Shown one piece after another: positions 1-64,000 of a stretch of 64,000 bases of DNA (position 1 is the stretch's first letter; each line of letters starts with the position of its first letter). The stretch comes from Gaertneriomyces semiglobifer (Eukaryota > Chytridiomycota > Chytridiomycetes > Spizellomycetales > Spizellomycetaceae): NCBI GenBank assembly GCA_025558075.1, contig JAHLKF010000033.1:62001-126000 (forward strand), written 5' to 3'. The position numbers were made by a program, and so were the translations under genes. The notes below the pieces were generated by a model, which worked only from the letters and a program-made list of their open reading frames with translations, did no database searches and was not told where the DNA came from.

Positions 1-83
1 AATGATGCCTCTCAAGCCGCACATGCGTATACTGCACCGCAGACACGTATTGAAGTCTCGTCATCCCGGGACACTACGGCGAG

Positions 84-2251
84 ATGACCCTCTCCACAGA
101 CTCCGGCGAAGAAGGTTGGGCGTTTGCGTGGGAAAACTTACGAGTCACAGTCAAGAGGCAGAATGCACCTTCGACGGCGACGACACCATCAGATGTCGAG
201 GATGCAAGTCATGCGTTTGAGAACTCACCGAAATCCCAAGTTCTGCTCAACAGTATTTCTGGGCGAGTGGCGCCGGGAGAGCTGATGTGCGTTATGGGGC
301 CTAGTGGTTCTGGCAAATCTACCTTTCTCGATGTGATAAGTGGTCGATTCATGAAGGCCGCCAATTCAACAGTAGAGGGAAGCATTCACTTTGGATCTAA
401 GCCAATGCCTGTCAACACTGCTTCGCCAGGTCTGATGGCATATGTGGCCCAAGAAGACAAGGGAATTATTGGTGGACTTACTGTTAAAGAGAATTTGCAG
501 TACGCAGCAGACTTGCGCATGCCAGCGGAGTTTTCGTTTATTGAAAAACAACACCATGTTACGCGGGTTTTGCAACAACTGGGGTTGTCGAATCAGGCCG
601 ACACTATTGTCGGCCATGCTTTCAAAAAGGGCATCAGCGGTGGTCAGAAGCGTCGTGTCAGCCTCGGTATCGAAATCATTACTGGCCCCGCAGTGCTGCT
701 CTTGGATGAAATCACAAGTGGTTTGGATTCGACAGCTGCCGTGAAAGTTATAGAATTGGTGAAAAAAATTGCGCAGGCGAACCAAATGAGAGTCATTTGC
801 ACTATTCATCAACCGAGCGCGAAGCTGTTTGGTGAGTAGCTCACGCTTGCATGGCCGGCCATGGTCAATTAACCTTACAAAATTTTCAGCACTTTTTGAC
901 AGTGTCTTGTTCCTTGCTGGAGGAAATGTTGCGTACCATGGCCCGGTATCGAAAATGCCAATGTGGTTCGCCAAGCAAGGCTATCCGTGTCCTGTCTATG
1001 AGAGTCATACTGACTACGTACTCGATTTACTGAATACCGATTTCATGGTCGACAATTCGAGCAGCCTGGATAGTTCCCTTGACACTGTTGACTCCGTGCA
1101 GAAACCCGTGGGTGCTTCCAGTCTGCGCACCATTCTCAAAGGCTACCTTCAAACCATTCATCCGGCATTGATGGAAAAAATTGCTGAGCAAAAGCTCAAA
1201 CCGTGTAGGCCAGATGCGGCACTGTTTCGTACCCAACCTGCTACTGTCGGCATACATCATGCCTGGGTCTTGACTTCGCGATCGTTGTTGACCACCTGGC
1301 GTGATCCAGCGGCTTTCTGGATCCGATTGTGCTTAACATTCCTCGTGTCTGTTCTTGCCGGTACTGTCTGGTGGCAGCAACCGCATGCCATTGAGAGCGC
1401 GAGAAATATTGCTGGTGGTTGCTTTCTATTCGTTCTGGCGGTTTGCTTTGATGCTTTAACCGCGATCACTAGTGGTACGTCGTGGTTGCAGCTTATGCTT
1501 CCCTTCGTTCGTTTTTCTGACGCTCGTCTCTCAATCAGTGCTACAGTGGCGGGCGCTGTTCATGCACGAGCACAAAAATGGCGTATACGCCATGATACCG
1601 TTCGTCGCCTCTCAGATGATTGCTATCATTCCATTTCTACTTGCACAAGCGTTGATTGTCTCTATTCCGTTCTACTTCATGACTGGACTTCGCGCGGCTG
1701 CCGGCCCCTTCTTCTATTTTGTAGGCTTACTGTTCATGTCTACCCTTGTGACTGAGAGCATGGTCCTGGTTCTTACTTGGTTGATTCCTCATGCGGTTGC
1801 CGCGAATGCTGGGGGTGTGTTGATGTTTGGGTTTTTGATGATGATGTCTGGTTGCTTGATTTTGCCAGACTCGCTGCCCGAATTTTGGCGCGCATGGGCC
1901 TATCACATCGGCCTATTCAAGTACACCAATGAAGGCATCCTGCTGAATGAGTTTATCGAGGGGGAGCCGATTCCTTGTTTGGATATCACGACACCCTTTT
2001 GCGTCGACGGTTATACGACACTCGACGTACTTCGAGCGTCGTTTAACATGCATGTGACAGATGCCGCAATGCCGTTCTGGGCCCTGGCAGCTATTTGGAT
2101 AGCGATGACTTTTGTGTTTTACTTGTGCGTTGCGCGCGAGGGATGGACATGGAAGAAACCTGTGGCGGTGTTCATTGGTTTAGGACGCCGAGAATCGCGA
2201 ATGCCTCTCGAAGTCGCGGGTCCGTCGTCCGGGTTCAAGGCGTTGCCTTAG
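84..2251 (+). CDS. ABCG-type half transporter
   Basis: ATP-binding cassette half-transporter of the ABCG (White/PDR half-size) family, NBD first and membrane domain second. It probably dimerises to export lipids or xenobiotics across a membrane. Exons 84-831, 890-1474 and 1539-2251 (GTGAGT and GTACGT donors) join in frame to 681 aa. Visible motifs: Walker A GPSGSGKST (about residues 72-80), Q-loop Q123, signature ISGGQKRR (about 184-191), Walker B LLLDE (205-209). The C-terminal half holds about six hydrophobic segments, including the long ones encoded near 1610-1870. The ATG at 84 precedes a plausible N-terminus, but the window begins only 83 bases upstream, so earlier exons cannot be excluded. 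Substrate cannot be told from sequence. Confidence 0.9.
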
Positions 2252-2520
2252 AGTTAGAGGTTGTTTAGAGTTTAGACCTACGTACTTAATGTGTTTGCTA
2301 TAATAAGTTTAGTGAAATACCAGTGCATGATATCCGAAGGCGTCCGACCACGTCCAACTTTGTCACGTCGGTTTACGACGCGTCTTGCACGGTTTCCACT
2401 CGCTTGGCTCAAACGATTATTCGCCTCGTACTGCGGTTGTTGAACGGCCTCGATAAAAGTTCGATCTTTGTATTCAAGCCGGTAGTCATTGAGGTAGTTT
2501 ATAGGTTATTTGAACCTATC

Positions 2521-5500
2521 ATGATCAGAGCCGCAAGTGAGCCTGATTTGGTGTCCGGTGAAGTGACGCCCCGGCCAAGTAAAGTCAACGTAGATGTCGT
2601 TCACAGCATCCCGCAAGTCGAAGCCATGGTTGAAGCAGCATTCGCCGAGGAAATAGATGGTGCCGCCGTTGCAGCAGAATATCCAGATGATGATCGGAGA
2701 TCACATACCACCGAGGAAGCTGGGCAGAACCCTTCGCCAGTATTGCACGAGGCTTACAATGAAGGAGATGCCCCTTCTGAGGAGGCTCATTCCAACGTTG
2801 AAGGTATCGCGGATACGGTGGATGATGGAATAAATAGCGACGACGATGAAGAGTCTGCAAAGACTGGCAACACTGCCGACCTTGAGCTCTTGATGGAACA
2901 ACGGAATCGCCGTTTGGAGGAACTCAACGAGGCTAGGCGCTCTTTGAACGAGATGCAAAGGTGAGATAGAAATTGCGCTCCGTCCATCAGATATGTTAAC
3001 CGACGTTTTCGTGGCATAATTCCTTAGACAACGGCACCAATTAGAGTCTTACCGCCACCTTTTGACGGAAGCAATGGAGAGCGATCAACCGGAACATGTG
3101 AACATGCTTTTGCAACAGCTATCAGATATTAATGATTTGGTTGGTACCCCGTCGGCCATAAGAGAAGCTTGGAGTCAGTTCCCTGCAGAACCCCAGCCCC
3201 TCCAGCGCCCGGCCATCACTGAGGAAGACGCTCGCGCAGCTCCAGGCAATTTTGGCGGGCCATTAAATATGAAAATGGAAGCTGAACTGACTGCACAACA
3301 TGAACGAGCTCATCATTCATTCGTTCCTGCCGAAGAAGCGAAGGGAATAAACTCTGGTTCAGCCGTTGACCATAAGCCGCAGAGTGACCTAACTGGTCCG
3401 CCCCAGACTGAACAGACGCAGGAACCCATCAATAGGGGCAACATGCCGCAACAAGCGGACGCAACCTGGATAAATGGTCGCTCAAACCTCGCCCCTTACA
3501 ATCAAGTCAGCGAAGATTATGAGAGTGATGAACGAAAGCCTAACAGCACGGCTCATTTCAGCAGCAGCACGGATGAGATTGTTCGCTTACTCGCACAACT
3601 GTCTGAAGCGGATATTGCAGCTAATCCAAAGCTCGCTGAAGTATTGGCCTTAAAACAGGCATGTGATGCGAAGGACGAAGAGCTGCGCCGGTTACAGGAC
3701 ATACGGCAACGGTCCATGGGGTATCACTTTTGGCCCAGTTCTTCATCTAGGCCGGCATATGAAGAGCGTGATGAACCGCGTCTGGTGGAAGTTACTGACA
3801 GCCATATCATGGAAGGTCGCATTGGATCGGAGAAGCCGTATGGACCACTCAGTACCGAAGTTGATGAGACAGAGGAAATCTCTGCAGAAGCGAATCAGCA
3901 ATTAGCGTCTTTCCAACATATGAAGGAGAAGTACGAACACAACCAACGTGATGCCCAAGAGCAAATGTTGATCTTTCAACAGCGCCGAAAAGACTTGGAA
4001 GAGCTAAAAGCTCAGTTTGAAGAGATGAAAGCATTGATGGAAAATGTGGACGGTGGAGATAGCGCGAGTCCATCCAGGCCGCAGACTCAGCAGTCTCGAG
4101 ACACGCCCAAGGATCCTTTACTCGAAATGCGTGTTCTACAACGTGAATTGGAAAGACTGAATCATGTCAAAACGGATATGGAGGCAAAGTTGCGGAGTCA
4201 CTACAACATCATAGAGAGTACATCCTCTTCTGATTCGCGCTCGGAAACGCATTCTCCCCTGCGCGGCGTGGAAGCGGTTGAAAATAGTGGAATACACACT
4301 GAATTGGAACAGTTAATGCGACGGTTGGTCCAGGCATCTGTCGAAGAAAGTGGGCTGTACGGGTTAAACGTGCCCAGTAAAGCGTCCGTGCAAGGCGATC
4401 AAGCTCAGTCTCCTGCACAGTCAGCACGCCGTACTGAGCCTCAGCAGCTCCAGTTTGCCCAACAAAATACGAGCACCACACACTCAAAGCAGACTATTTC
4501 ACCCAAGAAGCCGCTCATGAGAAATTTGAACATGAATATTGAAGATGGGACAGATTCATATATGGATTCCTCGAGAAGCCGTGGCCGTGAGGAGCTCACG
4601 ATTGGAAGGATTGATGAGGAAATGCGGGTATGAATCTATGTGTAGTACGCGTTCGATAGAGTTGATATTGACGAACCGCTCACAACCTAGAAAATCTTCA
4701 TGGAAATGCAAACCATAAACCAGCTTCGATCAGTCGCGTCGGGTGCTCACAGAGAACAATTCGACAGACTGTACTCGCATCTACAGTCTCAGCTTGACGA
4801 ACTCACAGAAGTCCAGAATCAAGCTGCCTATTACCAACAAATTTCGGAAAAGGTATGTATTTAGCGCTTGGAAGGGGTTCATCTGATGCTGATCATTATA
4901 GCAGAGCGGTGGCCACATTGAGAGTCAAGACCAAGAACAATTGAATTTCGAAGAAGAAGCCCGAAGAGGTTTTGCTGCGGTACTTTTTCTCATGGTGCTC
5001 TGCTCTCATCTGTATTTGCTCACGTCATGACTCCCGAAGCTGAATAACCAGCCTCTGCCCGAAGATACCCTCCCAACTGCAGCGGACAGAGCCGGAATGA
5101 ACACATTGGTAACGGCCCAACAAGATTAGCTTGATGGAAGCGATAAACTAAATTTTTGCTGTTGTTTGTTTAGCAATCAGCCGCGCAAGGGTCTCACCTG
5201 GCAGTCTCGTCCTCAGACGCATACGCTCCTGTCAATCATGAGCCAACCACTAACAAGGTATGCTCATGACTTCGCATGAAACATGAAATTATCCGAATCT
5301 TAACGTTTGTATTCAGCTTCGCTCGAGATTTGCAAGTACGGACCAGTATGGCGCGCATGGGTACCATCCTGTGCCCAGCCATGCCCACAGCGAAGCCAGT
5401 CGACTAGAGCACGAGGCATGGGTGGAGGATGGAGAATACGAAACCTACCCTGTGCCTCAACGACCTCCAGATTCACATACCGAGAATGCATCCAAGCAGT

Positions 5501-5787
5501 AAGTGCTGGTCACTGATGGATTGCCTGAATTGCCTGGTCTTCCGCACGCTAATACCAATGTTCCTGGCAGACTTTTCAATCAGTACTCTGATAAAATCTA
5601 TCGGCATGCTGCGTACGTGATTTCGCAATTTGAAGCGGAGCCCTACTTTCTGCTGCAGATCTTTAGGGGACTGGAGCGGTGCAGCAGCGGGTATGCGAAG
5701 CAAAGGCTTCTGTTAGCCTTGGACGATATCGTGGAGGAGCTGGGAACTATGCAAGTTCAGACCGACGCCCCGCATGACAAGACGTGA
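2521..5787 (+). CDS. PCM1-like centriolar satellite protein
   Basis: Long, acidic, coiled-coil protein, about 943 aa. Inferred exons: 2521-2960, 3028-4627, 4691-4852, 4902-4979, 5040-5108, 5174-5257, 5317-5498, 5571-5787; all junctions keep frame. The last exon encodes IYRHAAYVISQ, then EPYFLLQIFRGLE, then KQRLLLALDDIVEEL. As I recall, this follows the conserved C-terminal segment of animal PCM1 (isoleucine-serine-glutamine, PHFL..LFREL, RQRALYALQDIV). Coiled coils lie in the middle (QRNRRLEELNEARRSLNEMQ, LDELTEVQNQAAYYQQ). PCM1 organises centriolar satellites that feed ciliogenesis. The acceptor of exon 4 is a NAGNAG (tatagcag), so a one-codon variant is possible. The frame is open upstream to 2290 but lacks an ATG; 2521 is the first. 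Family assignment rests on memory of the C-terminal motif. Confidence 0.68.
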
Positions 5788-5944
5788 TAAGGCGAAAGCC
5801 ATAAAAGGAGTTGCTAGTGACAATTTGTTGTAATAGAATTTGTACAAGAGGAAGCTGCACATTTGTGGTTCAAAAGTCGTGTTTTGGCGTTTGCAGTTGC
5901 TTGCAGTTCACCTTTTGCATACGCACAAACAAGTCTGCGAAGCC

Positions 5945-7293
5945 ATGCTTCTCATGCGTATCTGGTGTAGTACCATATGGGTTACGCTCTTAGGCACCAC
6001 GCTAGCCGACGCATCTACTGCCGACGTATCGGCGGATCTTTTTGCGCATCCATCGTATCAAGTACTTTTTGGGAACACGTACCGACATGCCGACCAAGCG
6101 GCAAACCTTGTTAGTGGACGGGAGATTTTGATGAAGACTGGCGATGCAGATTATATATGCCGTTTACCAACGATACCAGAAAATCACGTATCCGCGCACG
6201 GCGATACCGTCAAGGATGTGGATACACCGAAGACCCGCATGGAAGCGATGCAAAAAGCTCTGAACTTGATTGAGTCTAACAGCCAATGTATTCAATATGT
6301 AAGTGTGTGAGTTCTCATTTCTGCTGGTTAGGCCATTGCTAATGATGCTGTTCCTAGCGCCATGGATACTGGACCTATGACTTTTGTCCCATGCAGTACG
6401 TACGCCAATACCATGCGGTATCAGAGCGAGAAGCTGCCGCTTTAAGTCCGGCACAGAAGCGGCAACTTGATGCGCAAGACTATTTCTTGGGCCGTCATGA
6501 TCCTAGCAATGCTCGATCTCTCGAACTAGTGGACTATCGACACGCTGGCCGCAAGAACGTGTACGTGAGACAGCGATGGACTGATGGTACAATATGCGAA
6601 ATCAGTGGGCGTCCACGGGAAGTGGACATTGAGTTTCACTGCCACCCTGATGTAGTGCGCGCTTATATCTCGCAGGTACGAGAGACAGCGACATGTCGCT
6701 ATGTCGTGGTCGTTTATTCCCCGCATCTGTGTCAAGTCGACATCTTCATGCCGGATGCGGCTAATTCAGCGAGCCGTGTGCAGAACATTGTATGTGATCC
6801 TGTCGGTAATGCTGATGCAAGTGCCGCTGCGGGAGATATCTCGTTGGGAGCTGCAGGGGATGCACGGACGTCTCAGTCCCTCATGCAGGCCCTCAAGCGC
6901 GCCGACCTCGCCACTTCATTAAAGGACGGCTCTAGTGCCCGTGGTGCATCGACTAGCACTGGCTCCACGCCTCCTACGCCCACCGCTGGCGTGAAGTCTC
7001 GCCCAAAGGATATGGTTCAAACCATTCAAGACATTGCACAGATGTTTTTAGATGAAGCGAGGAATCGCGATCACCAAAAAGACAGTGCCAGCTCACAACG
7101 GCCGACTGCAGATTCTGCTGGGGATGAGGAGCACACAGAAGAGTTGTCTAAAGCCAGCGTACGACGTTTGGCCAGTCAGATGACAACTATCATGAATGAA
7201 TTTTTTGGAGACGATCTTGACTTCTACATAGATGTGTATGAAGAAGAGGAAGAAGATCCAGACGACACCTCATCTGTCGATTCGAAATCATGA
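5945..7293 (+). CDS. OS-9/Yos9-like ER lectin (MRH domain)
   Basis: ER-quality-control lectin of the OS-9/Yos9 family, which reads trimmed N-glycans on misfolded glycoproteins and hands them to the HRD1 ubiquitin ligase. Exons 5945-6298 and 6358-7293, 429 aa. The ATG at 5945 opens a hydrophobic signal peptide (IWCSTIWVTLLGTTLADA). The intron falls at the start of the mannose-6-phosphate-receptor-homology domain: YWTYDFC, MQYVRQYH, YFLGRHD, then DGTICE, SGRPREVD, RETATCRYVVVVY. These contain the expected Trp, Gln, Arg, Glu and Tyr sugar contacts and paired cysteines. The C-terminal third is acidic and low-complexity, ending DTSSVDSKS. Unlike yeast Yos9, there is no HDEL-type retention signal. 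Confidence 0.87.
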
Positions 7294-7324
7294 AGTGACC
7301 TGTAAGCTATGCCTCACTTCCGCG

Positions 7325-8749
7325 CTAGGCGTCCACGGGAACTGTTAAGTCCGGCCCATCCCAGGTGGGAACAACCCGAGTGGGGTTGATTTGAATGTGC
7401 GACATGTAGTAGTGGCGCTTGATGTGTTCCATATTCACAGTATCAGCAATCTGGGATGTGTTGGACGGCTCATCAATGATCATAGATCGCGAATTGCTGA
7501 TTCATGCATGACTTACTTTGGGCATTTGGTAAATCCGGCGCAACCACTTCAAAATATTAGGATACGAATGCGTAATGGTAGCCTCTGTGCATTTGAAGTG
7601 CGTGTGGTAGACTGGGTCAAAACGTACAATAGTCGTCCAAAGCCGAATCTAGAGGATAGCTCTGTCGGCAAATGAATGGATTGAAGGACTTCTGCAATAC
7701 ACTTACATCTGCTTCAGTAAACCTGTCACCGACCAGCCACTTGTTCTTACTGAGAATTGACTCCACCCTTTCCAGTGATGTGAAGAGTGGCTTCACACTG
7801 CTTTCATACGCAGCCTGCGTCGTCGCGAAACCCGCCTTGTACACTCTAACGAGCGGGTTATAACCAACATGATGCCATTAACCGAGGATATTTGAGCCCT
7901 ACCCATTATTGATGGTGTCATACACCCACTGATTGGTCTCATCGATCTGACTCGCGAGGTCTGAAGGATAGAAAGTGACCCCTGGCGCTGAGGACCACTC
8001 GTCGAAGGCGGTATTCAAAAAACTGGTGTGTGTTTGTTTGAGTAAGATAGCATTTCTGTAACAAGCGTTAGCTATGGCCCTACCGTATAATCTCACTGGA
8101 TTCGTTGTTCACGATGGTGTTCTGTTTGGTATCCCACAAAACCGGAACCGTGAATCGTCCGCCATAGTTGGGATCTGCCTTCAAATAGAGCTCTCGTATG
8201 TACTGGGCACCGTTGACAGAGTCGTTGATGACTCCCGCAGTAGATTCATTGGTGAAATCAAATCTCCATCCGCCTTCCTCAAGCAGATAGTGGACGACGC
8301 TCAAACCAATCACGTTCTCCAATCCCTTTAGAGCGCGAAGAATCAAACAGCGGTGAGCCCACGGGCAAGCAAGGGAGACGTACAGACTTTGAAGGAGGAA
8401 GATTTTAACAAATAGCAATTTACAGGAACCGTAATGGCTAAACATACTGGTATCTGTTGGGTTCCGCTTTAAAGGCCGCGTCTGCGTCAGTTGAGACGAC
8501 ATTGCGAAACGAGGACTTTTGACGCTTAAAGCTCCCATCTTTCGATGCCCACTGCAAAATACCACCTGGGCCTTTGGTGGATGCTTTGTCTTCCTTCGGA
8601 TCGGCTCCAGCAGACATAATGGGCGATGAACAGAACGTGCGCAGAGGTACAATTGATGGCAGACGCCGAACGATAGTGGTTGGAGGAGTCCGCGCGAAAG
8701 CAGATAATCTTGCGTAGTTCAGTAAAATCCTCCGATGCGCAGGCCTCAT
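7325..8749 (-). CDS. Glutathionyl-hydroquinone reductase (omega-like GST)
   Basis: Xi-class/omega-like GST of the ECM4/YqjG type, which reduces glutathionyl-hydroquinones using an active-site cysteine. Six exons on the minus strand: 8749-8448, 8386-8084, 8022-7903, 7845-7707, 7648-7517, 7450-7325, giving 373 aa. The catalytic Cys is in ACPWAHR. Family landmarks: GILQWASKDGSF, RYHLYVS (spliced across intron 1), NNESSEIIRFLNTAF (across intron 2), VGDRFTEAD, and RLWTTIVRFDPVYHTHFKC near the C-terminus. The first 45 residues are Arg/Ser-rich and lack acids (MRPAHRRILLNYARLSAFAR), so mitochondrial import is likely. Divergent from the HAM1-like gene. Confidence 0.9.
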
Positions 8750-9335
8750 GCTAAGATTGACCCTGTACGTAGCTGGCTAATCATCTGAATCTGCAAAAGA
8801 CTCAAGCGTGTAGTGTTCAGTGGCGCAACGCCACAAGACGTCAGATTGCATTTCACACCTCGGACTTCTTTCCTGACGGTTACGGAGGTAATAATTAGAC
8901 CCTTCGCTCGATCCGATCCGGGCTGTGTCATATCAGGGCGCAGTAGAAAACATGATCATACTCTGTCAGGTCAAGCCTCACGGTTACGACGAGTCCCCAT
9001 TGTACGGGCGATACAAAAGGGGACGTGGACTGATGAATGGATGCAGAAGTGATGTCACCTTGTCCGGCGAGGGCGAAGTTGCCAGTAACACCAGTCAGAT
9101 TACCTACCATTCACCATGAGTACCTGCCTTATGACGTCGATAGTCAACATGAGCTCAGAGAAATCAAGAGAAGAGGCCTATAAAAAGCGACATTGGCAAC
9201 TGCTGCCCCTGGGACTCGACAGTAACATTGAACATATCACACTTTTTGGACATCCACATTGACTGAATTGAATCACAACCGACTTACTTTTTTGAAATCA
9301 CAACTCCATCGTTCCCATCTATCACCAATTGAAAA
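8750..9335. promoter_or_regulatory. Divergent intergenic region, GHR / HAM1-like
   Basis: 586 bases between two divergent starts. A TATA-like TATAAAAAG lies at 9179-9187, about 150 bases before the HAM1-like ATG. Two CRE-like cores occur, GACGTC at 8837-8842 and TGACGTCG at 9132-9139. No further gene is convincing here; short ORFs are not conserved-looking. Confidence 0.5.
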
Positions 9336-11789
9336 ATGCCTGAAGACATTGAACGCCAGAGAATCGACCGTGCCCGCGAGGTGACCGCTGCTCTCAAAGG
9401 TTAGTTTGAAGCTTATCCCGAGCGCGCTACGCCCGTACGGGAGCGCTAATCCGGCTTTCGCTGTCGAGCAGAAGGCAAGATGCCAACCACAGCTCAAGCC
9501 GTTGGAGGTATTGAGAAGGTTGAACGCGAAGCAACCCTTGCTGAGGTATCGCAAGATATGAGCTCAACGGGGAAGAAGGTAGGCTACGCACCATATAGTT
9601 TACCATGCTTCCTTAAAAGTAACACGGAATTGCAGGTATTAATCGACACTGAGCGTCTGTTGCACGACACCAAGAAGGTCATGGCCCAGACCATGCCCAA
9701 CAACGAATTACAGAACGCCTTGTACTATGGAGGTCGCGCTGCAAGCAGTACGTCAGGATCTCAGGCCGATCTTTCCGGTGCCGCCGACCAACTCGTACAA
9801 GCCGGTGCCAAGGCCGCACAGCTCACCAAAATCATCATCACCTCTCCTGAATTCCGCACATTACTAAACGATATGAGCGCTATTGCTCAAGATATTCTTC
9901 GCACCAACACAATAGAAGCAAGTGATGAACTCGCAAACGACCCTAATGCGCCTGATCAAGTCAAGCAGGCCGCAGCTAGGACGCGAGACACTATTCAAAC
10001 CAAAGGTCCCGAAGGTGCAACCCGCGAAGGTCAAGCGCAAATGCAAGCTACTGCTCAGGAAGGGCGTCAGCGTCTCGAGGAAGAGAAGCAGCGCGCCGCA
10101 CAGGAGTACAATGTGCGATCGCAACAAGCCCAGGAAACCGGACGCGCCACCCAACGGACCGCCGGCGACTCTTTAGCCGGCGGAGCATCACTGAGGGACA
10201 CAACCAAGAATATCGTCGACGTAGTGGCTGACCGCGCAGAGCAGTATCTACCTAATGAAGTGGTAGACCGTACGTCGGGAGCAATCCGTGAGCAAGGTGC
10301 CAAATTGCACACTGGAGAGGTTAGCACTCAGGACTACAAGCAGCAAGGCGTAGCCAAGAAGAACGAGTTGATGAACCAAGGTCGTGCCGCAATGGATTCT
10401 GCCACAGCTCAACTTCGTGATCCGAACTCTCAAGTCAGACAGACCGGCGAACGCGTCGCTCGCAAGCTGGCCGATTTGCCTGAAGAGCGCCGCCAAGAAA
10501 TCATCACGAGAATTCGAAACGTTGCCCGTACTATCCAGTCCAAGCCCGAGTTCCAGAGCGGAATTTCGGAATTGTTCGACATCGTCGCCCCGCTCGCATG
10601 GCAAGCCAAGGAATCTGCAGCTACCACGCTCAACAAAGCGGCTGAAGCCCCAACTGATCCGAATCAGATCCAAGCGTCTCGTGACGCGCGCATTGCTATC
10701 TCCAACGCAAAGCAGCTCCTCGAGAACTTTGCCAGGGGACGCCCGCTTGACCCCCTCATTGAAACCATTCGCGATTTTGCCGCGCAAGCGCGTGATGACG
10801 AGGCTCTTCGTTTGTACTGGAGGGACCTTGGTAACTTCTTGCAGCGCATCATCAAGGAGACTGGCTACGCTGACAACACCAACTTCAATGCGGAGGCACG
10901 AAGCTTTATCGACCGTGGTCGTCAAGTCATGGACCAGTACAGCTACTATACCCAGAACCTATCGTACGAGGCCGGCATCTTCACCTCCGCTTTGTCTTCA
11001 AACAAAGCAACTCAAAAGGTCCAGGCTGATGCCAACACGCTGATCAACGACCTCTTCCTTGACGAGCGTGGTAAGCCAACATTCAAGCCGGAGCTTCTCC
11101 GTGACCTGGCCAAAGCAATTCCCAAAATTGCCGACAAACTTGCATACCTTCCAATTCCTCGCATTGATGTCGATGATGGCACCTACCACGTCGTATTCGA
11201 CAATATTATTCTTCACTCCACCATCCTCCCCAAGTATGTGCGCATTGTCACCGATACCACTGTCGATGCAACCAAGTCCGACCCCAACGAGCAACTCAAC
11301 AACTTCCTTCTCCTCGAGATTTCCAAAATCGAGGCTAGTGCGCGTGACATTGCCTGGTTGGTGAACAAGCACTCCGGTTTGATGAAGGTTGGAGACGTTG
11401 GTCTCGCCGACTTTGACATCAAGGGTGAAGGCCTGTCTATCCGCTTGAAGGTCATTCCAGGATCCGAAACGGGAGTTGCTGCGCCTTCGTCGAATGTGCA
11501 GGGACGCTTCCTCCACGCCGCAGATGTCAAGACCACATTGCACAACCTTGACCTGAGACTTCACGATTCTCGCCACGACTTCCTGTACAAGCTTGCCAAG
11601 CCTATCTTGCAAAGCCGTGCCAAGAAGCAGATTGAGAAGGCCATCAACGATGCCATTGCGGACCTGATATTTGCTTTGGATGAGAAGGTAGTTCAAGCAT
11701 CTACTGCTATGAGCACGACCGAGCCGGCTCTTGCCAAGGGTGTTCCAGAGTGGGGAAGCAAGTCTTTCACGCCGGCCAAGGAAGTTTAG
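9336..11789 (+). CDS. HAM1-like protein (fungal HAM1 N- and C-domains)
   Basis: Fungal protein resembling the HAM1-like N-terminal (formerly DUF5923) plus HAM1-like C-terminal architecture, thought to be related to lipid-binding BPI/SMP-type folds; cellular role not established. Exons 9336-9399, 9472-9578 and 9636-11789 give 774 aa. The middle (about residues 200-330) is a Gln/Glu/Arg-rich helical segment with repeated QAQ/EEKQRAAQEY patterns. The C-terminal 400 residues hold alternating helices and a beta-rich module (IPRIDVDDGTYHVVFDNI, then LHSTILPKYVRI). Intron 2 (9579-9635, 57 nt) is in frame and stop-free, so an intron-retained form adding 19 residues would still be translatable. AATAAA at 11835-11840 is a likely poly(A) signal. 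No signal peptide. Confidence 0.72.
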
Positions 11790-12188
11790 GAATAAATCTT
11801 AAATGTTGTTGATGTTGTAAAATTTTGTCAATTCAATAAATCGAATATGTGAAAACAATGAACTGAAAGGGACTCTGTTCAAATAAGCTGGCCACAGTTC
11901 GTTCTGGTTGTTGCGTGGTATTCATGTTCTGAAGTGCGTCCAACTACTTCGAGCTGAGGACGAGCCACGAACATCTTACGGAGCACGTTCTGCAGTGTTG
12001 GTCATGTTGCTTGGAAGCTTACTCCACTCACTCACAAACTGTTGATCACTGCGCACGCTGAAACTCATCGTAGCTCGTAACACACCGGTGGGAAAATTAG
12101 ATGTAGTCAACCAATTAACATTTATGACTTTGAATGTTTTCATATATTGACTAGCATACTTTAGACACCAAAAATTGTATTCCACATT
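11790..12188. other. Convergent 3' intergenic region
   Basis: 399 bases between the convergent HAM1-like and CsbD-like genes. Contains the AATAAA poly(A) signal at 11835-11840 for the plus-strand gene. No coding feature seen. Confidence 0.5.
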
Positions 12189-13370
12189 TCATTCTTCTAG
12201 GCGGCGCTTCTTCTGAGCAGCCTCAATCTCATGCTCTGCGTGAATCTTCTTGGCGGTCCCTTTTGCCACCAACGAATCACTACCTAAAAGCTCTCCAACT
12301 CCAGATTCGACCGTCCCTACAATTTTTTCCAATGTGCCATGCAACACGGACGGTTTCGCCGGTATGATTTCCGCATTCAACAATGAATCGTCCACAATTT
12401 CTCCCGGACCGGTGTCGCCTTCCGTGGCCTCAGCTATTCTCTTGCGCTTGGATCGCGTTACGGGTCCTGCTTTCAAGAGTTCCGCGGGAGTTGGGCTTTT
12501 CGATTTACTCTGTAGGGACCAAAAGATATCAATAACAGTTACACAGTAATGCGATATTTGCAAAAATGGAACATACCGGTGATCGCTTTTGGTTTCTCTG
12601 CAGCTTCTCGAAATCTTCCATGGTCAGTGGCGGCGCGATTTCTTGCTCATGAACTACAGGCGCCTTGACAAATGTCTCTTTGATGGGTTGTGTCTCCTCA
12701 ACAATATGAGTTTTGTGAACCACCCTTTCGATCACGGGCTGGACCTCGGTAATGATCTTGGTGTGCACGACTTCATGGATAACAGGCTCTTTAAAGACCT
12801 ATTCCAAAGAGGGGAAAAACAAAACAAGGAAGTAAAAAAGGTCAGCCACTTGGAATCAACGCAAGGTGCCAAAAAGGTCGATTACCACAAGACCTATCCG
12901 GATGATTTTACCTTTTCATGCACGACCTGTGTCTGATGCGTTTCATCACAGAATGCTTCCGCCTGCGCTTCATATCTCGCGACATCATCCTCCTTGACTT
13001 TCTCCCTGTACCGATGTGTCTCCTCCGGCAGCTCCTTTGATTCCACGACTGGCGCTTCGTTGACCACGTCCAAGACCGGTTGAACTACTTGCTGGATCTC
13101 GGTATGGATTCTTTCCCGCTCAATGACAGGCTGAACTTCCTCGCGTTCGAGAGCGGCAACAGTCTCGTGAATGACGGCCTCTGGAAAAAAATCATCGCAT
13201 GTTAGAGATTGTTTCGAACAGTTATGTCACCCGCTCAAAGGTTTACCTTTCACATCTTTTTCTTCAGAAGGTGTTACAACAACTTTCTCGTCCGCGGCGG
13301 GAGGAGGTGGCCCTCCGTGGTAGTCGTACGTCGGTTCTACCGATCCTTCTTTAGTTGTTGCAGCTGTCAT
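12189..13370 (-). CDS. Charged repeat protein with CsbD-like C-terminus
   Basis: Four exons (13370-13247, 13180-12912, 12798-12577, 12509-12189) give a 311-aa hydrophilic protein. The middle repeats a loose unit of the type QPVIERE/THI, EPVIHEVVHTKII, QPVIERVVHKTHIVEE, as in LEA-like or fungal stress and allergen-annotated proteins. The C-terminus (VLHGTLEKIVGTVESGVGEL ... LVAKGTAKKIHAEHEIEAAQ) resembles the CsbD stress-response fold (GKVKE..GK.TGD..LEAEGK). A KRKR cluster at VTRSKRKRI could be a nuclear signal. A TATA-like box reads TATAAAAA on the minus strand (13498-13491), about 120 bases upstream. The function suggested is general stress protection; no partner is evident. Confidence 0.65.
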
Positions 13371-13860
13371 CTGGCCAGTAAGTATATATGCGAGGTAAAA
13401 GAGATATGTCTTATGTGAATGTTTCGATTGTCAATTCGCTATTAAGGAAGGAGGTTCCTTGCGCAGACGGAGCTGCGACTCCTTTGTTCCTTTTTATACG
13501 AGTATCCGTCATGAGGGATGAGATGGGGGTGCCTTACTCATGCATCACACTTCAGTGCCATACTCTCATCATCCGCGCGCGTCAGGTCCACATTATTATT
13601 CACGCTTAATGTGATGTCATCACAATTGTCGTGCGTCCAGCCTCATTGTCAGTCACAGCTAAGGTTTTTACACAAATTCGATTAAGAAAAAGGAATTGTC
13701 CGCTCCCAAAACCACCCGCACGAGGTTAACAGTAAGCGCACCAGCGCCACATCACAACCTGACGTGAAATGGAATCTACTGTACAATCTAGCCACATATA
13801 ACAAAAACCTATCGTACAATGAAACCGAATTTGTAAAATGCCAAGTCCTCCGAAAGCAAC
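13371..13860. promoter_or_regulatory. Promoter of CsbD-like gene; 3' end of Dis3L2-like gene
   Basis: 490 bases between two minus-strand genes. TATAAAAA on the minus strand at 13498-13491 marks the promoter of the CsbD-like gene. The rest (about 13620-13860) is probably the 5' end of that promoter and downstream flank of the RNase gene. No coding ORF supported. Confidence 0.45.
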
Positions 13861-16800
13861 TCACTCAGCGTCTTCATTGAACGCTGGGCAAGAAATTTCC
13901 ACTCCATAGGCTTTCATCTGCTGCGCATGGTATGCTTGCTCTGCGCCGGGGTACACGGCAAAAACTTTCAAGTCGGGGGGACTGGATGCCATGTCGGGCA
14001 CAATCCGCACCCATAATTTTTGGAAAATCCCTATCGTCTGCGTAACGGTTGACTCCTTGTCCAGGGTACGACGTTTAGAAGCATTCGTCTTCTTCTCAGG
14101 TTTAGAGCCGCGCTTTGGGGTTGCGTTTTGGTTGGCTTGATTCAATGCGGTGGAATCCGCATCGGATGCGTCGTCATTTCTATTGCCATTTAGATCATTA
14201 ACGGCCACAGGCTCTCCATTCCCATCTTCTTGCTTCTTCCAATACACCCTCAAAGACTTGATCTCGGACTTTTCCTCTTCACATCCAATAACCTCCCCGA
14301 GATCAATGGAATCCTCAATCCACACCCGCTTCTCCAATCCATACTTATCAATGAGCACATCAAAACTCCTCGTTCCAATAGCATACACCACTGCCTCGGT
14401 AACCACGCCCGGCAGCACTTTTTCACCACTGTGCAACCTGCGTTGTTCGCACAATCGCGCAAGGTATGCACACAAGAATAACCGCTGACTGGCCTCTTGC
14501 GCCGTCTTACTGGCGTCCTTTCGGTCATTACACTGTTTGGCAATCTGCATCACCTCATCGCTTTCGTACAGATCTTCCACCTGTCCTGCTAACGCTACAT
14601 CCAGCATTCGGTGGACAATCACATCACAATACCGGCGAATCGGTGATGTGAAATGTGTGTAGAGAGGAACATTCAGCGCATAGTGATGCCATTTCGGGAT
14701 TTCTAACTTTCCGGTACAAAAGTACTTGGCGCGCTGCATCGGCTTGATACACAACTGCTGCAACACTGTACGTTTCTCCTCACCAATGGCGTTGAACGAC
14801 TGTTGAAGTGTGGACGACGTGGACGGATCGAGGGAATACCCAAGCTGGGCAGCGAATGTGATGAACTCGTCCATGACCTTTTCTTTTGGGGGTCGGTGAT
14901 TCCGTAGTAGCGCACTCTCCGGATAGTGTTTAGCGATCTTGGCAGCTACTGCCATGTTGGCCAACAACATGAACTCCTCGATCAGCCGATTACTATCCTT
15001 CAGTTCATATACGCCTGTGTCGACAGGGTTTCCGTAATCATCAATAGCAAACCAAAGCTTTGGACTGTTCATCGACAAAGCGCCCTGATCGAACCGACGT
15101 TGTCGCATCATCTTACTGAACTCGTACAGTCTCAGGGTATCACTCTTAATATCTTCGATGTCAGTCGTACCATACAGCTCGACTTCTGGCAGCCCGCTCC
15201 AATCAGAGTTCTCAATCAACCGTTGAGCATGGTCGTAACTCAGCTTGGCACACGATCGGATGATGCTTCTCCCAAACCACGGAGTTTCCAGTATCTGCGC
15301 TCGCGCATCCATCTTCCACATCACCGAAAACGCCAACCTTTCCACACCAGGGTTCAAACTACACAAGTCCTCACACAACGTCCTCGGAAGCATCGGAATG
15401 GCTTTCTGCACCAAATAAATAGTCGTCGCACGATGTCTCGCTTCCTTATCCAGTGCCGAACCGGCCGGGACAAAGTATGACACATCAGCAATGTGCACAC
15501 CCACTTCAAACGTCCCATCCGGCAGCGGCTTGACGGATACTGCATCGTCCAAATCGCGTGCGGTTTGCGGGTCAATGGAAAAGATGCGTTCCTCTCGCAG
15601 ATCTCGCCGCTTGACGTACTCTTCTGCTGGAATCTTCCATGGGATTTCTGGTAAGCAAGCCAGAACCTCATCCGAAAATTCGTTCCAGTCAATTCCCGCA
15701 TCAGTTAAAAGTGCTTCTGTTTCAATAGGAATTTCACCCATCTGTCCTAGTGTCCCAGTAACAACTCCGAACGGATGTTGAGAAGTGGCGGGCCATTTAC
15801 CACTGGTGGCTTTAAACAAGATCCTAGAGTAAGCTACTGGATCTTGCAGAAACTCTTTGGGAACGTGTTCGACCGGAATCGCAATCAACGGGACTCTTTT
15901 ATCCGTCGGCTTAAACCAGATGATGGTCGGAGCACGGTCGCGGTTCCCGTTGCCACTTGCACTGGTTCCAGATCCGTTCCAATTGCGTCGCCGGTCTCCA
16001 ACTGATCCTTGTAATGTACCGGCAAACGACCGATTCTGGCCGCGTTCAATCACAGCCACGACCTTGCCATAAATGCGCTTCTCCTCGGCCGCCTTTTCAA
16101 CGGGATTCACAGGCTCATCTTCCTCATCCTCCTCATCTTCGTCATCTTCCATAGCCGTATCCGTCACATCACACTTGGCCTGTCGGGCATCACTCTGTTG
16201 CTTCTTCTTCTCTCGTCGAAAGCGTTCGCCTTCCATGGACATCATCAACTCTGTACCCTCCAGTAATCTGACGGCAACAACATCGCCTTCAAAAGCTCTA
16301 TTCCGGTATTTGGTGCCGGAAATATAAATATCCTGACCACTGTCGTCCGCTGTAATGTAAGCATCATTTCGATTACGTCTGCTGATTCGTACCGAGCCCT
16401 GCTTCAATGTTCCGTTCGCCAGGCCATCCTTCACTTCTTCAAATGACATATACTCCTCGTACAGCAACGCACGCGGTGTGCGTGGTGTGTTGGGCGTTCC
16501 ATTTGCAGTATCTCTAGCAGGAGTCCATAAACGCTTACCCAGTTGGGCAGAGCTATCCCCCGTACCAGAGCCAGGCCTTCTTTGCCTCCAGTCACCTCCA
16601 GATTGACCACGACCTTGCTGCGGTGTATGCTGTCCCACCGGCGCACTCGCAGGGCGGTGGTCTTGATTCTGATGTTGCTGTCGCCATGAGCCAACGGGTG
16701 TCGGTGTGCTTTCCTTCACGGACTTAGCCTGATACTGTCGCGATTGGGAACCCGCATACTCCGATAGGTGATGGCTTCGATGATCGGCCGAGCCGCGTCG

Positions 16801-17868
16801 ACCCGACCTAGGCGTGCGTGGTGCGCGAGAGTGTGAATCCTGATGCCGTTGCGTACGCTCCATCTGGTAGTCACCGTAACCCTCTGGCTTGCCGAATGCC
16901 GCAAATGACTTGGCCTTGCGTACCTCATGTCGACTGTGCAATGATTTTCCTGAAGGAGTAGGGTGCATCATTTGTTCAAAGTCCACTACTTCCTCTTCAC
17001 CCTCCGATTCCTTCTTTGCTTTCCTAGCACTGGTCGACGCACTCTGATCTGATAAACTCAAAGTCGCCAATTCCTTCATCACACGGTTGATGCGATCTAC
17101 CACCGCACCATTTTGCCGACTATGGCCTCTATCCTTCTTCCCACTCTTTCCACCCCAGGTGTCCGGTGCATTTTGGGTTATTGGTTGGGGTATCACGCGA
17201 TTCTCCTCCGCTTTTCCTGCAGCGGATGACTGAGGGCCAGTAGAAACCTGCTTGGCATCACGACGAATGGCGCCCACTATGTCCGCTTTCACCGGTTTCG
17301 GTATCACCCGAGCCTGCTCCTTGTTCTTTCCTTTAGCCGACTCCACAGGCAGCGTATTCCCCGCAAGAGATGTCGGATGAGCCCCGGGGCTCCGTGACAC
17401 TGAAATCACCAGACCAGATGGAAGTGTTCTTGTTTCCTGATCGTCCTTGTCCTTATCAGCGCCCTTTCCTGTCTGCATCTTTGCCTCTGCCTTGTCCATG
17501 CTATTTATCTTTTGCGGCTTACGTTTCGTACGTGTAGTAGTTGTAGCGTCCCCAAAAACACTCGATGCATTTGTCACAGCGTCGGCTACCGCTTCCTTAG
17601 ATTCCTGTGCCGCCGGCCCGTTTCCTTGCTCACGCAGCTGCTTCGACCGCTTCCGTCGTACCACCTTGGGTTGCTGGCTCTCCTTCTGCTCGCTCACATC
17701 CTCCCCAACATTCCTCATCTTCTTTGCGTCACCCTCGGTTGGCGGGACAATTACCACCGACTTGCTCTTCTTCTTCTTCTGCCCTTTTGCTACAGTCCCG
17801 ACCATACCACCTTCCACACCGTCTACTCCTGTCCGGTTCCCATTCTCAAAGTGTGGATCATCGTCCAT
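13861..17868 (-). CDS. Dis3L2/Ssd1-type RNase II family protein
   Basis: Single-exon gene, 1335 aa. Exoribonuclease family RNB, Dis3L2/Ssd1 branch: no PIN domain. Order: a disordered N-terminus of about 470 residues rich in Lys, Gln, Ser and Gly; cold-shock-like domains beginning near residue 475 (MSFEEVKDGL ... DAYITADDSGQDIYI); an acidic insertion (EDDEDEEDEEDE) near 570; the RNB domain from about 760; and an S1-like domain near 1130-1220. The RNB active-site loop reads SIDPQTARDLDDAV with all four aspartates present, so catalysis looks possible, unlike budding-yeast Ssd1. The long N-terminus suggests mRNA-binding or granule regulation. The C-terminus ends EISCPAFNEDAE. Confidence 0.85.
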   Translation of the reverse strand: MDDDPHFENGNRTGVDGVEGGMVGTVAKGQKKKKSKSVVIVPPTEGDAKKMRNVGEDVSEQKESQQPKVVRRKRSKQLREQGNGPAAQESKEAVADAVTNASSVFGDATTTTRTKRKPQKINSMDKAEAKMQTGKGADKDKDDQETRTLPSGLVISVSRSPGAHPTSLAGNTLPVESAKGKNKEQARVIPKPVKADIVGAIRRDAKQVSTGPQSSAAGKAEENRVIPQPITQNAPDTWGGKSGKKDRGHSRQNGAVVDRINRVMKELATLSLSDQSASTSARKAKKESEGEEEVVDFEQMMHPTPSGKSLHSRHEVRKAKSFAAFGKPEGYGDYQMERTQRHQDSHSRAPRTPRSGRRGSADHRSHHLSEYAGSQSRQYQAKSVKESTPTPVGSWRQQHQNQDHRPASAPVGQHTPQQGRGQSGGDWRQRRPGSGTGDSSAQLGKRLWTPARDTANGTPNTPRTPRALLYEEYMSFEEVKDGLANGTLKQGSVRISRRNRNDAYITADDSGQDIYISGTKYRNRAFEGDVVAVRLLEGTELMMSMEGERFRREKKKQQSDARQAKCDVTDTAMEDDEDEEDEEDEPVNPVEKAAEEKRIYGKVVAVIERGQNRSFAGTLQGSVGDRRRNWNGSGTSASGNGNRDRAPTIIWFKPTDKRVPLIAIPVEHVPKEFLQDPVAYSRILFKATSGKWPATSQHPFGVVTGTLGQMGEIPIETEALLTDAGIDWNEFSDEVLACLPEIPWKIPAEEYVKRRDLREERIFSIDPQTARDLDDAVSVKPLPDGTFEVGVHIADVSYFVPAGSALDKEARHRATTIYLVQKAIPMLPRTLCEDLCSLNPGVERLAFSVMWKMDARAQILETPWFGRSIIRSCAKLSYDHAQRLIENSDWSGLPEVELYGTTDIEDIKSDTLRLYEFSKMMRQRRFDQGALSMNSPKLWFAIDDYGNPVDTGVYELKDSNRLIEEFMLLANMAVAAKIAKHYPESALLRNHRPPKEKVMDEFITFAAQLGYSLDPSTSSTLQQSFNAIGEEKRTVLQQLCIKPMQRAKYFCTGKLEIPKWHHYALNVPLYTHFTSPIRRYCDVIVHRMLDVALAGQVEDLYESDEVMQIAKQCNDRKDASKTAQEASQRLFLCAYLARLCEQRRLHSGEKVLPGVVTEAVVYAIGTRSFDVLIDKYGLEKRVWIEDSIDLGEVIGCEEEKSEIKSLRVYWKKQEDGNGEPVAVNDLNGNRNDDASDADSTALNQANQNATPKRGSKPEKKTNASKRRTLDKESTVTQTIGIFQKLWVRIVPDMASSPPDLKVFAVYPGAEQAYHAQQMKAYGVEISCPAFNEDAE

Positions 17869-18159
17869 GGTATCGTTTTGATGAGACCCACAAAGTGGGT
17901 TACGGGGTAATGATGAATGCGGGAACTATGCACAAAAATGAACCGACCGAGAAAAGGAACTACCGACGAGCTCTAATCTACAAAGGGTGTCTAACTGATG
18001 GAATGGATGCACTTGCTGCCTTTCCCACCAAACAACGCGATCGCCCATGTCCGTCGGCAGTGTTAGGGGTAACATAAAGTAAATGGACGTGCAAGCCACT
18101 CAAACGCGGTGCGATCTGCTTTCGGTTGATATTTACAAGATGAGATTTGAGTAAAAAGT

Positions 18160-19749
18160 TCAAACCTCGCCTGCCTGTTTCCCCACCAGCCCATACAGCA
18201 GGTCAATCTCTCGTTTCCACATCGCACCCCCCTCTTTGTCAGGTGTCTCCAACACCATCGGAACCCCATTGAATCTGTCGTCATTCATCAAACACCGAAA
18301 CCCTTCCAACCCGATGTACCCCTTTCCAATACTCTCATGTCGATCCTTCTTGGCTCCCAAGTCAACCTTGGAGTCATTGAGATGGACGGCCTTGAGGTAC
18401 TCGAACCCAATGACACGGCCAAACTCTGACATGGTCGCATCATACGCAGCTTGTGTGCGCATATCATAGCCTGATGCAAACATGTGGCACGTGTCCAGAC
18501 AGACGCCGACTCGTTGCTTATCCTCCACACCGTCTATCATTGCTCGCAGTTCTTCAAACCGACATCCAAGGGTGTTACCCTGCCCAGCACAATTCTCGAT
18601 CAAAATCGTGATGAACTGCGTCTCACGATGCGCCCGATTGATGGCTTCAGCAACGCGACGGATCCCATCTTCCCTACTCCCTCCCAACGCACTCCCTGGA
18701 TGGAAATTATACATTCCGATCCCGACACTCTCACACCGCGTCAACTCATCCAAAAACGCCTCGTACGCTTTCTCCGATTTTTCCGCATCCCCATTGGCAA
18801 GGTTGATCAGATAACTTCCGTGCGGCACGACATGCTTGCGAATATCGTACGCACTCATCTCTACCGCTCTGCCAAACGCCGTGCGGTGGGTCTCCAGCAT
18901 GGGAGGAGACGTCCATTTCCGTTGCGACCGAATGAACAAGGCAATCGCAGCCGCTCCAATGTCGACACCGTTCACTATGGCATTGTAACAACCGCCGCTG
19001 GCGCTAACATGTGCACCGACGTACTTTCCAGTGCTCCGCGCGCGGGACCACAGAGCTGTGGTGTTCATGGGCTGAAGGATAATTTCCTTTTCTTTAGGTT
19101 TGGAACGAGCAGTACTGGTCGTCTGAACGTCTTTGTCTGCATCATCATCCTCCTCGTCTTTTGCATCCGCCGCTTTCGTCGCACAGTCACAGGCTTCCTC
19201 CTCTTCGCACTCATGTGCTACGCTAACTGCCTCGCTTTTCGTTTTCGTTACACGAGTAGTGGTACTCGTCGTCCTTGCCGTGCGTTTCTTCACCGGCTTT
19301 TTCTCTACATCCTCCCCATTTTCACTTTTTGGCGGATGCCGTTTCGCCCTGGTCGGCTTCACCGCTTTCGTCTCTTCGTTAATATGGGTATCCACCGCTT
19401 CTTGCTTGTAAGAGGACGCCCTTATCGTTCGTGTACTCCGCCGAAGTGAACTCGTCGGCCCACTCTGAATATCTATATCACTCGCCTCCACAGTCTCGCC
19501 AGAAACAGAAACATTTTCTGAATCAGCAGTGGTTTCTACTTCCTGCTTGATCTCCGATACTGCTCCGATGGTTGTATCGAGTCTCCGCCTTTTGCTGCTG
19601 CCTGCAGCAGTGGCATCATCGCCCACGTTGGTCGATACTCGCTTGGCTAATAATGTCATGACGATCCTACCAGAATGAAGAATTGCAGATGGACCAAGCG
19701 AAGCTTTGTTGCACTGCCAAAATAATTCAGCAAAAAATCGCCTGCGCAT
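18160..19749 (-). CDS. APN1: Endonuclease IV (AP endonuclease APN1)
   Basis: Zn-dependent AP endonuclease of the Nfo/APN1 family, which cuts 5' to abasic sites in base-excision repair. Single exon, 529 aa from the first ATG (19749); a second in-frame ATG at 19659 gives 499 aa with a Lys/Arg-rich nuclear-looking N-terminus (SSKRRRLD). The longer form begins MRRRFFAELFWQC and could target mitochondria, so dual starts are plausible. The first 220 residues are low-complexity and charged. The TIM barrel starts at GKYVGAHVSASGG and includes the metal ligands in FHPGS, LIENCAGQG, CLDTCHMFASGYD, AVHLNDSK, DRHESIGKG and VLETP; all are intact. Confidence 0.93.
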   Translation of the reverse strand: MRRRFFAELFWQCNKASLGPSAILHSGRIVMTLLAKRVSTNVGDDATAAGSSKRRRLDTTIGAVSEIKQEVETTADSENVSVSGETVEASDIDIQSGPTSSLRRSTRTIRASSYKQEAVDTHINEETKAVKPTRAKRHPPKSENGEDVEKKPVKKRTARTTSTTTRVTKTKSEAVSVAHECEEEEACDCATKAADAKDEEDDDADKDVQTTSTARSKPKEKEIILQPMNTTALWSRARSTGKYVGAHVSASGGCYNAIVNGVDIGAAAIALFIRSQRKWTSPPMLETHRTAFGRAVEMSAYDIRKHVVPHGSYLINLANGDAEKSEKAYEAFLDELTRCESVGIGMYNFHPGSALGGSREDGIRRVAEAINRAHRETQFITILIENCAGQGNTLGCRFEELRAMIDGVEDKQRVGVCLDTCHMFASGYDMRTQAAYDATMSEFGRVIGFEYLKAVHLNDSKVDLGAKKDRHESIGKGYIGLEGFRCLMNDDRFNGVPMVLETPDKEGGAMWKREIDLLYGLVGKQAGEV

Positions 19750-20158
19750 TCAAGGTTTCTTCACAAAAATGCGTTTTCCACGCTACAAACGCGTGGGCAG
19801 CAATTGACTGTCAACTGCCAACCGGACAGCAATTTGAAAGAACTTATGTATTACCTCTGGCACGTTTGCGTAAGAGTGCACGCTTTCCCTTCACTTGTAT
19901 TATACAAAAATAAAAAACTCCACACGATAAGGCGTAAATAGATACAGGACAAAAGGGGTTTGTGGAAACAGAGAGCGACAGAACAGCACAGGGAGACACA
20001 CATCCAAAGGTTCGCACTCATCTAAAGAACTAACACCATATGCGGTCGGGTCTGGCCGCGCCTCGCGTCTCGTCTAGCAGAAAAGCAACCGTCCCAAAAG
20101 AAAATCATATCGACACAGTTCAGCAGCGAGGGTATTGTGAGAAGCGCCGGGCGCGGAC
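19750..20158. other. Intergenic, APN1 5' flank and SAHH 3' flank
   Basis: 409 bases between two minus-strand genes; expected to hold the APN1 promoter and the SAHH 3' UTR. No coding feature or clear TATA seen. Confidence 0.4.
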
Positions 20159-21583
20159 CTAGTAACGGTAGTGGCTAGGCTTGTAAGGACCTTCGTGGGG
20201 AATACCGAGGTACTTGGACTGGACCTCAGACATCCTGGTGAGCTTGACACCGAGCTTCTCGAGGTGAGCGGCAGCGACCTCCTCGTCGAGCTTCTTGGGC
20301 AAGAGGTGAACACCAATGGGGTAGGAAGAGTTGTCGGTCCAGAGGGCAATCTGGGCAAGGACCTGGTTGGAGAAAGAGTTGGACATGACAAAGGACGGGT
20401 GACCAGTGGCGCATCCAAGGTTGACAAGACGGCCCTCGGCCAACAGGATAATGTGACGGCCGTTCTTGAGCTCAAAGCGGTCGACCTGGGGTTTGATGTT
20501 GACCTTCTTGACGGCGTTGGTCTTCAACCAGGCAACGTCGATTTCAATGTCAAAGTGGCCAATGTTGCAGACGATAGAGTCGTCCTTCATCTGGCTAAAG
20601 TGCTCGCCAGTGATAATGTCACGGCATCCGGTGGTGGTGACAAAGATGTTTCCTTCCTTGACAGCCTCCTCCATGGTGGTCACCTCGTAACCCTCCATGG
20701 CAGCCTGGAGAGCGTTGATGGGGTCGATTTCAGTGACAATGACACGGGCACCCATACCCTTGAGAGCGGCGGCACAACCCTTGCCGACATCACCGTAACC
20801 GGCGACAACACCAATCTTTCCGGCGATCATGACATCGGTGGCGCGCTTGATACCGTCAATGAGGGACTCGCGGCAACCGTACAAGTTGTCGAACTTGGAC
20901 TTTGTGACGGAGTCGTTGACGTTGATGGCGGGGATCTTGAGCTTGTTGTCCTTGAGCATCTTGTAGAGGTTGTGGACACCGGTGGTGGTCTCTTCCGAGA
21001 CACCCTTGATGCCGGGCAAGAGCTCGGGGTATTTCTCGTGGACCAAGAGGGTGAGGTCACCACCGTCGTCGAGAATCATGTTGGGCTGCTGGCCATCCTT
21101 GAAGGACTTGAGCTGTTGTTCAAGACACCACTCGTACTCCTCATCAGTCTCACCCTTCCAGGCAAAGACGGGGATTCCGGCAGCCGCCATGGCTGCAGCT
21201 GCATGATCCTGAGTCGAAAAAATGTTACATGACGTCCAAGAAATCTGAGCCCCGAGGTGGATGAGGGTTTCCATAAGGACGGCGGTCTGGATGGTCATGT
21301 GAAGACAACCAGCGATGCGCGCGCCGGCAAGAGGCTTAGATTTGCCGTACTTCTCACGGAGGAACATGAGACCAGGCATCTCATTCTCAGCGATCTCGAT
21401 CTCCTTGCGACCGAAGTCGGCAAGAGTAATATCGGCTAGAAAAAAACAAAAAAGCGCCAGATTAGCGAACTTGATCGTGTGTACTACATATGGATGCGAT
21501 CGAGGGCCATCTCATAAAAGAGGGCAACAATCCTATCTATGTCGTGCGACAGTATACTCACCAACTTTGTAGTTGTGAACCAT
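20159..21583 (-). CDS. S-adenosylhomocysteinase (SAHH)
   Basis: Reversible hydrolysis of S-adenosylhomocysteine to adenosine and homocysteine, clearing the product inhibitor of methyltransferases. Exons 21583-21562 (MVHNYKV) and 21435-20159, total 432 aa, a standard length. Hallmarks: [32 protein letters not shown], the NAD-binding [15 protein letters not shown] followed by [18 protein letters not shown], and the C-terminal KPSHYRY that reaches the neighbouring subunit's NAD site. A minus-strand TATAAAAGGG (21686-21677) lies about 95 bases before the ATG. Strong codon bias leaves long open antisense frames over this gene; these are shadows. Confidence 0.96.
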
Positions 21584-22958
21584 GTTGACTATGTGTGTGT
21601 TTATGTGTTTGTTATGTGAGAGAGAGATGAAATGTTCCTGGCTGCCGGCGGAGGGGGGGATTACTTGTGTGTGTGTCCCTTTTATACCTGCGTTGCGGGT
21701 GCGGACGGTTGCTATGGGCGGATGGGGTCCTGGGGCGAGTGAGTGTGTCTTTTGCGGTTTAGTTCAATTCAGTTATTGGGTGTTTAATTTTAATGGGTGT
21801 GCGTGGGGGAGGGATTTTTAATTATTGTGAGTGATAAGGAAGGGACATAGTAAAGCAGTAGTCCTCCCGCAAAGGATCATGTAAAAATAGACCCAACTTA
21901 TCATGGTTTGAATAGTAGCGCCATCGTACGGTAATAATAGCAAGCAATGGAGACACCCAACCGGAAGGCCCAAAATGAAGGAAAAGAAAAAAAAAGGAGA
22001 CACTCTCACAAGGAAGCCGCCCGCTGGCCAAATGCACACACCCCCAAAATAACCAGAGTTTAAAAACAGATGTTGGGGGAACAGGTACGGCTTATCGCTT
22101 TCGGCTGTGCATGTGATTACATGTGATAGCACATGCACTGTACACGTGTCAGTCTAAGCGATAAGGAGTTCGAGGGATTGCAGTCTGTAATATGAAGCGG
22201 CGGGACTACTGGAATCCATCAGACCGATAGCATGAAAGCATGTATACTGTACTGAGCAGCCAGCCATGATGCGAATGAACAGAATAACTGGTGTACAAGG
22301 TTTGCTTGATCTATGCAGTATCGTCGGAGAACTTCCTTGTAAGTCCCCCCCAGCACTTCAAAGGACCTATTCATGAGCATTAGCGCGCAACAATTAGCCC
22401 TGGTCCCTATTCAATTCGCTTGTTCGTATAGGCATGAGAGGGGGTGGGATGTGCGTAATATAATGCAAATGCTAACAATAGCAACGTCGTTCCCCATTGT
22501 GTTGTGCGTTGTTTTGAAATCTCCCAAAAGTGTTACTAGTATAACGTACGCTCTCGCAAAAGCGCCAGGAACGCCGCCGGCAAACTGCGACCTGCTCCAC
22601 GCTCATCTTCACCGCACACACTCTGCAAAACAGGCGGGTTTTTTGTGGCAACTTGGAGCTAGAGACTTCAATAGCTCTATATACACATGCTCAGTACCTA
22701 TTAGACTACCTTGTATTGAGGAACTCGCATTATCTTCCGAGATCCTCTCCGCCAGCCTCGCCCCTCACTACTGATCATAACGCTGGGGTATCAAGTCGCC
22801 TCGAAAACCCCCAGTCTGCGTCCTTGCGTTACGCCGGCCTCGTTCCCATCGCGTTGAACAGACTCACCTGGTTTTTTTGCGGGTCTGGAGGATTTGGCGC
22901 GAGGAAAACGGCACCTGGGTTCTATTCGTAAAAGAAGAGCGGAGGATTGCTTTGCCAC
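21584..22958. promoter_or_regulatory. Divergent promoter region, SAHH / C2H2 factor
   Basis: 1375 bases between divergent starts. The SAHH core promoter with TATAAAAGGG is at 21677-21686 on the minus strand, beside TG-rich runs (21590-21680). The plus-side 800 bases probably contain the promoter and 5' UTR of the zinc-finger gene. I find no convincing gene inside. Confidence 0.45.
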
Positions 22959-25502
22959 ATGTCCGTCTATGGCCCGGTGTCGCCATCTACAGGTGGAGGA
23001 GGTCCGACAATGGGTACTGGCTCGGCACAGAACCGGCATGTCGGCGGTGGAGGTCCGCTCTCGGCGAGCTGGAACTTTCTTCCCTCTCACATGCTCCTGC
23101 CATCGCCTAGCAGCAACCTGTTCGAGCGAAGCATGAATGCTCTCGTCTCCAATTTCAAGGGCACTATCGGCTATGATTCGGGCTTTGGCGAAGAGCCGTT
23201 GGATCAAGCGTTTTTGGATGAGGCCGTTCACACCGACCTCTTGGGTCTCATGAATGTCCCCTTACCTGAACAAACGTCGTATCCGCAACAACACCAACAA
23301 CAGCAGCAACCTTCACCACCATCACGCCAGGACTCCAATGCACCTTCACTCTTTTCACCCGCCACAGAATCCTATCTCAATCTCTCCGCTGACCCTCTCA
23401 CCCCAGGAGGTTCCTTGCGACCAGATATCTTTGGACCATCCGTCCAATACGATTATGCGCAACAGGCACATATGCAGCAACAACAACAACAGCAGGATCA
23501 AACAGATGAGATGCCGCTAGTTGATCCCGCCATGTTGCTCCCGCCCCAGGATTACGGGCTGGTCGAGTACCGGAACCCTGCGTTTGATTACATTGTTGGC
23601 TCTTTTTTGGATACCATCGAGTCCATGACACCCGCTAGCGCTTTTGCCTACTCTGGTTTTGGTGATATCAAACCTCTTACCGAAACACAACCCAATACCA
23701 ATCACAAACCTCTGGAATACCATCCCGAAATGCTTCTCATGGATTTGGAATCCCTTCCCACCGATTATGGCTCAGTAAATCCTGCCCACTTGACGGGTTT
23801 CCCATCAGAATTAGACATGGCGCCCACTCAGTTAGGCAACATCTATCCACAACAAATGCAGCCTGGGTACCGAGATCACCATCAAGATATGTCGGACCTT
23901 GGACACATGCAGACGCGTGGTCCCGCTCCTTCACAGCAACCGCAACCACCACATTCACAGCAACAGCAAACCGCGAAAGCGAACGGATTTGCTATTCCGG
24001 CAAGCGTTCAGCCAAAACCAAAAAACGCCGTTGCACGCACGCAAAGTGTCCACGAAAGCCTTCCAGGACCGTCGCCTGGCCGACTGGCTTCCACCTATCG
24101 ACCACCGCAAGCATCTACAAAACTGTCAGCACCGGAAAGACAATCTTCCCAGAACGCGCTCGTGCCTACATCCATCGGGACCTCTGGAGGGCAGACTGCC
24201 GCTGCCGCCACATCGTCTCAGGGAGCGACAGGTGCAACCTCGGCAGCGGCTGCCACAAAGCCACCGCAGTCGTCTCACTATGTTCCAGCCACCTCTTCTT
24301 CGTACGCTCATCAGCAATTACCACATCACACCGCTCCTCATCCACAACCTCACCAACGCGTCCTCCAATCTCAGCAGCAGCAGCAGCAAGCCCCTCAACA
24401 GCCGCCACCACCGCAACAACACATGTCCTCCTCCTCACCCGCACGCCACGGCACACCGCAACCTCTCGCACACCCTCCTGTCCTTCGTTCCCACCAACCC
24501 CAACAACAACAACAACCACCTCCTCACATGTCCTTTCCGGTCCTCCCCATGCTCCCGTTTCCTCTCCAAATGTATCCACCCAACCAGGCGTTCCCGCAAA
24601 TGTTTACGTGCACGCTACCCGGTTGCGGCAAAGTCTTTGCGCGTTATGAAGGACTGGCGCAACACCTTGCTGCTCAACATGCGACGGGTGCGCCTGGTGG
24701 GATGGGAGACCCGTATGCCCAGATGGGGTATGGAGGCCAGGTGCAGCCGCAGCAAGGAAAAGCGAAACCTTTTCGGTGCGAGATGTGTCCGCAGACGTTT
24801 AGTCGTAGCCACGGTATGTGTTTGCTGCGGAGGTTTTTGATATGTGTTGTTTGTATTGTTTTTTTTCTTCGGTACTTTTTTTTGGAGCATGATACTAACA
24901 CCATTATTTTCTTTTTTGGTTCGGTAGATTTGAAGCGTCATTATTACATCCACACACAGGAGAAACCGTATCGCTGCAAACGCTGTAACAAGGGCTTTTC
25001 CCGTCGCGACGCTCTCAGGCGCCACGAGCGGTCAGTTCGGGAAGGGAAAAAAGTACATTGTGTAGGGGACGGTGAAGTTGGAACAGGAGAGACTGACAGT
25101 GAAGATGAGGAGGATCGGAAAGATGGGATGAACAGTGAAGGTGATAAACGGAGTATGAGAGGAGGAACCACCACGCCTACCCCGAGTGCGATGTTGGGAC
25201 ATAGCACTAGTGACCCAGGGGTTGAGAGTGAGCAGAGGTCGGGAATGGTGGAGCAGAAGGGCGTGCAACTACCACCGACCGCAGCACCACCGGACAACGT
25301 GCGCGGGAAAGAGCCTGTGACTGGGTCAGCGGGTCAGGCGTCGTCGATGGTGTTGAACGCGGCACCACCACCACCACCACCGCATGTGGCTCAACATTCT
25401 CAACCACAACCTCCACCGCATCCTCCACAACAACAATCACAGCAACTGCAGCAGCAACAACAACAGCAGCAAGTTGTTGTACCAACACAAGTTTCAACAT
25501 AG
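22959..25502 (+). CDS. PolyQ C2H2 zinc-finger transcription factor
   Basis: Two exons, 22959-24813 and 24928-25502, 809 aa. The first 600 residues are Gln/Pro/His/Ser-rich with several polyQ tracts, typical of an activation region. Three C2H2 fingers follow: CTLPGCGKVFARYEGLAQH, CEMCPQTFSRSH + DLKRHYYIH (split by the intron), and CKRCNKGFSRRDALRRH. The FSRSHDLKRH and FSRRDALRRH helices resemble Crz1/Msn-type fungal DNA-binding fingers, but I cannot name the orthologue. The C-terminus is acidic then polyP/polyQ. The intron (24814-24927, 114 nt, T-rich) is in frame and has no stop; retention would insert 38 very hydrophobic residues inside finger 2. Start chosen at the first ATG (SVYGPVSPST). 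Confidence 0.82.
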   Translation: MSVYGPVSPSTGGGGPTMGTGSAQNRHVGGGGPLSASWNFLPSHMLLPSPSSNLFERSMNALVSNFKGTIGYDSGFGEEPLDQAFLDEAVHTDLLGLMNVPLPEQTSYPQQHQQQQQPSPPSRQDSNAPSLFSPATESYLNLSADPLTPGGSLRPDIFGPSVQYDYAQQAHMQQQQQQQDQTDEMPLVDPAMLLPPQDYGLVEYRNPAFDYIVGSFLDTIESMTPASAFAYSGFGDIKPLTETQPNTNHKPLEYHPEMLLMDLESLPTDYGSVNPAHLTGFPSELDMAPTQLGNIYPQQMQPGYRDHHQDMSDLGHMQTRGPAPSQQPQPPHSQQQQTAKANGFAIPASVQPKPKNAVARTQSVHESLPGPSPGRLASTYRPPQASTKLSAPERQSSQNALVPTSIGTSGGQTAAAATSSQGATGATSAAAATKPPQSSHYVPATSSSYAHQQLPHHTAPHPQPHQRVLQSQQQQQQAPQQPPPPQQHMSSSSPARHGTPQPLAHPPVLRSHQPQQQQQPPPHMSFPVLPMLPFPLQMYPPNQAFPQMFTCTLPGCGKVFARYEGLAQHLAAQHATGAPGGMGDPYAQMGYGGQVQPQQGKAKPFRCEMCPQTFSRSHGMCLLRRFLICVVCIVFFLRYFFLEHDTNTIIFFFGSVDLKRHYYIHTQEKPYRCKRCNKGFSRRDALRRHERSVREGKKVHCVGDGEVGTGETDSEDEEDRKDGMNSEGDKRSMRGGTTTPTPSAMLGHSTSDPGVESEQRSGMVEQKGVQLPPTAAPPDNVRGKEPVTGSAGQASSMVLNAAPPPPPPHVAQHSQPQPPPHPPQQQSQQLQQQQQQQQVVVPTQVST

Positions 25503-26356
25503 ACTTTTTTTCTCCGCAGATATCCGAGCGCGGCATTCTCTCTCTCTCTCTTTCCCTCCTCCTCTCTGTTCGTTTTTGGTTACCCCACACATCTATCCCT
25601 ATCTCTACACACGACGCACCCTGTTTGGGGAGAGAAGAACCCGTGTCCAGTTTCATTCCATTACCTATATCCGATGCTTGACGCCCACCCGCGAACACTA
25701 TCTCTGCAACTCACAAATGCACCCCACTTTCCGAAAATTCGCTCAATGCTCCACGTATCACAAGTGTCTGATGTTCGAAATAAATACATGTTTGGAAATA
25801 TACAAATGATCAATCTTACAGTACACACACGCTTTTACAACGATGACATCTTTTTGTACACAATTTCGGAAAGAAAGAGTGTCTAATAACAAAAGTACCA
25901 CATGTCTGCCCACCCCAACCGCGCTAACTACCCCACAAAAAAACAAAGCCCCAAGTAAAAAACCGTAACACATCCATTCCCTTCATTCATTTTTTCTTTC
26001 TCTGTCGATCCAAAACGTCGAACAAATAACATTCCCGTTTCGGTTAACTTTTCGCTACATTTGTTGTTTTTGTGCATTTGGCACTCCCATCTCAATTTCC
26101 TCTGTTTGGGAGGGGTTGCTGAGAAGCAACATGCATTGCTTTTTCGGTTTTTCAGTTTGGAACGGTTTTCGCGGACACATCCGTCTTTTCAATGTTCCAG
26201 CAGGGACGGTTCTTTAGCAACAAGAAGCGCAGGCGAGTGTTGGTTAAACCCGGTTCACATTTTATTTCGCAAATAATAAAAAAAGGACCACACACACGCA
26301 CACACACAACACAACACACATATGAAAAAGGGGGAGTATCACATAAGGTTTTGGTT
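25503..26356. other. Convergent 3' region with simple repeats
   Basis: 854 bases between the convergent C2H2 and polyQ genes, probably two long 3' UTRs. Contains a CT run near 25539-25556 and a CA-rich tract near 26287-26320. AATAAA-like strings occur near 25780. No coding feature supported. Confidence 0.45.
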
Positions 26357-28030
26357 TCACATCATCGTCTCCATGGAAGCCACCGCCGCCGCCGCCGGTC
26401 CATTTCCAATCTGTTGCGATTGCTGATGTTGCGCATGATGTTGATGATGTGGATGATGCTCCGCCTCACCAGGCTGTTGTACTACATGGGTCATGGGCTG
26501 CTGCTGCTGTTGCTGCGGACTCACTACATTGACACTCTCGTCCTGCTGTCCACCACTCGTCTCTCCCGCATCCTCGTCATCATCGCCCGGTACACCGTCT
26601 CCGTCCCTAAAGAACGAGCTCGCACCCATCCGTAGCCGTTCGTTGCACACCATGTCCCACGTCTGGTGCAGAAAGAACAAGCCCTTCATTCGTGCTTCTT
26701 CGATGTTCCCTGACGTTTCTTCCACGAGCAGCGTGTTGAGGTACTCGTGCAGCTTGTCGTGGAGGCGCGCCTCTTTGCGGAGGGACTTGGGTGCGCGCGG
26801 TGCACCGAGGGTCGTGGGCGGGAATTTGCGTTTGAGCGGGTTGCTGGATGTGTGGGTGGCAGCGGTGGCGCTGGCGGCGGCCGCGGCCGCGGCAGTAGCG
26901 GGATCATATAAATGGGCAGGTAAAGGAAGGTGAAGACCGTGCGGCCCGACAGCAAACTGCATCGGGGTGCCGCCCGGTGTGGGCGTTGCGGTCATCACAC
27001 CGGGGTCTTCCTTCACGTCGCCCAAAGAAGGTTGTTTGGCAAACTTGCCCTTGTGCAATTGATACTGATATTCCTGGATCGTGGTGGCTTCCTCTTTCGG
27101 ATCCGGCTCGCCTTCGCCCAACATAAAGACAGTTTGGGCGAACCGCGGATGGATACGGTATTCGTAGAACTTGCGTCCTTTGGGTTTCCCTCGTCCGGAC
27201 TCGGCGCCCTTGGTTCCAGCACGCGAACACACGCGGTGGGGCTTGCGGTTTTCGCACCGTTCAGCGTCCGGGTCACCTACAGGATGCGTCGCCTCGGGAA
27301 GATCCGCAGGCAAATCCTTGAGCTCACGGTTCCACGTTCCAACGGCCGTACGGAACTGGTTTCGCAAGGTTTCTTGGGTATTTACGAACCCATAATGTTC
27401 AAACATTTGTTGGCAGTCGGAAGAGTGCGTCCATGCGTTGTGCACCTTGGCGAATATCCACAGCAACCGGCTGGATTGGATCGATTTTTCTTTGGAGCTG
27501 AGTGCCGAATGGTTCACTTTTAGGTGGTATGTGCCCTGTGGAAGCGGCTGAGGCTGTGACTGCTGCGGTGCAAGACCTCGTGTCATCCCTGGGGTAGGAG
27601 GTAATTGGGCGGCGGCGGCTTGTTGAGCTTCTTGAGCGAGTTGAGCAATCTGATGGTGTGAAGGTGTTTGTGGCAAGGCTGGATGCGCGGAGAGCTGCGC
27701 ATGTTGATGTGGGTGTTGTGAGTGCTGCGGATGTGGGGGTAGAGCCGAGGGTTGTGGAGATGCCGTGGGTTGTGGCGGAAGCGGTGAATGAATTTGTTGT
27801 TGTTGCTGCACCTGCTGCTGCTGTTGTTGCTGCTGTACATGTACTTGTTGTTGTTGTTGTTGGTGCTGCTGTTGCTGTTGTTGTTGTTGTTGCTGACGTT
27901 GAGCAGCCAAGGCCTGATGAAGAGTGGGTTGAACGGAACCCGTGGCAGCTAATGCCGGATTATTGATGAGCAATGCTTGCTGCTCGTTGATCTGGCACGC
28001 CGTGGCGGCGAGTTGCTCCAACGAGTCCAT
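26357..28030 (-). CDS. PolyQ nuclear-type protein, family not recognised
   Basis: Single exon, 557 aa. The N-terminal third is dominated by polyQ/QH/QV runs (residues about 40-100). The middle holds a conserved-looking block: YHLKVNHSALSSKEK, SRLLWIFAKVHNAWTHSS, CQQMFEHYGFVNTQETLRNQ, TAVGTWNRELKDLP, then GRKFYEYRIHPRFAQTVFML. The C-terminus has a polyAla stretch, an LKRKFPPT-type basic patch, a helix (EARLHDKLHEYLNTLLVEE) and more polyQ/His. The mix of polyQ and a compact basic core suggests a transcription cofactor or DNA-binding protein, but I do not recognise the domain. The ATG at 28030 begins MDSLEQLAATACQINE. Confidence 0.7.
   Translation of the reverse strand: MDSLEQLAATACQINEQQALLINNPALAATGSVQPTLHQALAAQRQQQQQQQQQQHQQQQQQVHVQQQQQQQQVQQQQQIHSPLPPQPTASPQPSALPPHPQHSQHPHQHAQLSAHPALPQTPSHHQIAQLAQEAQQAAAAQLPPTPGMTRGLAPQQSQPQPLPQGTYHLKVNHSALSSKEKSIQSSRLLWIFAKVHNAWTHSSDCQQMFEHYGFVNTQETLRNQFRTAVGTWNRELKDLPADLPEATHPVGDPDAERCENRKPHRVCSRAGTKGAESGRGKPKGRKFYEYRIHPRFAQTVFMLGEGEPDPKEEATTIQEYQYQLHKGKFAKQPSLGDVKEDPGVMTATPTPGGTPMQFAVGPHGLHLPLPAHLYDPATAAAAAAASATAATHTSSNPLKRKFPPTTLGAPRAPKSLRKEARLHDKLHEYLNTLLVEETSGNIEEARMKGLFFLHQTWDMVCNERLRMGASSFFRDGDGVPGDDDEDAGETSGGQQDESVNVVSPQQQQQQPMTHVVQQPGEAEHHPHHQHHAQHQQSQQIGNGPAAAAVASMETMM
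27794..27897. repeat. CAG/CAA polyglutamine tract
   Basis: Near-continuous (CAA/CAG) codons on the minus strand, broken by a few His and Val codons, encoding the main polyQ block of the polyQ protein. Likely length-variable between strains. Confidence 0.85.
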
Positions 28031-29027
28031 CGTCGCGTTTGGGGTGTAAAAAGTCCCTCGTAGTTGGGTTTGTTGTAATCGATACTCGACGCCTTGGGTT
28101 CAAGACTTGGGAATTGAAACGGGAAAACGCACCCAGGAACAAAGACTTGACAGTTCAACCTGCTTCTCGTTCTCACTCTCTCTACCGTACCCGTGTCCTG
28201 ATGGTCTGCTGCTGTCTGCTACTCGTAATATTCCCTCGTTCACCCTCTCTGGCCCTATATAAACTCACTAAGTAAATTGCCAATGACAGAAACCGAAGGG
28301 GCGAAACCTGGGCCTGGCGAATGCGAACGAGACGAGGCTTTATTGAGAAAGGAAGGTGGCTTTGCGATAACACCGCGGGGTTAGGGCTGTTATGTAATCA
28401 TTCTTGCCTTATTTAGATAAATGAATGCACAGTCATCGTCCAGCAACTAAGCGCGTCGGTTTATAACGTCCAATCGATAACAATATGCAACATATTCATT
28501 GCTTTTGAACCCAATTCTTCTGTGCTCTTCTTTTTGAATAACTCAATTTCAACCACTTCTGTCGGCTTAACTTACCAGCCGCCCCGACGCACTCGTAGCA
28601 CACTCTTGTTCTTGTTGTTGTTCTTCTTGTATGTGACTATGTGTGTGCATATGTGTGTGCAATCTCAGCATATGTGTTATTAATGCACACACAAACGCTA
28701 GTCGTCAGTCCCACAGTCAAACAAATGTGTCATCGCCAGCGCCCAGGAATTTATCCGCGACCTTCGCGGTGGCATTTGCACCGATCCCAGTTATGACAAA
28801 TGCAAATGCGCCATGCAATGTCCCGCCCGTTCCCGAGGCTTCTTTAAAAAGGGAGAGTTGAGCGGCGGGAGGAGACTCGCTCATCCAAAGATCTGCTGTA
28901 CTGTCTAGATCTACCCATACTGCAGCTACTCACACTGCCAGCTCATCGGCATCCAGATCTAGATCTGCTCTGAGCTATCCATTCTGTTGGACGCGCTCTC
29001 GTTCTATCTGCATCTCACACAGCAATC
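28031..29027. promoter_or_regulatory. Divergent promoter with clustered AGATCT
   Basis: 997 bases between the minus-strand polyQ gene and the plus-strand MDR reductase. Close to the MDR ATG there are four AGATCT palindromes: 28889-28894, 28907-28912, 28955-28960 and 28961-28966, the last two back to back. TG/CA-rich runs lie near 28635-28690. No coding feature seen. Confidence 0.5.
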
Positions 29028-30204
29028 ATGCCAAAGACAAACACTCAGGTGATCTTCAAAGAGGATCCCGGCAAGGGATGGGTCGAACCAAAGCATATGG
29101 AGTTGCGCAAGGTCGACTTTGACCCAGACACCGTCACCTTGAAAGAAGGTGAGGTCCTCATCAAGGTTCGCTACATCAGTGTCGATCCCTACATGGTACG
29201 TTTTCCTATAATGCCGTGGCGTTTACAAGAGTGCTCACGCACTCGTAATATTTCCAGCGCGGACGCATGGACACGTCCAACAAGAAATCCTACAGTCAGC
29301 CCTTTGAAATCGGCAAGCCCATGACGGCCGGCGGTATCGGTGAGGTCTACAACGTGGGCCCTGGTGTCAAGGACATCAAAAAGGGCGATATCGTGTCCGG
29401 CATGGTCGAGTGGGCCGAATGGAGTGTATGCAAGGCCGCTTTCCCTAGCAGTCTTCAGAAAATCACTGTCCAAGAAGGTATCCCGCTCAGCTGGTACCTG
29501 GGCATCCTCGGTATGCCTGGCATGACCGCGTATGCGGGTTTGCTCAAGATCGGCGAACCCAAGGCCGGCGAAACCGTGTACGTCTCGGCCGCCTCTGGAG
29601 CTGTAGGATTGGTAGTAGGCCAAATCGCAAAAGCCAAGGGCTGTCGTGTTGTTGGTTCGGCTGGCACCGATGAGAAAGTAAAAGTGCTTCTCGAAGAAGC
29701 TGGATTCGACGCGGCGTTCAATTACAAAACGGTTGACAATTTGGAGAAGAAGTTGGCAGAGCTGTGTCCAGATGGAATTGATGTGAACTTTGAGAATGTC
29801 GGAGGCGAGATGCTGGAGGCTGTCTTAGCCAATATGAACTACCATGGTCGTGTTCCTCTATGGTACGTGCACGTCAACGCGCTGCGTTGAAATTTCTTTC
29901 AAAGCACTGAACCTTCAATTTGATCAGCGGTATGGTTTCCCAATATAATGCAAAGGAACCTTACGGAGTGAAGAACCTGATGGTATGCGTCGCCCGCCGT
30001 CTTCTCCTGAAAGGATTCATTGTCTCGGATTACTATTCCCCCGAGTTCATGGCCGAATTCGCGCAACAGATGAAGCAGTGGATTCAAGAGGGCAAGATCA
30101 TTTACAAGGAGACCGTCGCTGAGGGACTGGAAAAGGCTCCTGAGGCGTTTGTCAATATGCTCAAAGGTCACAACACCGGAAAGCAGGTCGTCAAAGTTGC
30201 CTAA
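29028..30204 (+). CDS. Zinc-independent MDR reductase (PTGR/LTB4DH-like)
   Basis: NADPH-dependent alkenal/one oxidoreductase of the MDR superfamily (leukotriene B4 dehydrogenase/prostaglandin reductase type), reducing the double bond of reactive enals. Exons 29028-29195, 29258-29862, 29928-30204; 349 aa. Motifs: VRYISVDPYM at exon 1 end, RGRMDTSNKKSY, the Rossmann loop AASGAVGLVVGQIAK, GCRVVGSAGTDEKV, DGIDVNFENVGGEML and CGMVSQYNA across the second intron. There are no zinc ligands. A detoxification role fits, alongside the quinone reductase and catalase elsewhere in the window. C-terminus ends KQVVKVA, with no PTS1. Confidence 0.9.
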
Positions 30205-30313
30205 GTGGGATATGTATATATTCTTCTTTTTTGGATACATTTCATCTTATCGTATAAATTGTAATATCAAACAGCTGTGTCCACAGGGCCAGTATCAGAA
30301 TTTCGTCATATGA

Positions 30314-30910
30314 TCACTTTTTGCCTTGCCCATCTCCACTCTTCGGTCCACCCATCAACATGCCCATCAACGCGGATACATCTGCCGGTTTCCCATCTGC
30401 GTCCAATGCACCAATGTCTTTTAATCTCTTTGCAATTCCCATCATTCTATTTCTAATGTCTGAATCCGCCAGCATCCTCATCATCTGAAACGCACCTGCA
30501 AAAAACCGTTTGGATGGATCATTCAACAATCCGCGTTTGCGACAAGGTGGTAAAACAACAAAGTTTCCAAACATTTGCTTACCCGGTTGCTTTGTGGGTT
30601 CAGCAGGATCCAGGTATCCCTTGGTCTGCAACATGGCTCCCAATGCTTGCACATCGTCCAACAACTCTTTGTCATCTTTGATGGCATTGAACACGGCCAT
30701 GGCCCGTGGGTTCTTCGCCAGGTCTTCAAGGGCCGCTTGAATGTTCGGCGGCGGCGATGAGTGGATAGAGGCCTGTGGCCGGTGGGTAGAGTGCAAAAGG
30801 CGAGTGCATGAAGGGATGACGTGGGAGACCGGTTTGAGACAACGGGAAGCGATCTTCCAATTTCTCAGAGTTATGGTCGCCAGGCGGCGGGCGTAGATGG
30901 TCGTTGACAT
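30314..30910 (-). CDS. Small mitochondrial protein with STI1-like repeats
   Basis: Exons 30910-30583 and 30495-30314 give 169 aa. The N-terminal 45 residues are rich in Arg/Ser/Thr without acids (MSTTIYARRLATITLRNWK), a likely mitochondrial presequence. The rest contains two NP/DP-type helical motifs: LAKNPRAMAVFNAIKDDKEL and MLADSDIRNRMMGIAKRL, reminiscent of STI1/Hop DP domains as in Tic40. It ends LMGMLMGG then a short charged tail. The 87-nt intron is in frame and stop-free, so the unspliced ORF is also open (198 aa). Function unknown; a co-chaperone-like role is only a guess. Confidence 0.6.
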   Translation of the reverse strand: MSTTIYARRLATITLRNWKIASRCLKPVSHVIPSCTRLLHSTHRPQASIHSSPPPNIQAALEDLAKNPRAMAVFNAIKDDKELLDDVQALGAMLQTKGYLDPAEPTKQPGKQMFGNFVVLPPCRKRGLLNDPSKRFFAGAFQMMRMLADSDIRNRMMGIAKRLKDIGALDADGKPADVSALMGMLMGGPKSGDGQGKK

Positions 30911-31211
30911 CTAAGCGGTTCGTGTGATGTACTAGTTACTAGATCTACGTTCGATAGTTTATGTGTTGGCTGCCGGTGATGGGTTGGCTTCTGGTGTTAT
31001 TCGCATTTTGGTTCTGCTCATCTAAACATCACACGTTGTTATTGCTAAGGAAACGTAATAAGCATCAGTCATAACAAGATTCTCACCAACTATGAATGTA
31101 TTATGTACAGATTAGAGTTCGCCAGTGAATGGCGGTGACAGACTGATCAGCATATGCCAGATCACGAAGCGCAACACTGGCCGACACTTTGAGAACCCCG
31201 TCACACGTTGG

Positions 31212-32568
31212 TTATGCATCGGCGCGATAGCGCCACGTCACATAATCGTCAAACAGAACAGGCCCTAAAAAACCAAACCCAAAACGTTTCAATCCAAGAG
31301 CTTCTAGCATGGCAATCTGTTGTCGAATCCAACGTACATGCGCTTGTCTCATCATACCCAGTCAGGTCCTCCTTCACAGTTTCGGAAAAATCAAGGAAAC
31401 TCTTCCACTGGTCCTTATTGATTGCCTGCACCGGTTTCTCTTCAGATAGAAAGGTGAGAAACTTGGACACGTGGGCATGTTTGTCGGGCGGCATCAGTAA
31501 GTTCCAGAGCCCCGTTGCTGCTTGTGCACAGTGGCGATGAGCAACTAGTAAAGTGGTAAGTCAGCGGAAGAATACGTACCGAGCTGCAAGAACGGAGTAG
31601 ATTAGCGACTAGCGCGTTTGTGAATAGACCGAGTATATAGTACCTCTAGACTCAAGTACTTTCGTGCGTCATTTTCTTTGGCAAAGTCAAACGCAAACAT
31701 GTACAGATCTCGAAACTCTGCTGGTTTCTCATATGCTAATCGTAGCTCGGGTAATCTCATCTTCAGCTTCTCGGTAGAATCAACTCTGCAAAATCGTGAG
31801 GTTAATGTCCCGGCATACTCTTGAAGGCATCTGTTCCGTTGTGATACATACTCCATGCGCCTCATCCCATCTAACCATTCATCTTTAGTAAAGAATCCCA
31901 TGTTTTTCGCGTTCAGTTTCCTCGCGACAATGAGAATTTCTATCTGAGCGTCCGTGGTGGTGGTAATGAGCATCTGCATACTCATAGGCAACGGTAGGTG
32001 GGGCACCTACACTCTCCAGCGATATTCCCAGATCTTCACAGAATTGGGTCATCCCATCTGGTCCAATTAAGCCGTCCTCATCTATTGCCAAATAAGAGCA
32101 GTGTAAGAGATAAACCAGTTAGCTGGGTGCATTGCCTGAACGGTGAAGCAGAGAAAACTACAGGCTGCAGCTGCAGTAACACGGTACCTTTGTAATGTTC
32201 GAACCATGTGCTCAAATGAGTGGTTACTGGCTTCGTCGTTCGCATTCTGTTCAGAAGTGAAGCTTTGAATCAGTGAGGAACCAAATCGAGCTGAAGAAGC
32301 TATCGATCAAGTTAAAGGTATGAAGCAAAAGAGCGCTTCAGCGCGGAAAAACGCCAAGAGCAGAAGCCAGGTTATTTCAAACCAAAACTACGACCCCTGC
32401 GTGTGTGTGAACTGATCAAGGTAGCTTAAGCACGTACTTTGCACTACGCGTGGGACGTTTGGGCGGATCACCTCCAGGAAGATCTACGGCGCTCGACCGT
32501 CTCCTTTTCGGAGGTGTAGATGCCGTCATAGGGGTTATGTCAGTCGCTTTCCTCTTCTTGGGTCCCAT
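31212..32568 (-). CDS. DCN1-like neddylation E3 factor (potentiating neddylation domain)
   Basis: DCN1/DCUN1D: scaffold that helps transfer NEDD8 from Ubc12 to cullins. Eight exons rebuilt: 32568-32438, 32246-32188, 32081-32011, 31943-31852, 31785-31644, a 4-nt microexon 31583-31580, 31517-31338, 31264-31212; 243 aa. The N-terminus is basic (MGPKKRK, PPKRRRSS), probably nuclear. Core: STWFEHYK, DEDGLIGPDGMTQFCEDLG, NAKNMGFFTKDEWLDGM, RDLYMFAFDFAKENDARKY, then AINKDQWKSFLDFSETVKED, and finally AWPVLFDDYVTWRYRADA, which only appears when the 31337-31265 intron is removed. All match the family order and length. The N-terminal UBA is not obvious. Confidence 0.85.
31580..31583 (-). other. Inferred 4-nt microexon of the DCN1-like gene
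   Basis: CTCG on the minus strand, flanked by ...CTTGCAG and GTACGT. Splicing it between the exon ending CTAGAG and the exon beginning CAACGGGG restores frame and yields SLE-L-A-TGLWNLLM. That aligns without gaps to the family segment I recall as LDLEMAIAYWNLVL. Direct joining of the neighbouring exons breaks the frame at every nearby AG. Confidence 0.65.
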
Positions 32569-32906
32569 CTCCAAATGCTCTATGCAGAGGTTGCTGTACG
32601 ACCCATCAACGAATTGTTTTTGGCAATTGGAAGCTGCAAAAAATAAGTTGCGAGAGTAAACTGAGAGGGCGCAACTTATGTGTTATCGGTAACACTTTTG
32701 GTGAGCACCTAATATGGCTATAATATGCCCAAATGCGGCGATGCTTATGCAGCGCGTGTACCCTAACCCCACACAGTTCTAGGCCTTCCATACTTTTGGG
32801 CATACCGTAGATCTCGCATATTGTGCTGTTGACAGACTACAACGTCGGGAAGGCGACCACATCATCCAACCTTGCAACTACCACTTACAGAGCACCGAAG
32901 ACAAGG
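32569..32906. promoter_or_regulatory. Divergent promoter, DCN1-like / NAA15
   Basis: 338 bases between two divergent starts. No clear TATA. No coding feature. Confidence 0.4.
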
Positions 32907-35900
32907 ATGCCGCCGAAGCCGAGCCGCGAGCTCCCTAGCAAGGAGAGTGCCATGTTCAAGGCTATTCTGGTACCGTTTGCATCCATTTGTCGATCCGAAA
33001 ACGATCTAATTTGACGCTTATACTCCTGATTGGGTCATAGCGATTTTACGAGCATAAGCAGTATAAGAAAGGATTAAAGCAGGCGGAACAGATTCTAAAA
33101 AAGTTCCCAGAACACGGAGGTATTGGACGAAATGATGATTTACCAGAATCAGGTTGACAACCAAAACGGAAATGAGGCACTGATGCTGTGCTTTTTTTGC
33201 TTCCTACCAAATGATAGAAACCCTGGCGATGAAGGGTCTATTTCTGAGCTATTTGGACCGCAAAGAAGAAGGCTATGACTTTGTCAAAAAGGGTCTGCGA
33301 TATGATTTGACGAGCCATACATGTGAGATATCACTATTTCTTCAGCGTGTTAGGCTGGTGCATGAACTCTAATGCAGAACCTAGGCTGGCACGTATACGG
33401 GCTGATGTACCGTGCGGATAAGAATTACGAAGAAGCGATAAAGTGCTACGTAAATGCTCTCAAATTCGACAAGGTGCGACGTCCACACACTGTTGTTTCC
33501 GTCGTTGGAGCGGCCGACAATCTGACCTCTTTCGAACAAAATAGGAAAACATTCAAATCATCCGGGATCTTTCGCTTTTGCAGATCCAAATGAGGAATTA
33601 TGAGGGGTTTAACGTGAGTATTGTCAGCATTTGTTATGCCATCACATAGGCGTAGCCCTGACGCAAGTGTCGTCGGTTAGGAAACGCGGCATCAGCTTCT
33701 GTCCCTGCGTCCAACGAACCGGATGTACTGGGCCGGTTTGGCCATTTCCTATCACCTACTTAAGAAGTACGATACCGCACTGAGCGTGCTGTCCGCCTTT
33801 GAAAACAGTTTGAAGGTACGCGCACTGTGCTTGGTGAATCTACTCCCTCGCCTCGACTCATGAAGGATCTGCCAATGTAGGAACAACCGGACGTAGCCGA
33901 TTTTGAGCAAAGTGAAACATTCTTGTACGAGAACATGATTATCGAAGAGAGCGGTGAACTCGACAAAGCGTTAGATCATTTGGCCGAGATCAGGACAAAG
34001 GTCATCGACCATCTTTCTTGGAAGGAAGCTAAAGGTGGAACTCGCCTTCTCGCAATCTGCGCGCGATGGCTGGAAAGCTAATCGGATTTGTTTATTGATT
34101 AGCCCGGATATTGTTGAAAGCAGGCAAAAATGCCGAGGCAGAAGTTGAATATCGACAGCTACTAGACCTGAACCCGGATAGCAAGCAGTACTTGGAAGGC
34201 CTGGTGCAAGCACGCGGGTTGGCAGGAGGTGAGGCGATGATAACACGCATTCGCGCTTACCAGGCTTGCGCGTGTAACTTACCGCTTATAATCAACAGAC
34301 CTTGACAATGCCAAACGCGAAATGTTCTTCCGATTACTTGGCGAACTTGGCAAAAAGTACCCGCGATCCCACATTGTCCAACAAATTCCTCTCAAGCATG
34401 CTACCGGAGACCAATTCCGATCCATGGTGGACGAGTACCTGAAACCGAGACTCCGCAAAGGCGTACCATCGTTGTTTGTGAGCTTGAAGGATATTTTGTC
34501 AGATCAGAAAAAGAGCCAGATTGTGGAACAGCTTGTGCTTGATTACGAGACAGCGCTCAAGCAAAACAGTCGCTTCCCGGGTGCTTCTGTGGATGAGGAT
34601 GCAGAGCCGCCGACTGCGATACTGTGGGTCTTGTACTTCCTCGCGCAACACTATGATCTCAAAGGTGACTCTAAGAAGGCGGTACGTTACATTGATGAGG
34701 CCGTAGCCCATACCCCAACAATTGTGGAGCTCTACATGACCAAGGCCCGCATTCTTAAGGTATGCAATATTTTTTTCCCATGTGCCGCTACCTAATTAAG
34801 TCTGGTGTGTGAAGCACGGTGGTGATCTCGATGGCGCCGCCAAAGTGATGAACGAGGGACGGGAAATTGACCTTCAAGACAGGTATATCAACTCAAAGTG
34901 TACAAAATACATGCTAAGGAATGATAAAACCACCGAGGCCGAAGATACAATAGCGCTGTTCGCCAGGGTACGTTGCTCTCTACCACTTGTTAGTAAATTG
35001 ATAACGAACCCTCCAAGCAGAAGAGCGAACCGACGGATCCCCTCAATGTGATCGAAATGCAATGTATGTGGTATACCCTGGAGTGTGGAAAATCGTTCAT
35101 GAGACAGGGCAACTTTGGTAAAGCCCTGAAGGAGTTCGCGCTGATTGAAAAGGTGTGGATATTCACTTGACCGCCTTACATTTCATCTGTTAACGCGTTG
35201 ACTCTGCAGCACTTCACTGATATTTATGATGACCAATTCGACTTCCACTCGTACTCCCTGCGCAAAATGACTCTAAGGGCATATATTGACCTGCTGAGGG
35301 TCGAAGATCGATTAAGGGACCACCCATTCTATGTCGAAGCGGCTATCAACGCTGTAAAGATATACATACAGCTAGCAGATAAACCAAAAACACAAGAAGG
35401 CAAGGAAGATTTGGGTAGGTTGCGGCCAGCGCATCATAGGCCGAAATAGCTTATGCTCACCGAACATATTGGGTTCGCAGCCAGCCTCTCTGAGGCCGAC
35501 CGCAAAAAGGCCGAACGCAAGGCCCGTAAAGCCGCCCTTAAGAATGCGACTACAGCAGCTGATAAATCACAACCACCGGATCAAGCCGGAAACAAGAAAA
35601 AGGGAGACGATGACCCAGATGGAACCAAACTTTTGAACGTCGACGATTATCTTGCGGAAGCAATGAAGTGGCTGCAACCACTTTTGGAGCTGAGCCCACG
35701 AAAGATTGAAAGCCACGTTCTCGGTGTGGCTGTAAATGTTCGGAGAAGTGAGTATCCGGTGTTCATTACTTGATGTGCTTGCGTTTCATCCAAACCAGTT
35801 TCTGATGTCAACCCCCTTGCCAGAGAAGTTCCTGCTTGCCTTGCGTTCCCTCAAAGCCGCCTATGAGATATATCCCAACCATCCCGAACTATTCCGGGAA

Positions 35901-36328
35901 GCCATCCGATTCCATCAAGCAGTCGCAGACCCGACCTTAAAACTTGACCCTCGAGTCAAACTGCTTATTGATGAGGAGGTACAAGCACTTTTCAAGGGAA
36001 AGGACGCGAAGGCGTTTACCGAGGCGTATATTTCTGCGAATAAAAGTCGAGCGAGTGCCTTGCTAGTTGCGGCAGAGGTGAAGGCGCAGTTCGGTGAAAA
36101 CGGTGTTGAACTACTCAACAGCGCTTTAGAGACGAGTACGGAAGTGGACCTGGAGGTGAGATATTTGAGCTTGCATTATGCAACGCTAATAACTAACAGA
36201 CTGGCATGAACTAGGGTGCTGTTAAGATCCATAAATTCCTAATAACACAGAAAGACCAAGGAAGAGCTGACAAGTTCAAGGGAGTATTTAGGGAGAGGTT
36301 CCCATTAGCAACCTATTTTCAGGCGTAG
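32907..36328 (+). CDS. NAA15: NAA15-type auxiliary subunit of NatA acetyltransferase
   Basis: TPR-rich ribosome-docking subunit of the NatA N-terminal acetyltransferase. Fifteen exons, all in frame: 32907-32969, 33041-33119, 33218-33322, 33385-33473, 33545-33613, 33681-33815, 33881-34034, 34103-34228, 34299-34759, 34815-34967, 35021-35152, 35210-35414, 35481-35747, 35824-36155, 36215-36328; 827 aa. Diagnostic strings: [70 protein letters not shown] segment, [20 protein letters not shown], and the charged KK-rich stretch ([18 protein letters not shown]) before [15 protein letters not shown]. The densest intron content of the window. Confidence 0.92.
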
Positions 36329-36428
36329 GCTTAGATTTGCATGTGGTGAAGAGTCACCTTGTAGTCTTATTTACGTAAAGTATTATTTTATCGGCCGCGC
36401 CTTTGTATGTAACCGCATTGTCAATTGA

Positions 36429-37588
36429 CTAACGCGGCCTCCAGCTCACATCCCCGATACCAGTAAAAGCGCTTTTCAGACTCTTCGGGTTCGCCCACGG
36501 CGAATGTAAATACTCATCCTCGTCATTCTCCATCAGCTTTTTCTGTTGTTCCTGCTTGCGGTAGTAGTAGGCCATCATTTCCTTTTGCTGCTGTTCGCTA
36601 ACGGGCGGTTCGCGCAGCGGCGGCCCTTGACCTCGCTTTTGTAATTTTGCGATGATTTTGGTTTTGTTGTTGGTGCCTGTGTAGTGAGAGAGTGGGTGCG
36701 GAGGTAATAGTTCCTTACCAGCCCACCAAAGACTAGCCTCCCCCGCAGGAATAATATCTTTCGATGCCTGGAAGAGGGGTGAGAATGGCGGTTTACTGTG
36801 AGAAACCAATCAAGAAGAACTCACTTGTGTACCAGAAAGGTCCTCTTTATCTTCTAAAGCCTCCCGCACAGGATCCCATTCCGGGATGTTCATCGGAAAA
36901 GCAATCATGACTGCACCTTGGACATTGGCGAACGCCTCTTCAAGAATGTCTTTGGTGAGGCATTTGTTGAGTTTGACCAAATCCTAGAATAGGCGCAAGA
37001 GTAAGAACAAAAACGACTACTGCGCGATGACCATGCTAAGCAGCACATCTGTGCTAGCCAGAGCAGGACGTACCGCCGAAAGGCAGGCTTCCGCATTATC
37101 GAGTGTTTTCCGCAATATGTCAGCCAAATCCTGAGTGGGAGCTACACAATCGCAAAACGCAGTCAGCGCCAATTGATTGTACGTCCATCTTACCATGGAC
37201 ATACCTTCACCAGTGCGTCTGCCGGTTGGATCTGGGTTCATCAGCACCTTGCGCCCATTAATCTCTACTTCTTTTTTCTCCACCATCTTCTCTTTGCCAA
37301 GAGAATCCAACTGTTCTTCAGTGTATCCGTACTCTGATTCTGGTTTGATCGGTCCATATTCTATCAAATCGCGACCGGCTGGGACAGAAATGCGGTACAT
37401 GTTAAGTTCCAAATGTTTGCTATCTCACTAGTGGTATCGTTGTACTTACCATCTACCAACCGCTTTAACCTTAATCGCAAGTTATACAAGTCTGCTATTG
37501 CAGGAATGAGGGATGCAACCGGAGTGGTCGCCGGGGCTTCGTAGAGGAATTGGGGCTCTTCAGCCCTCTTCAATGTGATCCAAACCAT
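36429..37588 (-). CDS. CFAP298: CFAP298 (C21orf59/Kurly) flagellar protein
   Basis: Cilia- and flagella-associated protein 298, needed for outer dynein arm assembly and cilia polarity. Five exons: 37588-37450, 37378-37205, 37141-37074, 36983-36825, 36767-36429; 292 aa (human about 290). Matches include MVWITLKRAEEPQFLYEAPA, GAVMIAFPMNIPEWDPVREA, EDLSGTQ, EASLWWAGKEL, KTKIIAKLQKRGQGPP, then MMAYYYRKQEQQKKL, DEDEYLHSPWANP and the C-terminal VSWRPR. A possible 42-nt intron inside the last exon was rejected because the retained residues (KELLPPHPLSHYTG) align in length with the human protein. Its presence argues for a flagellated life stage. Confidence 0.93.
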
Positions 37589-37884
37589 TGCGACGTTTCT
37601 GAGCTCACGCTACGCTGAATATTTAATAGATGTAAGACTGCTGTATGGTTGGGTGGTGTTTTGAGGATCTTTATGTGCCTATCTGATGAAGAAACGTAGT
37701 GGAAAACTTCGAGAGCGTGTCAACCACGCGTCGAAATTACTGACTAGAACAATAATAAAGTACGAGCACAGCGATGGGCGTTGTATAGTGGTCTCATATT
37801 GGATTGGACCAAAAGTGCGGGCAAACCTTGGTGCAAACCGACGTAGCGCATATAGCACACTTTCTGGCGCCCCCAACGCCCTAT

Positions 37885-39407
37885 TCAACAGCAACCCTTA
37901 CCACAGCATCCACCGCGCTCGCCTCGGACTCTACTAGGCCAAATCCTCGTTGGCTTCTCCGTGTCCACGCCCTTGAGCGTTACTTGCTGCATGCACCTTT
38001 GCATTGCATTCAACCCACTTTCACTTTCGCGTGGGTCCAGCTCGCGGACAAATGTGTACTTATTGGAATGGGTGAAACCTGATGGTTTCAGTTCACATAT
38101 CTTTGGGAACGTACCCGGAGAAATTGGATACGGATCGCGCGGGCTTTGGAATCTAAAGTCATGTCCCGTTAACACCATATAAATACGAGCCGTGGGCACT
38201 GCATGTGACGTACTGATCAAAGGTTTCCGTTCTGAACCGCGATGGATCCTCGATGATCGGGAACGTCGCTGGATTGTTCCGGACGGAACCCTGAGCACCT
38301 TTTGGTCCGTTCCCCTTGCAAATGCCGGGCGTAAGCGCGAAGGGCTTATGATAGGCTCTAAGAAGCACAAGGAGTCATTTCGTAAGGTCCAAGTCCTTCG
38401 CTTACACACTGAACGACATCGACACACTAACCTGGCTGTAGTCTCCCATACGTTATCCTGGAGCGGTTTAGGCCGTGTAACACTGTTGGATAAGATGTTT
38501 CCATGTTGTGATCTGGTATATCCATCCTCATCCATTCGGGATATCTTTTGAGTTTTGTAGCTGGTGGCATTGAATGGTACGGGTTGAGGGCGCTAAACTC
38601 GGAAAAGTGAGCAATCAAGTATGAGAGACATGATCGTATCAACTGACCGCAAAACGATCAAACTGATCCTCGTCAGTGATGATGTGAGACGAGTCAGAAA
38701 CGTAAGCACTTTGAGAAGGAATGATCCGAGAGCGATCGATGTTGAGGTCCGTAGTGGTCATTGGCGGCTTGTACGTCTCTCTTGTAGTTGTTTTAAAGTT
38801 GTGAAGCAGCTATTGCTCTGAAATGTGAGAAATAACCAGAGTGCGCTGGTGCGGCACAAGCAAGAACTCACGGATCCATCATGAGTGACATTGTACTTTG
38901 GGGGCATTGACGTAAAGCCGGAGCCTGTCACCTGCGTAATTTTCGGTGTGGTAGAAGCATCAGACTTCGGTGGGAATGGGTAGTGGTTATGCGTTGTGGT
39001 ACTGAAGCGGTGGTCATCACTGCCAATAGCAAATGGGTTAGCGGATGTCCCTCCCGACTACAGCAACGGCTTTCCCACTTGTATTCCGCAAATCCAAACA
39101 CATTGTTCCGATGAGCGAATGCAGTGCGGCTTTTGGTAGACTCGCTGGGAGCTAGGTCCGGCTTTTCCCACGTCCTATTTTGTCGACCTTTATATGTTGT
39201 CGTGTAATACGTGCTGTAGAACTGCCTGATATCGCTTCCGGCACCATCTGAACACCGAATAGCAGGAGACGGACCACAAGCAACGCAGTCCAAGGTAATA
39301 GGGGAAGAGTCCAAACAGGTGCTATGACGTTGCGGAGCAGATGTCTGAGCCGTTGTTACTTCAATACGCTCATATGTCGGGACTGGAGCATGCGTTACCA
39401 CCGCCAT
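37885..39407 (-). CDS. Putative axonemal microtubule-associated protein
   Basis: Six exons reconstructed from splice sites: 39407-39079, 39019-38872, 38776-38648, 38592-38432, 38357-38214, 38152-37885; 392 aa, all junctions in frame. The sequence is Tyr/Pro/Thr/Asn-rich with short patterned motifs such as FYSTYYTTTYKG, STKSRTAFAHRNNVFGFAEY, TTHNHYPFPPKSDAS, PPKYNVTHDGSTYKPPMTTT, RSQHGNILSNSV and GFTHSNKYTFVRELDP. This texture is common in ciliary microtubule inner proteins and SPMIP/CIMIP-type families, but I cannot name the orthologue. It lies directly upstream of CFAP298 on the same strand, which supports a flagellar role. The C-terminus (GGCCGKGCC) is Cys-rich; an intron at CAA/GTAACG might alter the last 35 residues. 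Confidence 0.6.
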
Positions 39408-39763
39408 ATTTCCGCACTCGGACGTAGATGTCAAATAACGACGCCGCTAAAAGCTTGTGGCCATTGACGAACATTAGGCGTTCACATCTAAAGTCTTTGG
39501 TTCGGAGAATTTCGCTACCCAGGATTGTGGCGGCTTCCATATTTTTAGCTTGGTTGGACTTTGGGAGCGAATGACCTGAACGCGTTGCGGAGTTGGTTAT
39601 GTAAGCCGAGTTAGGGCTTCTGACACCGCGTCCGTTGGTTGTCTGAATTTCCAAGTGCAGCTCCGTGATGAACTCTTCTACAACCATTCCCCGCACGACG
39701 ACATTCCAGGTAGTCGCCAGACCTTTCCGGTGGTTCAATTTCCGGTAGTAGTTACGACAAGCG
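39408..39763. promoter_or_regulatory. Divergent promoter, axonemal-like gene / Nup160 C-terminus
   Basis: 356 bases between divergent ATGs. An open minus-strand frame crosses it but has no coding-like composition. An in-frame TAG (39749-39751) lies just upstream of the plus-strand ATG. Confidence 0.4.
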
Positions 39764-40705
39764 ATGGCAAACCATCATATGAGCTTAGATGAGCGGATTG
39801 CGAGTGCTGCAGCACAAAATAAGACTCTTCGCCGTCTCGATGCCCTCATGATCTGCAAAGCGGACTTGTTGAGTGATCATACGATGGACAGCAAACCGCC
39901 GTATACGATGTGCACGCAAGAAGTAGTACAGGCATTGCTCAACCGCGACTTATACGATCGCGCGCTCGAGCTGGGTCATTTGTACGAAATGGATCTATCT
40001 GACACATTTGAGAAATTAGCTATGAAATACATTTCGTTGGTGGCATCAGAAGAGTCATGGTAGTGATCAGCAATATGTTTCTGCTCCATGTCTCTGGTTC
40101 TGACGATTGTGGATTAAGGGATGTCATTCATAATGTTGGCAAATATCTCGAGGATATGCTGAAGCGATATGACAGCCAGAACACAAACTACAAGTATCGC
40201 AAAGCAGTGGCTCGGGGGATGCTTCGTGCTGCTCCGGAACTAGAGCTGCCGCTATGGCTTGTAGCGTCATTCAAGGTACGGCTTCGGGTCGCGCAGGTTG
40301 TCTCAGCTCCTGCTGAATGAACAACTTATGTAGTCCAAACACCCGGAAGACCTTCTGCGAATATACGTCAACATGAAGATGTACGAAACAGCTGTAGATT
40401 ATTGCATATGGTATATCCGTCATGTAAGTCGCGTGATTCTACCTCCACCACCGAAACTTCAGCTGACGTTTTGTCAGGAACAAAACTCTGTGGCTATGAT
40501 CAATGTAAGGCCAGGGCTGAGATGGATATGTCGGAGTGCTATAGATAAGCTACGGAACGGTCTCGAGGTTACTGGGCGAAAAGATCTCGCCAAGAGGGTC
40601 CAAAACCAAATGCAAGAGTACGACGAGATTGAAGCCAGAGAGAAGCGAGAGCTCATTCGTGATTACCAACATGAACGAAACCGAGACGACATTCTCATGA
40701 TGTAA
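39764..40705 (+). CDS. Stand-alone Nup160 C-terminal domain
   Basis: Exons 39764-40059, 40119-40275, 40334-40423, 40478-40705; 256 aa. The sequence matches, in order, the C-terminal helical end of NUP160/Nup120: NRDLYDRALELGHLYEMDLS, TFEKLAMKYISLV, VGKYLEDMLKRYDS, NYKYRKAVARGMLRAAPELE, LPLWLVASFK, KHPEDLLRIYVNMKMYETAV, then a basic helix (EAREKRELIRDY). NUP160 is the Y-complex scaffold nucleoporin, normally over 1,100 residues. The beta-propeller and most of the solenoid are absent here, and an in-frame stop just upstream of the ATG blocks extension. It could be a split gene, a duplicated fragment, or the tail of a gene whose upstream exons I failed to find. Confidence 0.68.
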
Positions 40706-41017
40706 CTGTTTCCTACGCTACTAGCTAGCTCGGACAGACATTCCGCATGGCGCATAAAGCGGTCGCCATCGTGGCGTACTCCCGCGGCGTGAATCTCCAT
40801 TGATAAAGCCTGGTGACAGTAACTCGGAGCGTTTCCCGGAAACCCAGTTTGCGCCCTTGGCTTTCCAGGCGTTGAAACGCGCGAAACGCGGGCCGTAGTG
40901 GGAACGAGGTGGCTGGCGCAGCGGGTGATGGCAGCAGTCTGATCCCGTTCAGCGCATCACTACCCCCCAATGTTTCACACAAATGGGCCGAGGTAGATCA
41001 CTCGTACCAAATTCCGG
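40706..41017. other. Convergent 3' intergenic region
   Basis: 312 bases between the convergent Nup160-like and GCFC genes. An 85-codon minus-strand frame (40982-40725) has no recognisable features and is not called. Confidence 0.4.
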
Positions 41018-43449
41018 TTATGCGGGGCGAAATTGTTGGGCCTGGTCGCTATGTATTTTTTCGAGAAGTGGTATGACTTTGCCCAGGAACGGCCTTAAAA
41101 ATCAATGAATTGTGAGGACTAGTCCGTTGCCATAACCAAAGAGTTGCGCATCCTGCCATTCTTACTTGAGCTCATCAGTTGTCTCTATCGTTTGCGCAAG
41201 AGTTTTTATGGTCATTTCCAAGGGAATGAGGAACGGTGGTGTTCCCTTGAAATCGCCCTCGACAATCCATACAGGTAAACAGTCCACAATCTTAAGCAGG
41301 AAATATTAAAACAGAGTAGGACCATATCGTACTCGGATCACCTTACCCTCTGTAACATACTCAGTTCGGATACTCCTTCCGCATTCGCTCTTATAATTGG
41401 GAGCATCAATCGGCTGAGCAATGTGTCGATTGCCAGGCTCTTGGCCGATGACCGAGCGAGAAACCGCGACCACTTTAGCACAGCGCGAAAGAGTTGAAAA
41501 CAGACTTCGACGAAGTGTGTTCTTGCTACCACTGCTTGCATGGTCTTCTCCGAGGACATCCGGGTAAGGAACAAGTTATAGCGCTCTGCAAGCCCAGTGG
41601 TCGATTCGGATAGCCGTGTCTCAATCAGCCCGATCAAACCTTGGAATGCTGGCCCACCCGCATCAACGTAATCCAGACATTGATGTGCCATACCGTAGAA
41701 TGACAACGTTTCCTCCCACGAATATACATCGTACATGGCGATGCGACTTTTGATACGGGGTATCACCACCTTCTCAACAATCCGCGTCAGCAAGTGTTCG
41801 TCCTCTACGTCTTCCATTGGATCATCACTGTGGCCGTAGTCTACCAGCGCCGAGTGCCAGTTCATATCTTCGAAGCGAGGAAGTGCCGCTTTCGGGTCCC
41901 ATGCCAATAGTTCTTGACGCACAAACAGCTCAAATACACCAGGCATGCTGAGCCCGCCGTAACTGTTTTCGTACTCCGTGGGATAGTCACGCCTCCATTG
42001 CTCAAACCGCTTCTTGATGGATGGCAGGGAGCGGAACTCTTCGCTAACATCGTCAAACAATCTCTTGCTTCGGCTTCGGATTCTCACTTGTTCTATAAAT
42101 ATGTGCTCCGTTGGTGGGTCATCTTGTTGTTCTACCTCTATAGGCGCATTCCAGCTAGTAAAACTTGCAAACCAATGGTCGAGATCCAGCCGTGTGCGTG
42201 TGTTGTTGACAAGGTAGCGCACCCGTAAAGATTCATCAAATTCGTTTTCAAGCACCTCTAGCTCAGTAAATTTTTCGTCCAGAAATTCGGCGAAATCTCC
42301 TATGTATGTGCGAAGGTCCTGGAAGAACGTATAGCGAGAGCTCGCTTCGACCAAGTCAGTTTGCAGACCCTCAAGCGCTGTGTTGGACTTCTCAAGCTCG
42401 CCGATTACGTGATTCAGCTGATCGGTATGACTCTGATTGAGGGTTTCTACTTCCAATAGCGTAGCGTTCAAGCGAGCGCAGACGTCTGTTATCGACGGAA
42501 TCACAATTGCTGTTGGTATGCGACTCGTTCGCTGCCTTCTACTAGAGGCTTCTTCCGGTATTCGTCTAGGTAGTCCTTTGACACCTTTTCGTATCTGGTC
42601 TTCTTCCCACTGCAAGACCTGCTCGTCCTCACCGCCAGGGACTTGCGCTTCTAACACATTCTGAACCATTTCCTGATGTCGCTTCTCCTGTGCAACTTGG
42701 ACAGCATGGCCTCCAAATGTTATGTGATCACCTTCATAATCTTCAAAGGTTTCCTCTCCCTCCAATTCTTGTTCCTCCGTCACAAGTCGGGATTCTGCCT
42801 TCTGATGCTTCCCAACCTCGGTCGACTCAGACAAAGAGATAAAATCGCCGTCGTTGATAGCATTTGCTGCCGCAGCTCTCTTCTGCTCGCGAGCCTTCCG
42901 AGCAGCCTGTATGACTGAAGCGTCGGGAATTCCATCTGTCAGGGGGCCCTCTTTCGCTTCAGCAGCGGAAGAGAAGTACTCATCGGTATCTGTCGTAGTA
43001 CGCGGAGGTACCGCTTTCTGACTTTCCCGCAAGCTCCGCAAAGCCTCTGCTGTGTACGATGATGTGGTTTCCAACTTCCGTTCTGGTATAAGATCTCGGT
43101 TAACGTTGGCTTTCATCATCCGCTTTCTTTCCGTGGTTGGTTTTTTGACTGTAAAGTTCTCGGCCTCTTCGTCATCGGCAAAGCTCATTTTCATAAGAGG
43201 TGTCGACCGCCCCTTTGGAGGACGAGGTGTTATCTTGGGAGCAGCAGGTGCAGAATCTGCTATGCTCGTGGCCATGCCAGCGTCGGATTGAGGATTGGGG
43301 TTCGGATCATCTTCGTCGTAAATCTGCACTTTCTGTCGAACATTCTTACTCTTTGGGGCCTTCTGAAGGAAGCAAAGCTCATCCTGGTTCAACCACGACT
43401 CTCCACTCTTACTGACTGCTGCAAGTGCTACGATCTGGTGCAGGCACAT
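41018..43449 (-). CDS. GCFC/PAXBP1-like splicing factor
   Basis: GCF/PAXBP1 family protein, associated with spliceosome disassembly and nuclear RNA processing. Exons 43449-41347, 41290-41166 and 41093-41018; 767 aa. The last two exons are short but keep frame and give CLPVWIVEGDFKGTPPF and KPFLGKVIPLLEKIHSDQA. Family traits: N-terminal basic stretch KAPKSKNVRQKV, SFADDEEAENFTVKKP, coiled region EKSNTALEGLQTDLVEASSR, and the GCFC block SIKKRFEQWRRDYPTEYENS, YGGLSMPGVFELFVRQELL, DVEDEHLLTRIVEKVVIPRI. The start is uncertain: GCF proteins usually begin at the residues before KAPKSKN, so exon 1 may start in a separate upstream exon rather than at ATG 43449. Confidence 0.82.
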
Positions 43450-43572
43450 AAAAGGCAAAAGTGTTTTTAAGCGCGACGCTTTAATTAAATTTTAACCAGC
43501 TCCATTTCTTTGAGACACAATGCTTCATATATTACAATACTACACTACTTCATAATCGATACTTTTCAACGG

Positions 43573-45914
43573 TTAGCGAGCTGCCTTCGCAATGGTAAAC
43601 CTCTGGAAAAACCTCTTTTTGAGAATGGCATCGCGGAGGTCCTTAGCGAACTTCTTGTAATCCGTATCATTCTCCTCCATGAGTACTCCAGCACCACCGT
43701 TTCCATCTAGGTTCGCAGGAGCGATCGCTTGCTTCACGAAGTCTCGTGCTTCGCCCAAAGCGGCGATTGGTTTGCCGTGACGGTACGCATCACGTACCCA
43801 AGACCATGAGTCTTGCATGTCCCAGAAATCATGTTGTAAAAAGTCGACCGATTTTCGGCCCGGAACGAAAATAGCGTCGTACAATGTGGAGTCAGCAGTA
43901 GCAAATGTATGCTTCGCTTCAATACTTGTCCCATGTAGAGGTCCTTGCTTGGGCGCAATCACATCCACGATAGCGCTTTCTGCTTCAAGGACATCAATCA
44001 CACTCTTGATCTGTTTCGAATCCACATCGGTGGATGCTGAGAGGATGGCAATCTTCTTTCCTTTTATGCTTTTCAGAGGGAACTCATCCAAACTGATGCC
44101 TTTGGTTTTCTTGCCAGCATTTTCGTACTTCTTCTCAGGCTTGGTCACACCAATATTTTCAGCCACAATGAGCGCATAATCATGGTCGACGTGATTGATC
44201 ATATCAACCCAACGTTGGCGGATCTCTTTAGTCTTGACCTTTCCAACCTCAAATATAGTCGCTTCAATAAGTTGCTGACGCTCCCACGGCGCAAGAGAGT
44301 TATAGAATAGTTGCGACTGGCTGTAGAAGTCCTCAAAAGAAGGCGAGCGGGCACGGATTTTGTGACCATCAATCCTCTCACCATAGCTCACGAATACACC
44401 GTCCTTCATGTTTTGTGCCTTGTGCGGATTGGCAGACCCATATCGGCTGTGAGGGAAATGGGCAGCCGCACCCTTGTAGATAAGAGGCTGCATGAAACCG
44501 TCACGCTGATTGTTGTGTACCGCGTTCATCGGACGGTTGATCGGCAAGTATTCCCAGTTAGGCGATTGGAACCGGTTCAATTGAGTATCGAAGTAGGAGA
44601 AAAGACGTCCTTGTAGTAAAGGATCATTCGTGAAATCGATACCCGGCACAACGTGGGAGATACAGAAAGCCACCTGCTCAGTTTCCGAGAAGAAGTTGTC
44701 TGGGTTCTTGTTTAAAGTCATTTTACCCAACCAGGTAACAGAAACTTCGTCCTCAGGGATGATTTTGGTGGGATCCAACAAGTCGAAGTCAAACTTGTGT
44801 TCGTCCTCCTCCTTCACAATTTGAACACCCAATTCATACTCGGGGTAAGCACCGCTCTCAATCGCCTCGTACAGGTCCTGCCTCTGAAAGTCTGGATTCT
44901 TCCCAGCAAGTTTCTGCGCTTCATCCCAAACGAGGGAAGAGACACCATTGGTAGGCTTCCACTGAAACTTGACAAACACCGATTTCATATCTTTGGTAAC
45001 AAATCTGAATGTATGGACTCCGAACCCTATCGAATGATGATTCAGTCATGAACGGAATATAACTGCCGTCGCAAGGAATATGCAAACCTTGTATTTCCCG
45101 AAGGCTGCGGGGGATACCGCGTGGGCTCAATGTCCAAAGCACTGTGTGAAGACTTTCTGGTGTGAGCGTGACAAAGTCGTAGAAGTTGTCGTGCGCAGTG
45201 GCAGCTTGAGGAATCTCATTGTCCTGCTCCGGTTTGCCGGCCTAATGGATGAAAAAATTATTAGTAACATCCTAAGGTTTAGAAGTGCAACCAAATGCAA
45301 GAGCCATACATGAACAAGGTCAGGGAACTTGATCGCATCCTGGATGAAGAATACTGGGATATCATTGCCCACCAAGTCAAAACTGCATAGAGAAATTGTT
45401 GGTAACATACTCGAGAACCACTGAATCCTAAGAGTACTCACATGCCCTGATCGGTGTAGAATTTGGTAGCAAAACCGCGGATGTCGCGGACAGTATCCGC
45501 ACTGCCGCGACTTCCAAGAACAGTTGAAAAGCGCACGAATACTGGGGTCTTTTTGCCTTTGGCTGACAAAAAGCTTGCCGCCGTTATGTCGGAGAAGTCA
45601 CCGTAGCTTTCAAAGATTCCGTGCGCGCCATGACCACGAGCATGGACGGCCCTTTCCGGTATTCTTTCATGGTCGAATCTGGTAATCTTCTCACGGAAAT
45701 GAAAATCCTCCAACAAGCTTGGACCGCGTATGCCAGCTTTCAGTGTGTTGTCGGTGTCATTGATTTTGACACCAAAATCCGTTGTGTAATCTTCATTGTT
45801 GTCGTCTCGAATGAACTCTTTTAATTGCTCAGTCTTTGCGCTAGTGGCAATGACGAGACCACAAAGCGCAAGTAAAGCTAACGAAAATAGCGCTAGTCGT
45901 TGCGGGAGACTCAT
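43573..45914 (-). CDS. Secreted large-subunit catalase
   Basis: Clade-2 (HPII/CatA-like) haem catalase, decomposing hydrogen peroxide; exported. Exons 45914-45442, 45382-45310, 45241-45088 and 45026-43573; 717 aa. The N-terminus is a clear signal peptide ([20 protein letters not shown]). Active-site His lies in [12 protein letters not shown]; the distal region [19 protein letters not shown] carries the Asn; the haem Tyr is in [13 protein letters not shown]. After the catalase core the protein continues with a flavodoxin/GATase-like domain of large catalases ([54 protein letters not shown]). Probably secreted or wall-associated, acting against oxidative burst. Confidence 0.93.
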
Positions 45915-45975
45915 GTTGTTGTTGTTGCTGCGTTGAATCGCTCAAGTTGGCTTGGACAGGAAAGGGCAGTCCCGC

Positions 45976-46075
45976 CTTTATATTCGCCAGCCGTAGTCCT
46001 CGGGTTTGTCATCATCGTTTACGACGTGTGCTCTCACTCAGATCGAATCGTGACGGTTAGTGACGGTTAGTGACG
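45976..46075 (-). promoter_or_regulatory. Catalase promoter with repeated TGACGGTTAG
   Basis: TATAAAG on the minus strand at 45982-45976 lies about 65 bases before the catalase ATG. Just upstream, TGACGGTTAG occurs twice in tandem (46051-46070) followed by a third TGACG (46071-46075), read on the plus strand. A further 13-bp tandem pair (CGACGATGCACTT) sits at 46206-46231. The TGACG copies look like stress-type bZIP half-sites; this is inference. Confidence 0.45.
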
Positions 46076-46354
46076 TTGTTACTGTCTTTGGGGGCATTAC
46101 TTGCGAGCGTGTAAGAGGGCAGGACCTTAAATTGATGACATAATCCACGCATAAGGTCAACTCACTGCGCGTGGAAGACCATGGCTTGAAATTTGTGATG
46201 ACAATCGACGATGCACTTCGACGATGCACTTCGGCTTCTATTGACGACCTATATATTCTGGCTTACAAAGTTATGGGACGACTACACGACTACATGCTTT
46301 AGCTAGCTAGCTATGGGGGCTGTGGCGTGCTGTACTAGGTCCCATTCTACGTTC

Positions 46355-47003
46355 TTATTCCGTCAGTTGCCTTTGCTTGTCCAGTTTACGTTCTGCGCTT
46401 TTCTCTGCAATACTCACCTCTACTCCGTTTTTTTTTGCCTTTATCTTGTAGGACCCAAAGATCTCCTTCATTGTTGTCGTGCACCAGAGCGAGACGGCCC
46501 GCTTTCGACGAGACTTGACGTTTTGACGCCCAACATCGTTTCCTTCCTTCTCACCTCTTCTTGATTCCTCTTCTTCTCCAATTTCTCCTTCGTGCCGACT
46601 GATGGATTCGTTGAGGTTGGTGCGTACGCTCTCGAGTTTCTGGATGGCATCGACTTCCTCAATAGACGCACAGGAGTCGTAGTACACGTCCTAATGGTGG
46701 ATTTGGACCCTCCACTTCGGTTCTTTTTTCGAACCAGTTAACTCTTTTGATAGACGGGTGAACATTTACCCCATGCGTCACCATCTACGGCATCTGCGAC
46801 GGCGTTCCTCTGTTTCCGGCTCCTCCTCGATTGCCTTCTAACCTCCAGCGTCCAAATTCTCGATCGCACCTTCTGACTCGTCAGCCAAAGGCATCCAACT
46901 CATCGCCAATTTCCTGTATTTCTTTTTCACACGCCATGATCTTTGCCGTTACTTCCACTGCAACGTCGTCCCGCAATCTGTCCATAGATGAAGAGGCAGG
47001 CAT
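46355..47003 (-). other. Possible small coiled-coil gene, exon structure unresolved
   Basis: Two coding-like segments on the minus strand. The first begins with ATG at 47003 (MPASSSMDRLRDDVAVEV, then MACEKEIQEIGDELDAF). The second, around 46690-46560, reads YYDSCASIEEVDAIQKLESV then NLNESISRHEGEI. Both are amphipathic and helical, as in small BLOC-1 or kinetochore subunits. I could not find splice sites that join them in one frame, because the first ends in TGA and the region between has stops. It may be a decayed gene or one with unusual splicing. No family recognised. Confidence 0.3.
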
Positions 47004-47471
47004 GATTCAGTTTTAAAAGCTAATAAATTTGTTGCGGCAGAATGGGCTTCATGTTCACTCACCGTAATCCTTGGGTTCGTCATCATCGATCGTTAGGGGT
47101 TCTACTTGCGGACGTGTAATAAGTTAGCGTGTCGAAACGTCATGGCATAGCAACATCCGCTCACTGATCACCTATCGCCGATTTGGGCCGACGCTCTGAC
47201 AAAGCAAGTCGACAGCGCAGCATGCATCCAAGCCTCAGTCCTTATTGACGCCTTTGCAAGTTCAGGGCAAGTCAATTACGATGGGAATAGCAAAGCAGGT
47301 TGTGCAAAGGGAAGTTGTGTACAGTTGAAGTCTCTTCAAAACTTCATATATTTAGAGAGGGTAAAAAGTTTTATACACGAAGTGGTAGACACAAGTATGT
47401 TTGGTGTTGATCAACACCGCTCAAATGCCGAGCCAAGAATTTTCGTAACAAGAGACAAGTCGGTATAGCGC

Positions 47472-48824
<1,353 letters not shown>

Positions 48825-50311
48825 GCAATCATTGTGAATATGTTGTGAGCTTTTGCTCTGTGTCTTTTGACACAGTCTTCATGCCTTGTGTATAAATTCA
48901 ATAACTCGTACATAAAATATTACGTTGTGGTCATATCATTTGCGTCCCCAATTACTATTGTCTACCCTGCTTTCTCTGGCAATGCGAGCGCCTCCTCCTC
49001 AGTAGGTGACGTCTTGAGCAATTAGGGTTGCCTGTCAATTTCAATGAGGTCCGAGCTGTCCGGACCCCACTCAAAGGCGCTTGCGCGGTGCACAAAGGGT
49101 GACCGTCACCCTGCGCCGAGAGTGCGACCGAGAGGCTCCAATTTATGGCTGACCCTACGACTAGTACAAAGTAGAGACCATTTATAACAGGCGCTGGCAT
49201 AATGGAGACTGTATATGTAGAAGATATGGATCTATGAATATACACGCACGCGGTTCTGCACCGAGAGTTTTCCATCAGTTATTACTGAGCAGGTTACTGG
49301 CAGAAACTGGGCAGTTTACGGTTACTATACTTGCCAGTACCGAAAGAGACGTCATGATATCACAAGCTGACGGCGACGTTCAGTAATGTCATGTCCCTAC
49401 ACAAAGAAACAGAAAAAAGCGAATGATTAATGAATCTATTCCACGGGCATAAAAGAGTCAATTTCACGCAAACGTAGTGTGCTATCGTATTCTTCACGGA
49501 TCCAGTACTCCCCTCCTTCCAGGCAAGCAAAGGACTGCGCCTCTCAATATTGCCCTCCTCAAAATGAGGATGAGAACCCTTGACGGTACAGTCAGGAATT
49601 CTGGTTTGTCTGGCAGTGACAAACCACGGGGGGTTCTCGGTGTCCGCAGCCGTCAATGGAGCACACATGCACCTCCACGCCAAAGGAGGAGCTTATAACA
49701 CCAAAAGGGTACGTCTGGTACTTGCCTGAACACGTAGCGATTGTCGACGATGTGATCGTTGCTTGTTGCGTGGAGCGCCTGCGCCTTGCCGACTCGTGAA
49801 CTTGCTCTGCTGGAACAGATGTCGTTGGGGCAAGCAAGTTGAGATTCCCACAGCGCTGGGGGTAAGTCAACGGGATTGTTTTATTGATCACACAAGGGCG
49901 ACGCGCTCGTAAAATAGATGGCACATATAGACCCGGACAGTTTTTGCCTCAGCTTCCATCCGAATGCATGAGAAAATTTAGTCGAAATTCTATCAAGAGG
50001 ATGTCGAGTAAGAGGAACTTCGAAAACGATGCCATGAAATGACGGAGGAAGAGTATGCAAAGAAAGCGCAACGATGCCAGAAGGTTCTTCGTCAAGCTTT
50101 GCGAGCCAATGCCATGATGGTGAGGGTATGCGCGGATTTGCAGGTGATGGAGTGGGGGTAGGTGTAGGTGCGAGTGATGGAATGGGTGCTGATGTGGGTG
50201 CGGGTGGTGATAGAATGGGTGTGAGTGGAGTTGCGCAGTAATTCTTAGTAATTGCCGACCTGAAAACCTTCTTGTCAAAAATGAGTGACTGGTTAAAGCC
50301 CCGGGAAGACC
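48825..50311. other. Gene-poor interval after H4
   Basis: About 1.5 kb. The first 100 bases are probably H4 3' UTR. Minus-strand frames at 49360-49924 are open but have no recognised motif. Near 50010-50110 a plus-strand stretch encodes a charged helix (ELRKRCHEMTEEEYAKKAQR) ending at a GTGAGG donor; it may be an upstream exon of the zinc-finger fragment. A Gly/Val-rich minisatellite-like run (GGTG/GATGG units) lies at about 50118-50240. None of this is secure. Confidence 0.35.
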
Positions 50312-50684
50312 TACCATTGCGAAAAGTGTCCCCATTTCTTCACCAACAACAGGTCGCTGTGGAAGCATGCAAAGACGGCACATTGGGAAGGTGACGAGTA
50401 CCCATGTAGTGAATGTGGGTGTCACAGTCCATAACTATATCCGAACATTAGACTACGTAGTTATGGACTGTGACAGTGGGAAAGGCTTCCCAATCAAGGC
50501 TGCCTGCGCCACCCACCGTGGGGAGGTGCATTCTGATCAGGCAGTTGAGTGTGAAGTATGTCACAAGAAGTACAAGACAAAGACGAATCTTCACAGCTAC
50601 ATGACCAACACGCACGGTCCAGTTCTGAATCTGGAATGTCAGTACTGCCATAAGCGGTATATAGTGGTCGAAAATTACTCCTGA
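50312..50684 (+). pseudogene. Decayed C2H2 zinc-finger gene fragment, split by an insertion
   Basis: Finger 1 is intact: CEKCPHFFTNNRSLWKH then AKTAH (C-x2-C-x12-H-x4-H). Finger 2 starts CSECG and is then interrupted at 50420-50475; the frame runs into TAA. If the 56-bp insert and one GTGGG copy are ignored, the sequence reads on as KGFPIKAACATHRGEVH, completing a normal finger. Finger 3 (CEVCHKKYKTKTNLHS) has Tyr where the first His belongs, and a fourth (CQYCHKRYIVV) ends at TGA. No start codon is linked in frame. Either a pseudogene or a gene in which the insert is spliced as an intron. Confidence 0.6.
50420..50475. mobile_element. 56-bp palindromic insertion with 5-bp target duplication
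   Basis: Perfect 18-bp terminal inverted repeats (left arm TGTCACAGTCCATAACTA) around a 20-base centre. It is flanked on both sides by GTGGG (50415-50419 and 50476-50480). Its removal with one GTGGG restores a C2H2 finger reading frame, independent evidence that it is an insertion. Smallest-class MITE, or an introner-like element: the last TSD base and left end create GTGTCA, and the right end creates GACAG, so a 58-nt GT-AG intron could be spliced leaving one extra codon. Confidence 0.75.
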
Positions 50685-51062
50685 ACGCCCGGCCCGCTAG
50701 GTCGCTAGGTCCTTTGAAACTGGGCAACAGGCGAAATATGGATGGAGCAAATTGTGGTTAGAATACCTGGACGCTCCTCCATACCGCTGGCTTGATTATT
50801 CTTTACATCTAAGTTCCGCAAGACCAGCTGCGCGGTTAAACTTTCGCCGCGTAGGTTTACGGATTTGGCAAAGTCCGCGGAGGATTGAGACGCGTTGTTG
50901 CTCTTCAACAATTCCAAAACTCCGCAGAGTTAAAACAGAAAGTACTCATCATTTACCAAAGGGTACACAAAATATCTTACAGTTCACAAATCCTAGTTTT
51001 ACATCAGTCCTTGCAGGCTATCAGGCTATCGGTGCTTCATTCGTTCAAGAGCCCCAAAGTGC

Positions 51063-51694
51063 CTACGGAGCTGCAGCAGTGGTCGTAACCGCGCCGTCTT
51101 GAACAGTTTCTGACGTGCTTTCCAACGGAACCTCCCAGAAGTCATATGCAGGACTGTCCTCTGGCAACTGAATTGGGGATACACACAGTGTGCTGTTCCG
51201 GACAAAGCCAAGAATCCTCATAAACTGCGCGCAAGGATGTAAGTCAATGGCACTTTGAGTGATGCGACGAAAAGCATGCTCACCTCTTCACCATCAGGAC
51301 ACTGCTTTTCGCAGTACCCAAGCTCATTCTCTTGCGAAGCTTCTTTCCATCCACTGACGTAGTAGCTAGGCCTGTATGTACAGACTGCCGCGATGACGGT
51401 GCCAAGAGCCGTTTCTGCGCCGATCATATACTTGTTGGTGCAGTCAATCAGACAATCCGACATCGCACTTGCGAGTGGCAGGGTTGGTTTTTCTGGCGTA
51501 TCGCAATGCCTGCAATGTTTCCCGTTGCCCTTTCCTTTGCCCTTGCCCTTTCCTCTGCTTTTGTCTCTGCCTTTCTCAAGCCATATCTCCTTCCAGTCGT
51601 CACCTTCACTCCTCTCTTCCGCTGGTGTAGGCAAAGCTAAAGCCACAGTCACCAGGACAGCAACCAGTAAAAGGAGGAGATGCAGCTTGATCAT
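51063..51694 (-). CDS. Small secreted protein, unknown function
   Basis: Exons 51694-51284 and 51224-51063; 190 aa. Begins with a strong signal peptide (MIKLHLLLLLVAVLVTVALA). Mature part: an acidic segment, a basic Lys/Gly linker (GKGKGKGKGNGKHCRHC), then a Cys-bearing domain (CLIDCTNKYMIG, VCTYRPSYYVSGW, YCEKQCPDGEE), continuing over the intron to FMRILGFVRNSTLCVSP and a Thr/Ala tail. About eight cysteines in the mature chain suggest disulphides. The ORF without splicing would end 20 codons into the intron. No known family recognised; effector-like in size and make-up but without further support. Confidence 0.65.
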
Positions 51695-53796
51695 TCCGTG
51701 GGATATGTACAGAAAAATTGTTAACGTTTACCGATGGCGACGTTGCGCTTCAATCAAGCCTTTAAATTTCTCGCTCGCAGTCATGCAATCATGTGCTGGG
51801 GGAGGCTCTTTCGGCTTCGGTCTTACAAGATGAATGCCAGAGTGCGTCATGCTGCACTTGCTGCTTCGCTGCTGAATGGGTCTCTGGGCCCGTAAATCTC
51901 TCGCGTTTCGCTTACGTTGGCTCCGACACGCGCTCTCAAGCTAATGCCGACATATATATGAATGTTGAGCTCAAAAGTCTACATGTTACATAAACCGACT
52001 GGAAATCATATCGCACGTAGTGCCGTCGTAAAGAGAACTAGAAAGGGATACCTCAGCCGGCAAGAGCGTTTTCTCACTGTGTGTTCACCAGCTGCCCCAG
52101 TGTTTGTGAGAAACATTCGTTATTCTACGTTTCAAGTGCATTAGCGTATCTCACACCGCTGCTTCACGACCCTGCCGCCTCAACTGCTCACATATATTGC
52201 GCTGTACTGTGAATGTTCCCAGAACGGTCACCCACGGGTTGCCGTCGTTATATGGGATCTGTATGGATGTGCCGAACAGGTTCAGCGATTTTCAGAGCCA
52301 GCCGGTTAGCAAGGAAAACGTAGCGATCTCCGGCGTATGTAGACTTGAGCGTGATTTCATATTTCCGCAAGACATCCGGAAGCCACAACTGGTTCCAACG
52401 TTCAACTATCCAAAGCCTAATGTCGGGTATTTGCTCAATGACCCACTTAACAGTAGAGTGCCCTAGAGCTGCCCGCAGTGATGGCACAAACGTTGTCGTA
52501 GAACGGAAGATTTCCAAGACCATTCCGTAGATCGACGACAGACTATAAAGGACAACCAGTGTTAAGCTTTCGAATGGGCTAGGCTATTCGCGAACTGCGT
52601 TCGTGACGGCCTATATACCGTCAAGTATGCGAAACCGTCGATATTAGAGGGCCATTGGAAGTGCTCAGCTGAAAGCAGTCAGTATCGCATTTTGATTGTA
52701 CAGATATACCAACATCCGCGCCTTCCTTCGTCCAGACACCTGTGACCGTTTTGAGGGAGCAAACATCAATCATGTCAACGTGCGATGGTTGTTGTCACGA
52801 CGGGTCTCGTTCGCTACAAAGTCCTGCCTTGCGACGTACTCGGCAACATCCCTTTCGTCCTTCTGCCAACATAGGTTCAGTGATTCCAAGAATCCTTGAC
52901 ATGCCTTGGTGTATAGCCTACGACGGCTTCAAACGGTATGAGACGTCGTCATCAATTCGGCGCGGGCACCTCAGCGTCCAAAGCAACAATGTCCATACAG
53001 CCATGAATAAACTCTAAATAGCGGCACTTCGTATGACCCAAAGCGCCCCAGAGATTGCCTGTGGTATCTCCGCGAGCTCATGTTTGCAGATGATTGTTGA
53101 AGCCTTTATTTGCGCCGTCGGGATTGAATAGTTCGCGCAAACGCATTGTTTCGATAACCACCCATGAATCAAATGTTCAGGGCCACGTTAGTAACACAAA
53201 TGAAAACATCATTACCTGATGATGCGTGAAGTCCAAGGGCACTTTTACGTGAGAAAATCCACATGTTTCATGGCAGTAGCACTTCCGAAGCTGCCATGCG
53301 CTTGGGTCCAAAATTCGATGCATGCTTCTCGCCGATTTGATCCAGTAGATTCTGGGCCTTGGCATGTTGTGAACATGATGCCTCGCAACGGCTTTGCATC
53401 TGGATCCATCCGCGGAGACGTCGGGCTAGCAAGCTTCACGATTGCAGCGGCCGGCATGATAGGCTGTGTAATAACCTATGCTTAAGTACGGCCTTTCGAC
53501 GTTTTTGCTTCATGTATTCTTTCCGTGGCGAATCAGTTTGAAAGGGTTCTTATAGTTGTGTTTCGGGGCAAGTACGTAAGTGAGATAGCACTTGAAAAGC
53601 TTGATTGCCTTCCGATCTCTAAGCCTTCTATCCTCGCGGCGGTCAACGTACGGATGTTTTTAGGTGGGCTTAACTTGATGTGCATCAAAACACGCCGAGT
53701 GGGAAACTGCACCACAACCTACGCGTTTCTGGTGAGAAATTTGGACATGACCGCGAAAACCAGACTGGGCAAGCGATGTGTTGCTGCAACGATATA
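51695..53796. other. 2.1-kb interval without a confident gene
   Basis: Several partly coding-like minus-strand pieces occur, for example 52523-52248 (KYEITLKSTYAGDRYVFLAN) and 53457-53245, plus a short piece near 53075-52960 (NLWGALGHTKCRYLEFIHG). I could not join them into one frame or recognise a family. Either a multi-exon gene I failed to resolve or decaying sequence. Confidence 0.3.
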
Positions 53797-54669
53797 TTAC
53801 TGAATAGGATGACTGGTAAAAACCATAATAACAGGATAGTGATCCGAAAGCTTGTCAGTATCAGCGGTTCGTGTTACCCGACAAGATCGAGTCCTCCTGG
53901 CTACGTTTTGATTCCCAAGCACATAGTCGAGCCGCATCCGCACCGCATGCATCTTATCTACCTGCCATTCCGTCGGGACACTGTAGTCCAGCTCAAGTGG
54001 TGAGCCAGTTTGAGCCTTTCCATCTACGATGCGATGGAGATCCACCCAGCCACCTCGCGTTTCTAGAAAGTCAAGAACGCCGTAAGCAACACTTCCATCT
54101 TCGTCCAGAAACTTCTTCGTCAGCTTCGTGTTCTCTCTAAACACATTCGCTACTTTCTGCTGCTCATAGAATGCCCGGTCATCAGGGGAGAGTGAGTTTA
54201 AATCTCCGAGTAAAATCCAGAGCCCATCTGGCTGTTCGGAAACTTTCTCACAGATACGCACTGCCTCTTGCACACGGGCTTGTGCGCTAGTTGGATTCAT
54301 ATGAGTCAATACAATATTGAGGTCTTCGTCCCCGATTGCCACCCGTACAATGAGAGCTCCATGCCAAAATCCTTCGTGCATCTTTTCGACGATCTGCAAG
54401 CTGTACTTTGACGTAACACCAATGCGATAGTCACGATTTGTGTCTTCCATAACGAAGCTATGCGTATGGCCCCATGTTGCTGCCCTCTTTGAAAGTATAG
54501 TGGAATCCCAGTGGTTTAACTCGTTCAAAGTAACAATATCTGGTGCCTGGCTTTGTAGCCATTGGCAAATGGCATCTAGCCTCCCTGTATTCGTAGGATG
54601 AACGTCTGGTTCCTCAGAATCCAGTCCACCCTCGTAGATGTTGAAGTTTATAAGCTTGACCTCTTGCAT
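53797..54669 (-). CDS. Endonuclease/exonuclease/phosphatase (EEP) family protein
   Basis: Single exon, 290 aa, Mg-dependent EEP fold (DNase I/sphingomyelinase/inositol phosphatase superfamily). Motifs in order: LINFNIYEGG, the metal-binding Glu in IVTLNELNHWD, HGALIVRV, LTHMNPTS, WILLGDLNSLSPDDRAFYE, MRLDYVLGN, and the catalytic DKLSDHYPVIMVF. The substrate cannot be fixed; the compact size and lack of signal peptide suggest a soluble cytosolic enzyme. Well separated from its neighbours by long intergenic DNA. Confidence 0.85.
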   Translation of the reverse strand: MQEVKLINFNIYEGGLDSEEPDVHPTNTGRLDAICQWLQSQAPDIVTLNELNHWDSTILSKRAATWGHTHSFVMEDTNRDYRIGVTSKYSLQIVEKMHEGFWHGALIVRVAIGDEDLNIVLTHMNPTSAQARVQEAVRICEKVSEQPDGLWILLGDLNSLSPDDRAFYEQQKVANVFRENTKLTKKFLDEDGSVAYGVLDFLETRGGWVDLHRIVDGKAQTGSPLELDYSVPTEWQVDKMHAVRMRLDYVLGNQNVARRTRSCRVTRTADTDKLSDHYPVIMVFTSHPIQ

Positions 54670-55114
54670 CGCCGGCCTCTACTCTCTGTGCGTGCATTCC
54701 AAGTAGCGTCGCGTTTGGAGAGGGAAAATCCCCCCGTGTACGTGACATAATCGTGTGACGTGTGGTGAGTCACGCTACTCCGCGCGTTCAAACTTTTACT
54801 GGACGTTTAGCACACGACGGTCCGTCTGACACAAACTCTCTACTTTGCTGTTGCTGGAAACTGTGACGACCAGGGTCTACGACTAACCTGGACTGCAACC
54901 CACTACGCCGTCAATAATAGAAAGTTTACACCGGCATCTACTTTCGGAGATTTTTTTTTTTACCTCTGACGACGTCCTAACGCGTCTTGTCTGTCAATAG
55001 CTGCGGACCCGCCATTTCGCATAATTCAGCATCAAACTCAGCTAGCTTTTAGGTTACCGAACAGGGGCACTGCCTGCAACGCAGTAGGAACGACCAGCGA
55101 GACAAGGATTCAAA
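54670..55114. promoter_or_regulatory. Divergent promoter, EEP / C2-like genes
   Basis: 445 bases between divergent ATGs. Contains an AP-1-like TGAGTCA (54766-54772), several TGACG/CGTCA cores around 54736-54760, and a T10 run near 54951. No coding feature. Confidence 0.4.
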
Positions 55115-55819
55115 ATGCCCGACGCCGTCGGCACGCTCGAAATAACGCTGTTGTATACGACACCGTCTCGAGACGTGTCACTCAAGTCCAAAGAGCTATA
55201 TGGCCGCATATCGTTGGACGGCGATGATTGGAGACGAACGCTTGCGCGGCCCACCAACTCCCCCACCGATACGAATTCTTCACTCTCCGGCCGTCAAATG
55301 TCTTCCTCTTCGATAAAGAAGGCCGGGAAATCCACTTCGCCTAGACGAAAATCCTCATCACCCCGGCGAGTCATTTCTCTCAACTCATCTCCAGTGGTTT
55401 TACCACTCTCTGATCAGCATCATATTTTGCTTGAGCTTTGGTCTTTGCGGCGAGATGTGGACAAAGAGGAGGTCGCTGGAAAAGGGAAGATCAATATCCG
55501 GGAATTGGGAATCGTTGAAGAAGCGGAGCTACCCGAGAACGACAATCAAGCGGAGGTAGAGGTGGATGTTGAGCTGCACCATCATTTGCACCTATTATGG
55601 GGAACAGCGCGAGTCCTCATCCGATTCGTAAAGACGACGCCGGGACCTCCAAATTTGGCAACTCCTCATGGTGCAAGCAGCCCTATGGAAACCGCCACCG
55701 ATAAAGGAGGGAAACTGATTGGTATATTAAAAGACTTTAAGGACAAGGTTCGACGGAGTTCAAAAACGGAACGCGAGAAGGGCGAACGGGATAGGTCAAG
55801 CGGAGAACTGCCAGTGTAG
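55115..55819 (+). CDS. C2-domain-like protein
   Basis: Single exon, 234 aa. The start at 55115 follows CAAA. The N-terminus GTLEITLLYTTPSRDVSLKS and KELYGRISLDGDDWRRT, with DQHHILLELWSLRRDVDKE, GKGKINIREL and a closing strand GTARVLIRFV, follow the beta-sandwich order of a C2 domain. A Ser/Arg/Lys-rich insertion (about residues 50-90) interrupts it. Ca-binding aspartates are not obvious, so membrane or protein binding may be Ca-independent. The tail is basic (KDKVRRSSKTEREKGERD). No closer family recognised. Confidence 0.55.
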   Translation: MPDAVGTLEITLLYTTPSRDVSLKSKELYGRISLDGDDWRRTLARPTNSPTDTNSSLSGRQMSSSSIKKAGKSTSPRRKSSSPRRVISLNSSPVVLPLSDQHHILLELWSLRRDVDKEEVAGKGKINIRELGIVEEAELPENDNQAEVEVDVELHHHLHLLWGTARVLIRFVKTTPGPPNLATPHGASSPMETATDKGGKLIGILKDFKDKVRRSSKTEREKGERDRSSGELPV

Positions 55820-57239
55820 ACAATCAGCCAAGGCTGGCGGATTGGTTTTTGTTGTCGATGTCGCATGGTCAGAAGGACGCCCGACAGCATTTCCGGAAAT
55901 GAGGGCATTTGTGGGCATCCGTTAGCACGCACTCGGATGTGCGGGGTCATTGCCGCGGTAGAGAACATCTGATTCTGGTTAACAAATACCCGCTGGGCGT
56001 TGGCTGAACAAGAGACAATGCCATAGTAGCCTAGTTGTGGAGTTTGGCATATCTAGTAATTCTTGCCGAACCCTGTTCAAGATCAACGTCCTCGTGTTTA
56101 CACTATGATACTGCCGTACCAACATAGCCTGGTCACATTGGCTCCTTAAAACAATATGTGTATACGATGGCCAACAGATGGCCTGTCCTCCATGGGCTTT
56201 CTCTTCTATTCAAAATTCACGCTATGAATCTTACGACGCACGCTCGTCACAACCTCACGCAGCCTTTCATTTATGCGAGTTGAATTGAAACGTGCCAAAG
56301 TGGCGCAAACGGAGGCACTTCGGCGCATCCGGCCCATGCACGCGACTCAACTCCGTGGAGCTCATTTGATTGGCTTCCGATGGCGGGCGCCGCGAACAAA
56401 ATAAAAACTTTAATCAAAAATCTTGCATTTCCAATTACTAATGGCACTTACTCGTCCCATGGCACAATCGTGGTGAATTGAATTTGAAAGGGACATGGAC
56501 CTTCAATTCTACGCATGCATATGCTTGGATCAGAGCAATCCACACATGTCACCACGGACACGCGGCCACGCTGTGTCATGAGCAATGAGGAAAGGCTGTG
56601 GCCAGATATTTCCCCATCCTTTGATCTTGAATTTGAAATTGAATACAAGGAAAAAGGGAGTTATCCTTTTTTCTTTTCCTTTTCCTTCAATTCTGCACAT
56701 GCACGGGCTGGGCGGGGGTCCGTTCAGAATTCATCTCCATTTGGAAAATCCTCATGACATGAATTTTGAATGATGGATTGAATTATGAATGGAAGGCGAT
56801 GGACTGCACAACCAATGGGGAGAATCGCACATCATTTTTTTGTGAATTGAATGGTTCCGTCGTTGTGTTCAGATGAATTTATCGTCGCTGCCCCGCCTGA
56901 CATAATTAAAGTTTTGGATTATCTTCTTTTGGAAAAAGTTGCTGCTCGAATTTGAGTGACTGGTATTTCCATCCTCCGTCGGACATGACTTGGTGTGGCA
57001 TGAGCGCAACTAACCCTCCTGCGTAAAAGACCATGGTCTCCCCAACATTTGTAATGGCAGAAACCAAGGCATGAAAGTATATATAGCGTAGATCTGACCG
57101 GCCGAGGGTATATAAATATGGGTGAAAGGCAAGGGTGGCCCTCACAAAGGTAGTCGTTCATTCAGCACAAGTTTCCAAAACGCTCCACACCTAAAGCCCT
57201 CATAGTCTTCTACTTTTCCCACGAACTACCAGCCGTTCT
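55820..57239. other. Long AT-rich intergenic region
   Basis: 1.4 kb without a gene. Between about 56440 and 56900 short motifs built on TTGAATT/AATTGAA recur many times, and CTTCAATTCT occurs twice (near 56502 and 56688). A TATA box (TATATAAATA, 57109-57118) serves the downstream membrane protein. Confidence 0.45.
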
Positions 57240-57893
57240 ATGACCTTTTCCCAAGCATTTGCGTCCACAACCCATTCGACAATCGCCTATTACCAAGTCT
57301 CAGGACCGTGGTTGCAGCATCATCAGGATTCAACCATGCATTCTCCAACATTCTTCCTTCCCGCGCGCATTCCGCGACTGCTTCTGCCGATCTTGGCCAT
57401 TTGCTTCTACATCACACCAGCAACTTGGGCATATCCTCTGCCAAACGCGGAGGGACTGAACGCGGCAAAGCGAACATCAGACGCAGGATCAGAACCGACA
57501 GACAGAGACGGCGCGTCAAAGTCAGTGCTCGTAATGATTTGCGTAGGTGGAGGCTTTGCTCTGGCCTTCTTAACACTGGTGGCCTGGTCAGTTTATCGGT
57601 ACTCAAAGGCAAAGCTACCGACATACGAAGCATCCGTGCAGAACATGCCAATGCCGGAAAACGTGCGTGAAATTTTCGAGGCGGCTGAACCGCTTCCAGC
57701 ATACGACAAAGACGCGGAATGCCGACGACGAGACTGTGACGGGAATGATGCAGCAGCATTGGTCCGAGCACCGACGACGACTGCTCCACGGACAGAGTTA
57801 GAGGGTGACTGGTCGGGCCCGCCAAAGGCAAAGAGCGTAGATGTCGCGATTATACCAGTGACCGAGTTGCAACCGCCGCCGTGCGCAGCATGA
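57240..57893 (+). CDS. Single-pass membrane protein, unknown function
   Basis: Single exon, 217 aa from ATG 57240, the first ATG after the TATA box at 57109-57118. A second in-frame ATG at 57336 would put the hydrophobic stretch (LLLPILAICFYITPATWA) right at the N-terminus as a signal peptide and may be the true start. A transmembrane helix follows (SVLVMICVGGGFALAFLTLV). The cytosolic tail has proline motifs (PTYEAS, PLPAYDKD) of the kind bound by WW or arrestin-like adaptors, plus Cys/Arg-rich and Thr-rich segments. Resembles fungal type I membrane proteins with a short ectodomain; no family recognised. Confidence 0.6.
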   Translation: MTFSQAFASTTHSTIAYYQVSGPWLQHHQDSTMHSPTFFLPARIPRLLLPILAICFYITPATWAYPLPNAEGLNAAKRTSDAGSEPTDRDGASKSVLVMICVGGGFALAFLTLVAWSVYRYSKAKLPTYEASVQNMPMPENVREIFEAAEPLPAYDKDAECRRRDCDGNDAAALVRAPTTTAPRTELEGDWSGPPKAKSVDVAIIPVTELQPPPCAA

Positions 57894-59133
57894 CAGTTAC
57901 CCATACATACCGTTGTTAAATTTAATTCATGTACAAATATACGAGAGACTGTAAAGCAAATCTTTGATCGACCATGATCGGAAACTAGTTGTCATCCTTA
58001 ACGTTTAAGCATTCGCGTCCGCGTTGGTTTGGAGAGTTTTGAATGATGCTCTTCATCAGACTGCAGCGGCTGTTTTCATCCTTGAACAACACGAGATGGT
58101 ACGAGCGAACAACGCAGGTTGCTGGACTTTTTTTCGTGGGATCTCGCTGGCGGCCCTGAGAGTCTATGTTTGTTTCTGTTCCTCAGCAGATGCGAAGCAC
58201 TCAGTCAAACTCTCGAGCGTGCACAATCTGTTTGGAGGTTCAACAGGCGTGATCCAAGTGTTTATCGGGGCCAAGCAGTCAACCGTGCTGCCACGCTTAA
58301 ACGCTTAAAACGCTTCCATAAAAGAGACAGTTACGTTTCGTGGAACAGTTCTTCGCTATACCTCGACGCCAACATCGTCGTAACCCCCCGTGTTGCCCAC
58401 CACATCGATGACATCGACGTCCGACACAGCCATGTGTTTAAGCAAGGATCTTGAGTAATGCCGAGTTCTTGGTTAGTAGTATTGGGACGGAGCAGGCAAT
58501 AGATGAACCCGTGATCCATTTTTGGAAGCACCTAAGCTTTCAAGTTTTGCTTTTCCTGGCCATAGTGATGATTGAGTGTAAAAATGGTGTCGTCCACTGA
58601 ATATGCTGTTGTTGCAAAAAGGAAGCCTGTTGTACAGCAACAATGGACGTCTCTGATTGTGCGCGATCGACCGAGCTCGCTTCACAATGATTGCTTTGGA
58701 CTTGGTCGTGGGTAAACAATTCGTGAAGTTTTAGCGCCAGTCTGCAGAAACTTCTCACTAACTCTGCTGAATGGACACGATGTGAATTTGCTCTGGAGAT
58801 ACTGTCCATCTTTGACAGTATTACTTATTAACAGGGAACAAAAATCAAGTGCTCATCGTCCCAGTCAACTCGGGATGAGCTGTCAATTTGGGACCCGCTG
58901 AACCGCGATTTTCCCAAGCATCCACATAGCGGTATTACTTACAGCTTCAGAAAGTTTGCCAGGCATTTTAAAATTTGTAATTTGAAGTCAAAATTAGGTT
59001 GGTCGGTGTGCCCGGGAATATCCCCTTCGCGGCGTTCCATTTCCGTAAATAGAGTGGGTTCTCACATGCGATTATTTTGGGAATGCTGAACTATAAATAC
59101 ACGCTGTTGTGTGAAAATAGACTTGAGAAATCA
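57894..59133. other. Intergenic region with an inverted repeat copy
   Basis: 1.2 kb without a recognised gene. The 19 bases at 58603-58621 are the reverse complement of the CTTTTTGCAACAACA-type motif repeated further downstream (59134-59450). Confidence 0.4.
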
Positions 59134-59560
59134 CTTTTTGCAACAACAAACTGTTCCGGTTGGAATTGGGACGACACCTTCAAAATCCTCTTCAGAACAT
59201 GAAACATTATTCGTTTTTACAACAGCAGCATGTTCCGATGAACGACATCTTCGGAACATGCAGCATTATTCCTTTTTGCAACAAGAGCATATTCCGGACG
59301 GCACCTTCAGAACGTTCATTCATGGCACTATGTGGCCCTTTCAAAGGCAGCGAGAGTCGCTGAAGTTTTACAACAACAGCATGCTCCAATGAACGACACC
59401 TTCAGAACATGCAGCATGATTTCTTTTTGCAACAACACCATGTTCCGGTTGGAAGACGCGTTGAGAACACGCAACATTATTCCTGGACGGCACCTTCAGA
59501 ACATTCATTCATGGCACTAGGTGGCCGTTTCAAAGACAGCGAGAGTCGCTGAAGTGCGAA
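59134..59560. repeat. Tandem imperfect repeats upstream of the nuclease-repeat gene
   Basis: Several copies of a unit built from TTTTTGCAACAACA, GCATGTTCCG, ATGAACGACACCTTC and AGAACATGCAGCATTATTC. A larger duplication of about 188 bp is visible: GGACGGCACCTTCAGAAC at 59296 and 59484, and AGCGAGAGTCGCTGAAG at the end of each copy. GCATGTTCCGA (59228-59238) and its reverse complement (59251-59261) form a hairpin. Ends directly before the TATA box of the next gene. Confidence 0.75.
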
Positions 59561-59570
59561 AGTTCGAGCA

Positions 59571-59578
59571 TATATAAA
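59571..59578 (+). promoter_or_regulatory. TATA box of the nuclease-repeat gene
   Basis: TATATAAA, 110 bases upstream of ATG 59688, directly following the tandem repeats. Spacing suits a Pol II core promoter. Confidence 0.6.
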
Positions 59579-59687
59579 TGGTTGCGAGTGCCGAGGTTCG
59601 GGCTGCCACAAACACAGCATCCGTGAACTTGTCGTGTTCAACTCAGCAACGATCTAGCATATTTCGGAGCACGGTTCAGTTTTTAGA

Positions 59688-62477
59688 ATGACAGTGGTTT
59701 CTGGGCTTCGCAACCGCGAACCGCTTCACGTTAAACGAAGCGAGGCGCGAAAGTTCTCGTCCTGCGCTAATACCCAGTTTGAAATTAAGGTTGAAGACTA
59801 TGTTGATGAAATCCTGGCGAAATGCGAGGGTTTTCACGCCGAAGCGCAGAGAACCTTACCTGAGACGGGGTGTAGGCCAGATATTGTTGTTCGGAACAAT
59901 CGCAGTGGTAAAGCTACCGTTGTCATCGACGCCAAAAACTACACGGGAAACCTCCCACCTGGGGAAGTGCACAAGCTGAGCAAGGATATGCGGGCCTGCA
60001 GTGCTAAATATGGAGTGCTTTACATTGCCTGCGAGACAACCATGTCATTGAACACAATGGACCTTGCAAGAGAATTTCACATCGAGGTTGTACGCGATGG
60101 CCGTGGCAGCAAGCAAGCGTTGACTCAAATAATCATGAAGACAGGCCCCAAGACAGATCCGAAGATAGAATCAAATAACGATCTCAATTGCGCAGCCTCG
60201 GTACCGCTCACGAAGAACGGAATCCCCGATATGCGCTTCGCTGTCAACAAGGCCGCCAAGGAGGAGTCGCGCGGACCATCCGATGCTACGGCCTCGGTGC
60301 CTCTTAAGAAGGACGGGACCCCAGATAAGCGCTTTGCTGTCAACAAGGCCGCCAAGGAGGAGTCGCGCGGACCATCCGATGCTACGGTCTCGGTGCCTCT
60401 TAAGAAGGACGGGACCCCAGATATGCGCTTTGCCGTCAACAAAGCCGCCAAGGAGGGGTTACGCGGACCATCCGATACTACCGAGGCCTCGGGGCCTCTT
60501 AAGAAGGACGGAGCTCCTGATATGCGCTTTGCCGTCAACAAAGTTGTCTACCAGGAATTGAGCAATCATTCTTCGTATACCACATATGTCCCCGAACGGC
60601 AGCAAATTACCGGACCGCTCAAAAAGGACGGGACCCCAGATATGCGCTTTGCCGTCAACAAGGCCGCCAAGGAGGAGTCGCGCGGACCATCCGATGCTAC
60701 GGCCTCGGTGCCTCTTAAGAAGGACGGGACCCCAGATAAGCGCTTTGCTGTCAACAAGGCCGCCAAGGAGGAGTCGCGCGGACCATCCGATGTTACGGCC
60801 TCGGTGCCACTTAAGAAGGACGGGACCCCAGATATGCGCTTTGCCGTCAACAAGGCCGCCAAGGAGGAGTCGCGCGGACCATCCGATGCTACGGCCTCGG
60901 TGCCTCTTAAGAAGGACGGGACCCCAGATATGCGCTTTGCCGTCAACAAAGCCGCCAAGGAGGGGTTACGCGGACCATCCGATACTACCGAGGCCTCGGG
61001 GCCTCTTAAGAAGGACGGAGCTCCTGATATGCGCTTTGCCGTCAACAAAGTTGTCTACCAGGAATTGAGCAATCATTCTTCGTATACCACATATGTCCCC
61101 GAACGGCAGCAAATTACCGGACCGCTCAAAAAGGACGGGACCCCAGATATGCGCTTTGCCGTCAACAAGGCCGCCAAGGAGGAGTCGCGCGGACCATCCG
61201 ATGCTACGGCCTCGGTGCCTCTTAAGAAGGACGGGACCCCAGATAAGCGCTTTGCTGTCAACAAGGCCGCCAAGGAGGAGTCGCGCGGACCATCCGATGT
61301 TACGGCCTCGGTGCCACTTAAGAAGGACGGGACCCCAGATATGCGCTTTGCCGTCAACAAGGCCGCCAAGGAGGAGTCGCGCGGACCATCCGATGCTACG
61401 GCCTCGGTGCCTCTTAAGAAGGACGGGACCCCAGATATGCGCTTTGCCGTCAACAAGGCCGCCAAGGAGGAGTCGCGCGGACCATCCGATGCTACGGCCT
61501 CGGTGCCTCTTAAGAAGGACGGGACCCCAGATATGCGCTTTGCCGTCAACAAAGCCGCCAAGGAGGGGTTACGCGGACCATCCGATACTACCGAGGCCTC
61601 GGGGCCTCTTAAGAAGGACGGAGCTCCTGATATGCGCTTTGCCGTCAACAAAGTTGTCTACCAGGAATTGAGCAATCATTCTTCGTATACCACATATGTC
61701 CCCGAACGGCAGCAAATTACCGGACCGCTCAAAAAGGACGGGACCCCAGATATGCGCTTTGCCGTCAACAAGGCCGCCAAGGAGGAGTCGCGCGGACCAT
61801 CCGATGCTACGGCCTCGGTGCCTCTTAAGAAGGACGGGACCCCAGATAAGCGCTTTGCTGTCAACAAGGCCGCCAAGGAGGAGTCGCGCGGACCATCCGA
61901 TGTTACGGCCTCGGTGCCACTTAAGAAGGACGGGACCCCAGATATGCGCTTTGCCGTCAACAAGGCCGCCAAGGAGGAGTCGCGCGGACCATCCGATGCT
62001 ACGGCCTCGGTGCCTCTTAAGAAGGACGGGACCCCAGATATGCGCTTTGCCGTCAACAAGGCCGCCAAGGAGGAGTCGCGCGGACCATCCGATGCTACGG
62101 CCTCGGTGCCTCTTAAGAAGGACGGGACCCCAGATATGCGCTTTGCCGTCAACAAAGCCGCCAAGGAGGGGTTACGCGGACCATCCGATACTACCGAGGC
62201 CTCGGGGCCTCTTAAGAAGGACGGAGCTCCTGATATGCGCTTTGCCGTCAACAAAGTTGTCTACCAGGAATTGAGCAATCATTCTTCGTATACCACATAT
62301 GTCCCCGAACGGCAGCAAATTACCGGACCGCTCAAAAAGGACGGAACTCCTGATATGCGCTTTGCAGCAAACAAAGGTGCTTGCAGCGCTGAATATTCCA
62401 CGTCAAGCGTTCCTAGAGTAAGGGGACCATTGAAGAAAGACGGTACACCGGACATGCGATACAAGGCAAACTGGTAA
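59688..62477 (+). CDS. PD-(D/E)XK nuclease-like domain fused to 23 PDMR repeats
   Basis: Intronless, 929 aa. The N-terminal 155 residues look like a restriction-endonuclease fold: helix FEIKVEDYVDEILAKCEGF, then motif II RPDIVV (Asp65) and motif III VVIDAKNYTG (Asp81-x-Lys83), followed by a helix (EVHKLSKDMRACSAKYGVLY) and strand. This matches the PD-(D/E)XK signature with D-x-K. From residue 174 to the end come 23 repeats of about 32 residues with the core L-K-K-D-G-T-P-D-M-R-F-A-V-N-K and a variable linker. The last copy ends PDMRYKANW. I recall similar DG-x-PDMR-[FY] repeats in protist and large-DNA-virus proteins, but cannot verify this here. No signal peptide. The enzyme target is unknown; a selfish-element, defence or effector role are all possible. 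Confidence 0.78.
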   Translation: MTVVSGLRNREPLHVKRSEARKFSSCANTQFEIKVEDYVDEILAKCEGFHAEAQRTLPETGCRPDIVVRNNRSGKATVVIDAKNYTGNLPPGEVHKLSKDMRACSAKYGVLYIACETTMSLNTMDLAREFHIEVVRDGRGSKQALTQIIMKTGPKTDPKIESNNDLNCAASVPLTKNGIPDMRFAVNKAAKEESRGPSDATASVPLKKDGTPDKRFAVNKAAKEESRGPSDATVSVPLKKDGTPDMRFAVNKAAKEGLRGPSDTTEASGPLKKDGAPDMRFAVNKVVYQELSNHSSYTTYVPERQQITGPLKKDGTPDMRFAVNKAAKEESRGPSDATASVPLKKDGTPDKRFAVNKAAKEESRGPSDVTASVPLKKDGTPDMRFAVNKAAKEESRGPSDATASVPLKKDGTPDMRFAVNKAAKEGLRGPSDTTEASGPLKKDGAPDMRFAVNKVVYQELSNHSSYTTYVPERQQITGPLKKDGTPDMRFAVNKAAKEESRGPSDATASVPLKKDGTPDKRFAVNKAAKEESRGPSDVTASVPLKKDGTPDMRFAVNKAAKEESRGPSDATASVPLKKDGTPDMRFAVNKAAKEESRGPSDATASVPLKKDGTPDMRFAVNKAAKEGLRGPSDTTEASGPLKKDGAPDMRFAVNKVVYQELSNHSSYTTYVPERQQITGPLKKDGTPDMRFAVNKAAKEESRGPSDATASVPLKKDGTPDKRFAVNKAAKEESRGPSDVTASVPLKKDGTPDMRFAVNKAAKEESRGPSDATASVPLKKDGTPDMRFAVNKAAKEESRGPSDATASVPLKKDGTPDMRFAVNKAAKEGLRGPSDTTEASGPLKKDGAPDMRFAVNKVVYQELSNHSSYTTYVPERQQITGPLKKDGTPDMRFAANKGACSAEYSTSSVPRVRGPLKKDGTPDMRYKANW
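60207..62474 (+). repeat. Higher-order 96-bp coding repeats
   Basis: 23 units, mostly 96 bp (32 codons), grouped in higher-order blocks each ending with a long variant (VVYQELSNHSSYTTYVPERQ). Block sizes in repeats are 4, 5, 6 and 6, then a two-repeat tail. The last full blocks are 507, 603 and 603 bp; they differ by one 96-bp unit and their translations are identical unit for unit, so duplication is very recent. Within a block, the Met-to-Lys change (PDKRF) always marks the same position. Confidence 0.93.
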
Positions 62478-64000
62478 AGTAGTTCGTCGGGGAATTTGTC
62501 GCACTGGAGTTTCGATGACATCGCACTTTGGCGTACCCCAAATGGGACATCTCAGTTTCAATAGATGATTTTGATTATAGTTGTAGAGTAGTCATTTCGG
62601 TAGTTCGCTAGAAACGTCATCAATTGGCTAGAATAGTTTATTTGAGAAGTCGTCGAAAATGCAGTTGTCAATTGGATAGACACCATTTTTTAAGTTGTAC
62701 CTGAAAAGAACACGGTGTGCAGAACCTCTTCGAAGATTCGGGAGAGAGCCTGTGTTGGGCCCTCTGTTGGGAGTCTCGACAGAAGGGGTATGAGCCATCG
62801 GTATGTGGACTGAAGCGCCTCCAGTAGTGATCACTCGGACAAGGTGCAGAGTTCGGCTCGGATACAGGTATATGCGGGTACCCGCGTAGGGCGCTACATT
62901 CTAAGAAACGTCTCGTTCTTGCGGTGCCGGTTGGGTTTCGCGGCGGGAGTGCTGCTTCCTGCGTGGGATATATGGTTCTTGATGGTATGGTTCTTGACAC
63001 CGCCAGGCTGCGGGAAGGAACAATAAATGTGTTTTTGTGTTTTTGGGTTCCTGTGTTTTGCTGGTATGCCGTACTTTTCTTCTAGACTAGGCGGTCCTCT
63101 GCAAACTTCCGATTACAGTAAGTACCAGAGTTCGACTTCGCAGGAGCTACTTATTGTGCCTTACGGGACAGGAAGTTTGTAGCGAAAGGCGTCACTCATC
63201 TAAATTGGAACACCCTCCTGGCGCAATCAGTCGACAGTTGGCAAACCTTGGACCTCGGGTCGAGGCAAGGCTTCTGCAGTAACCGGCGTTTGCAAGCCTG
63301 AGCGGATGTGACAATTGGAGCACGATCTGCATACATTTTCCCACCGAGTGCGTACGTCTTTCGACCGTGTTTGCTGGGAAAGCGATTCATTGTGACAACA
63401 TCAACATGAAATCCGCGACATACGATTCGAATAAGCGGTTGGAGAAGACGTCCTTATATACATAACCATGATTCAACGTATGTGACATGAGTTACCGCTG
63501 GTCTGAGCCAACGCTGGCGTATCCAAGAAGCCTTTCTAGGTCGTATATTTCGTGTAGCGCTACCCTAATATCTTAATGCATGTACTTCGTTCCAGTACTA
63601 GTAGATCTGCCTTGCTTATGTATGTTTCACTCTCCAACGGCAGTCAAATGAACGACATTGCCTTAATACTATACGAATCTCCGCGAGTCGCCTCGCGCAT
63701 CTCACACTTCTTCAGTCTCACGGTTGGAACGGGCTCTTTCCACCAGGACATCTCCGTAACCATCCTCTCTACGGCGTCGCAAAGATTCAAACACACGGAG
63801 TTCACGGCGGACACTTCCAATAGCCCAGTCCCAACTCATGCGATGTTTCGAAATCTGAGTAGTAACAGTGCGCTGTCGATCCCACTTGGGTGTCGGCAAA
63901 ATCCGCGGTGCAAGACGTAAGATCTGGCAAATTGCGGCTATCAGTGTTACATTCGCAGTAGCAAGAACCGGAGATGCCTCAACTTACCAAGCCGGCTACC
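62478..64000. other. 3' flank without a confident gene
   Basis: 1.5 kb. CAATTGG-type motifs occur near 62620 and 62670. A minus-strand frame at 63899-63702 (65 codons, basic: SVRRELRVFESLRRRREDGY) could be the last exon of a gene beyond the window. Other frames show no recognised motif. Confidence 0.35.

Follow-up and report, generated by a model that had tools for sequence, protein, structure and literature searches.

A predicted Mrr-like nuclease joined to a long array of an undescribed repeat in the chytrid Gaertneriomyces semiglobifer

Results

Gene layout

The window analysed here, a stretch of 64,000 nucleotides, contains at 59688–62477, on the forward strand, an open reading frame that runs from ATG to TAA without an internal stop and encodes 929 amino acids. 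A PD-(D/E)XK-type domain (D65, D81-x-K83) comes first and is followed by 23 KKDGTPDMRFAVNK-type repeats, here termed PDMR repeats. An earlier note on this DNA had described one frame joining such a domain to 23 repeats, and both the 929-residue frame and a count by script bear this out. The same note knew of no characterised fungal counterpart, and the searches made here turned up no characterised protein of this architecture either. Judged from its sequence, the gene product is probably a nuclease of the Mrr-like kind that carries an undescribed repeat.

The gene was also said to lack introns while its neighbours have many. The reading frame is indeed uninterrupted, but other long single-frame ORFs are frequent in the window and lie nearby, for example at 13861–17868 (1335 aa), 9480–11789 (769 aa) and 26357–28030 (557 aa), as taken from the ORF list rather than from gene models. 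The gene is therefore not clearly distinct from its neighbours in this respect. The GC content of the nuclease part equals that of the flanks, and that of the array is higher (0.55–0.61). The description of the region as repeat-bearing holds in part. Direct DNA repeats, possibly regulatory, lie upstream of the gene at 59134–59555 (forward strand), but they had no other copy in a genome search that skipped very common words. Taken together, the direct and inverted repeats just ahead of the gene (59134–59555 and 58599–58632) were unmatched elsewhere in the genome by that search.

Nuclease domain

The N-terminal domain comprises residues 1–171 (59688–60200, forward strand), a segment in which Pfam matches Mrr_cat (PF04471) to residues 35–118 with an E value of 6.9e-6 and 26.6 bits, where the cut-off is 21. 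In an alignment of the query with seven homologues, E32, E36, D65, D81 and K83 are among the columns invariant in 8/8 sequences, so the PD...(D/E)xK active site of the superfamily is conserved, and the earlier placing of D65, D81 and K83 was correct. On the forward strand, Glu36, an acidic residue with a putative role, is encoded at 59793–59795 and would lie in the first helix by reading of the sequence. Asp65, the aspartate of the PD motif, is encoded at 59880–59882, and Asp81-Ala82-Lys83, the (D/E)xK motif, at 59928–59936.

For comparison, 61 genomes were searched with Mrr_cat, giving 19 matches in 15 genomes. Seven of the 19 loci yielded no segment and one of the remaining 12 segments (L290, in the wrong frame) was left out, leaving 11 usable domains. 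Profile comparison by hhalign of the chytrid with the bacterial Mrr alignment gave a probability of 74 and an E value of 2.8e-5 over 108 columns (residues 35–147) with the repeat-free relative P0179 included, and 70 and 4.1e-5 without it. The controls stayed far lower, at 0.79 for the best of 30 column shuffles, 0.42 for a reversed alignment and 0.39 for an unrelated BTB alignment. The alignment is collinear and places D65 opposite the aspartate of GID in bacterial Mrr, and D81-A-K83 opposite QAK. A PDB sequence search found no chain similar to the query domain at E < 0.08. The PD-(D/E)XK reading of the earlier note is thus supported by the Pfam profile and the profile comparison, and the N-terminus may be placed in the Mrr-like PD-(D/E)XK fold family, an assignment that rests on sequence profiles.

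The likeness to Mrr_cat lies in a score above the cut-off, the order of the motifs, the positions of the Asp and the (D/Q)xK, and an alignment extending over residues 35–147. The query differs in having RPD[IV]V and DAK where bacterial Mrr has GID and QAK. Moreover, Pfam finds no bacterial-type recognition domain in it; PDMR repeats follow instead.

Relatives and copy number

Seven proteins share the layout: P0122 of Thoreauomyces humboldtii, P0123 of Fimicolochytrium jonesii, P0134, P0135, P0136 and P0138 of Geranomyces variabilis, and P0141 of G. michiganensis. They are 34–44% identical to the query and carry 1–4 recognisable repeats each, compared with 23 in the query. P0123 scores 29.5 bits to Mrr_cat, above the cut-off of 21, and the other six score 13.1–16.1, below it. 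Among the 177 proteins listed from the motif searches, a profile of the chytrid sequences picks out these seven only. A wider profile search returned six of the seven and P0179 (E 5.4e-4); the protein searches were non-exhaustive, this one scoring the 8000 candidates that shared most words and missing P0122.

Within its own genome, the nuclease domain has one further match, at E 1.22, and a second copy of the gene was rejected as nothing beyond that match appeared. A genome search found no PDMR repeats outside the gene. The sole other Mrr_cat gene found in the genome is an RRG7 orthologue (L155:1836–2495, reverse strand; 67.5 bits to PF10356). Since relatives of the same layout occur in three named chytrid genera, the gene is a conserved chytrid one, with an array that was amplified recently in this genome.

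The repeat array

Between residue 172 and the stop (60201–62474, forward strand), a script counted 23 motif copies, mostly 32–33 residues apart, with a spacing of 40 residues after each of four VVYQEL units. Tandem Repeats Finder gives scores up to 2026, so that the array is far beyond chance. The number 23 is the copy number in this assembly, in which the array length may be misassembled. A recently amplified higher-order repeat with a period of 603 bp occupies 60810–62344 on the forward strand, where 932 consecutive bp are identical at that offset (60810–61741 and 61413–62344). By script count and motif consensus, the last motif, GPLKKDGTPDMRYKANW, lies at 62424–62474 (forward strand). The repeat part is basic, with a net charge of +30 and a pI of 9.6.

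The 15-codon motif core occurs in the gene as 8 distinct DNA variants. Pooled pairwise comparison gave a pS of 0.64, a pN of 0.093 and a pN/pS of 0.145, values drawn from small counts and non-independent pairs, some of them saturated at silent sites. The core is under purifying selection: the amino acids are kept while silent sites change.

Two Pfam families score above their cut-offs of 27 for the whole protein, PP1_bind (PF15276) at 43.7 bits and zf-C2H2_ZFAND2 (PF25403) at 28, and for either family no stretch passes singly even at E 10. As single stretches all fail, these whole-array scores represent sums over weak repeats. The PP1_bind, ZFAND2, SnoaL, spermine synthase and PHROG matches in the array were all rejected on this ground. 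Weak PP1_bind matches occur in P0130 and P0159 too, a precomputed one exists for P0178, and the family remains a weak hint for the array. Seven motif proteins gave nothing above cut-off in NCBIfam, the repeat had no PDB sequence match at E up to 10, and across Pfam, PHROG and NCBIfam no curated family resolved to the repeat. No mention of the motif was found in the main texts of 5.39 million open papers, and neither a name nor a function for it came to light.

The motif in other proteins

The GPLKKDGTPDMRYKANK-like motif recurs in BTB-BACK, amphioxus, oomycete, PARP, RBR, WWE, kinase, GIY-YIG, small Bacteroidota and phage-contig proteins. The searches matched 224 long proteins, of which 120 are listed, and 57 short ones. 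Over distinct copies, the seven chytrid homologues give the consensus GPLKKDGTPDMRYaANK and the 120 listed long proteins GPLKKDGTPDMRyaVNK. For 81 prokaryotic ORFs it is KKDGTPDMRYKENK, with the preceding G and P at 38% each. The prokaryotic and viral loci were chosen by DNA patterns fixing KDGTPDMR or KKDGTPD, and only their other residues count as independent likeness, for example the K (91%), N (96%) and K (86%) after the Y. The N, which is not one of the residues used for selection (G, P, D and R), is present in 79–100% of distinct copies. For the first pattern (KDGTPDMR), about 1.9 chance matches are expected in 257 Gb at equal base frequencies, and at least 120 stretches were seen.

BACK is present in 114 of the 120 listed long proteins (of 224). 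Where a protein of this set has a named source, it is a coral (Porites, Oculina) or Branchiostoma; among the named sources of short carriers are Atractiella rhizophila, Pythium insidiosum and Chryseobacterium. The Pfam domains on carriers are BTB, BACK, GIY-YIG, exonuclease-III-like, kinase, PARP, GYF, RBR and WWE, with RBR in P0155 and P0157, PARP in P0139, WWE in P0156 and a kinase in P0137. Several kinds of nuclease accompany the motif. The Mrr-like domain is found with it in the query and the seven chytrid proteins, GIY-YIG by Pfam in P0127, P0146 and P0151, and exonuclease-III-like domains by Pfam in P0131, P0133 and P0162. HNH was seen by motif pattern only, in P0175, P0176 and ORFs L080 and L097; P0175 reaches 12.6 bits with Pfam HNH, below the cut-off of 21.4, and P0176 has no Pfam match. 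The PBCV basic adaptor is just above its cut-off in P0154 and just under it in P0163 and P0164, and its motif pattern occurs in 4 of the 81 prokaryotic ORFs. Of the nuclease forms found among the carriers, the chytrid protein has the most repeats. The idea that amphioxus N-termini are degenerate copies of the nuclease was rejected, with an hhalign probability of 0.23 for P0098 and no listed match of P0024 to the sequence profile.

The motif often stands at the end of the protein. In 100 of the 120 listed long proteins, a set with many near-copies, no more than 12 residues separate the last motif from the C-terminus. A strict C-terminal rule is contradicted by the corresponding counts of 3/8 chytrid-type proteins, 12/41 other short proteins (of which 39 have the motif) and 38/81 prokaryotic ORFs.

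Of the at least 120 prokaryotic stretches, 80 are listed, and by title we take 79 of these to be Bacteroidota and one to be Bdellovibrionaceae. For the KKDGTPD pattern, too, the analysis covered the 80 listed of at least 120 stretches. The bacterial motif versions are lysine-rich, and a crude pattern recognises a signal-like N-terminus in 74 of the 81 ORFs. The loci L030–L109 encode small proteins, mostly of Bacteroidota, with signal-like N-termini, a few of which have an HNH-like or PBCV-adaptor-like C-terminus. A two-repeat query matched 4 of 80 drawn genomes at E up to 0.01, the centre genome itself being one of the four. A general Bacteroidota protein was rejected on this count, in which single motifs can be missed, and the distribution of the motif looks patchy.

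In viral contigs, 18 frames carry the motif with the downstream N in 88 loci that were themselves chosen by motif DNA. Some frames end in the motif (for instance L172, L220, L230, L194, L223 and L226), and GPLKKDGTPDMR[YF]KAN[KR] occurs inside long proteins, as at L020:686, L022:1038 and L025:1035. Three phage-contig proteins tested against PHROG families at E 0.001 match none. Phage reference records were rejected as a source, the repeat and two phage-contig carriers being unmatched there.

Discussion

Proposed tethering of the nuclease by its repeats

Our preferred reading, put forward tentatively and at somewhat under even confidence, is that the gene encodes an active Mrr-like endonuclease whose multivalent basic PDMR array acts as an adaptor on DNA or nucleoprotein, for genome defence or DNA processing. 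In this model the Mrr-like PD-(D/E)XK part would be the cutting module for nucleic acid, and the short basic PDMR motifs behind it would form a multivalent adaptor that keeps the enzyme in contact with its substrate, which is most likely DNA or nucleoprotein. Such tethering would confine cutting to the target, an effect that basic adaptor modules appear to have on other enzymes, and the most likely use in chytrids would be genome defence or DNA processing. In support of this model, Mrr_cat scores above its cut-off in the query and P0123, and the profile match is collinear and stands clear of its controls. D65, D81 and K83 are invariant, and the seven homologues are 34–44% identical to the query. 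The array is basic with its core under purifying selection, and the motif occurs in the same proteins as nucleases of several types and as the PBCV basic adaptor.

Two viral systems supply the analogy for a tail held on its substrate. The putative DNA-binding proteins recovered with chlorovirus virion DNA include two kinases of PBCV-1 that have the basic adaptor domain (PMC3281028), and ascovirus P64, a protein of tandem short basic repeats, binds DNA and condenses it (PMC6163548). Like the PDMR motif, the PBCV basic adaptor (PF08789) is a short basic module added to varied proteins, some of which also carry PDMR motifs, but its sequence is different and the query has no PF08789 match. P64 resembles the array in its tandem short basic repeats; it differs in that these are Arg/Ser repeats, as quoted in PMC6163548, with no PDMR likeness visible by eye. 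The suggestion of the earlier note that the repeats act as a nucleic-acid scaffold or binding arm is a plausible hypothesis.

Certain findings weigh against the model. Six of the seven homologues fall under the Mrr_cat cut-off. DNA tethering is weakened by the preponderance of BACK in the listed long proteins, the RBR, PARP and kinase carriers and the signal-like N-termini, all of which suit a protein or envelope ligand as well, and by the PP1_bind score of the whole protein.

The same findings lead to the foremost alternative, that PDMR is a protein-protein or nuclear-anchor adaptor and that the array brings the nuclease to a partner complex without contacting nucleic acid. The BTB-BACK, RBR, PARP, WWE and kinase carriers are linked less by a nucleic-acid substrate than by their setting in the cell, the brevity of the motif and its retained N suit a short linear motif, and PP1_bind passes for the whole array, though for no single stretch. 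Nevertheless, the several nuclease partners, the PBCV-adaptor partners and the lysine-rich bacterial versions speak against it, and we regard this alternative as a serious but less probable one.

A broader proposal concerns the motif itself. PDMR may be an undescribed targeting module of phages, Bacteroidota and eukaryotes, in which a near-same 17-residue peptide, often C-terminal, brings unrelated enzymes (nucleases, ubiquitin ligases, ADP-ribosyltransferases and kinases) to one very conserved ligand; we think this a real possibility, if short of probable. That fungi, animals, bacteria and phage contigs have proteins with much the same short peptide, for which neither a curated model nor a paper was found, points to a shared ligand that has gone unrecognised. 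The chytrid nuclease offers a tractable enzyme for finding that ligand, and if the array sets the cut target, the result could explain the motif in the other carriers too.

Housekeeping, selfish and other origins as less likely alternatives

Alternatively, the protein could be a housekeeping nuclease of DNA repair or of an organelle, comparable to RRG7 of fungi, in which case the array would be a neutral tail. It is single-copy, conserved in related chytrids and Mrr-like, and a mitochondrial leader is possible. RRG7 (PF10356) is itself a fungal Mrr-related protein encoded in this genome; however, it is encoded there by a separate gene, and the query has no match to the family at E up to 10. 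The purifying selection on the motif core also indicates that the tail is not neutral. A housekeeping role of this kind is therefore improbable.

The earlier note took the gene to hint at horizontal origin or at a selfish or effector role. Horizontal origin is not favoured by the same-layout relatives in three chytrid genera or by the GC content of the nuclease part, although an old transfer from bacteria is possible. Against a selfish element stand the single copy, apart from the match at E 1.22, and the occurrence in four separate Geranomyces variabilis records and in three genera. These also bear on the particular case of a selfish killer like the Podospora SPOK proteins, acting through its nuclease domain. 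SPOK proteins need a restriction-type nuclease domain for killing and a putative kinase domain for resistance, and were reported in the nucleus (PMC9972908). The likeness, drawn from this description, is that both proteins are fungal and have a nuclease domain of restriction type; the array of the query was also amplified recently. The query, however, has no Pfam kinase match, and together with its single copy and the relatives in three other genera this makes a SPOK-like killer very improbable.

A secreted effector or a virus-derived gene is hardly credible: the prokaryotic motif proteins have signal-like N-termini and the motif occurs in phage-contig proteins, but by eye the chytrid proteins have no hydrophobic leader, and no viral contig encoding a nuclease relative came up in one scan. 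That scan gave 38 pattern matches, none of them confirmed by nuclease alignment, and on this ground a large DNA virus origin was rejected.

Further carriers of the array

Arrays resembling those of corals were also observed next to other enzymes. In P0113, P0127 and P0149, PDMR arrays of this kind are joined to GIY-YIG domains (by Pfam only in P0127), and in P0131, P0133 and P0162 to exonuclease-III-like domains. By eye, these GIY-YIG and exonuclease-III-like domains resemble retroelement endonucleases, and in P0127 and the three exonuclease-like proteins the pairing with the motif may be accidental. P0156, which combines WWE with PDMR repeats, and its shorter relative P0128 have in common a stretch that lacks a Pfam match and appears ADP-ribosyltransferase-like by eye.
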